39,968 bases of DNA from Acidobacteriota bacterium (GTDB lineage Bacteria > Acidobacteriota > Terriglobia > UBA7540), in contig CADDZJ010000028.1 in assembly GCA_902812415.1 (NCBI GenBank), forward strand, positions 1-39,968. The letters are read 5' to 3'. The notes beneath the pieces were generated by a model that had not been told where the DNA came from, made no database searches, and saw nothing but the letters and a program-made list of their open reading frames with translations. Below are positions 1 to 39,968 of this stretch, in pieces. Numbering within the stretch: the stretch's first letter is position 1; each line of letters starts with the position of its first letter. The translations under genes and the position numbers were made by a program.

Positions 1-211
1 TTGGAAGCAGCATGAAATTTGTTGTACTACTCTTGTTACACACTGAGAGCGTAAGAAACTAATGTCTAGGGAGAGGTTGATAATCCCCCTCTTCATAGCG
101 CCCACCTCGATTATGCCCTCGACGGATTTTTTATATTTCAGGCATTAATCGTCTAGCGTCTTGACGAAAGACCGGTCTTGTGCAAAAAATCCCCTAGGCA
201 AGGAGGGGAAA

Positions 212-694
212 ATGCCAAATCCGGTCAGGTTTTACCGGTTTTCTCGCTGGTTATTCACTCATCGGGTTCCAGTCGCGCCTGAAATCTTAGACCACCTGAA
301 TACTTACCTGTTCCACTGTTACATCCCACATACGGTCGAGGCTGGAGAGGGCCTCGAACTCGCCTATTGGGGCATCGGCATCGTCATCCATCCCAAAGTC
401 AAGATTGGGAAGAATGTTTTCATTGGACAGCAAGTGACGATCGGGGGCAGAGGCGGCAATCCGAACCTGCCTCGGATTGGTGACAATGTGCTCATCGCAA
501 CCGGAGCAAAAGTGCTCGGCGATATTGAAATCGGCTCCGGCTCCGTAGTCGGGGCCAACGCAGTTGTCATTCATTCCGTTCCACCTCGTAGCATTGTTGC
601 CGGAGTTCCTGCCCGCGTCGTTCGGGAAAACGTCGAAATTCGCCAGTACTTCAGCGGCTTTCATTGGCAAATTAAAGGAGGGATACAACAATGA
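212..694 (+). CDS. Serine acetyltransferase-like hexapeptide-repeat acyltransferase
   Basis: The 160-residue product has left-handed beta-helix hexapeptide repeats across residues ~50-140 (GIGIVIHPKVKIG, NVFIGQQVTIGG, NVLIATGAKVLGDIEIG) and ends with the VAGVPARVV motif common to CysE/NodL-type acetyltransferases. It lacks the long alpha-helical N-terminal domain of housekeeping CysE (~260-270 residues), so it resembles the short SAT-like acetyltransferases found in surface-polysaccharide or serine/sugar O-acetylation contexts. The acceptor cannot be read from sequence. An in-frame TTG lies at 161, but I chose ATG 212 because a near-perfect Shine-Dalgarno (AAGGAGGG, 200-207) lies 5 nt upstream. 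The stop overlaps the start of a tiny downstream ORF as ATGA, implying coupled translation. No polysaccharide genes are visible, although the window begins just upstream. Confidence 0.85.
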   Translation: MPNPVRFYRFSRWLFTHRVPVAPEILDHLNTYLFHCYIPHTVEAGEGLELAYWGIGIVIHPKVKIGKNVFIGQQVTIGGRGGNPNLPRIGDNVLIATGAKVLGDIEIGSGSVVGANAVVIHSVPPRSIVAGVPARVVRENVEIRQYFSGFHWQIKGGIQQ

Positions 695-795
695 GGATGA
701 AGATTCTGGTCATGCTGGGAATGTTTCAAATGATGTTCTGGGAAGGATTAGCCTACTTTGGGCATAAAAAACAGCAGAGACTTGGACGCTACTAG
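691..795 (+). CDS. Small coupled ORF, 34-residue hydrophobic peptide
   Basis: A 34-codon ORF starts at the ATG inside the ATGA that terminates the acetyltransferase. It has its own strong Shine-Dalgarno (AAAGGAGGG, ~675-683). The product is Met-rich and hydrophobic over the first ~23 residues (MRMKILVMLGMFQMMFWEGL), followed by a basic tail (HKKQQRLGRY). It looks like a single-pass small membrane protein with a cytoplasmic basic end. I recognise no family. Translational coupling and the good ribosome-binding site argue for real expression; the short length and absence of homologues in view argue for caution. A decayed or truncated remnant of a longer downstream gene is the main alternative. 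Confidence 0.45.
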   Translation: MRMKILVMLGMFQMMFWEGLAYFGHKKQQRLGRY

Positions 796-850
796 GTTGT
801 AACAGCATTGTGCCTACGTCGCGCCCGCCCTCTTGCAGTAACCTCACTGC

Positions 851-985
851 GCCACTCATTGGTCAAAATGTCTGCGGCTTGCACAAATTTTCCTTGCGAG
901 GCAGGGACGTCCCGCCTGTGACGCTGCCGAGACGGTCGCGCCACAGGGGTTGCGGCGCTGCCGCGCGGTGCCGTCTGCGCCCGAA
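851..985 (+). repeat. R2 dispersed repeat, copy a
   Basis: About 110-135 bp that match, in inverted orientation, the stretch at ~6318-6450. Shared landmarks are GGTCAAAAT, TGCGGCTTGCAC, AATTTTCCTTGCG, GGGCGTCCCGC-like and GAGACGGTCG. Both copies lie in gene-free DNA and neither gives a convincing protein. No mobility gene is inside. Confidence 0.65.
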
Positions 986-1054
986 GTCCTAAGGTTGGAG
1001 CGTTTGTTGAAAACTATACGACCCTCGACTGGAAGCCGGGGGATTGGGGTTGTC

Positions 1055-1312
1055 GATTGGAAATTGACAACCGTCAATATTCCGCTCGGCTTCTTGTTCG
1101 TCAGTGTACTCGCGAATCATCTCGCTGGTCATGTCGCCGGGGCTTACGGCCAGACATCCTCCGGCCCCGAAATGTCTCATCCTGAAATTTCTTGGGCCAA
1201 TGGGGAAACTCCTTCAGCAGCACCCGCGAGAATTCTCTTCAACCCCTGCATGATCTGGTTCACCCGCTGGTCAGGGTCCCGTACGAATCCAAACAGGCGT
1301 AACGTGGTCGCG
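1055..1312 (-). pseudogene. Decayed IS200/IS605-family transposase (TnpA/RAYT-like) remnant
   Basis: Translating the minus strand in three successive frames recovers the C-terminal part of an IS200-like Y1 transposase. The pieces are VNQIMQGLKRI (helix after the HUH region), LLKEFPHWPKKFQDE, then FGAGGCLAVSPGDMTSEMI followed by REYTDEQ, which resembles the conserved [LF]W..GY.V.S.GN.T.E.I..YI..Q segment. At least two frameshifts separate these pieces, and the N-terminal half with the HUH motif is missing. Repeat R1 abuts the truncated 5' side at ~1331. The element is dead. It matters because IS200-like/RAYT transposases are the known mobilisers of REP-type palindromic repeats, and this window is full of such repeats. 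Confidence 0.6.
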
Positions 1313-1330
1313 TGAGATTTCGGGGCCGCA

Positions 1331-1456
1331 GCCAAAGTATCTGTTATTCTGAGCAAGCCCTTCGGCTTCGCTCTCAGGGTAAACTCCGCGTAGTGAAGAA
1401 TCCCTGCACTTATAAGGCGAAATACGGGGATTCTTCGTGGAGTTTATCCCGGCGTC
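1331..1456 (+). repeat. R1 palindromic repeat, copy a
   Basis: A large quasi-palindrome. GAAGAATCCC (1395-1404) pairs perfectly with GGGATTCTTC (1427-1436), and an outer pair GGGTAAACTCC / GGAGTTTATCCC lies outside it. The left flank carries CTTCGGCTTCGCTC. Related copies lie at 5656-5782, 28940-29056, 35588-35750 and 39655-39825. The core is inverted relative to the copy at 28940-29056. Confidence 0.75.
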
Positions 1457-1540
1457 ATACCGGGATCCTTTGCTCAGAGCCTGCCGTGACCAACACGAAG
1501 GGATGACCAGCGAAGGACTCCGAATGGCAAGGCCCAGAGT

Positions 1541-1571
1541 TTTTGCCGCCCGCGCTTCCGAGGCGGCAAAA
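1541..1571 (+). other. Perfect 10-bp stem-loop in proline dehydrogenase leader
   Basis: TTTTGCCGCC (1541-1550) and GGCGGCAAAA (1562-1571) form a perfect 10-bp stem around an 11-nt loop. It ends 45 nt before the preferred proline dehydrogenase start at 1617. There is no downstream T-tract, so it is not a standard terminator. A second short hairpin (ATCCCGG/CCGGGAT, 1445-1465) lies upstream. The pair may protect or regulate the mRNA 5' end. Confidence 0.5.
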
Positions 1572-1616
1572 TGTCTTGATAAACTCTTTAAGTCCGACGC
1601 TTTGATGGGAGATGAA

Positions 1617-2540
1617 ATGGGCATTATGCGGAGCGTTTTACTGGCTTGTTCGCAGAGCCGTTGGCTGCGCGAACAAGCGCCGAGACAAGTCTTCATGCGG
1701 CGCGCCGTAACGCGATTTATGCCGGGAGAGTCGGCGGAGGATGCGCTGGCCGCGGCCGAAGAACTCAGGAAGAAATCCATCGGCAGCATCCTGACCCATC
1801 TCGGCGAGAACGTTTCAGACCCTGCCGAGGCTGAAAGGGTGACCCGGCATTATCTTGAAGTTCTGGACCGCATTGGAGTAATGAACCTGAACACGGAGCT
1901 TTCGGTGAAGCTCACGCAGCTTGGCCTGGATCTGGACCACGAACTTTGTTACAGCAATCTCGAAAGAATCATCCAGCATGCCGATGAAAAGGGCGTTGTC
2001 TGGATCGATATGGAAGCCAGCAACTATGTCGATGTGACGCTCGAGATTTATCGGCGCGCTCGCCGGTCTTATCCGAATGTCGGAGTGTGCCTTCAGGCGT
2101 ACCTTTATCGCACCGCGAGAGACCTGGAATCACTCATTTCGATGGGGCCGGCGATCCGCCTGGTGAAAGGCGCCTATCGCGAGCCCCCAGACCGCGCATT
2201 CCGCCGCAAGCGTGACGTGGATGAAAATTACTTTTCTCTGTGCAAGACGCTTTTAAGCCCCGGGGCGCGCGCTGCGGGCGCGCGCGCAGCTTTTGCAACT
2301 CATGATCGTCGCCTGATCCGGCGCATCATGGAATTTGTTGATTCCAACCACATCGGAAAGAATGACCTCGAATTTCAGATGCTCTATGGCATTCAGCGCG
2401 CGGAGCAGGCGCGCCTGGCGCGCGAGGGCTGGCGCGAGCGGGTGCTGATTTCTTATGGAAGCTACTGGTTCCCCTGGTTTATGCGGCGGCTGGCAGAACG
2501 ACCGGCCAACGTCTTCTTCCTGCTGCGCAATCTGTTTTGA
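1617..2540 (+). CDS. Proline dehydrogenase (monofunctional, FAD-dependent)
   Basis: This enzyme catalyses oxidation of L-proline to 1-pyrroline-5-carboxylate with FAD, passing electrons to the membrane quinone pool. The ~307 residues match the size of monofunctional bacterial ProDH. Family hallmarks on the (beta/alpha)8 barrel are visible in order: WIDMEASNYVDVTLEIYRRA, VCLQAYLYRT, RLVKGAYREP, ATHDRRLI, FQMLYGIQ, and a C-terminal helix-8 motif YWFPWFMRRLAERPANV. The frame is open upstream to 1437, but that part is repeat R1 plus a hairpin. ATG 1617 has GGAG 5 nt upstream, and ATG 1626 is a close alternative. No P5C dehydrogenase partner is adjacent. An APC permease follows on the same strand about 150 bp later and may supply substrate. 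Confidence 0.9.
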   Translation: MGIMRSVLLACSQSRWLREQAPRQVFMRRAVTRFMPGESAEDALAAAEELRKKSIGSILTHLGENVSDPAEAERVTRHYLEVLDRIGVMNLNTELSVKLTQLGLDLDHELCYSNLERIIQHADEKGVVWIDMEASNYVDVTLEIYRRARRSYPNVGVCLQAYLYRTARDLESLISMGPAIRLVKGAYREPPDRAFRRKRDVDENYFSLCKTLLSPGARAAGARAAFATHDRRLIRRIMEFVDSNHIGKNDLEFQMLYGIQRAEQARLAREGWRERVLISYGSYWFPWFMRRLAERPANVFFLLRNLF

Positions 2541-2693
2541 CGCGAATCTAACATCAAATGTTGATGAAATCGAGGTGGCGCACGGATGGCAGCTTGGGTC
2601 ATGTGTGTGACGTTCGATGGCCCCTACACATCCCAAACGACGGGATGAACGCGCCACCCCAGATTGAAACCTTACGTCTGCGGCGGAATTGGC

Positions 2694-4232
2694 ATGAGAG
2701 AGGCAAGAGTCCGGATGCCTGAACCTGGCGCGGCAGAATCACCGGAAAGCTTGCGCAGCGCGGAGAGCGAATTCGTGCGCGGTCTGGGCCTCTTTGACTC
2801 GGTGATGATCGTGGCCGGCACGATGATTGGTTCGGGAATCTTCATCGTTTCGGCGGATATGGGACGCAAAATCGGCAGCCCCGGCTGGCTGCTGGTGGCC
2901 TGGGCGTTCACGGGAGTCCTCACCATCGCGGCGGCGCTTTCCTACGGCGAGCTCGCCTCCATGATGCCGAGAGCCGGCGGCATGTACGTCTACTTGCGCG
3001 AGATTTACTCTCCCGTTCTCGGTTTCCTTTATGGCTGGACGCTTTTCATGGTGATTCAAACCGGGACCATCGCCGCCGTCGCGGTGGCTTTTGCGCGCTT
3101 TTCCGGAGCTTTGTGGCCGTGGATTTCGGAGGATCACTATCTGATCGCTCCCTTTCATCTCTCCGCCGGTTATGCCGTCTCGCTTTCAAGCGCCCAATGC
3201 GTGGGAATTCTTGTCATTATTTTGCTCACCTGGACCAACAGCCGCGGTCTCGAATATGGAAAAATCGTTCAAAATTTTTTCACGGTAGCGAAGACAGGGG
3301 CGCTCTTCGCATTAATTCTGGTGGGGTTGGCGGTGGCGCGCAATGCGGGAGCCATCCAGGCAAATTTCAAGCATGCCTGGAGCGCTCGCGGTTTGACCCC
3401 GCTGGCGGCAGGTCTTGACGCAACCACGGCCTTCGGACTTTTTGTGGCCATCTGCGTTTCGCAATCCGGCTCGCTGTTCTCCGCCGATTCCTGGCACGAC
3501 ATCACCTTCGCGGCTGGTGAAGTAAAGAATCCCCGGCGCACCCTCCCGCTTTCGCTCGCCATCGGGACGATTCTGGTCATCGCGCTTTATCTGCTCACCA
3601 ATGTGGCCTATCTCTGCCTGCTGCCGTTTTCCTCGATCCAGCATGCGCCTTCTGACCGCGTCGCCACCGCCGCGCTGGCGTCGGTCTATCCCGGGATGGG
3701 CAAGACGCTGATGGCCCTGGCTATCATGATTTCCACCTTCGGCTGCATCAATAGCCTGGTGCTGGCCGGTCCGAGGGCTTACTATGCGATGGCGCAGGAC
3801 GGTCTCTTTTTCCGTTCCGCCTCACGCCTGAATCGGGCCAAAGTGCCGGGATGGTCGCTCTGGATTCAGGGCGCCTGGGCGGTGCTGCTGGTGCTGCCCC
3901 GGACGTACGACCCCGCCACGCGGCAGTATGGGAATCTCTACAGCAACCTCCTGGACTATGTGATTTCCTCGGCTTTGATTTTCTACATCCTCACGATTGC
4001 GGGCCTGATCCGCTTGCGGAAAATTCATCCCGACGCTGATCGGCCTTATAAAACGTGGGGTTATCCTGTTGTTCCCGGAATTTATATTCTGGGCGCGGGA
4101 GCCGTGCTTGCAGTCCTCTTTGCCTATCGCCCCTCGACCACCTGGCCCGGCCTCTTAATTGTCCTTCTCGGATTGCCCATTTATTGGGTTCTGTCCGTTT
4201 CCAAGTCGATCCAGAAGCCACTCGATGGCTGA
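2694..4232 (+). CDS. APC-superfamily amino-acid permease
   Basis: This predicted inner-membrane secondary transporter has ~512 residues and about 12 hydrophobic segments. The N-terminal signature is typical of the amino acid-polyamine-organocation family: GLFDSVMIVAGTMIGSGIFI (unwound TM1 glycine motif), followed by GSPGWLLVAW and the TM3 stretch SYGELASMMPRAGGMYVYLR. The consensus F.....F..F.G.....AGE.KNP loop is present as TFAAGEVKNPRRTLP. A TTG start at 2664 is possible; ATG 2694 is preferred with a weak GGCGGA upstream, and ATG 2715 is a third option. Substrate is not determinable, but proline dehydrogenase upstream and threonine dehydrogenase converging from downstream make an amino acid likely. 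The stop lies 2 bp from the end of the convergent tdh gene, leaving no room for an intergenic terminator. Confidence 0.9.
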   Translation: MREARVRMPEPGAAESPESLRSAESEFVRGLGLFDSVMIVAGTMIGSGIFIVSADMGRKIGSPGWLLVAWAFTGVLTIAAALSYGELASMMPRAGGMYVYLREIYSPVLGFLYGWTLFMVIQTGTIAAVAVAFARFSGALWPWISEDHYLIAPFHLSAGYAVSLSSAQCVGILVIILLTWTNSRGLEYGKIVQNFFTVAKTGALFALILVGLAVARNAGAIQANFKHAWSARGLTPLAAGLDATTAFGLFVAICVSQSGSLFSADSWHDITFAAGEVKNPRRTLPLSLAIGTILVIALYLLTNVAYLCLLPFSSIQHAPSDRVATAALASVYPGMGKTLMALAIMISTFGCINSLVLAGPRAYYAMAQDGLFFRSASRLNRAKVPGWSLWIQGAWAVLLVLPRTYDPATRQYGNLYSNLLDYVISSALIFYILTIAGLIRLRKIHPDADRPYKTWGYPVVPGIYILGAGAVLAVLFAYRPSTTWPGLLIVLLGLPIYWVLSVSKSIQKPLDG

Positions 4233-4234
4233 AC

Positions 4235-5260
4235 TCAATCCCACTCAAGGATCACTTTGCCGGATTCGCCGCTCTTCATCACTTCAAAGGCCTTGTGAAA
4301 CTCTTCATAGTGAAAACGGTGAGTGATGACCGGGCGAATATCGAGACCGGATTGAAGCATCACTGTCATCTTGTACCAGGTCTCATACATTTCGCGGCCA
4401 TAGACGCCCTTCAGGGTCAGCATATTGAAGATGACTGTGCGCCAGTTGATCGACATCTCGTTCGGCGGAATCCCCAGGATGGCGATCTTGGCCCCGTGGC
4501 TCATGTTGGCCAGCATTTCGCGGAAAGCTGAGGGATTGCCCGACATCTCGAGCCCGACATCGAAACCCTCGGCCATTCCCAGTCTTTTCTGCACATCGGA
4601 AAGCTTTTCCTGCCGCGCGTCCACCGCCTCGGTAACGCCCATCTTCCTTGCAAGCTGCAGGCGATAGGGATTCACGTCGGTCACCACGACGAATCGCGCG
4701 CCGGCATGACGCACCACGGCCGCGGCCATCAGGCCGATGGGGCCGGCGCCCGTAATCAACACGTCCTCGCCCAGCACCGGAAAGGATAATGCCGTGTGGA
4801 CGGCGTTCCCGAAAGGGTCGAAAATCGCCGCGATATCCTGGTCCACCGAAGAATGATGACGCCAGATATTGGTCATGGGCAGCGCAATGTATTCGGCAAA
4901 GGCCCCTGCGCGGTTAACGCCGACGCCCTGCATTTTCGCGCAGAGGTGCCGCCGGCCTGCAAGGCAATTGCGGCAATGGCCGCAAACCACGTGTCCCTCT
5001 CCGCTGACAATTTCGCCCGGAAAAAAGTCAGGGACGTGAGCGCCCACCTCCACGATCTCGCCCACGAATTCATGACCGATCACAAGCGGCACAGGAATGG
5101 TCTTCTGCGCCCAGTCGTCCCATTGATAAATGTGGAGATCGGTTCCACAAATGCCGGTGCGCCGCACTCGAATGAGCACGTCATTGATGCCGATTCGGGG
5201 AGTTTCCACTTCTTCAAGCCATAGTCCAGACTCTCTTCTGCTTTTGATGAGCGCTTTCAT
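4235..5260 (-). CDS. tdh: L-threonine 3-dehydrogenase
   Basis: This zinc-dependent MDR-family enzyme oxidises L-threonine to 2-amino-3-ketobutyrate with NAD+, the first step of threonine conversion to glycine. The 341 residues equal the E. coli Tdh length, and key residues fall at the same numbers. Catalytic zinc ligands are C38 in [10 protein letters not shown] and H63-E64 in GHEFVGE; structural zinc cysteines are C93, C96, C99 and C107 in [15 protein letters not shown]. The Rossmann motif [10 protein letters not shown] begins at 171. The partner 2-amino-3-ketobutyrate CoA ligase (kbl) is not adjacent, so the pathway is split or uses another lyase. The gene converges on the APC permease. Confidence 0.95.
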
Positions 5261-5655
5261 TCGCCGCCTCTTTTCTCGGGCAAAGCCGCTGACGGAGTTT
5301 GGCCGTCCGGCATTATCGCCTCATTGTAGCGTGAATGTTCCAAACAGGGGGTAGCCGCCGTCAGTGCTTTTCTGACTGTGGGGTCTTCGCTATCGGGAGA
5401 AATCCACGGTCAACCAGAAAGCCGGTTGACTGCGGATTTCAACTTGACGAGCGCGTGGGAATGATGATAACCTTTTAGTAAATAGCGGCGCGCTATTTTT
5501 CCCTTCGCAACGCACGCCTTGATGTAACTTTTTCCCCTCGATTGAAAACGAAATGCCTATTTTCGCGGAGAAAAGTCAATGCCCTTGACCGACGTCGAAG
5601 ACGTTCCGCAACTGCCAGAAATCGCGCCGGCCTTATTGCTGAAAGACGCTCCCTC

Positions 5656-5782
5656 TGTCATTCTGCGCGGAGCCTCCCGCGCCGTCATTCTGAGCGGAGC
5701 GCAGCGAAGCGAAGAATCCCCGTATTTGTCCGATTCAATGCGAATTCCGGGATGCTTCGCTGCGCTCACCATGACAGGGGCT
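5656..5782 (+). repeat. R1 palindromic repeat, copy c
   Basis: Contains GTCATTCTGAGCGGAGCGC, GCGAAGCGAAGAATCCCCG and, on the other side, GGGATGCTTCGCTGCGCTC, giving a quasi-palindrome that brackets a short core beginning AATCCCCGTATTT. It belongs to the same family as 1331-1456 and 28940-29056. Confidence 0.7.
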
Positions 5783-5904
5783 GGAAGAGTTTTCGAGCAG
5801 CTACGGCGCAAAACCCAAAGGAGCATTTCGATGGCATTTGCTGAAAAACACCGAGCGAGCGCCCAGCAGTTGGTCGCCCCTCGCGGTGCCCAAATCCACC
5901 GACT

Positions 5905-6153
5905 GCTCCGAAAAAAAGAATGTTTAGGTCTAGCGAGCGCAAAAAATAATCTATCGCATTGAAAAAATGGATGTTATTGGCTTCTTATTCGATCAGCCTT
6001 TACGAACAATTTCCAAAACTCCTTGTATGTTAAAGAAAATAAACCACTTATTAATTTAATTTGTTCGTTGCGCGCAATCATACAGAAAATAAAAGACTTA
6101 ATTGAAAAACAGGGAAATTGTTCGTCATTTTGTGGCACGAAATCAGGCCAAAT
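5905..6153 (-). repeat. AT-rich paired element, copy A
   Basis: Read on the minus strand, this is the partner of 31821-32072. An inverted-repeat pair of 13 bp (6002-6014 and 6113-6125; ACGAACAATTTCC and its exact complement) bounds 124 bp. The other copy has the same arms at exactly the same spacing. Homology continues outside the arms: GCCAATAAC, a hairpin-prone stretch around TTTTTTCAAT, CCTAAACATT and a T7 run. By gap-free hand alignment the 124-bp parts are about 74% identical. There is no ORF and no transposase. It could be a MITE-like element or an untranslated RNA; the sequence does not decide. Confidence 0.7.
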
Positions 6154-6181
6154 TGAGCGGCCCGGAAAGAAAAATGGAAGA

Positions 6182-6325
6182 TCAGAAATTGTAAAAAAAA
6201 ATCTCGCTGTAGCGGCGATTTGTGATCGCCGACGCCCGCGATCACAGATCGGCGGGTATTTAAAAACTTCGGCGAACATAGTTCGCCGCTACAACGGCGT
6301 GGATTCGTTGATTCACAGCGCGACG
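6182..6325 (+). repeat. R3 palindromic repeat, copy a
   Basis: TGTAGCGGCGA (6208-6218) and TCGCCGCTACA (6283-6293) are complementary ends of an 86-bp palindrome. The interior holds GATCGCCGACGCCCGCGATC-type nested dyads. Homology with 27128-27302 also includes the A-run leader before the palindrome and the segment CAACGGCGTGGATT with ATTCACA after it. Confidence 0.75.
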
Positions 6326-6450
6326 GAGCCGCAATCCATGTGGCACGACCGTCTCGACCGTGGGCGCGAGCGGGACGCCCGTGCCCACGCAAGGAAAATT
6401 GGTGCAAGCCGCAAAGATTTTGACCCTTATAGAGCGCTGCGTTATTAATG
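6318..6450 (-). repeat. R2 dispersed repeat, copy b
   Basis: Reverse-complement match of 851-985, sharing GGTCAAAAT, TGCGGCTTGCACC, AATTTTCCTTGCG, CGTCCCGC and GAGACGGTCGTGCCACA. It directly abuts R3 copy a, so the two families form a composite here. Confidence 0.65.
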
Positions 6451-6607
6451 CAACACACCTCTGTTGAAGGGCAAATTTTTCCGGGTTTTTAAGCTTGCGA
6501 GCCATTGCATTGTTTATGCCTTTCTCTGTAGTCGTGCAGAAAGAAATGACAGCCGCAGGATACGCTCAGAATGACAGAACCCCGAAGTTTGATCGAGTAG
6601 AATTCCG

Positions 6608-6658
6608 TTGACAGCGCGCGTCCTGAATGATAGGCTAGTACTGTAGGTCTATTATAAT
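6608..6658 (+). promoter_or_regulatory. Candidate promoter of the histidine kinase gene
   Basis: A consensus -35 TTGACA (6608-6613) is followed after 17 bp by TAGGCT (6631-6636). A perfect TATAAT (6653-6658) lies 26 bp before the ATG but has no good -35 at 17 bp. One or both hexamers probably drive the kinase-regulator pair. Confidence 0.4.
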
Positions 6659-6683
6659 CGCTGAAAAAGAACAGGCTCCATCC

Positions 6684-9128
6684 ATGCGGTTATCCCCGGA
6701 AAAGGAAATCAAAGCCGGATTTGGTCTGGCCCTGGCGACGCTGGTCGCGCTGGGCGTCGCCCAGTATCAGAGCGCGCGGCATTTTGCTCAGAAGAGCCAT
6801 TGGGTGGTTCACAGCAACCAGGTCCTTCGGGAGCTTGAGGCGACGGTGAATCTCATGGATGACGCCGCGGCCGCAGAGCGCGGCTACGTGATGACAGGCG
6901 GAAGCAGCTATCTGAAGACCTACTGGAAATCGGCCCGGGAAGTCAACGACCACCTGAACCAGCTTCACAACCTGACAGAGGATAATCCAGACCAGCAACA
7001 ATGGCTTCAGCAGCTTCAGCCGCTTGTTTCCAGAATATTTCACATCTTCCAGCGCTCGATGGCCTTGCGCCAGAGCAACGGTTTTTCATCGGCAAGGGAA
7101 CTCATTCTTGCAGGAAGCGCGGAGGAAGCGATGACCTCGATCCGGATGCTGGTGGGGGATATGAGGGGTGAGGAGTTCCGATTGCTGAGGGAGCGGAACG
7201 CCGCGGCGGAAGCCGGCCATTGGAAGACGCTGCACTCCATTCTCCTTGGGACGTTCGTGGCCCTGGTAATCATCAGCGCGGCGGCCTTCCTGATCCTTTC
7301 CGATGTTCGGCAGCGCGTCCAGGCGGAGCAGGAATTGCAGTGCGAGCGCGACCTGCTGCACACCTTGATGGATAATGTCCCGGATTTTATCTATTTTAAG
7401 GATCCGGCCAGCCGATTTACCCGAATCAACCGGGCCCAGGCGCAGGCGTTGGGCTTAAAAGATCCCGCCGAAGCGATCGGGAAGACCGATTTCGATTATT
7501 TCACGCTGGAACACGCCCGGGAGGCTTTCGAGGACGAGCAAACCATCCTGCGCACGGGCGAACCGGTGATTAACAAAATTGAGCGGGCGAGCCGGTCCGG
7601 TCAGCCTCCTGTCTGGGTCTCCACCACCAAAATGATCATCCGTGACGTGAAGGGAGAGGTGATTGGGACCTTCGGTGTGAGCCGTGATATGACGGAACGC
7701 CGGCAGGCTGAAGAAGCCCTCCGGGCCAGTGAGGAAAAGTTCCGGGCCGTGACTGATACGGCCAATGACGCCATTATTTCGGCAGACCAGTCTGGAACTA
7801 TTCATTATTGGAATGCGGCGGCAGAACGCATATTTGGCTATTCGGAAAGCGAAATTCTTGGCAAGCCGCTCACCCTGCTGATTCCCGAACGTCTTCGGGA
7901 CGAGCATGAAAAGGGCATGCAGCGATATCTTGAAACGGGGCAATCCCGTCTGCTTGGCAAGACCGTTGAACTGGCAGGGCTGCGCAAGGATGGGAGCGAA
8001 TTTCCGCTGGATCTCTCACTGGCAAGCTGGCGAACCGCCGAGGGCGTTTTCTTCACGGGCCTCATTCGGGATATCACCGTTCGCAAGCAGGCCGAGAAAG
8101 CGCTGCTTGAGGCGAAAGACGATTTGGAAAAGCGCGTCGCCGAGCGGACCGCGGAGTTGGCTGAAGCCAACGCTCAACTCGAGAACGAGCTGGCTCTTCG
8201 AAAGCGCGCGGAAGAGGAAATCAGGAAGCTGAATGAGTGCCTGGAGCGCCGCGTTCAGGAACGCACCGCCCAACTGGAGGAGGCGAATAAAGAACTTGAA
8301 GCCTTCACGTATACCGTGGCTCATGACTTGCGCGCTCCGCTCCGGCACATGAGCGGATTTGCCAGGATTCTTGTGGAAGAATATGCGCCGGCGCTCGATG
8401 AAAACGCACGGCATTATCTCGATCGAGTCAGCGAAGGGGCGCGGCACATGGGCCAATTGGTGGATGATCTGCTCAATCTGTCGCGGGTAGGGCGCAAGGA
8501 GTTGTCTCTGCAGCTCACGCCGCTGGATTCCCTGGTGGAAGCCGCCTTGGACGAGCTTGAGCCTGAACTTGCAGGCCGTGAGATCGAATGGCGATTCAGT
8601 CCGCTTCCGAGCGTCCGTTGCGATGCGACGCTGCTGAAGCAGGTTTTCGTGAATTTGCTGTCGAATGCCGTGAAATACACCCGCACGCGGAAGCGGGCGG
8701 TGATCGAAGTTGGGCACACGACCCGCGATCAGCAACCGGTCATCTTTGTGCGCGACAACGGCATCGGTTTTGACATGGCTTATAGCAAAAAGCTGTTTGG
8801 GATTTTCCAAAGACTTCATAGCAGCAAGGATTTTGAGGGGAACGGGGTAGGGCTCGCCATTGTTCAGCGCATTCTGCAGAAACACGGATGGAAGGCATGG
8901 ACGGAAGCGGCCATCGATCAGGGAGCCACGTTCTTTTTTACGGTCGGGGCGCCGCAATCGCCTGGCGTGGATTCCTCAGACCGTTCGTCGAAAAATGGCG
9001 CGTCGCCGCGCTGCGCAAACGGTTTATCGAATGAAAGCCATGGCGCCGCAACAGCAGACCCTGCCGAGTCTCACCAACCTGCTAAAAATCAACCGACAGA
9101 GGTTCATTATGGCTGCGCCCGAAGTTGA
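6684..9128 (+). CDS. Membrane sensor histidine kinase (CHASE3-PAS-PAS-HisKA-HATPase)
   Basis: The 814 residues divide into TM1 (~11-27), an extracytoplasmic CHASE3-like helical domain (~35-183, including AAAAERGYVMTG), TM2 (~184-206), PAS 1 (~223-345, LMDNVPDFIYFKD), PAS 2 (~350-475, ending GLIRDIT), a coiled-coil linker with two similar repeats (ERTAELAEANAQLE / ERTAQLEEANKELE), HisKA and HATPase_c. The phospho-acceptor is H547 in TVAHDLRAPLRHM; the N box is NLLSNAVKY (N661), G1 is DNGIGFD and G2 is GNGVGLAIV. The H-box and ATPase resemble the phytochrome-like kinases that pair with Rcp1-type regulators. A 55-residue polar low-complexity tail follows the ATPase and runs over the next gene's start by 20 bp. 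Confidence 0.92.
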   Translation: MRLSPEKEIKAGFGLALATLVALGVAQYQSARHFAQKSHWVVHSNQVLRELEATVNLMDDAAAAERGYVMTGGSSYLKTYWKSAREVNDHLNQLHNLTEDNPDQQQWLQQLQPLVSRIFHIFQRSMALRQSNGFSSARELILAGSAEEAMTSIRMLVGDMRGEEFRLLRERNAAAEAGHWKTLHSILLGTFVALVIISAAAFLILSDVRQRVQAEQELQCERDLLHTLMDNVPDFIYFKDPASRFTRINRAQAQALGLKDPAEAIGKTDFDYFTLEHAREAFEDEQTILRTGEPVINKIERASRSGQPPVWVSTTKMIIRDVKGEVIGTFGVSRDMTERRQAEEALRASEEKFRAVTDTANDAIISADQSGTIHYWNAAAERIFGYSESEILGKPLTLLIPERLRDEHEKGMQRYLETGQSRLLGKTVELAGLRKDGSEFPLDLSLASWRTAEGVFFTGLIRDITVRKQAEKALLEAKDDLEKRVAERTAELAEANAQLENELALRKRAEEEIRKLNECLERRVQERTAQLEEANKELEAFTYTVAHDLRAPLRHMSGFARILVEEYAPALDENARHYLDRVSEGARHMGQLVDDLLNLSRVGRKELSLQLTPLDSLVEAALDELEPELAGREIEWRFSPLPSVRCDATLLKQVFVNLLSNAVKYTRTRKRAVIEVGHTTRDQQPVIFVRDNGIGFDMAYSKKLFGIFQRLHSSKDFEGNGVGLAIVQRILQKHGWKAWTEAAIDQGATFFFTVGAPQSPGVDSSDRSSKNGASPRCANGLSNESHGAATADPAESHQPAKNQPTEVHYGCARS

Positions 9129-9570
9129 AATCTTGCTGGTCGAAGATAGCCCTGAGGATGCCGAGCTGACGATTCACACGCTCAGGCATCACCGGCTGTC
9201 CAACCATATCCATGTTGCGGAAGACGGCGCGCAGGCTTTGGATTTTCTCTTCTGCCGCGGGGCCTACAGCGACAGGTCGCCGGAGCATCCGCCCAGGTTG
9301 ATCATGTTGGACCTGAAGCTTCCCAAGGTCGATGGGTTGGAAGTGCTGCAAGCGATTAAAGGCAATGTGTGGACGCAGCCTATCCCTGTGATTGTGCTGA
9401 CCTCCTCCAAAGAGGAGTTTGACCTGATGAAGTGCTATCAACTGGGCGTCAACAGTTATATTCAGAAGCCTGTGGACTTCAGCCAGTTTCAAAACGTCAT
9501 CCGGCAGTTGGGGATGTATTGGCTTCTGGTCAATCAACCTCCGCCCAGTGAATTGTTTCACCACTCGTGA
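9109..9570 (+). CDS. Single-domain response regulator (Rcp1-like CheY protein)
   Basis: This 153-residue receiver domain has no output domain. The phosphoryl-acceptor pocket is complete: E12-D13, D68 in LIMLDLKLPKVDGLEVL, T98/S99 in VLTSS and K120 in YIQKP. The insertion LFCRGAYSDRSPEHPPRLIM between beta2/alpha2 and beta3 is typical of Rcp1/phytochrome-associated regulators. ATG 9109 has AGAGG 7 nt upstream and overlaps the kinase stop by 20 bp; an in-frame upstream ATG near 9030 would add an unconserved leader. It is the expected cognate phospho-acceptor of the kinase and acts by protein-protein contact or in a phosphorelay, since no DNA-binding domain is present. Confidence 0.93.
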   Translation: MAAPEVEILLVEDSPEDAELTIHTLRHHRLSNHIHVAEDGAQALDFLFCRGAYSDRSPEHPPRLIMLDLKLPKVDGLEVLQAIKGNVWTQPIPVIVLTSSKEEFDLMKCYQLGVNSYIQKPVDFSQFQNVIRQLGMYWLLVNQPPPSELFHHS

Positions 9571-9593
9571 AAGCTCCCGTTGCAAACGAGCGC

Positions 9594-10436
9594 TCAAGCA
9601 AGCCGGTAAATCCGCTTGGCATTTTCATAAAAGAGCTTCTGCCGGTTTTCAGGGCTCTCGTTCTCGGTCAGAAATGAGAGCGTTTCCACCCATTTTCTGA
9701 GCGTCGCAGAAAGCGTGCAGACAGGCCAATCGCTGCCAAACATCACGCGATCCCAGCCAAAGCTTTCAATCACGTGCTCGATAAAAGGGCGGAGATCCTC
9801 GGCGGTCCAACTCTTCGGGTCGGCATAAGCCACCAGCCCGGAGATCTTGCAATTGACGTTAGGAAATCTGGAAATAGCGCGGATGTGTTCGCGCCAGGGG
9901 TCCATAACCTTCTCTTTCACCTGGGGAACCCCGCAATGATCCAGAATAAAGGTGACATTCCGACATTGCTTCACCAGATTGATGGCAATGGGCAGTTGAC
10001 GCGCCAGGACACAGATATCGAAGGAGAGACCATAAGAACTGAGCGCTTTGACATTCTCAACAAACACAGGATCCTGGCCGACTGCGTCGGGCTGAGTGTG
10101 CAGGACGCGCCGGATGCCCTTCAAGGCGGGATGGCCTGCAATCTTTTCGACATACTCTCTGAACCCTTCATCTTCGGGTCGCCCGCAAGCCACCACACCC
10201 GTCAGGGGATTTGTAGGGTCTTCAGCGAGCTTTAGAATATAGCGGGTTTCATCCAGCATGTAAGGCTCATCGACATCGGCTTCCAGGTGCACGGATTTTT
10301 CGATGTTCAATCCCTGGATCGCTTCCAGATAATCCTGCATGCGGAAGCTTCGATTCAAAACAGGCTGGTGTTTACACCAGGTGAATGAGAACAAATCCAT
10401 ATCCCAGAGATGTTGGTGTGTATCGATGATTTTCAT
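9594..10436 (-). CDS. Amidohydrolase 2 family protein, L-fuconolactonase-like (COG3618)
   Basis: This 280-residue TIM-barrel metal-dependent hydrolase has DTHQHLWD at the N-terminus, HLEADVDE, LDHCGVPQ, CKISGLVAYAD and FGSDWPV near the C-terminus. These match the COG3618 lactonase/dicarboxylate hydrolase group, which includes L-fucono-1,5-lactonase, L-rhamnonolactonase and 2-pyrone-4,6-dicarboxylate hydrolase. It probably opens a sugar lactone made by an oxidoreductase; the exact sugar is unknown. GTG 10439 immediately precedes ATG 10436 behind GAGAGGA, and either could serve. It is last in the minus-strand cluster, separated from the solute-binding gene by a 215-bp gap filled by repeat R4a. 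Confidence 0.85.
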   Translation of the reverse strand: MKIIDTHQHLWDMDLFSFTWCKHQPVLNRSFRMQDYLEAIQGLNIEKSVHLEADVDEPYMLDETRYILKLAEDPTNPLTGVVACGRPEDEGFREYVEKIAGHPALKGIRRVLHTQPDAVGQDPVFVENVKALSSYGLSFDICVLARQLPIAINLVKQCRNVTFILDHCGVPQVKEKVMDPWREHIRAISRFPNVNCKISGLVAYADPKSWTAEDLRPFIEHVIESFGWDRVMFGSDWPVCTLSATLRKWVETLSFLTENESPENRQKLFYENAKRIYRLA

Positions 10437-10499
10437 CACTTTGGTTCCTCTCGTTGCTGATTCATCGCAAATTCAGGAGATGGTCCGCAATAGATTACT

Positions 10500-10640
10500 G
10501 AGGTTTACAAATGATAGCGACAACGCGGACTGTAGCGGCGCTGTCCTCAGCGCCGAAAGAGGCCGGTGAGAGCCTGTCCTGAGCGAAGCGAAGGAACTCC
10601 GGCCCTACAGAAAACGACGTCCCTATCATTTGCAAACCTC
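10500..10640 (+). repeat. R4 inverted-repeat element, copy a
   Basis: The 141-bp unit is bounded by complementary ends of about 22 bp: GAGGTTTACAAATGATAG at 10500 and CTATCATTTGCAAACCTC ending at 10640, each with a conserved GAC/GTC just inside. The interior carries CTGTAGCGGCGCTGTCCTC and AGCGCCGAAA. Unlike copy b, it also contains an R1-like piece (GTCCTGAGCGAAGCGAAGGA). It fills the gap between two co-directional genes. Confidence 0.8.
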
Positions 10641-10651
10641 GGTGGATTCCA

Positions 10652-11824
10652 TCATGAGTTCTTTCTGGAACGTTCATAGAGCTGTTGCATTTCCTGGATC
10701 ACCGGTTGCGGATCGCCGCCTTCATGCAGGAATTTATAGACCACCGGGCCTGCCTCATCCTGAAAGTGAATGTAGCCCGCATAGCGCGGTCGCACATACG
10801 CGCGGTCGAGCGCCGGAAGGGTGTTGCGGAAAAAGTTATGCGTCAGGCGATTGGTCTCTTCATCGATCCATGCGGAGCGATGTCCCGGCTGGCCTCCGCT
10901 CTGCGTGTAAAGCGTCCGCTGGCATTCGGGAGACGCCACGTAGCGCGCATATTCAACGGCCGTCGCCTGATTCTTGCAATTCGCGGAAATTGCCAGGCCG
11001 GTTCCTCCCAGAACCGTACGGGCGCGTTCGCGCCCGCGAATACAACATAAATCGCCGAATTGCAGCGGCGTTCGGGCATAGCCAGGGCGGGCATAGTTGG
11101 AATATCCATACGCGAAAGGGCAATATGCAATTTCGTCGCGGCTGGTCATGGCCTCATAGGTTGCAATCGGATTCCGGGTCAGTATTTCAGATGAACAGAG
11201 CGTTACCAGTTCCCGGAGCTTTCTTAAAGCCTCGATGCCCAATAATGGGTCTACCAATAGATCGTCAGAGGCTGGAAAAGGGTCCTGGCTCAGATTGCAG
11301 CAAAGCATGAAAAAGTTCATGAGGCTATCAATCGCAATAGAGGGGAATGCCACCCGCCCCTGCCTGGCCAAAGCCAAAAGCTCGTCCCACGTTTCGGGCA
11401 CGGCGATTTTGAATTTCTCAAGGAGGTCCGGTCGCCAGGAACTTACCGGCGTGGCAGCGTCAATGGCCAGAGCCCATTGGTGATCGTCATCCATATAGCT
11501 TCGGTGCGATTCGCCCACGGAATTCTGATTCTGCTCGGCCAGAAAATCCTTTTCGAGATGTTCATCCAGCGGAATAAAAACCCGGTGCTTTGCGGCAAAC
11601 CCGATAAAAGGGTGATCGATCACCAGGAGATCAAAGGTTTCGGCCAGCTTTTCCACAGGGAAGTCCGCAAATTCTTGCAGGCTTCGTTTTTCCCAGTGGA
11701 TCTCGACGCCCGGGTGACTTTCAGCGAAACGCTGAGCCGTGGCCACCATGGGCAGAAAGCCCCGCGAATGATTCCAGGTGATGCCTCGAAGCCGAATTGA
11801 ATCAGCGGATCTCATGTTTTTCAC
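10652..11824 (-). CDS. Leaderless family-1-type solute-binding protein
   Basis: The 390-residue product has the overall pattern of carbohydrate ABC transporter substrate-binding proteins: an opening strand IRLRGITWNHSRG, TFDLLVIDHPFIG, PETWDELLALA, LGGTGLAISANCKNQATAVE and YARYVASPECQ. It has no signal peptide or lipobox; the N-terminus is MKNMRSADSIRL. No ABC permease or ATPase genes are nearby. It therefore either stays in the cytoplasm as a ligand-binding or sensor protein, or its leader is not recognisable. The GTG start directly follows the TGA of the oxidoreductase gene, with GAGGAG 5 nt upstream inside that gene's end, so the two are translationally linked. Confidence 0.8.
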   Translation of the reverse strand: MKNMRSADSIRLRGITWNHSRGFLPMVATAQRFAESHPGVEIHWEKRSLQEFADFPVEKLAETFDLLVIDHPFIGFAAKHRVFIPLDEHLEKDFLAEQNQNSVGESHRSYMDDDHQWALAIDAATPVSSWRPDLLEKFKIAVPETWDELLALARQGRVAFPSIAIDSLMNFFMLCCNLSQDPFPASDDLLVDPLLGIEALRKLRELVTLCSSEILTRNPIATYEAMTSRDEIAYCPFAYGYSNYARPGYARTPLQFGDLCCIRGRERARTVLGGTGLAISANCKNQATAVEYARYVASPECQRTLYTQSGGQPGHRSAWIDEETNRLTHNFFRNTLPALDRAYVRPRYAGYIHFQDEAGPVVYKFLHEGGDPQPVIQEMQQLYERSRKNS

Positions 11825-12904
11825 TCAAACTCCTCGAACGGGTTCGCCGCCCTGGTCACTTGATCGATACGCCGCTTCTACCAAGGCCATGGTCTTCAGC
11901 GCATCCTCGACAGAAGTAGCGGCCGGGTCATCGGCGTTTTCAGCCCAGCGCATCACGCTGGCCATTGTCCCGATAAAAGCGTCAGGGAACCAGCTTCCTT
12001 CGAGCGCGACGGACTCCCATTGGGGCGCGGCTCCTTCGCGGAGGACGCAATATTCCATCTCGTCGGGTTCGCCTTGAGGATAGTTCATCAGAAGTCCCAT
12101 TTTGGCAATGATCGCGCCCCGGGTCCCTTCCCATTTAATGAAGCTTTCCTGATGGCGCAGACCGAATACGTGACCGTGATTTGTCGAGATGCAAGCCCTG
12201 AATCGGTCGCCGTAGTCGAGAATCATCGTGGATCGGGTTGCGGCCAGATCGGGCGTCAGGGGATGCTTCAGCGTCTTGGCATAAATACCCAGCGGCTCGC
12301 CCAGGAACGAGCGAAGCAAGTCAAGGTAGTGAATGCTGTGATAAAGAATCTCAACGCGTGGAATCCCTTGCATAAAGCTCCACAAGCGCCAGGGTGTGTA
12401 GACGGTGACGCGCACTTCCATATCGTGCAGTTCGCCGATGGCACCCTGCTCAATCAAGCTTCGAGCGGCCAGGACATAAGGCGCATAACGAAGCTGAAAA
12501 TTGACAGCGGCTCTGAGCTGTTTCTGCCGGCAAAACTCGACGATTCGGCGCGCCTGGGTAAGGTCCATCCCCAAAGGTTTCTGAATCAGAACAGCGCGCT
12601 TTTCCGGCAGTTGAGGAAGAATATCCAGAATCGCAGAGGCTGGCACGGCAACATCAAAGACGGCGTCCGGCGGGGCTTCTGCTATGGCGCTTTCAAGCGA
12701 TGGAGAGACTCGCTTCACCCCGAATTGGCGGGCAAGCGCCTGGGCGCTTTCAAGTTTCAAATCATAGATGCCGTCCACGTGAAAGCCTGCCTTGCGGTAG
12801 GCGGGCAGGTGAGCGTCTCGAACGATTCCGCCAGCCCCTATCAGGACGATCGGTCGAAAGACTTTGGGCAGAAGCGGCTTCTGATTGACCCGTACTTGAG
12901 GCAT
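11825..12904 (-). CDS. Gfo/Idh/MocA-family NAD(P)-dependent oxidoreductase
   Basis: This 359-residue protein has an N-terminal Rossmann fold with VLIGAGGIVRDAHLPAY at residues ~20-36 and VFDVAVPAS at ~82-90. The loop motif usually written EKP appears here as IQKPLG (108-112), with glutamine in place of the usual glutamate. The C-terminal alpha/beta domain carries YHSIHYLDLLRSFLG, containing the histidine/aspartate pair of the family active site. It likely oxidises a cyclic sugar or sugar derivative at one carbon. ATG 12904 has GGAAGAAGAG upstream. It leads the minus-strand cluster and is divergent from the IclR regulator. Confidence 0.88.
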   Translation of the reverse strand: MPQVRVNQKPLLPKVFRPIVLIGAGGIVRDAHLPAYRKAGFHVDGIYDLKLESAQALARQFGVKRVSPSLESAIAEAPPDAVFDVAVPASAILDILPQLPEKRAVLIQKPLGMDLTQARRIVEFCRQKQLRAAVNFQLRYAPYVLAARSLIEQGAIGELHDMEVRVTVYTPWRLWSFMQGIPRVEILYHSIHYLDLLRSFLGEPLGIYAKTLKHPLTPDLAATRSTMILDYGDRFRACISTNHGHVFGLRHQESFIKWEGTRGAIIAKMGLLMNYPQGEPDEMEYCVLREGAAPQWESVALEGSWFPDAFIGTMASVMRWAENADDPAATSVEDALKTMALVEAAYRSSDQGGEPVRGV

Positions 12905-13114
12905 AATAAGTCTCTTCTTCCAGTTGGGGGAGGGCCCTCCTGGATTTTTGAGCGGCTCTGATAGTTAAACGCTTATTGAAACTCTTTTTCTGGCGTTTGC
13001 GAATGGAATCGACGACCTCGCAAGAGACCGCGTGAGCCAAGCCGTCGCCCTCGGCTAAAATTTATCGATGCTTCTCTGGGAATATGAGTTTTACCAATAA
13101 AGAATAGCCTGTCA
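12905..13114. promoter_or_regulatory. Divergent promoter region with candidate IclR-type operator
   Basis: This 210-bp region separates the oxidoreductase operon from iclR-maoC. The imperfect palindrome GAAAC-TCT-TTTTC (12978-12990) resembles KdgR-type IclR operators (GAAAC-N3/4-GTTTC) with one mismatch. It lies inside wider arms AAACGC (12967-12972) and GCGTTT (~12993-12998). An autoregulated divergon would fit, but this rests on one site found by eye. Confidence 0.35.
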
Positions 13115-13894
13115 ATGAGAAACTCGAACAGAAACTCTCAAAAGTATTACGTTCCGGCCCTGGAGAAAGGGCTCGACATTCTCGAGGCTCTCGCTTCTTC
13201 CCCTGTTCCGCAGTCGCTCTCCGAACTGGCGCATAGTATGAACCGCACCAGCAGCGAGCTATTTCGCATGCTGAACGCCCTCGAGCAGCGGGGTTATATC
13301 GAGAGAGACCCTCTCTCCGGAAAATATGGGCTGACGCTCAGATTGTACGAATTGGCTCATACGCATTCGCCGGTTGAAAAACTGCTCCGGGCCACCATGA
13401 TTCCGATGCGCGCTTTGGCCGAGCGAGTCAAAGAATCCTGCCACATCAGCACTTTGGATAATAATCGTCTGGTGGTGCTTGCCCAAGCCGATAGTCCCGA
13501 AATCTTCCGATTCTCAGTGGAAGTGGGTTCGACATTCTCTCCCATCCACACCGCTTCCGGACGCCTGCTTCTTGCCTATCTGAACGAAGAAGAGTTCCGG
13601 CGTTTTGCTGAGACTTCCGAGGGATATCGCAGGCTGAGCCGCGCCGCCCGGAAGAAGCTTGCGGCCCGATTGGAGGAAATCCGACGAAAAGGGGTTTCGA
13701 CCGCTCAAAATGAGCCCGTCATTGGAGTGCGAAGCTACGCCGTCCTGGTCGGAAAGCCGGAAATTGATCTCACGGCGGCACTGGCGGTGGCGTCGTTAGA
13801 TATGCGCGGAAAAAAGAACAATTCTCAGCAGATTCTTGCCGGCTTGAAGGCGGCAGCCGTCGAAATCAATCGAAATATTGGCTTGAGACTATGA
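13115..13894 (+). CDS. IclR-family transcriptional regulator
   Basis: The 259-residue protein has an N-terminal winged helix-turn-helix at ~10-75, with the typical opening [15 protein letters not shown], recognition region [20 protein letters not shown] and wing [15 protein letters not shown]. The IclR effector-binding domain spans ~90-255 ([38 protein letters not shown]). IclR proteins usually control neighbouring catabolic genes in response to small organic acids. Its divergent placement from the oxidoreductase/lactonase genes and ATGA overlap with the hydratase gene make it their likely regulator. Confidence 0.93.
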
Positions 13895-14352
13895 TCCAAT
13901 CCAAATACTTTGAGGATTATCAGGTCGGATCGGCGCGGGAAAGCCTGGGACGAACGATCACGGAAACGGATATCGTTTTACACGCGGGCCAGAGCGGAGA
14001 TTTTTACCCGCACCATATGGACGCTGAATGGTCGAAAACCCAGGAATTCAAGCAGCGGGTGGCGCATGGCACGCTGGTATTCACGGTCGCTGTCGGTCTT
14101 TCTGCATCGGAGGTCAATCCGGAGGCCTTCACTTACGGCTACGACCGGCTGCGTTTCATCAGACCTGTCTTTATTGGCGATACTTTACGCGCAAGAGTCA
14201 CCCTGAAAGAGAAACGCGAATACCCCAAACGGCCCGATTGTGGAATAGTCGTGGAGCTTGTCGAGGCGCTGAATCAACGGCAGGAAACGGTTTTAGCCTG
14301 CGAGCATCTTCTCATGGTCAGGAAGCGCTCAAGTCATGCAGGCCAGAAATAG
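13891..14352 (+). CDS. MaoC-type hotdog dehydratase
   Basis: This 153-residue single hotdog domain carries the R-specific enoyl-CoA hydratase signature in the form [14 protein letters not shown]37 and H42 match the catalytic Asp/His of the G-D-x-N-P-[LIV]-H motif, although the usual Asn is Tyr here. It is followed by RVAHGTL. Family members hydrate 2-enoyl-CoA thioesters or related acids such as mesaconyl-CoA. The start overlaps the iclR stop (ATGA), so regulator and enzyme are coupled. Its function beside sugar-lactone genes is unclear; it may act on a downstream acid of the same pathway. Confidence 0.85.
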
Positions 14353-14747
14353 GGCCAGGAATTGTAGCGCGGCCTATGGTTTGCGGCGAATAGCCACCTC
14401 AGACGCGTTGAGCGTTGTCACTTCGTTTGTAGGCGGAAATCCACGGCGGAACGGAAATTGGCGCCACGCCTGTAGGCGCCACTCCCGCATAGGCGGGAAT
14501 CGATAGATCGGAAATGAGCTCCTGGGGTAACCCGTAAGGGCAATATCGATAAAAACTCGCTTATCGCAAAAATAATAAAAAAGTTGTTGACAAGTCGATT
14601 ATCTTTGGATACGTTGTGTCTTCGCGCCCAACAGAGAATTAATTTCTCCGGGGCGGCTATACCACCATTATCCACCACGCAGTATGGGTAAGGTTCATGT
14701 AATGAAATTTAACATGTTTTTACATCCGAAGTTTTTTTAAAAAATAG
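14353..14747. other. Intergenic region with hairpin cluster
   Basis: No gene is seen. At 14431-14500 three GC-rich dyads stand close together: GGCGCC at 14460-14465 pairs with 14475-14480, and CCCGC with GCGGG around 14484-14497. The motif TAGGCGG recurs within it. A weak TTGACA with a TACGTT 17 bp downstream lies near 14587. The remainder is AT-rich leader DNA upstream of the fecR-domain promoter. Confidence 0.5.
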
Positions 14748-14777
14748 TTGACAAAGGAAAAACCTTTCTCCTATATT
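14748..14777 (+). promoter_or_regulatory. Sigma70-type promoter of the FecR-domain gene
   Basis: A perfect -35 TTGACA (14748-14753) and a TATATT -10 (14772-14777) are separated by 18 bp. Transcription would begin near 14784, giving an ~90-nt leader. The surrounding DNA is AT-rich, with an A/T-tract upstream that could serve as an UP element. Confidence 0.7.
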
Positions 14778-14827
14778 GAATGGGTCTTTGTTAGGCAGGC
14801 ATTATCTTGAACATTTTTAGAAACCCG

Positions 14828-14868
14828 GGTGAGGAGTGACTAGCTCCTGACCTTAAGCAAAAGGAGTT
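14828..14868 (+). promoter_or_regulatory. Leader with mutually exclusive pairings around the ribosome-binding site
   Basis: CTCCT (14844-14848) can pair with an upstream AGGAG (14832-14836), strengthened by GGT/ACC outside it (14828-14830 with 14850-14852). It can instead pair with the AGGAG of the Shine-Dalgarno (14862-14866), extended to a 7-bp helix at 14842-14848/14862-14868. The first fold frees the start site and the second hides it. This may be a translational switch or a chance complementarity. Confidence 0.35.
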
Positions 14869-14874
14869 AACCAC

Positions 14875-15726
14875 ATGTCGATGAAATCTCGGATTACCCT
14901 ATTCCTCCTCCTGCTGGGGATCGTGGGTGCGGCTCCCATTTTTGCGGGTTCGGCCGCTATTGGAACGGTAGCTGGCAGTTTGAACGCGACCGTAAGCGGG
15001 CAAACGCTACTTCCCAATAGCACGATTTTTAGCGGCGATCCGTTGCAGGTGAAGGATGGGGCAGCCGTCATTGCTTTAGAGAACGGTAGCCGTATCACTC
15101 TCGGCAGCGAGACTCAAGCTCGCTTCTTTAAGGAAGCAAGCGGAGTATCCATTGCCCTCTCCAAAGGGAATGTCGCGATGTTTCACCCGGCCAAAGGATC
15201 AGGGCTTGCGGTGAACGTCGAGGACTGGACGATCACCCCCGGAAAAGGCTATAAGACCGTGGGTGAGGTTGCCATGCTGAACGGCGCGGTGCTTGTGACG
15301 GCCAAAGAAGGTTCCTTGGACGTCGCTGGCCATGGCCGCACGTTGAAAGTCGCCCAAGGAAAGACGGTCACTTTGCTTCCCAAGAATGCCGCTTCGCCTC
15401 AGGCTGGAACTTCTCAGAAACTGGTGGGGGGCAGCACGGCGCTAGAGGGAGCAACGCTTGCCGCTGCAGGTGTAGGCGCTGTACTGGCTGGCATTGGGAT
15501 GTCTCGCGCTGGCGATGCCAGGGACGCTGCCAATGCGGCTAACAGTCAGGCTGCCGCGGCAACCTCGGCCGCCAATGCCGCAACTTCGGCTGCTAACGCG
15601 GCAACCTCTTCAGCAACGGCTGCTGGCGATGCTGCCAACGCTGCGGGTTGCGCGTTGAATACACAGGCTAACGCGGCTGGCCAACCTAGCCCGTATACCC
15701 CGCCTGCTGGCTTCACCTGCCCGTAG
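14875..15726 (+). CDS. Secreted FecR-domain protein with Ala-rich tail
   Basis: The 283-residue protein begins with a Sec signal peptide (ITLFLLLLGIVGAAPIFA, cleavage near residue 25). A FecR-like beta-sandwich domain follows at ~28-170: SGQTLLPNSTIFSGDPLQVK, ALENGSRITLGSETQA, TVGEVAMLNGAVLVTA and VAQGKTVTL. After a hydrophobic Gly/Ala stretch (~188-203) comes an Ala/Asn/Ser/Thr-rich run of roughly 50 residues, likely a long helix, then a short Pro-containing C-terminus with two cysteines. There is no sigma-factor partner, so it is probably a periplasmic or surface protein rather than an anti-sigma regulator. AAGGAG lies 8 nt before ATG 14875. It is monocistronic, with a strong promoter and terminator. 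Confidence 0.85.
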   Translation: MSMKSRITLFLLLLGIVGAAPIFAGSAAIGTVAGSLNATVSGQTLLPNSTIFSGDPLQVKDGAAVIALENGSRITLGSETQARFFKEASGVSIALSKGNVAMFHPAKGSGLAVNVEDWTITPGKGYKTVGEVAMLNGAVLVTAKEGSLDVAGHGRTLKVAQGKTVTLLPKNAASPQAGTSQKLVGGSTALEGATLAAAGVGAVLAGIGMSRAGDARDAANAANSQAAAATSAANAATSAANAATSSATAAGDAANAAGCALNTQANAAGQPSPYTPPAGFTCP

Positions 15727-15824
15727 TTCCTTTGGGGCACGCTTAAGCGCGGTGCGATAGCCTTTGCTTTGAATTGAAGTACGGCAAAGGCAGCAGAATA
15801 TTACCGAAAAGAGAATACTATATG

Positions 15825-15860
15825 AAAGGCGGCGACCATGCGTGGTTTGCCGCCTTTTTT
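15825..15860 (+). terminator. Rho-independent terminator after the FecR-domain gene
   Basis: AAAGGCGGC (15825-15833) pairs with GCCGCCTTT (15849-15857), with an inner ACCA/TGGT extension and a run of six T at 15855-15860. The T-tract serves the plus strand. It lies between the convergent FecR-domain gene and tyrS. Confidence 0.9.
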
Positions 15861-15869
15861 ATTTCTATG

Positions 15870-17135
15870 CTACGGCTCAGTCGCTTGCGGAGAAGAAAGA
15901 ACCAGCTTCAACAAGCGCTTTGACCCTACGCGGAAAGCGACTTCCTTCGTATGCTCGCGCGGATCAAAAGTCCATACAGGGTCGGTGATTCGCTGCCAGC
16001 GAAGCTCGCCTGAAGAATTCAAATCAGCAAGATGGACCGCCCCTTCCTTGATCTTGCGTTGAGCCTCGGCATTCGACTCCGCAAGACCTAATTCCGTGAG
16101 CAGGCGGAAAAGCTTGCGGGGCTCTCGCAGTTCAAGCCGTTGAACGGGAATATCCCCCGGCAAGGCCTTATCCCGGAATTGAGCCTCGAAATCCTTCTGG
16201 GCCTGACTTGCGACCGACGCGCTGTGGAAATCCGCCACCAGACGCCGGGCCAGATCCTTTTTAACCTGGAGAGGATGCATGTTTCCAGCTTCGACAGACT
16301 GCTTGAGCGTGGCGATTTGCTCCGCCGTCAGGTCGGTGAGCAACGTATAATAGCGCCACATCAACGCATCCGAAATCGACATGATCTTGCCGAACATCGT
16401 CGTCGGCGGTTCCTGGATGCCCACATAGTTGTCAAGCGACTTGGACATCTTCTGCACGCCGTCGAGGCCCTCAAGAATCGGCATAGTCATAATGACCTGC
16501 GGTCGCTGCCCGTACTCCGGCTGAAGAGCGCGCCCTACCAACAGATTAAATTTCTGATCCGTGCCGCCTAACTCCACGTCAGCATCCAAGGCCACTGAAT
16601 CGTAGCCCTGCGTGAGCGGGTAGAGCAATTCGTGAATGGCGATGGGCCGTTGCTCCGTCATGCGCCTGGCAAATTCATCGCGCTCAAGCATTCGGGCCAC
16701 GGTATATTTCGAGCACAGGGTAATCCAGTCCTGCCCGCTGAGCTTTGCCAGCCAGCGGCTGTTGAAGTCCACCACGGTCTTTTCCGGATCAAGAATCTTG
16801 AACACCTGAGCCTTGTAAGTCTCCGCGTTCGCCCGCACCTCTTCCGGCGTCATGGGTTTGCGCGTGACCGACCTCCCCGAGGGGTCGCCAATCATGCCCG
16901 TGAAATCGCCGATCAGGAAGATGACGGTATGCCCGAGGTCCTGAAAGTGCTTGAGCTTGCGGATCACGACAGTATGCCCCAGGTGAAGGTCTGGCGCTGT
17001 AGGGTCAAATCCGGCCTTCACCCGAAGCGGCTTGCCCGTCGCGGCGGAACGTTCGAGCCGTTCTCGCAATTCTTCCACTCGAATCGTTTCTTCCGCCCCT
17101 TTGGTGAGGTAAGCGAGTTGTTCATCAAGGGTCAT
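15870..17135 (-). CDS. tyrS: Tyrosyl-tRNA synthetase
   Basis: This class I synthetase of 421 residues charges tRNA-Tyr with tyrosine. The HIGH-type motif is DLHLGHTVV and the KMSKS loop is [13 protein letters not shown], exact in its core. [17 protein letters not shown] and [16 protein letters not shown] are typical of the bacterial TyrZ-like type. A C-terminal S4-like RNA-binding region follows ([20 protein letters not shown]). It lies 78 bp downstream of purN on the same strand, with a solo R4 end in the gap. Confidence 0.97.
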
Positions 17136-17168
17136 AAAGAAGCTAGCAGCAATCAGCTTTCAGCCGTT

Positions 17169-17190
17169 GAGGATTACAAATCATCTTGAC
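17169..17190 (+). repeat. Solo end of repeat R4
   Basis: GAGGATTACAAATCATCTTGAC matches the left terminal repeat of R4 (29064-29085: GAGAATTACAAATTATCGTGAC) without the rest of the element. It lies in the 78-bp gap upstream of tyrS and is therefore probably transcribed with it. Confidence 0.5.
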
Positions 17191-17213
17191 GGATCTCTGC
17201 CGGAATCGAGGCC

Positions 17214-17825
17214 TTATATGCTGTCTTTTTTCAGCAGCACCCGGCGGCCATCAATCTGGATTCGATCTTCCGCCAGCAGTCTGACCGCTTCAGGATAAAT
17301 CCGGTGTTCCTGTTCCAGGATGCGAGCCGAAAGCGTCTCGACCGTATCTTCATCCAGGACAGGCACAGCCGCTTGAAGCACAATAGGGCCTGAGTCCACA
17401 CCTTCATTGACCAAGTGGACTGTGCAACCCGTCATCTTGACGCCATGTTCCAGGGCCTGTTTCTGCGCGTCCATGCCGGGAAATGCAGGCAGCAGGGAAG
17501 GATGAATGTTCAGAATCCGATTGGGAAACTGCTTTACAAATTCTGGACTCAGGACTCGCATGAACCCTGCCAGGCAGATCAAATCGGTCTGAAGGGTTTC
17601 CAGAGTTTCCCGGAGTTCTCCTTCAAAGTCATCACGCGGACGGCCTTTGGATGGAATGAATCGGGCGTTTAATCCCATTTCTCTGGCCAGTTCCAGTCCG
17701 CGCGCCTCTGCGCGATTACTGATCACCGCGACAATGCGCGCTGGGATTTTGCCCGAAGCGACATTCCGGGCAATCGCCTCGAAGTTGGAGCCGCGCCCGG
17801 AAATCAGGATGCCAAGATTTTTCAT
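17214..17825 (-). CDS. purN: Phosphoribosylglycinamide formyltransferase
   Basis: GAR transformylase catalyses step 3 of de novo purine synthesis using 10-formyl-tetrahydrofolate. The 203-residue length is typical. Signature regions are ILISGRGSNFEAI (phosphate-binding loop), LAGFMRVLSPEFV, NIHPSLLPAFPGMDA (catalytic Asn and His) and GCTVHLVNEGVDSGPIVLQ (catalytic Asp in VDSGPI). The start lies only 21 bp downstream of the giant SBBP protein stop, with a weak ribosome-binding site, an odd pairing of a housekeeping gene with a secreted protein. No other pur genes are present. Confidence 0.96.
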   Translation of the reverse strand: MKNLGILISGRGSNFEAIARNVASGKIPARIVAVISNRAEARGLELAREMGLNARFIPSKGRPRDDFEGELRETLETLQTDLICLAGFMRVLSPEFVKQFPNRILNIHPSLLPAFPGMDAQKQALEHGVKMTGCTVHLVNEGVDSGPIVLQAAVPVLDEDTVETLSARILEQEHRIYPEAVRLLAEDRIQIDGRRVLLKKDSI

Positions 17826-17846
17826 GTCCGTCAGTCAGGACGCCGC

Positions 17847-20800
17847 CTATTGCACCGCCAGGTTCACGGTCGTGCTGCGGCTCGTGCCCGTTTGGCCCGA
17901 GGAGCTCTGGGAAGGACTGAACGATCCGCTGATGGTGATCGTATACACCCCGGAAGGCGAACCGGTGGGCGCAGGATTGCTCCCGGTAAATCCGTAATAG
18001 CCCAGGTTGCAACCCGCCAGCAGCAATGCAAGAAGCGCAAGCGCGCCCAGCGTCAACCAAACTCGTTTGGGACCTCTCAGCCAGATGGCCAGAACCAGGC
18101 TCAGCAACAGGGCCGCAAGCAGCAACTCACGGGTTAGTTCACCGCCCGGATGCTGTGACGGAGGGTTGCGTCGATCTCTGACCGGCGCGACCAGGCCCTT
18201 GGAATGCGCCGTTGTCGTAACCGTTAAGCTTGCGGTCGCGGTCGAGCTTCCATTGAGGGTCACGGACTGCGGTGAAAAAGAGCAACTCGCTGCTGCCGGA
18301 AGGCCTGAACTGCAACTCAGAGAAACCGCCTGATTGAAGCCATTCACAGGCGTCAACGTCACGGTGTAGGTTGCGGATTGCCCCGCTGTAACTGTGGCGA
18401 GCGAGGGCGAGGCCGCGAGCGAAAAATCCTGAAACTTTATGCTGGCATCAAGCGTTGCGGATTGATTGCCGCTCGTGCCAGTCACCGTAAAATTCAGCGG
18501 ATTGCTGGTGCTTCCAGAAAGACCACTTACGGTCATCGTCGTGCTCTGTCCGGGCGTAATCGTGGAAGGGTTGAAAGAACAGGTTGTTCCGCTCGCGCAA
18601 CTGAAGCTGATCTGGCCGTTAAAGGAAGAAAGCAGCGCCGAAGCTGCAATCGTGAGCGTCGTCGAGGTCGCGCCAATAATTGGGGTGCTCGAAGGGCCGG
18701 ATGAGGAGAGCGAAAAGTCCGCGACCGCGTCGCCATTCAGGTTAACGACAGGCGGGGTTTTCTCGTTATCCGTCAGGCTGAGAGCCCCTTTGTTGCTGTC
18801 TGTGGTGGAACTGCTCGAGCTGCTTGAACTCGAAGCGCCCGTGGTTTGCGTGGGGCTGTAGGTGACGCTGATTGTGCAGCTCTTGGATGAAGACAAGGTG
18901 CCTGGGCAATCGTTGGTTTCGGCAAAAGCGCCAGAGATTGTAATCTTGGTGATCGTCAAATCTGCGCTGCCGGTATTGGTAAGTGTCACCGTCTGGGGCG
19001 CGCTGGTGGTGCCCACCAACTGATTATTGAAATTCAGCGTGGACGGCGAGAAAGTGGCCACGGGCGCGGGAGTGGTTCCCGTACCGCTAAGGCTTACTTG
19101 CTGCGGGCTGCCTGCGGCGTTGTCAGCAATCGAAAGATTGCCGGTGACGGTCGTTGTATCTGTAGGCGTGAAAGTGACGCCAATGGCGCACTGCCCGCCG
19201 CCCGGCGCCACAGTAGTGCAGTTATTGGACTGAACATTGAAGTTGGCGCTGGTTGAGACGCTTGAAACAGTCAGGGAAGCGCTGCCCACATTGGTCAAAG
19301 TCACGGTTTGCGGCGAGCTTGCGACGTTGAGCCCCTGATTGCCAAAGTCAATCTTCTGCGGGTTCAGCGCCACGGCAGGGGTGTTTTGCGGGCTGATTTT
19401 CGCCACAAAACCGTTGCCGGAAGTTCCTGAACTTGCGTAACTAGGTTGAAAGGCGCCAGACACGGCAGGGAAATTCGAGGAAGCTGTCGACCCCACGACA
19501 TAGGCGTTTCCAGCAGAGTCCACGGCAATAGCCTGGCCATAGTCGGGGCCGTTGCCGCCAAGATAAGTGGAATAGACCAGACCGCTGCCTTGGGGGTTGA
19601 GCGCCGTCACAAATGCGTTGGAACAGGGAGAACCGCACGCACCTTCGCCCAGCGTGGACTGCGTGGGAGTTTGCATTGGGAAATTGATGGAGGCGGTCGA
19701 CCCGATTACGTAGGCATTTCCTGCGTTGTCCACCCCCACTCCGTTCCCCTGATCCACATCGCTGCCGCCAAGATAAGTAGAATAAACCAATTGGGAGCCT
19801 GCGGCGTTTACTTGTGCGACAAAAGCATCGGTATTGCCCCCCGGCGTAGTCTGGTAAGCGCCGCTGGTGGTGGGAAAATTGGGAGACTGAGTCGAGCCTG
19901 TAATAAAGACATTACCCCCGGCGTTCAATGTTAAACCGAGGCCTCGGTCATCCGCGCTCCCACCGAGGTAAGTTGAAAAGACCAGTTGCGATCCGGCAGC
20001 ATTCAGTTTAGTGACAAAGGCGTCCGCGCCGCCGTTATTGGCCGCTTGAAGCGGACTCCGGGTGGGGAAATTGGTGGAAAAAGTAAACCCTGTCACGTAA
20101 GCTTCGCCTGCGTTATCGACAGCGATAGCCTGGCCGGAATCGGAAGTCGAGCCGCCCAGGAATGTGGAGTAGAGCAACGTGGCTCCTGCCGGGTCAAGCT
20201 TGGTGACGAAGGCATCGGAGCCGCCTCCGGATGTGCCTTGTAAGGCATTGGCGACCGGGAAGTTGGCTGATTGGGTTGACCCCGTGATGTAGGCATTGCC
20301 TCCCGAGTCCACGGCGATGCCTTGCCCGAAATCTCCGCCGCTTCCTCCCAGGTATGTGGAGTAGCCAAGGGCAGACCCTCCAGAGTTCAGCTTCAGCACG
20401 AAGGCTTCGGAATTCCCGTTCCCCTGATAAGTTGTAGAGAACGCCTTGGAGGTGGTCGGGAAGTTCGCCGAGGAAGTATAGCCGGTCACATAAGCATTTC
20501 CAGAGGAATCGATGGCGATGCTCGTTCCCTTATCAAAATTGCTTCCACCGATATAGGTGGAATAAACCAGAGAACCTCCGGATGGGTTCATCTCGGTCAC
20601 GAAAACATCAGAGCCGCCTCCGGTCGCCTTCTGCTCTGGATTGGAAGTTGGAAAATTCGATGAAGTGGTGCCGCCGGTGATGAAAGCATTGCCTGAGCCG
20701 TCGATCGCAATGCTTGTCGCGCTGTCACTGCCGCTACCGCCAAGATAGGTGGAGTACACCAGGGTCGGGTCAATAATCAAACCTTTGCGATGATCGTAAG

Positions 20801-21671
20801 GCCCCACTTGAATCCGAATGTCTCCATTTTTTTGAATAACATAATGACTTATGACGGATTGCCTGCGGGTCTGCTTTCCGACTCCGATGATCTGATAAGC
20901 AACGGGCCGCAGGTAGCGGAATTCCCCGCCTGAAACGCCTACCAGGAGGTTTCCCTGCGGATCGAGTTGCAACGGAACAGCGCCGTCAGGACCCTTGATA
21001 TGAAAGCAGATGCGTTCAGGATTGGCGCCCGGCGAGATGGCAAAATCATACTCCAGTTGTTGCGGGTTGCCATAGTACGTCAGGTCAATCCCTGGATAGA
21101 TACTCCGGTAGCGAACCTCAGCATAGTGGGGGATACCGGTTCGCCAGAGCCGCGGATCGCTGCCAATGAAATAATTGCTCTTGCCCGGAAGCTCATCAAG
21201 CCCGGCCACTTGAACTTTCTGCCTTTGTCCGCGCAATTCCATGCTCAGCCAGGAGGCAGCGGCTTTCGGGTGGAACGAAGACGACGACGACGGACTCTGG
21301 TTGGGAGCCAGGAAAGACAGGGTCGCGCCGCCTGATGTGAGGAAAAGCGTGTATTGGAGGCCGTGGGCGAGAAATCTTACATTCGCGTCAGTCTGGCCCT
21401 GATTCGGCTCAAAGCTTAAACGCAATCGGGCAAACAGGTTCTGCGGATGCCCATGCGAAACTGCCGCTGCGCTCTGCGCTGGAGAGGGAGTCTTTTCACT
21501 TCTCCAGTTGGCACGAGACAAGATAGCGGAGCTTCCCTCGCAGAAGCTCGCGCCCGCGACAAGAATAGATGCGATCAACAAAAGGCCGGCGAGCAAAGCT
21601 GCGGTTCTACGACCTTGAGAAGCTCCGCTCACGCGGAGCCTTGAAAAACCTTGCCTACTCAAATTGAGCAT
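17847..21671 (-). CDS. Giant secreted SBBP-repeat / choice-of-anchor-D protein
   Basis: This 1274-residue protein begins with a basic N-terminus and signal/anchor helix (TAALLAGLLLIASILVAGA, ~24-42). An N-terminal DUF7948-type region (~80-305; LSFEPNQGQTDANVRFLA, GIDLTYYG) comes next. Seven SBBP repeats of ~64 residues follow (~307-760), each opening YSTYLGGS and containing GNAYVTG...NFP, a probable beta-propeller. Two choice-of-anchor-D/HYDIN-like Ig domains (~770-990; PQTVTLTN.GSA.LT), a serine run and two further Ig-like domains precede two hydrophobic helices near ~1170-1215, the second ending LLLAGCN. The ligand is unknown; surface adhesion or polymer binding is plausible. ATG 21671 is preferred over TTG 21674, with AGAGGG upstream. 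Confidence 0.88.
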   Translation of the reverse strand: MLNLSRQGFSRLRVSGASQGRRTAALLAGLLLIASILVAGASFCEGSSAILSRANWRSEKTPSPAQSAAAVSHGHPQNLFARLRLSFEPNQGQTDANVRFLAHGLQYTLFLTSGGATLSFLAPNQSPSSSSSFHPKAAASWLSMELRGQRQKVQVAGLDELPGKSNYFIGSDPRLWRTGIPHYAEVRYRSIYPGIDLTYYGNPQQLEYDFAISPGANPERICFHIKGPDGAVPLQLDPQGNLLVGVSGGEFRYLRPVAYQIIGVGKQTRRQSVISHYVIQKNGDIRIQVGPYDHRKGLIIDPTLVYSTYLGGSGSDSATSIAIDGSGNAFITGGTTSSNFPTSNPEQKATGGGSDVFVTEMNPSGGSLVYSTYIGGSNFDKGTSIAIDSSGNAYVTGYTSSANFPTTSKAFSTTYQGNGNSEAFVLKLNSGGSALGYSTYLGGSGGDFGQGIAVDSGGNAYITGSTQSANFPVANALQGTSGGGSDAFVTKLDPAGATLLYSTFLGGSTSDSGQAIAVDNAGEAYVTGFTFSTNFPTRSPLQAANNGGADAFVTKLNAAGSQLVFSTYLGGSADDRGLGLTLNAGGNVFITGSTQSPNFPTTSGAYQTTPGGNTDAFVAQVNAAGSQLVYSTYLGGSDVDQGNGVGVDNAGNAYVIGSTASINFPMQTPTQSTLGEGACGSPCSNAFVTALNPQGSGLVYSTYLGGNGPDYGQAIAVDSAGNAYVVGSTASSNFPAVSGAFQPSYASSGTSGNGFVAKISPQNTPAVALNPQKIDFGNQGLNVASSPQTVTLTNVGSASLTVSSVSTSANFNVQSNNCTTVAPGGGQCAIGVTFTPTDTTTVTGNLSIADNAAGSPQQVSLSGTGTTPAPVATFSPSTLNFNNQLVGTTSAPQTVTLTNTGSADLTITKITISGAFAETNDCPGTLSSSKSCTISVTYSPTQTTGASSSSSSSSSTTDSNKGALSLTDNEKTPPVVNLNGDAVADFSLSSSGPSSTPIIGATSTTLTIAASALLSSFNGQISFSCASGTTCSFNPSTITPGQSTTMTVSGLSGSTSNPLNFTVTGTSGNQSATLDASIKFQDFSLAASPSLATVTAGQSATYTVTLTPVNGFNQAVSLSCSSGLPAAASCSFSPQSVTLNGSSTATASLTVTTTAHSKGLVAPVRDRRNPPSQHPGGELTRELLLAALLLSLVLAIWLRGPKRVWLTLGALALLALLLAGCNLGYYGFTGSNPAPTGSPSGVYTITISGSFSPSQSSSGQTGTSRSTTVNLAVQ

Positions 21672-21952
21672 CAATGAGCCCTCTCCTCATCCCATGCCTC
21701 ACCGCGGCTTCCCGTATTGTGCGGCGGTCTTATAAGCGCCGAAAACCGCTGAGAATTCAAGATCAAGGTCACAGGCAGCCGTCTAAGCTTTAATTTAGCC
21801 TAGCTGTCTAGTTAGATTATTCTCATGGCGTCAGGAAAAAGCTTGCAGAGCGCGCATTCCCATGCGCCCCTGCGCTCCTGGTTCGTAACGGTCTGAGGCT
21901 CGCGGGGTTTTATTCTCCACGCAACAGGCTGTCAGTCTTTTTCAGCGACCCG

Positions 21953-22225
21953 CTAAAGGAAGACGACCGATTGAACGCCGGAAATCTCAAACCGCTTTCG
22001 ACACCGTGGATTCTTGCACTGCACGAGATCATCGCGCCGCAGCATGTAGGACCGGGCCTTGGCAAACCGGAGACGATCCTGCTCTTCCACCGCGCCCCGC
22101 AGCGCCTTTTTCTTCTTTCGCACCAGCCAGCGGATTTCGTACGTCTCAGTCTGGCGGCAGTGGAGACAGGAAAGGGTCATGGGTTTCCGCGTTTCACTCT
22201 CCTCAAAGAAATCTCGTTCTTCCAT
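21953..22225 (-). CDS. Small zinc-ribbon protein of unknown function
   Basis: The 90-residue product has two cysteine knuckles, CLHC near residues 20-23 and CKNPRC near 70-75, separated by a strongly basic, charged helical segment (RKKKKALRGAVEEQDRLRF). Four cysteines in this arrangement suggest a zinc ribbon for nucleic-acid or protein contact. It lies 95 bp downstream of glnE on the same strand. No named family is recognised. The two well-formed Cys knuckles make it more convincing than a random ORF of this size. Confidence 0.65.
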   Translation of the reverse strand: MEERDFFEESETRKPMTLSCLHCRQTETYEIRWLVRKKKKALRGAVEEQDRLRFAKARSYMLRRDDLVQCKNPRCRKRFEISGVQSVVFL

Positions 22226-22320
22226 AAACTTTTCATTTTATCCTCAAATAGCCGGGAACTCCAAGGAGTTCATCGCGCTGACGCTGGTCGAAAAATGCCT
22301 ACTTCTTCCGTTTCCCCGCG

Positions 22321-25300
22321 TCATTCCGAGCCTACTACCCGGCGATAAACGTAGCGAATCTCCTGCTGGACTTCATGCATGCGATGGGCAAGGCTCTGCT
22401 TTCTATCTTCGAGCAGACCCCAGCGGCGGGCTAATTCCTCGACTAGCGCGGCGTGACCGACGTGTTCGGGAAGTCCGGACGCAGACTTGCCGGTGACGAC
22501 TCGGATAGCGTGATCCACCGAACGCAGAAAGCAGGCTCCGGCGTTGAGCGTTGCGGCATCCTCAGGCCGCAGGATGCCGAGCGACGCCAGCATCCGAATC
22601 TGCTCCGGAGTATTCGAGGCTGGCGGAAGGTTCACGCGGCGCCGCAGTCGCAGATATGAGAGAGCGTAATCGATGTCGTAGTACCCGCCCGGAGCGGACT
22701 TGGGATCGGTGGGCGAGGAAGCCAGTTCTCTTTCCAGACGGCGGCGCATCTGCTGGAGGTCGTTCTCAAGATCGGGAAAGGAACTGAAGCGGCTCAGGAT
22801 CCGCTGCAGGGCGTGCTCGGCCACCACCTGGCCAAATGCCATATTGCCGGCCACCGGTGAGACCTTCAAATAAGTCAAGCCTTCCCATACCTTGGCCGTC
22901 TCATCCAGATAATCCAGCAGGCTGCCTTCGGTCACCACCAATTCCCCTTCCTGGCCCAACGGTCGCAGCCTTGTGTCCACCGCAAAGAGGGCGCCATCGC
23001 TGGTATAGCTCGAGAGCGCTTCGATAATCTTTTCGGCGCGCCGCGCCCAGAACTCAATCTCCTGCTCGCTCGTTCCGGAAGGCACCACAAAAATAAGGTC
23101 AGCGTCTGAAGCCAGGTCAAATTCCAGCAACCCCAGTCTCCCGAGGCCCAGAATGGCAAACGGCATGGAGGCGGGCGTCTGAGCCGGATTGGGGGCGCTC
23201 GAGAGCGGCCCACAGACCATGTGGCAAGCTGTGGAAATTAACCGGATGCCCAGCGCCGACCAGTTCTTGAGAGAGGTAAAAATGGAATCCATCGCCGCCC
23301 AGTCGCGGCTGCTGAGGGCTAATTTCTGCGCCCGGTAATGGCGCCTCAAAAGCGTCATCAGCTGGCGGATGTCCCAGCCGGAATCAAGCATCCAGAGAAA
23401 AGGAGACGTCCCTGCGCGCCAGGCCGAAACCGAATCGCCGCCCGGCGCGCCTTCCAATTCAATCTGCAACTGGTCAGGATGGGAGTCGGCTGAGGGCACA
23501 CCCGCCGAATCGAGAACGAGCATGTCTTCCGGGTGATGAATGAGCAATTCGGCCAGATAATCGCTGGCGCTGATCAGTTCCAAGGCCAGGCGCAACTGTT
23601 CCGGGTGTTGCTCCGCCAACTCGAACCGCTCTGAAGAGCTGAAGAGATTGCTCAGAAAGCGCGTCGCGTTCTTCTGCGCCCGTTCCGGCACGGAAGCCTG
23701 ACGAATGCACTCTGCGAGGCGGGGAGACTGGGCGGAGAGAAAGCTCACCGCCTCCTTGTAGGAAAGGGCCGTGCGATCCTCGAGGAGCGGCAGGGGAGCT
23801 TTCAAAGCGTAAACTTCGCCCGAGGGTTGCCTTGCGGCGCCGGGATGGATTACCTTCTGATAAATTTCATCGACACGTTTGAAAGTCTCTTGCAGTTGCG
23901 CGGTAAGCGCGGCGCCTGGGTGCAAAGGCTCCTCCGCATCGTTGGAGCGCGCCGCCCATGCTCGGCCCTCCAGACCCGCGCGGCGGGCCAGCCGATCGAG
24001 CGCTTCGGGGTCCGCAGGCAGGCGATGCGTCTGCTGGCCCCGGTCGAGCTGGATGAGATGTTCCAGCTTGCGCAGGAACTCGTAAGCGCCGGTAAGCGAA
24101 GCGTAGTCCCGATCCGAGAGCCAGCCTTTATCGTTCAATTTGCGCAGTGCCAGCAGCGTGCCGCCCGAACGCACCCAGGGATCGTGGCCGCCGTGCAGGC
24201 GCTGAAGGCACTGAGTCAGAAACTCAATATCCCGAATTCCTCCGCGGTGACGCTTCACGTCAATGCCGCCCGCGCGCGCCTCCTTGAGCTTGCGGGAGAT
24301 GCGCTCGCGGGTGAACAGCACCGTTTCAATCGCTGCAAAGTCCATCGGCGAACTGTAAATATAGGGCTCAACGCCGCGCAGGAATTCGCGCGTCAGTTTT
24401 TCATCGCCCGCGGAATGCCGGGCCTTGATCAGCATCTGCAATTCCCAGTCGCGCGCGCGATGCTCGTAATACTCCAGGGCCGACCGCAGCGAAATGGTCA
24501 TATCGCCCTGATCGCCTTCAGGCCTTAAACGCAAATCCACGCGAAACACCTGTCCGTAGGGCGTGCCCTGGGTGATGGTCCGCGTGATGGCGTTGGCCAG
24601 ACGGACAAAATACTCCTTATTCGAGATGATCGAATCCGGCTCGTTGCCGCCGGAAGTTTCGCCGTCGTGGGAATAGAGGAAAAGCAGGTCGATATCCGAA
24701 CTGTAATTCAGCTCGTTTCCGCCCATCTTTCCGAGTGAGATCACGCTGAACTCGCTGCGCGCAATGCGGCCCTGCGCGTCGCGGTATTGCGGTTCCCCGT
24801 AGCGCTTGCGCAGTTCCTGATCACAATAGATCAGCGCGTTGGTGACAATCACGTCCGCCAGTTCGGAAAGCTCCAACGTGGTTTCAGCCAGGGTGCTCAT
24901 GCCCAGCACGTCTTTCAGGACAATGCGCAGATATGTTCGGCGCTTGAATTGCCCCAATTGCGCCGAAAGCCAGGGATTCGGCGCGGCGGTGGCGAAGCGC
25001 GCATAGTCCTGCATCACATCCTCTTTGGACCGCAGCTTGGTGAAATTTTTGTCGCGAGCAAATTGAATAGGCAGATGAGGCTCGGCGAGAAACGTTTCGG
25101 CCAGAAAGCCGCTGTACCCGAAAATGGCGATCAGATAAGTCAGCGCCGAAGGATAGCGCGCAAGGTCAGCCCGAATATCAGCGGGGGCCTTACTGGCGTA
25201 ACGCTCGAGCAGGTTCAGCGCGCCATCCGGGTCCGGCGATTGGGCGAGCAGGGAAGCGAGCGGATAGCGCAAGGAGGACGGCAACAACTTTTCGAGCTGG

Positions 25301-25362
25301 GCAAGGTTCGCTTCCGCTCGGGTGACATCCTGAAAGGCGATAGTTGTGAACTCAGGCGGCAT
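22321..25362 (-). CDS. glnE: Bifunctional glutamine synthetase adenylyltransferase/deadenylase
   Basis: GlnE adds AMP to or removes it from glutamine synthetase according to the nitrogen signal carried by PII. At 1013 residues it is slightly longer than E. coli GlnE (946). Both nucleotidyltransferase domains are present. The N-terminal deadenylylase site is GKMGGNELNYSSDIDLLFLY (D223, D225), and the C-terminal adenylyltransferase site, near ~740-760, is ILGLGRLGLLEFDLASDADL with the DAD pair retained. Supporting regions are LRLRPEGDQGDMTISL, VDTRLRPLGQEGELV and GGIRDIEFLTQCLQRLHGG. No glnA or glnB is in the window, so its targets are encoded elsewhere. Confidence 0.95.
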   Translation of the reverse strand: MPPEFTTIAFQDVTRAEANLAQLEKLLPSSLRYPLASLLAQSPDPDGALNLLERYASKAPADIRADLARYPSALTYLIAIFGYSGFLAETFLAEPHLPIQFARDKNFTKLRSKEDVMQDYARFATAAPNPWLSAQLGQFKRRTYLRIVLKDVLGMSTLAETTLELSELADVIVTNALIYCDQELRKRYGEPQYRDAQGRIARSEFSVISLGKMGGNELNYSSDIDLLFLYSHDGETSGGNEPDSIISNKEYFVRLANAITRTITQGTPYGQVFRVDLRLRPEGDQGDMTISLRSALEYYEHRARDWELQMLIKARHSAGDEKLTREFLRGVEPYIYSSPMDFAAIETVLFTRERISRKLKEARAGGIDVKRHRGGIRDIEFLTQCLQRLHGGHDPWVRSGGTLLALRKLNDKGWLSDRDYASLTGAYEFLRKLEHLIQLDRGQQTHRLPADPEALDRLARRAGLEGRAWAARSNDAEEPLHPGAALTAQLQETFKRVDEIYQKVIHPGAARQPSGEVYALKAPLPLLEDRTALSYKEAVSFLSAQSPRLAECIRQASVPERAQKNATRFLSNLFSSSERFELAEQHPEQLRLALELISASDYLAELLIHHPEDMLVLDSAGVPSADSHPDQLQIELEGAPGGDSVSAWRAGTSPFLWMLDSGWDIRQLMTLLRRHYRAQKLALSSRDWAAMDSIFTSLKNWSALGIRLISTACHMVCGPLSSAPNPAQTPASMPFAILGLGRLGLLEFDLASDADLIFVVPSGTSEQEIEFWARRAEKIIEALSSYTSDGALFAVDTRLRPLGQEGELVVTEGSLLDYLDETAKVWEGLTYLKVSPVAGNMAFGQVVAEHALQRILSRFSSFPDLENDLQQMRRRLERELASSPTDPKSAPGGYYDIDYALSYLRLRRRVNLPPASNTPEQIRMLASLGILRPEDAATLNAGACFLRSVDHAIRVVTGKSASGLPEHVGHAALVEELARRWGLLEDRKQSLAHRMHEVQQEIRYVYRRVVGSE

Positions 25363-25654
25363 CGTAGAGGATTATACCTTGGATGGAAACCGCTTAAAGG
25401 AGCGAAACTTTTCAGACGTTTTTTTTCACCGTTGTGATAACCTTGATTCAAACCTGATGCATCTATTGAGAATGACGACTCAGGGCGATGGCGTTTCCTG
25501 CGGCGTGGGCGTTCCCGTCGGCGTCTTTCGGCGTGGGGGACAGCGCCACGGCGCGTGCGTTGCCACGAAATTCGTGAGTCTCAATCGGTAAAGGAGCATT
25601 GAGGTGGAGTTCCGGAAATATCTCAAATGATTCTTTTCTCACGCGGAGGGTGAA

Positions 25655-26983
25655 ATGAAGACCAAACCTCGCATTCTGCTGATCCAGCCCACCACGGTTC
25701 ATCTCGACCGGACACCCCATAAGACGCGGCGGCGGCTTATTATCGGGCTGATGCTGCCCCTGATGGCGGGCCTCACCCCGCCTGAGTATGACGTGACGCT
25801 CTGCGACGAGCGCCTGGAAGACGTGGATTTCGACGCCGGTTGGGATCTGGTCGGAATGACGACGACCATCGGCGCATCCCTCCGCGCTTATCAGCTTGGC
25901 GATGAGTTCCGCAAGCGTGGAATTCCCGTGGTAATGGGGGGGTTCCACGCCACGCTTCAGACCGAGGAAGCGTTGAAGCACGCCGACGCCGTGGTGCAAG
26001 GCGAATCGGATTATGTCTGGCCCCAGCTTCTTCAGGACTGGCGCGACGGGAAACTCAAGCGCATTTACAAGGCGGACAAACTGCACGACCTCAAGGGTCT
26101 GCCGCGCCCGCGTCACGAGTTGCTGAAGTTGAAGCGCTATCTATTCAAGGCTTTACCGATTCAGGCAACCCGTGGCTGTCCTTACCGCTGCTCTTTCTGT
26201 GAAATTCCGGTTTTCTACGGAGGCACGTTCCGCACACGCCCGGTGGGCGAAATTGTTGAAGAGATCAAGCAGAACATCAAAATCACGGGCTTCCGGCGTT
26301 TTCAGTTTATTGACGATCAGATTGCCGGCAAACACCGCTTTGCGCGGGAATTGTTCAAGGCGCTCATTCCGCTGAATATTCGCTTTTCCTGCCTGTGGAC
26401 TATCAACTCGAATCACGACGAAGAATTGCTGGACCTCGCGGCCAAGGCGGGCGTCTTCCATGTGAACATTGGCGTCGAGTCGATCAACCAGGACAGCCTG
26501 CTTTCCATCAGCAAGGTTCAAAACCACGTCAAAGACTACAAACGTCTTCTCCAGCGGCTTAAAGATTACGGCATCTATTATTCTCTGAACTTCCTCTTCG
26601 GCCTCGATGAAGACACCCCGGATGCTTTCGACAAAACGCTGCAATTTCTGCACGAGGTCAAGGCTCCGGAAGCGTTTTTCAACACCGTGACCCCTCGTAA
26701 GGGCACGCCCATGCGCGCGCAGCTTGAGGCCGAAGGCCGGGTGATTGTCCCCGACGCCGACATGTATACCAACAATTTTGTCTGCATGTTCATCCCCAAG
26801 AACATGACCCCTCGACAGGTCGAAGAAGGCGTATGGCGATGCACCAAGACGTTTTATTCCGCCAAATCCATGTTCAAGCGCCTTCTGATGCCGCCCAACA
26901 AATACACGATTCAAGGGCTCACCGAAAATGCGCTTTTCTGGTATGGCGCAAAACGCCATATTGACCCTGTCGACTATTATTGA
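25655..26983 (+). CDS. B12-binding-domain radical SAM protein
   Basis: The 442-residue protein has an N-terminal cobalamin-binding Rossmann-like region (~6-140; ILLIQPTTVHL, VGMTTTIGASL, VVMGGFHATL, VVQGESDYVW). The radical SAM barrel follows with the [4Fe-4S] motif RGCPYRCSFCEIP, giving CxxxCxxC near residues 175-182. The linker GLPRPRHELL and later NIGVESINQDSL and FLFGLDEDTP are typical of the class that includes hopanoid C-2/C-3 methylases and MiaB-distant methyltransferases. The C-terminal third lacks a domain I can name, so substrate is unknown. It is shorter than HpnP-type hopanoid methylases. GGAGGG lies 4 nt before ATG 25655. It stands alone between divergent glnE and a glycosidase gene. 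Confidence 0.88.
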   Translation: MKTKPRILLIQPTTVHLDRTPHKTRRRLIIGLMLPLMAGLTPPEYDVTLCDERLEDVDFDAGWDLVGMTTTIGASLRAYQLGDEFRKRGIPVVMGGFHATLQTEEALKHADAVVQGESDYVWPQLLQDWRDGKLKRIYKADKLHDLKGLPRPRHELLKLKRYLFKALPIQATRGCPYRCSFCEIPVFYGGTFRTRPVGEIVEEIKQNIKITGFRRFQFIDDQIAGKHRFARELFKALIPLNIRFSCLWTINSNHDEELLDLAAKAGVFHVNIGVESINQDSLLSISKVQNHVKDYKRLLQRLKDYGIYYSLNFLFGLDEDTPDAFDKTLQFLHEVKAPEAFFNTVTPRKGTPMRAQLEAEGRVIVPDADMYTNNFVCMFIPKNMTPRQVEEGVWRCTKTFYSAKSMFKRLLMPPNKYTIQGLTENALFWYGAKRHIDPVDYY

Positions 26984-27355
26984 AGCCTGCGATGCTGTTT
27001 CAGGCTTTCACCAAGCAGCCCTCAGCCGGAACGTTTCGGGGCGAAAAAGTTGAATGCTCGCGGCTGATGGCCGTTCGCTCGGAATGGCAGGCTTGGCGAT
27101 TCTTTCAGCAGCCTGCCAGGAGACAACGACTCAGAAGTTTTGAAAAAATCCCGCTGTAGCGGCGATCTGTGATCGCCGACGCCCGCGATCGCTGATCGCC
27201 GGATTTGGTTTTCAAAAACCTCGGCGAACACAGTTCGCCGCTACAGTCATCGTTACAGTCATCGTTCGTCGCGACAACGGCGCGGATTAACGTATTCACA
27301 ACTCCTCATGATCCCCCAAATGGATTGGACTTCAATCCGAATTCCAGCAAAGGCC
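26984..27355. other. Intergenic region containing R3 copy b
   Basis: No gene is seen. At 27100-27125 lies TTTCAGCAGCCTGCC, a motif that recurs inverted at 28909-28922. Most of the rest is R3 copy b, ending ~53 bp before the glycosidase start. Confidence 0.55.
27128..27302 (+). repeat. R3 palindromic repeat, copy b
   Basis: Palindrome ends TGTAGCGGCGA (27155-27165) and TCGCCGCTACA (27235-27245) enclose 91 bp with nested GATCGCC dyads. Compared with 6182-6325, this copy has an extra tandem duplication of ACAGTCATCGTT after the palindrome, then the shared CAACGGCG-GGATT and ATTCACA tail. Confidence 0.75.
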
Positions 27356-28894
27356 ATGCGCAAGCGAAGCGGGCTATGGGCGGCAATAGCTTTTGGAATG
27401 ATGATGGCGTGGACGCCTGCGGGCCTGGCTCAACTCGCTACGGTGAAAGTTCAGCCGCAGCCGCTTGGCCTGCGCATACCTCAAGATTTCCTAGGCTACA
27501 GCATGGAAGTTTCAACCAGCGGGCAGGGGTTGCAACCTTATCGTGGACATCAGGCTGTTTCTCGCACTGCGAGCGAGCAACCGCAGTATGCCCTGGGGCG
27601 GCCCGACGCGCCCAATCAGGGCTTTTTCCAGTTCATGCGTGATCTGGGTCGCGGCGTCTTGCGGCTGGGTGGGAACAGTCAGGACAACACCTGCTGGGAC
27701 CCTGAGCGCGCTCCTCATCCGGCTGAGTGTCGCGGCGCGCTCACTGCCGAAGACCTTGCGCTCTTTTCGAAAGCGGCGACAGCAACCGGCTGGCAACTGA
27801 TCGTGGGTTTGAATCTGAAGCAGAATTCGCCTTCCTGGGCGCTCAACGAAGTGACGGCAGGCATCGCTCGAGAAATGAAGCCGAGCGAGATCTTTGCGCT
27901 TGAAATTGGCAATGAGCCCGACTTGTTCCGACGGGGCGCCCGACCGCCCGGCTACTCTCCCTCCGATCATGTGCGGGATTTTCTGGGTTATCTGAACGCG
28001 TTCCGTCAAAACTCCGTAGCGCGGCGCTATGGAATCGCAGGCCCGGCCACTTGCTGCGGCTGGCGCAACGCGCATGATCTCGAAACCTTCATCGACGGCG
28101 TTGGCGCTCATAACCTCAAGCTGGTGACGGTGCACAACTATTCAGGGGCTGTGTGCGGCGGACGAACCGTGACCATTGGTCAACTTCTCAATCCCGCACT
28201 CATGACCCGCTTCGATCAGAGCGCCCGAAGCTGGGTGGCCGCGGTTCACAGCCGGGGTCTACCCATCGCGATGGCGGAAACCAATTCCGCTGCCTGCGGC
28301 GGCATGCCGGGCGTGAGCAACGCCATTGCCTCCGCCGTCTGGGGACTGGATTACATGTTCCACCTGGCGCAGGATGGTTTCCGCTACGCCAATTTCCATT
28401 TCAGCTACCGGCCCGGGGGCGGCAGCTCCTACAATCCCATCGATACTTACGGCAGCCAGCAGGAAGGAGGGCGATGGCAATATCGCAACGTGGCGGAGCC
28501 GCTCTATTATGCGATGTACCTCTTTGCGAAGCATGCGGCGGGCGCTCATTTGCTTCCTCTTTCCATTTCCTCCAGGGCGAATCTAAGCGCCTATGCCGTT
28601 AGTGAGTGCGCCGGATGCGACATCAACGTCTTCCTGATCAATAAGGACGCTTCGGCGGCAGGCGAGGTGCGCGTCCACGTTGCAGGCGCCCGAAGAAGCC
28701 AAGCCAGCCTGCTCATGCTGCGCGCTCCCAGCCTGGCCTCGCTTGCGCCGGATGTGCGCTACGGCGGCGTCCAGTTCGATTCTGAAGGTCGCCTTCCCCC
28801 ACCTCATGTCTCAACGCTTCAGCCAGATGGCGGCGGCGACTGGGTGTTCACGCTTCCCAATGCCAGCATCGCTTTGCTGACCGTGCTGAAATAG
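27356..28894 (+). CDS. Secreted GH79-type glycoside hydrolase (beta-glucuronidase-like)
   Basis: From ATG 27356 the 512-residue product begins with a Sec signal (SGLWAAIAFGMMMAWTPAG, cleavage near LAQ at 24-26). A clan GH-A barrel follows: VLRLGGNSQDNTCWD, acid/base E187 in ALEIGNEPDLF, H260 in TVHNYSG and nucleophile E308 in AMAETNSAACGG. The two glutamates are 121 residues apart, consistent with GH79 beta-glucuronidases such as that described from Acidobacterium capsulatum. A C-terminal beta-domain completes it. The predicted reaction is release of glucuronic acid, or its methyl ether, from polysaccharides outside the cytoplasm. An ATG at 27308 would add 16 residues ahead of the signal; 27356 is chosen for signal-peptide position, although AAAGG lies only 2 nt upstream. 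Confidence 0.8.
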   Translation: MRKRSGLWAAIAFGMMMAWTPAGLAQLATVKVQPQPLGLRIPQDFLGYSMEVSTSGQGLQPYRGHQAVSRTASEQPQYALGRPDAPNQGFFQFMRDLGRGVLRLGGNSQDNTCWDPERAPHPAECRGALTAEDLALFSKAATATGWQLIVGLNLKQNSPSWALNEVTAGIAREMKPSEIFALEIGNEPDLFRRGARPPGYSPSDHVRDFLGYLNAFRQNSVARRYGIAGPATCCGWRNAHDLETFIDGVGAHNLKLVTVHNYSGAVCGGRTVTIGQLLNPALMTRFDQSARSWVAAVHSRGLPIAMAETNSAACGGMPGVSNAIASAVWGLDYMFHLAQDGFRYANFHFSYRPGGGSSYNPIDTYGSQQEGGRWQYRNVAEPLYYAMYLFAKHAAGAHLLPLSISSRANLSAYAVSECAGCDINVFLINKDASAAGEVRVHVAGARRSQASLLMLRAPSLASLAPDVRYGGVQFDSEGRLPPPHVSTLQPDGGGDWVFTLPNASIALLTVLK

Positions 28895-28939
28895 CGTCGG
28901 GCTTCAGCAGGTTGCTGAAAAATGATTCTGAATGTGGTC

Positions 28940-29056
28940 ATTCCGAGCCCTTCCCTTGTCATTTTGACGCCGATCTCTTCGGCTTCGCTCAGAGTAAACT
29001 CCGCGAGGCGGAACAATCCCCGTATTTCGCAGTACAAATGCAGGGATTCTTCGCTC
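28940..29056 (+). repeat. R1 palindromic repeat, copy b (inverted core)
   Basis: The left flank CTTCGGCTTCGCTC and TAAACTCCGCG run in the same direction as in copy a (1331-1456). The 34-bp core 29015-29048 matches the reverse complement of 1399-1432 at 30 of 34 positions. R4 copy b begins 8 bp further on. Confidence 0.75.
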
Positions 29057-29063
29057 GCTTATT

Positions 29064-29180
29064 GAGAATTACAAATTATCGTGACAACGCGGACTGTAGC
29101 GGCGCTGTCCTCAGCGCCGAAAAACGCCGGCGAGGACACCGGCGCTACAGAAAATGCTGTCACTATAATTTGTAAACCTC
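29064..29180 (+). repeat. R4 inverted-repeat element, copy b
   Basis: The 117-bp unit has ends GAGAATTACAAATTATCGTGAC and, complementary, GTCACTATAATTTGTAAACCTC. The interior is one long hairpin, CTGTAGCGGCGCTGTCCTC against GAGGACACCGGCGCTACAG around an AGCGCCGAAAAACGCCGGC loop region. It is the cleanest copy in the window. Confidence 0.8.
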
Positions 29181-29226
29181 AGTAGAATGACGGTTTTTTT
29201 GGCTGCGGCCTCGCAACGGCGCTACG

Positions 29227-31503
29227 CTACGGGATCACCGAAACTTTTCTCCGGCTTAAGGTTGAGGCATTGCTGCCTACGCCAGTGGTCGTTGCCAGAG
29301 CTTTCAGTAGATAATCGCCCCTCTCGCGCGGAGCTTCCACATCAAACCAGAAAGTTTGCTGGCCCAAGCCAGGCACGCTGAACGGCTGGCTGAGGCGGGA
29401 GATTTCCTGCTCGGCCCTCGTAAAAACGAGTATGAGATCGCCGGATGCCGGTTGTGGCAGATCGTTCACCACCATCACCGCCATGCGTTGCTTTGAACTG
29501 GCTGGAAGGGAGGGCTTCCAGAAATCGATGTAAACGCCCAGGGGCTTGAAAGCCTCGCCCATGTAGTCCTTGAATTCAGGATGCAATTCGAGCTTCTCGA
29601 CGTCGCGGAAATGATCGCTGGTAAACACGCCCGGGTAAGAGCACGTGAGATAAACGAAGTGCAACACGCCGGCATAATTCCGATAGGCCCGCCAGAACTC
29701 GGTGAGTCCGGCGAGCAGGTAAGCATTCAGCTCAAGGCGTTCGGCGGCGGTTGCATGAGGGCCAAGAAGTCCCTCATACACGCGGGTGGTAAGCTGGGTG
29801 GGCGAGCCGTCGCGATTCAACCAGAGCCAGCCATATTCATTGTTAATCATGGCGTGACCCTGAGGCGGCCGGGCGCTGTTCTGGGAAATGCCCGACATCG
29901 TTTCGAGATCAGTCATCCGGAAAGGAGTTTCTGTTCCGAACTGATTGCGGATGAAAAGATACGGATGGTCTTCAACCGGATCGTTGAAACCTTGAGGACC
30001 GTTGTAGCTGTTTTCCCACGGACGGTTGGAGAGGTCAAGATTTCTCACTGCTGGAATAATGCTCCGGGCAAAGACCGGATCGAGCGTCTCATTATTCGCG
30101 TCCCAGATGATGACGCACGGATGATTCCAATTATCCCGCATCCACTCCGAATACTCCTTCACCATTTCGGGGACATTCCATTGACGACCGCTGTATCCCC
30201 ACGCGGGGCTGCCGGTCCAGATAAAATACTCGTTCTGGATCAACAGGCCGGCCTCATCGGCAATATCCAGCCACTGCTCAGGGACGGGCCCGATGCAGAA
30301 CCGGAATGCGTTCCAGTGCATCTGCCTGGGAATTTTGATCAGCAATCTCCGCAACCAGGTTTCATTCCAGGGAAGCGAGCCGCTGAGAGGGTCTTCAAAA
30401 AAGCGATGCAGAGTGATGTTGGAACCCCGCAGGAAGTAAAGCTTGCCGTTCAGATAAGCGCGCTTTGTCGCAGTGTCAAACCGGAACTCCCGCATGCCAA
30501 AGCGCGTTTGAAAAGAGTCTCCGCCCGCGCTGGTTTCGATGACGTAGAGAAAGGGATCCTCAGGCGACCAAAGCCGGGCATCGGGGATGCGGATTCTCTG
30601 CGTTTGCATTGTTCGCTCACCCGGCTGAAGCCGGAGGCGCGGGCTGGAAGCTCGGGCAACTTCGCTCTTTTCTTTCCAAGTCGTCACGCGATGTGCCAGC
30701 CTGAAATCCACAGGCTGCTTCCCGTGGTTTATGCAAACGACCTGGACAAGAATTTCTGAGTTGGCGATGACGGGAGCCACCTGCAGGGTCTTGATGACGG
30801 GGTTATCGCTCACCAGAAGCGACACGTCATCATAAATGCCCGGAGTCCACTTCCTTTTCTCAAAGTCTGTTCCTGTCGGCACGCCGATGGGCAGCACGCC
30901 CGGATGGGCGCCGACCCGGACGATCAGTTCGTTCTCAGCTTCCCAACGGATGGTGTCGCTCAGGTTAAAGAAGCCGGCGGTGAAGCAGCCCAGATGGTCG
31001 CCCATCTTCCGCCCGTTCAGCCACACTGCCGTTCCGAACTGAGCTTTATTGATTTTGAGGATTGCCACTTCTTTTTTCTCAGGCGCCCGAAAAGTCCTGT
31101 AGTACCAGAAATAGTTTCGCTTCTGAAGGGAAATTCCCGGGCTATCCTTGTTGAGCGATGTCCATGTGGACTCTGGCAATTCGCCAAACCGGACCAGGTT
31201 CCAGATGTTTTCCCGGCTTTGATATTCATCCACGTTTGGAAATGCGGGCTTCGCCAGATGCGCCAGGCCGGGCACGGGAACCGTGTGTTCGAAATGCGCG
31301 GGTATTTCGTCGGGAGCGACGCTGTCTGCGGCGTGCCACTCGCCGTTTAAGCTGATTGTTTGTCTTCCCATGCCCTTAGGCGCTTCATCGGCAGGCCTTG
31401 CGCCATCGCGCGCCGCTTCTGCATGCAGCATTGACGTTGCGCCAAAGGCTCCCACGGAGCCTTTCAGGAATTGGCGTCGCCCCAGCAGATTTCTTTTGCC
31501 CAT
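29227..31503 (-). CDS. Tat-exported GH2-type glycoside hydrolase
   Basis: The ~758-residue enzyme starts with a twin-arginine signal (GRRQFLKGSVGAFGATSM). GH2 architecture follows: sugar-binding jelly roll (~48-235; ISLNGEWHA, TAVWLNGRKMGDH), Ig-like domain (~240-345), then a TIM barrel with NWNHPCVIIWDANNE carrying the acid/base glutamate (~E472) and MINNEYGW with the likely nucleophile (~E556). An extra C-terminal beta-domain (~660-758) is present. The GH2 family covers beta-galactosidases, mannosidases and glucuronidases; the exact specificity is not readable. Two tandem ATGs (31506, 31503) exist, and the second has GGAG at better spacing. It lies convergently 332 bp from the GH79-type gene, suggesting joint action on an acidic polysaccharide. 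Confidence 0.88.
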   Translation of the reverse strand: MGKRNLLGRRQFLKGSVGAFGATSMLHAEAARDGARPADEAPKGMGRQTISLNGEWHAADSVAPDEIPAHFEHTVPVPGLAHLAKPAFPNVDEYQSRENIWNLVRFGELPESTWTSLNKDSPGISLQKRNYFWYYRTFRAPEKKEVAILKINKAQFGTAVWLNGRKMGDHLGCFTAGFFNLSDTIRWEAENELIVRVGAHPGVLPIGVPTGTDFEKRKWTPGIYDDVSLLVSDNPVIKTLQVAPVIANSEILVQVVCINHGKQPVDFRLAHRVTTWKEKSEVARASSPRLRLQPGERTMQTQRIRIPDARLWSPEDPFLYVIETSAGGDSFQTRFGMREFRFDTATKRAYLNGKLYFLRGSNITLHRFFEDPLSGSLPWNETWLRRLLIKIPRQMHWNAFRFCIGPVPEQWLDIADEAGLLIQNEYFIWTGSPAWGYSGRQWNVPEMVKEYSEWMRDNWNHPCVIIWDANNETLDPVFARSIIPAVRNLDLSNRPWENSYNGPQGFNDPVEDHPYLFIRNQFGTETPFRMTDLETMSGISQNSARPPQGHAMINNEYGWLWLNRDGSPTQLTTRVYEGLLGPHATAAERLELNAYLLAGLTEFWRAYRNYAGVLHFVYLTCSYPGVFTSDHFRDVEKLELHPEFKDYMGEAFKPLGVYIDFWKPSLPASSKQRMAVMVVNDLPQPASGDLILVFTRAEQEISRLSQPFSVPGLGQQTFWFDVEAPRERGDYLLKALATTTGVGSNASTLSRRKVSVIP

Positions 31504-32356
31504 CATCGCTCCGGAACAGTGAATTCGTTGCAGGCTTTGCAGGCGCCGAAAGACCCTGGAGGTCTTTCACAATGAGCCTTCCGCCTGTCGTTCTGATGCC
31601 GAAGAGTTTGGCTGGAAACTGTTTCAAAACCTATTTCGTGGCGTCGGAAGCACATTGCAGAGGCGGCTTTACGCGGCCATTTTGGGTGGCTGGATAAACC
31701 CGCCACAACTCGACGCAAACAATCCGAGGTTTTTAAACATCCCATATTCATGACACTATTCAAAATAAAATTTTATCACTCTGTATTAATTTAATTGTGA
31801 CTTGCGCCTCAAACTGCCCCATTTGGCCCAATTACACGTCGTAGAAAAACGAACAATTTCCCCATTTTTAAGTTAAATCGTTCATTTTCTTAATGTTGAT
31901 TATAAACAAACAAATTAAATTCATAAGCCATTTAAAATCTTTTAGATACAGTAATTTTTGGAAATTGTTTGTAAACGGTGACCGAACAACAAGCCAATAA
32001 CTTACCTGCTTTCAATCAGGTAGATTTTTATATGCGCTCTCCAAGCCTAAACATTATTTTTTTCCGGCGTTTTCCGATTGGATCTATGATCATGAAATAC
32101 ACAATATGATTTATAGTCTCGTATAATAAAATTAAGCCACGATCGAGCAGCGCGCCCATTGCTATTTTGTCTCTCATTTTCGATTCCGTTCCGGTTTCGC
32201 ACCCCCCGCCTTTCCAAGGTCGCTGCCGGCGATCCCCTGAGTCCGAGATCGCCAGAGAAATATCTTCACGAATTAGGCTACTATAATAGCCCATGACAGG
32301 TCAAGGCCCTGGCCGCAATGGGTTCGCCGAAGTTTTGGGAAATAAAAAGCCGGCGA
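31504..32356. other. 850-bp gene-free region
   Basis: No credible protein gene. It contains AT-rich element copy B, several hairpins (GGCGATC 32228-32234 with GATCGCC 32247-32253; GGCTA/TAGCC around 32275-32291) and a truncated R3 copy that runs into the 3' end of the CPBP gene. It is among the most AT-rich parts of the window. Confidence 0.65.
31821..32072 (+). repeat. AT-rich paired element, copy B
   Basis: Direct-orientation partner of 5905-6153. Arms ACGAACAATTTCC (31849-31861) and GGAAATTGTTTGT (31960-31972; one mismatch to a perfect complement) bound 124 bp, as in copy A. Beyond the right arm, conserved GCCAATAAC precedes a hairpin (TACCTG/CAGGTA), then TGCGCTC, CCTAAACATT and a T7 run. 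The core matches copy A at about 92 of 124 positions without gaps. Neighbouring genes differ from those of copy A, so homology stops with the element. Confidence 0.7.
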
Positions 32357-32372
32357 TCACCGATCGCCGCTC
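32322..32372 (-). repeat. R3 repeat, truncated copy c
   Basis: Read on the minus strand it gives GAGCGGCGATCGGTGATCGCC and later AACTTCGGCGAAC, matching the left half and right arm of R3 with the centre deleted. It supplies the last codons and stop of the CPBP gene. Confidence 0.6.
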
Positions 32373-32854
32373 AGGGCCGGGCGAATCCAGATCAGGACGA
32401 TGAGCCAGAGCGCGGCGTAGAGGGCATACCAGAACGTCTCCTGCGCGGGCGAGAGCCGCGCGGGATCAAACATCACCAGCGACGCCGTGAAACTGACGTG
32501 CATCAATTGGGCGAGGAGGAGGCTTTGCGTGTGGCGATACACCCAGACGATCAGCACCCGCACGGCGGAAACGATTGCGATAAATGCGAGGAAAAAGGGC
32601 AGCCAGTAGCGGCGGCGCGGCGCAGCGGCGCCAAGGTAATCCACCACCGGGGCATGCCAGAGTCCCCAAAGGACGCCCAGGAGCAATGCGGCTCGGAAAG
32701 GCTGAACGAACTTGCTCATGTGCGGATAAGCGAACCCCATCCAGCCAAACTCTTCAAGGAATCCGGGCATTACGGCGAAGGAGATGCCGAGGATGAAGAG
32801 GTTGGGCCGAAACACCGGCGAGACCAACCGCGCCAGCGCTGCTTGCTCCGACAC
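32357..32854 (-). CDS. Short CPBP-family (CAAX protease-like) membrane protein
   Basis: The 165-residue membrane protein retains the core of the CPBP intramembrane metalloprotease family but not the usual N-terminal helices (family members are commonly 220-300 residues). Motif 1 reads LEEFGWMG (E34, E35; the Arg of EExxxR is Met39). Motif 2 is WGLWHAP (H67). Motif 3 is LMHVSFTAS (H119; the usual Asn/polar partner position is Thr). GTG 32854 begins 15 bp after the stop of the upstream glucuronidase-like gene, and an in-frame stop precludes a longer N-terminus. The last residues SGDR and the stop lie in an R3 repeat. It may be a degenerate or non-proteolytic remnant. Confidence 0.65.
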   Translation of the reverse strand: MSEQAALARLVSPVFRPNLFILGISFAVMPGFLEEFGWMGFAYPHMSKFVQPFRAALLLGVLWGLWHAPVVDYLGAAAPRRRYWLPFFLAFIAIVSAVRVLIVWVYRHTQSLLLAQLMHVSFTASLVMFDPARLSPAQETFWYALYAALWLIVLIWIRPALSGDR

Positions 32855-32869
32855 GATCGTTCCATCAAC

Positions 32870-35497
32870 TTAACCTTGTATTGCCAAGGTGATGGTGTAG
32901 AAGCGTCGCGGCGCTTCAGGAGGGGCGACAACCCATTCGGACTTTCCGCCCATCGCACATTCCGCCTGAGCGTAGTAGTCCATCAGCGGGCCGGCGGATG
33001 CAGGATATTGAAGTTCGACGACAAACGTTCGTCTGCCGGCCTGTCGCATGTCATAACGATTCCATCGGGCGGACTCTCTTACACGCGTGAAGAGGGTCAC
33101 ATTCCTGACCTCGCCGCGTCCCGGCACAACGGCATGGATTCTCACAAGCTCGCCCGGACGCAAAAGCGTCGGGCGCGTGGGCACAAAAATTCGGGGCCTG
33201 GCGCCAGGATCCGACTGGCGAACCTGCGCAAACAATTCTTCAACTTCCGGAGGAAGCTCTCCCAAAAATTCCTTCATCGAGGCTCGCAAGCGGAACAGCG
33301 CCAGCCGTTCGTACTTGTTGTGCATTGATGCCAACTGGCCCTGGTCGTTGCGGGTGCTGATGATCGGCTGATATTCCAGAAAGACTTGCCGGACCAGCGG
33401 CGCGAGCTTCAGCCAGAGAGGCACTCCTTCGCTTTGAATTAAGGCTTTGGCCTCACCAGCCTTGCCTTGTCTCTTGAGCGCGAGAGCCTGTTCAAGCTTC
33501 TGGTTCAGATGGAATGCCAGCGACCACGACTCAGCATAGGCGGGCATGAACCCCACAAATCCAGCCAGGTAGCCGATTCGCTCACGTTCGGCAGGTCTCG
33601 TTGCCGAATCGGCGAGATGGCGCAATTGTCGAGCCACTTCCGCCTGAGACCGCATCACCTTTTCCGAGGGCTCATAGCCGTTCCAGAACTGGAAAGCTTC
33701 ATCGTAATCGCCAGTGTATTCATGGATTTCATGATGGCCGTTTTTGATCTGGCCATCCCAGGAACAGAGAATCAACCGGTCGCGATCCGTATCATCCAGC
33801 AACCGGGCGAGCGAAGCGGCGCGCGGTTCACGCGCCTGGACGGCGGCAAACGACTGGAAGAACCGGGTGGGAGTCAGGTCTTTCTGCCAGGAATATCTGG
33901 ATTGGAACCCCGCGTTAGCATCCATGATGCGATGCCGCCAGTGAATGCCCATCAGACCCTGACAGCCGTATTTTTCCGCCAGGTCCATATCCCGAACGAA
34001 CCGGTACACATGGAACTGCGGCAGCCACATGGCCGGATCGTCTTCAAGCCAGGGAATGGGCCAGCGCTCGCGGCCCCCGAGTTTTCCAAACTCTTCGCTG
34101 ACCGGATCCCAACCCAGGCTGTCGTTGAGCGCAGAAAAGATCACATCCTCCGGCAGATGTTGATGGAAGTAGGCGAAGTGCCGCACAACACCGCCCCATC
34201 CTGAAATCACCATGCGTTTTTGCGGGGCGTGGCGGCGCAGGAAATCATAGGCTTGCTGAAAGGGCGTGACGGAGAGGGGCACGCGCTCATTGCGGCTGGC
34301 CCAATTGCTGGCTTCATCTTCCCAGAGCCAGACATCATCGACCGTGGGATAGGTTTCCAGCAACCGCCCCAGTCGCGCCTCGAGAATATCCCTGGCGGCT
34401 ACCGACTCGGGATCGATTCGCGGACCGGGGACCTTGGGATTCTTCGGCACGTAATGCGCTTCCGGCGGTGTCGCCCGGAAAATTTCATCGGGAATCTGAT
34501 AAGGCTCGAATCCCACGCCCGTGCGAATGCCCAATTGCTGGGCGTATCGGAAAGCTTCGCCCCAAAGCCGCTGAGCGAATTCCTCGTCTTCCCAGCAACT
34601 CCTTGCCTGCGTCGTGGCTTCAGAGCCGAATACTTCATCGGCAAAGAATTCCGGCGCTCCCATTCCGTAACGCGAAGTTTTCTCCGGCAGGTAGCCCCAG
34701 CGGTTTGTGGCCGTGGTGTCGGTGTAGGCGAGATGACCCGCGCCGGCATATTCAAATGAGAGGAACGACTCGGTCCACTGATCGGCGCCGGAATAGACAT
34801 GCACGCCCAGCGTATTGAAGCGCATTCGCACCATGGCTTCGAGATAGGCGCGCCAATCCTCGCGGTTATAGACTGTAACGCAATTTAAAAAATCGGGCCA
34901 CGGAACCAGCCCGCGCACTCTGAAGCGCGGTTGCGCCCGCCAAGATTGGCCCGGAGGAGGCAGAACAAGACTCTTTGCGGACTCCAGGGGGTAAACTTCG
35001 CCATCCAGGCCAAAGAAAGCGCCCTGACGCTCCAGAAAATCAAACGCAGCGTAGAGCGCAGCCTGCGACGTAGCCCCCCTCAGCGTGATTTGAGAAGCCG
35101 TCTGATGAGCAATCTCGTAAGCTTCGGGATGGGTGAAGCGGCTCCGGTCAACTTCCAGGAAAAAGATCAATCCATTGGATGGCGGAGCCGCTGATCCGCG
35201 CGCAGTCTCAATCGGCTCGCGCACAAGGCCCAGATTGCGAAGGCCGCGCGCCAATTCACGGGAAGCGAACATCTGCTCAAAGCCGGAGTCTGGCTGGCGG
35301 ATGATCCAGACCGTTTCAGTTGGGCTGAAGTTTGCCCTCATCTGCAAATCGCCTGGTGATTTGTCCACTTGTGAGGCGATCCCGGCAGGGGCGGCCGCCA
35401 TAGAAGGTGGCTGGCGATGGGCAGCCCAGGAGCCGGCCCCTAAACAAAAGGCTGTATCCTGCAGGAACTTGCGACGATCCATCGGTTTATTGGCCAT
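32870..35497 (-). CDS. Tat-exported glycosidase-like protein (alpha-glucuronidase/GH20-type N-domain)
   Basis: The 875-residue protein begins with a Tat signal (MDRRKFLQDTAFCLGAGSW). A GH20/GH67-like N-terminal alpha/beta domain (~60-175; PEAYEIAHQTASQITLRG, LYAAFDFLERQGAFFGLDGE) leads into a barrel-like region (~185-560; PRFRVRGLVPWPDFLN, VRMRFNTLGVHVYSG, VDDVWLWEDEASNW, MVISGWGGV, GLMGIHWRH). A helical segment (~600-760) and a beta-rich C-terminus (~770-875) complete it. The order resembles alpha-glucuronidases (GH67/GH115), but I cannot place it in a named family. Candidate acidic residues lie in WLWEDEASNW. AGGAGA precedes the ATG by 6 nt. It probably heads a two-gene unit with the CPBP gene. 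Confidence 0.7.
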   Translation of the reverse strand: MANKPMDRRKFLQDTAFCLGAGSWAAHRQPPSMAAAPAGIASQVDKSPGDLQMRANFSPTETVWIIRQPDSGFEQMFASRELARGLRNLGLVREPIETARGSAAPPSNGLIFFLEVDRSRFTHPEAYEIAHQTASQITLRGATSQAALYAAFDFLERQGAFFGLDGEVYPLESAKSLVLPPPGQSWRAQPRFRVRGLVPWPDFLNCVTVYNREDWRAYLEAMVRMRFNTLGVHVYSGADQWTESFLSFEYAGAGHLAYTDTTATNRWGYLPEKTSRYGMGAPEFFADEVFGSEATTQARSCWEDEEFAQRLWGEAFRYAQQLGIRTGVGFEPYQIPDEIFRATPPEAHYVPKNPKVPGPRIDPESVAARDILEARLGRLLETYPTVDDVWLWEDEASNWASRNERVPLSVTPFQQAYDFLRRHAPQKRMVISGWGGVVRHFAYFHQHLPEDVIFSALNDSLGWDPVSEEFGKLGGRERWPIPWLEDDPAMWLPQFHVYRFVRDMDLAEKYGCQGLMGIHWRHRIMDANAGFQSRYSWQKDLTPTRFFQSFAAVQAREPRAASLARLLDDTDRDRLILCSWDGQIKNGHHEIHEYTGDYDEAFQFWNGYEPSEKVMRSQAEVARQLRHLADSATRPAERERIGYLAGFVGFMPAYAESWSLAFHLNQKLEQALALKRQGKAGEAKALIQSEGVPLWLKLAPLVRQVFLEYQPIISTRNDQGQLASMHNKYERLALFRLRASMKEFLGELPPEVEELFAQVRQSDPGARPRIFVPTRPTLLRPGELVRIHAVVPGRGEVRNVTLFTRVRESARWNRYDMRQAGRRTFVVELQYPASAGPLMDYYAQAECAMGGKSEWVVAPPEAPRRFYTITLAIQG

Positions 35498-35587
35498 TCA
35501 GGTTCTCCTGAAGCTGAACTAAATTCTCGCTCGCTGAGAATGCAAATTATAGCGGCATTACCGTTCTGAGGTGAGGTTCTCAGGGCT

Positions 35588-35750
35588 TTAAGGTCATGCT
35601 AAGCCCTTCGTTGGTCATTCTTCCGCTGAATGCAGCGAATCTGGCTGATTTTTATAAATAATCGGACTGCTTCGAAAAGCCCGGCGCAAACCGAAATAGA
35701 GGGATTCTTCGCTCGCTGCGCTCGCTCAAAATGACAGGCAAACGTTCAGA
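35588..35750 (+). repeat. R1 palindromic repeat, copy d
   Basis: Contains GGGATTCTTCGCTCGCTGC with GCTCGCTCAAAATGACAGG on the right and a degraded left half (AGCCCTTCGTTGGTCATTC). The central core is diverged. Confidence 0.6.
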
Positions 35751-35774
35751 GTGACAGGGTGGAACCAGTGTGAG

Positions 35775-35878
35775 AAGGCTGAACGATACACGGCAGCTGC
35801 GCTGTCCTCAGCGCCGAAAAAAGGCCAGTGGGGACACCCACGCTACAGAAAACAATGTCACGATCATTTGTAAACCTC
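35775..35878 (+). repeat. R4 inverted-repeat element, copy c
   Basis: CTGCGCTGTCCTCAGCGCCG through CGCTACAGAAAACAATGTCA and the right end GATCATTTGTAAACCTC match R4 copies a and b. The left terminal repeat is not preserved. Confidence 0.7.
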
Positions 35879-35947
35879 AGTCGATGCCCGCAGAACAGGA
35901 GGAAATAGCAGGTCCCACCCAGGCCCAACCGTAGGAAGGCCGGCTCG

Positions 35948-38900
35948 CTAAAAGGTGAGCTTCAAAGCCAGTTGCATAATCCGGGGATCGTAGGTGCTGG
36001 TGACTTGTCCAAAACCGCCGGTTCCCAAGGTGGTATCTACAGAATTGAAGTTTACTGTATTCCAGATGTTGAACATTTCCGCTCTGAACTGCAAACTCAT
36101 TCGTTCGTGAACACGGAAGTTCTTGAAGAAGCCGAGGTCCCAACTATTCATCGGCGGACCCCAGATGGAGCCCACTCCGGCGTTTCCGTAGAAGCCAAAG
36201 GGCGGGGCTATATAGGCGTTGGTATTAAACCACTGGGCCACAGTTCGGGGACCTGAGGTGCGCTGTCCCTGAACAGCATTGGGTCGGGTTGCGAGGCCCT
36301 GGGTGGGTGAAGAGTAACGCACCGTCAGTGGAAATCCCGTCTCAAGACTGACCAGCCCTGTGGCTTCCCACCCTCCAAGCAAGGAACCCGCCGCTCCCTT
36401 CAGGCTATGGAAGAACGGCAAGTTGTAGACATAATTGAAAACCAGGACGTGCGCTCTGTCGAACGCCGCCGGCCCATATTCCGCCCTCAGGTTGTAAGGA
36501 TTCTGCGGGCCGGAGCCTAATCCTTCTGCGCCCGACAGCGCCATGGTTTTTGAATAGGTGTAGGCCACGCCGTAAGTCAGCCCTTCTGAGAATCGCCGTT
36601 GCACATTAATCTGGAGGGAATGATAGATTGACTTTCCGACCGGGATGATATTGCTGATCCCAGACCAGCCCTGAAAGGGGCGAACATAATCCGTTGAAAC
36701 CCGCTGCTGGCAAGGGAAGGGAGTGGTTGCTGTGCAGGCGATGCGAGGATCAAACTGGTATCCCATCGCCGGCAAGGGCTGGTTGATATTTGCAACGTAG
36801 TCCAGATGAGTGCCCCGGCTGCCCACGTAAGCGATGGACGCTGTTGTGTTCGGAGAAAGCTGTCGTTGGATGTTGAAGCTCCAGTTCTGCACGGTCGGAA
36901 TGTCATAGACTGGGTCCAGGCCGTTCAGAGCCAGCGGCGTGAGGGGGGCCGCCACGCCCGCGGCGGGATTATCAAATGGTGGATTGAAGAATGTGGAAAT
37001 GCTGGAGAACGGAGGATTGCCGACCAGGCGATACACGTCATTTCCTTCAATCCGGTAGTACCCGATGCCGTAACCGCCCCGGATCGCCATCTTGCCGCTG
37101 CCGGTCGGGTCCCAGGCAAATCCAAATCGCGGCGCAGGCGTATTCCAGTGGTCCTTCACCAACCCAAGCGGCGTCCCGTTCTTCCCCGAAATGATGATGC
37201 CATTCAACAGATTGCCTGAATTTGGAACAATTTGCCCGTTTGGCAAAACGGTTGGAACCTGAGCCGGATTGTACTGAGTGGGCAAAAACATGCTGAGGTT
37301 CTGCCCATAAACGTGCGGGATGAAGAAATAGCGCAACCCCAGGTTCAGCGTCAGGCGGCGCGTCGCCTTCCAATCGTCCTGAAAATAAGCTTCCGTCTGA
37401 TGGAAGTTATAATACGGCTCCCGGAAACCCTGAAGCTCTCCGTAACTCACGGGCAGCCCCAGCAGCGCATCCGCAATGGCATTGCCGGTGAAGTGCCCGT
37501 CAAAACTGTAAGCCCCCTGGCGCGATGGGGAAGTCTGCGACTGCACCGGAGTGATGGAGAACATGGTGGTGACGCCCATTTGCAGGCTGTGCGCGCCGGC
37601 CTCCTTTGTCAGATCGTCCGAAGCCTGGCTGATATTGTGATGGGCCCACCACGGCCCCCACAGCGCGCTGATGCCTCCATACCCTTGTGAAAAAGACATG
37701 TCAGGAACCACGTCGAATCCTGGATTAAAGGGATTCAATGCGCTGTAACCTGACGGCAACTGATATGCGCCCTGAATGATCATCGCCGGGGTTGAGGATG
37801 CCGGATAGTTGCTCGCATAGTTGTAAGAAATTTCGTTCAGCAGGCTCGGACTGATGATGGTTGAAACCTTGGCAATGAAGTTGCGCGAAGGGATATTGAA
37901 TTGCGAATGGAGCGTGGGAAACGCGTCGCCGCTCCATTGCACGGTCGGGTCATTTTCCAGCCAGCTATCGTGGATAAACCTCACGAACGCCTTGACCTTT
38001 TCGGAAAAGCTCTGATCCACGCGAATCATCTGCTCGCCCCAGTTCTGACCTGACCGCGCCCCGGTGATGAAATTGAAGAAGCCCGGACTGTTGGGGGTTG
38101 GAAAATCCTGGTTGAGCAGCAGCTCGACATTGTTGTTGATGCATGCGGGATTGATCTGGCTGCCGGTAACGCAAGGCCCGCCGCCGGGCGCCGTCAAGGG
38201 CTGACCCGTCAGCGGGTCCGTCGGGTTGGTTAACGGGCCAACGCCCGTGAAGTCGCCATTGCGCATGGCCACGGTCGGCGCCGCAGCCACCAGCGGCGAT
38301 TCGGTGCTCTCGCGAATCCATTCCTGATCCCAAAAGAAAAAGGTCTTGCTCTTATCGGTGTTGTAATGGCCTGGGATATAAAAGGGGCCGCCAATGGTGT
38401 AGCCGTAATCGTTGTAATGAAAGGGAGGCCGTGCGACGCCTGCCTTGTTCAGGAAAAACGAATTCGCATCCAGCGCATCGTTACGCACAAAATCATAAAC
38501 GTCTCCGTGAAACTCTTTCGTCCCGGACTTTGTTACGGCCAGAAGCTCCGCGCCGCCCGCTGTCCCGTATTTCGCGCTGTAGTTGCTGGTCAGAACTTTA
38601 AATTCCGCCAGGGTATCAGGCCCGGGATTGGTCATGGTTGAAGCCTGATTTCCCATGTCGGTATTCTGAACCCCATCGAGCTGATAGCCGGTGTAGTGCT
38701 GGTCAAATCCATTCACGGCGTAGCCTCTTTCACCGTAAAAGCCTTTGCCAATCTCATCGCCCACGCCGGAGTCTTTGGTTGCCCCTGGAACGACTTGTTG
38801 GAGTTCCATGAAGTTTCGGTCAAGAATTGGGAGTTGGGTAATCTGCTCGGTTGAAACCGTATGGCTGAGTTCGCCCGTCTGCGTTTCCACCTGTTGGATG

Positions 38901-39280
38901 GCCGCCGTGACTTCAACCGTTTGAGTGCTGGAGGCCAACTTCAATCTAAAGTTCACACTGACCCGGTCAGCGACGTTCAGAACAATCCTGGCGCTTGTGG
39001 CCCGTTGAAAGCCGCGAGCGCTGGCGGCGATCTGATAAGACCCTACCGGCAACGCCTCTGCCACATAAATGCCATCGGCGCCAGTCTTCAACGTTCGGGC
39101 GACTACGCCCGTCCCTACGTTCGTGACCGTAATGATCGCATTGGGGATCGAAGCCCCGCTTTGATCGGTAACGATACCTGTAATTGTGCCGCTTGTTTGT
39201 CCGAACGCTCCAAGGGGAAAAACCACCAACGCCACAAAGATTAAAAGACTGAGCATCGAATCCCTTCGCCTAAATTCCAT
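35948..39280 (-). CDS. TonB-dependent receptor with carboxypeptidase-regulatory domain
   Basis: This ~1110-residue outer-membrane protein is the Oar-like kind abundant in Acidobacteriota. A signal peptide (LSLLIFVALVVFPLGAFG) is followed by a CarboxypepD_reg beta-sandwich (~30-115; SGTITGIVTDQSGASIPNA, VGSYQIAASARGF). A plug domain (~120-260; QITQLPILDRNFMELQQV, YQLDGVQNTD) precedes the long beta-barrel, which ends MQLALKLTF with the C-terminal Phe typical of BAM-recognised porins. It likely imports or binds large oligosaccharides, using TonB energy, for the nearby glycosidases. ATG 39280 is preferred (GGAGGTG ~6 nt upstream); the frame is open to 39337. A promoter and operator-like dyads lie ~250 bp upstream. 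Confidence 0.93.
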   Translation of the reverse strand: MEFRRRDSMLSLLIFVALVVFPLGAFGQTSGTITGIVTDQSGASIPNAIITVTNVGTGVVARTLKTGADGIYVAEALPVGSYQIAASARGFQRATSARIVLNVADRVSVNFRLKLASSTQTVEVTAAIQQVETQTGELSHTVSTEQITQLPILDRNFMELQQVVPGATKDSGVGDEIGKGFYGERGYAVNGFDQHYTGYQLDGVQNTDMGNQASTMTNPGPDTLAEFKVLTSNYSAKYGTAGGAELLAVTKSGTKEFHGDVYDFVRNDALDANSFFLNKAGVARPPFHYNDYGYTIGGPFYIPGHYNTDKSKTFFFWDQEWIRESTESPLVAAAPTVAMRNGDFTGVGPLTNPTDPLTGQPLTAPGGGPCVTGSQINPACINNNVELLLNQDFPTPNSPGFFNFITGARSGQNWGEQMIRVDQSFSEKVKAFVRFIHDSWLENDPTVQWSGDAFPTLHSQFNIPSRNFIAKVSTIISPSLLNEISYNYASNYPASSTPAMIIQGAYQLPSGYSALNPFNPGFDVVPDMSFSQGYGGISALWGPWWAHHNISQASDDLTKEAGAHSLQMGVTTMFSITPVQSQTSPSRQGAYSFDGHFTGNAIADALLGLPVSYGELQGFREPYYNFHQTEAYFQDDWKATRRLTLNLGLRYFFIPHVYGQNLSMFLPTQYNPAQVPTVLPNGQIVPNSGNLLNGIIISGKNGTPLGLVKDHWNTPAPRFGFAWDPTGSGKMAIRGGYGIGYYRIEGNDVYRLVGNPPFSSISTFFNPPFDNPAAGVAAPLTPLALNGLDPVYDIPTVQNWSFNIQRQLSPNTTASIAYVGSRGTHLDYVANINQPLPAMGYQFDPRIACTATTPFPCQQRVSTDYVRPFQGWSGISNIIPVGKSIYHSLQINVQRRFSEGLTYGVAYTYSKTMALSGAEGLGSGPQNPYNLRAEYGPAAFDRAHVLVFNYVYNLPFFHSLKGAAGSLLGGWEATGLVSLETGFPLTVRYSSPTQGLATRPNAVQGQRTSGPRTVAQWFNTNAYIAPPFGFYGNAGVGSIWGPPMNSWDLGFFKNFRVHERMSLQFRAEMFNIWNTVNFNSVDTTLGTGGFGQVTSTYDPRIMQLALKLTF

Positions 39281-39512
39281 AATTCTCACCTCCCAGCCCA
39301 TTGTCAATTGACTTTGGCAAAACCACCGGTCATGCAACTTGTTTGTTACATAGCCACTTATTTGCTATTGCGGATGCGCTGCCTTGAAACAATTTCTCTT
39401 TGCGAACGCGCTTCTGAAGTACGTGACGTTCCGCAGTAGGGCACTATGACTTACGAGCCAAGGAAGACCTCGCATCTTTGGATGAAAACGTCCGTCCAGG
39501 ATCACGAATCTC

Positions 39513-39556
39513 CGTTAACGGTAACGTTGTGTAGCACACAAGATCGATATTGTCAA
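39513..39556 (-). promoter_or_regulatory. Promoter and operator-like palindromes upstream of the TonB receptor
   Basis: On the minus strand, TTGACA (39556-39551) and TACACA (39533-39528) are 17 bp apart. The perfect dyad TTGTGT-AGC-ACACAA (39527-39541) covers the -10 and spacer. A second dyad CGTTA-ACGG-TAACG (39513-39526) follows immediately downstream. Overlap of dyads with the core promoter suggests repression by a sugar-responsive regulator, not encoded here. The leader would be ~240 nt. Confidence 0.5.
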
Positions 39557-39654
39557 GCGGTTTGAAAGTTTTGGCCCCCCTGGGTTTCCAATCTGCCGTT
39601 CGAGGGAACGCTTTCGGCTATGCGACAAACTCAGGCTTCGCGTCCTGCCGGGGT

Positions 39655-39825
39655 TGCTCATCACTGCGGTTGGGATTTCTCGTGGAGTTTACCCTGAGTG
39701 CCTGCCCGCTGTTTAGCAGGTTCATAGTGCCAGAAATTTCCGCTAGCCTCTACGTAGAATCAACAATTTGAGTAAAGTTTCTGGAGAGCGAAGCCGAAGG
39801 GCGCGCTCAAGATGACAAATACCCG
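39655..39825 (+). repeat. R1-related repeat halves, copy e
   Basis: CTCGTGGAGTTTACCCTGAG (39679-39698) is the right half of the R1 outer palindrome, and GAAGCCGAAGGGCGCGCTCAAGATGACA near 39790 is another R1-type end. A diverged segment of ~90 bp lies between. No gene is seen from 39557 to the window end. Confidence 0.5.
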
Positions 39826-39968
39826 AGGTTTGGCCGGGCACGCTCCATTGGGGTGGCAGATCGAAAACTGGGGGCAATTGGGAATAAGCGGCATTTATTT
39901 TGTAACAAAACAGTCTCGCAGGGCGCTTATGAGTGGAGTCGTCGGCGGGATGCGGTTTTCTATAGTAC

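Follow-up and report, generated by a model that had tools for sequence, protein, structure and literature searches.

Small interspersed repeats of bacteria are usually viewed as parasites that are tolerated at the least harmful positions, such as those between convergent genes. Putative mobile promoters, in turn, are homologous upstream sequences that occur before unrelated genes. The BOX, RUP, and SPRITE repeats of Streptococcus pneumoniae are enriched between convergent genes, in which the authors saw a mark of parasites that are tolerated (PMC3049150). Among MITEs, Correia elements and Nezha are AT-rich, non-autonomous, and dispersed and can carry regulatory sequence (PMC3049150), and REP/BIME and RAYT-linked repeats are described as high-copy, intergenic, and protein-binding (PMC2817692). 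A literature search for such repeats in Acidobacteria returned nothing relevant, although earlier descriptions may well exist.

The element family described here came to light as two copies in the window, i.e., the whole analyzed stretch of 39,968 nucleotides, which belongs to the 4.84-Mb MAG of an uncultured member of the Acidobacteriota (G000). Like BOX, RUP, and SPRITE, the element is short, non-coding, intergenic, and without a transposase of its own, with copy numbers per genome in the range of tens to ~125, and its organization as a core with flanking modules recalls the modular structure of BOX (PMC3049150). However, whereas the pneumococcal repeats combine their preference for convergent genes with strong predicted RNA folds (PMC3049150), the element is rare between such genes, is strongly oriented toward gene starts, and shows no consensus fold. 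It differs from Correia elements and Nezha in its one-way placement, and neither terminal inverted repeats nor target-site duplications were found. It shares a high copy number and intergenic location with REP/BIME and RAYT-linked repeats, but REPs are short hairpins (PMC2817692), and the element is ~250 bp long without a hairpin core. The reading that we favor, with a probability of roughly one half, is that of a non-autonomous, dispersed element of ~250 bp, copied within lineages, that would serve as a protein-binding platform set one way upstream of genes.

Copy number, length, and ends of the element

The two copies in the window (Table 1) align over 244 bp at 73.8% identity with zero gaps (5911 to 6159 on the minus strand versus 31821 to 32064; blastn E value, 7e-39), so that the gap-free pair of about 74% identity reported in the first-pass annotation is real. 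The 13-bp arms described there span 124 bp in both copies, although the right arm of copy 2, GGAAATTGTTTGT, fits the complement at only 12 of 13 positions, and the conserved blocks GCCAATAAC, CCTAAACATT, and T7 do run on at one side, with a sharp stop at CCTAAACATTCTTTTTTT. The pair is part of a much larger family, with at least 40 copies in G000 when either window copy is used as the blastn query and 54 to 55 by profile. In the three other genomes of the same genus, G001 to G003, blastn gave no match, and diverged homologs were found by profile only (~58 in G002, 19 in G003, and 1 in G001).

Among the full-length aligned copies of G000, 39 of 42 measure 246 to 251 bp despite a mean pairwise identity of 78% (divergence of ~22%), in keeping with the earlier suggestion of constraint or a defined length. 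The edge on the CCTAAACATTCTTTTTTT side is sharp, and the opposite side fades around CAATTTGGCC, with one subfamily running ~40 bp further. No conserved reading frame exists, as every copy has stops in all six frames and the codon positions vary equally, which rules out a coding sequence and agrees with the absence of an ORF noted at the outset. A C-terminal gene tail was also considered, as GAATGTTTAG reads as a peptide ending in KKNV and a stop in one frame; it was rejected because the frames upstream differ among copies. Within G000, 17 of the 54 copies are no more than 600 bp away from a contig end versus 3.5 expected, an excess that assembly breaks at near-identical repeats would produce.

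Being AT-rich, short, present in high copy number, and without coding capacity, the element has several properties of a MITE. A classical MITE, in which the 13-bp arms would be the terminal inverted repeats, is nevertheless extremely unlikely, since the arms are internal rather than terminal, equally conserved sequence extends ~90 bp past the 3' arm, and the true ends (~CAATTTGGCC and CATTCTTTTTTT) are not inverted repeats. The broader proposal of a dispersed, MITE-like spread therefore stands in part: the copy number and the non-orthologous sites speak for it, and the internal position of the arms and the failure to find terminal inverted repeats or target duplications speak against it.

On the T-run side, the copies are flanked by one or another of a set of modules (A to D), always in the same register. 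Loci L010 and L019 have a near-identical module A next to different cores, and L012 and L013 have a common core next to different modules; these combinations indicate that module exchange happens at the T-run. L012 and L013 lie at the starts of contigs C83 and C92, and there the cores are 98% identical, with 42 bp in common next to them at one end and different modules at the other. A palindrome, TAGGCTA-N6-TAGCCTA, has 19 exact sites in G000 (for example, C1:53122-53141), all of them 176 to 271 bp from the T-run of a copy, and it is absent from the 900 bp past the T-run in G002 copies. Other repeats are abundant in intergenic regions, at 5600 to 5780 and 6200 to 6300 in the window as well as at many loci (TCATTCTGAGGAGCGCAGCGAAG…, GGCGATCACAGATCGCCGCTACA…, CACGGGCGGGACGCCCGTGCCAC…).

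Table 1. Element copies in the window, their parts, and the genes whose starts face them
Feature	Position	Strand	Basis or remark
Element core, copy 1	5911..6159	-	blastn and profile matches, alignment; distal T-run end at 5911, gene-proximal end at ~6159, toward the gene starting at 6684
Copy 1, 3' arm (ACGAACAATTTCC on +; GGAAATTGTTCGT in element orientation)	6002..6014	+	sequence
Copy 1, central site ACGAACAAATT	6058..6068	-	co-varies with the 3' arm between subfamilies
Copy 1, 5' arm ACGAACAATTTCC	6113..6125	-	sequence
Flanking module A, distal side of copy 1	5645..5910	-	same register beside ~10 other copies
CHASE3-PAS-histidine kinase gene, 814 aa, start faces copy 1	6684..9128	+	
Element core, copy 2	31815..32063	+	blastn and profile matches, alignment; gene-proximal end at 31815, toward the gene starting at 31506, T-run end at 32063
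Copy 2, 5' arm ACGAACAATTTCC	31849..31861	+	sequence
Copy 2, 3' arm GGAAATTGTTTGT	31960..31972	+	differs at one position from the complement of the 5' arm
Copy 2, palindrome form TAGGCTACTATAATAGCCCA	32274..32293	+	one mismatch to TAGGCTA-N6-TAGCCTA; 210 bp past the T-run
Gene with glycosyl hydrolase family 2 domains, 759 aa, start faces copy 2	29227..31506	-	

Placement relative to gene starts and promoters

Genes and start codons were called with a simple codon model, and Pfam confirmed nearly all of the genes faced by the element as genuine. With the copies read in element orientation, the 5' neighboring gene starts toward the element in 43 of the 48 copies of G000 that could be scored (43:5; binomial p = 1.4e-8), in 43 of 55 in G002 (43:12; p = 3.3e-5), and in 13 of 17 in G003 (13:4; p = 0.049), copies with common flanks, such as copy 1 and L009, being not fully independent in these counts. 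The direction of the gene on the other side shows no preference. When gaps were pooled by type, 45 copies in tandem-gene gaps pointed toward the downstream gene and 3 pointed back, and a further 39 copies were in divergent gaps and 10 in convergent gaps, without enrichment in the latter; these pooled counts also take in more distant genomes, each of which contributed five to eight copies. Four testable repeat motifs from the same intergenic regions, used as a control, showed no such orientation bias (4:11, 4:8, 3:2, and 4:3). The functions of the flanking genes have no common theme and include housekeeping genes (cysS, GAPDH, yidC, and a menaquinone gene), and the element lies at very different distances from the promoter or start codon, from tens to hundreds of base pairs. 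The same-way orientation at the starts of such different genes argues for a spreading upstream control element rather than for an ordinary parasite or an RNA gene. A link with the expanded acidobacterial PadR family was considered and discarded, as only 3 members were over the cutoff in G000 and none of them was beside a copy.

Sigma70-like promoters between the element and the start codon scored higher than local shuffles on average in the three species (mean z of 1.0, 0.4, and 1.2), by a generic promoter matrix. In many copies, the best sigma70-like scores fall downstream of the element, which suggests that the element most likely acts as an upstream platform and is not the promoter itself. 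A mobile promoter, in which the element would carry the promoter of the gene that it faces, accords with the orientation toward the gene, with homologous upstream sequence at unrelated genes, and with the trpB copy and other G002 copies that are only ~20 to 60 bp from the start codon. However, the element is longer than mobile promoters and has iterated sites, canonical sigma70-like promoters lie between element and gene in many copies (for example, at the uvrA-like gene of L154 and L283), so that the promoter is apparently outside, and no conserved -35/-10 pair was recognized by eye inside the element. We consider this explanation unlikely.

Iterated sites and covariation within the core

The core contains iterated CGAACAA-type sites; these are the 5' arm, a site in the center, and the 3' arm, which is inverted, and G002 adds one or two more. 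These sites occur at a density of ~2 or more per copy compared with ~0.02 per 250 bp in the flanks (>50-fold), and an iterated motif lying one way upstream of promoters is the arrangement of an operator array or upstream activating site. The central and 3' sites are ACCAACAA/TTGTTGGT in G002 subfamily I, AGGAACAA/TTGTTCCT in G002 subfamily II, and ACGAACAA/TTGTTCGT in G000. They co-vary, with 95.4% paired and 39 double-change cells versus 14.5 in shuffles, slid controls being far lower, and this covariation reflects a small number of independent events, from about three subfamilies and some single copies. Within G000, the match between the two sites is loose, and in subfamily II, the same-orientation sites 3', 4, and 5 carry one and the same variant; taken together, these two patterns fit a common binding protein better than they fit one stem. 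The iterated and co-varying sites thus make a protein-bound DNA site, one of the possibilities raised in the first-pass annotation, the reading that the sequence appears to favor.

The T-run at one end, the long-range complementarity, and the covariation of the central and 3' sites could also be accounted for by a structured RNA, which would be an mRNA leader or else a small RNA that is directed away from the gene and terminates at the T-run. However, no consensus fold was present on 85 sequences of two species on either strand, single sequences had a folding z of about -1 (i.e., ~1 standard deviation below dinucleotide shuffles), no Rfam match was found, and one paired partner cannot explain the identical variant at sites 3', 4, and 5 of subfamily II. 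When the two 13-bp arms were treated as an RNA stem, the covariation of the 5'-3' pair did not go beyond chance (score of 0.102 versus 0.092, with 38 of 500 shuffles as high). A structured RNA is therefore very unlikely in our judgment, and the untranslated RNA that had been suggested for the pair fares poorly.

We propose that a non-coding, non-autonomous element of ~250 bp would spread by copying within each lineage and would occur upstream of gene starts, or be retained there, nearly always in a single orientation. Its three to five CGAACAA-type sites at fixed spacing may be bound by a lineage-specific protein, and the bound protein may in turn affect the promoter located between the element and the start codon. 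Two observations run against this platform reading: the variable distance is unlike that of a classical activator site next to the -35 region, and the candidate regulated genes have no common function.

Turnover of loci and related elements

The genes whose starts face the element mostly differ between species, with one gene in common per species pair, which could reflect chance or a few old sites. One such gene, shared by L154 and L283 and uvrA-like by its N terminus, has the element 135 and 154 bp away, with a conserved-looking promoter between element and gene. Considering the copy number, the non-shared loci, and the assembly breaks at copies, we infer that the element has spread by copying between loci.

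The tryptophan genes provide one gap-free counterpart. The two genes trpC and trpF have a 4-bp overlap in G002 but are separated in G000 by ~980 bp that include one element copy facing trpF, and G002 instead has a copy between trpF and trpB. As the ~980 bp also contain other repeats, this is an occupied-versus-empty gap and not a clean single insertion, and the element ends or a duplication are not readable within it. The trp operon is thus split at different places in the two species (L031 1499-2480 and L156 1320-2530), each region containing an element copy.

The non-orthologous loci, the unrelated target genes, the variable distance to the start codon, and the split trp operon would all be compatible with a parasitic element without a regulatory role, whose insertion machinery recognizes a feature upstream of promoters, such as open DNA, RNA polymerase, or supercoiling, and thereby produces the one orientation. 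Targeting factors, however, usually yield a narrower insertion distance than that seen here. Further, neither a transposase nor a terminal inverted repeat nor a target duplication was observed, the sequence and spacing are tightly constrained even though copies differ by 22%, and the pneumococcal BOX, RUP, and SPRITE repeats are distributed in the opposite way (PMC3049150). We regard a purely parasitic element as somewhat unlikely.

An extended form of the platform reading, which we put forward tentatively and with some doubt, is a self-spreading, enhancer-like cassette of ~250 bp, in which sites of fixed geometry would co-evolve with their binder and which would repeatedly be set one way before unrelated promoters, some of them of housekeeping genes. 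Its upstream modules would be exchangeable and would include a private palindrome. The distribution seen here, with a ratio of 45:3 in favor of the downstream gene in tandem gaps and with rewiring among the species of a single genus, is the reverse of the usual pattern and would constitute a natural case of regulatory sequence spreading by copying. The family may likewise be a natural example in which binding sites and a presumed trans factor change together.

Beyond the genus, four genomes of other genera in the family have one or two profile matches each. A class-wide survey of 299 genomes gave seven positives, all of them from the same family as G000, and the phage, plasmid, and viral collections contained no match to the element. 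An exact DNA pattern likewise gave no hit in named genomes among the records open to the search. By cysteinyl-tRNA synthetase, the closest named relatives of the host are Acidobacteria/Terriglobia MAGs with at most 73% identity, which places it among the uncultured members of that group. One genome of another genus (G033) has a lone full-length homolog (G033:C157:12749-12954; 65 bits), with next to none elsewhere in that genome, possibly as a result of transfer or bin contamination. In G005, a genome of another genus than G000, we observed an AT-rich element of ~290 bp (L079 1465-1760 and L081 1465-1760) with four TTTTC-TCAACATTCAAGG-like repeats. Two copies end beside the stop of genes that form a small family (…LMRRMQDSNFRQVWRVTNLLLKIKRQAR…; L079 1718-2122 and L081 1744-2268) for which Pfam gave no match. 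The G005 element has a 31-bp stretch in common with the family of G000, and at two of its copies there is a gene whose start faces it, encoding an MscS-like channel in one case and GatB in the other.
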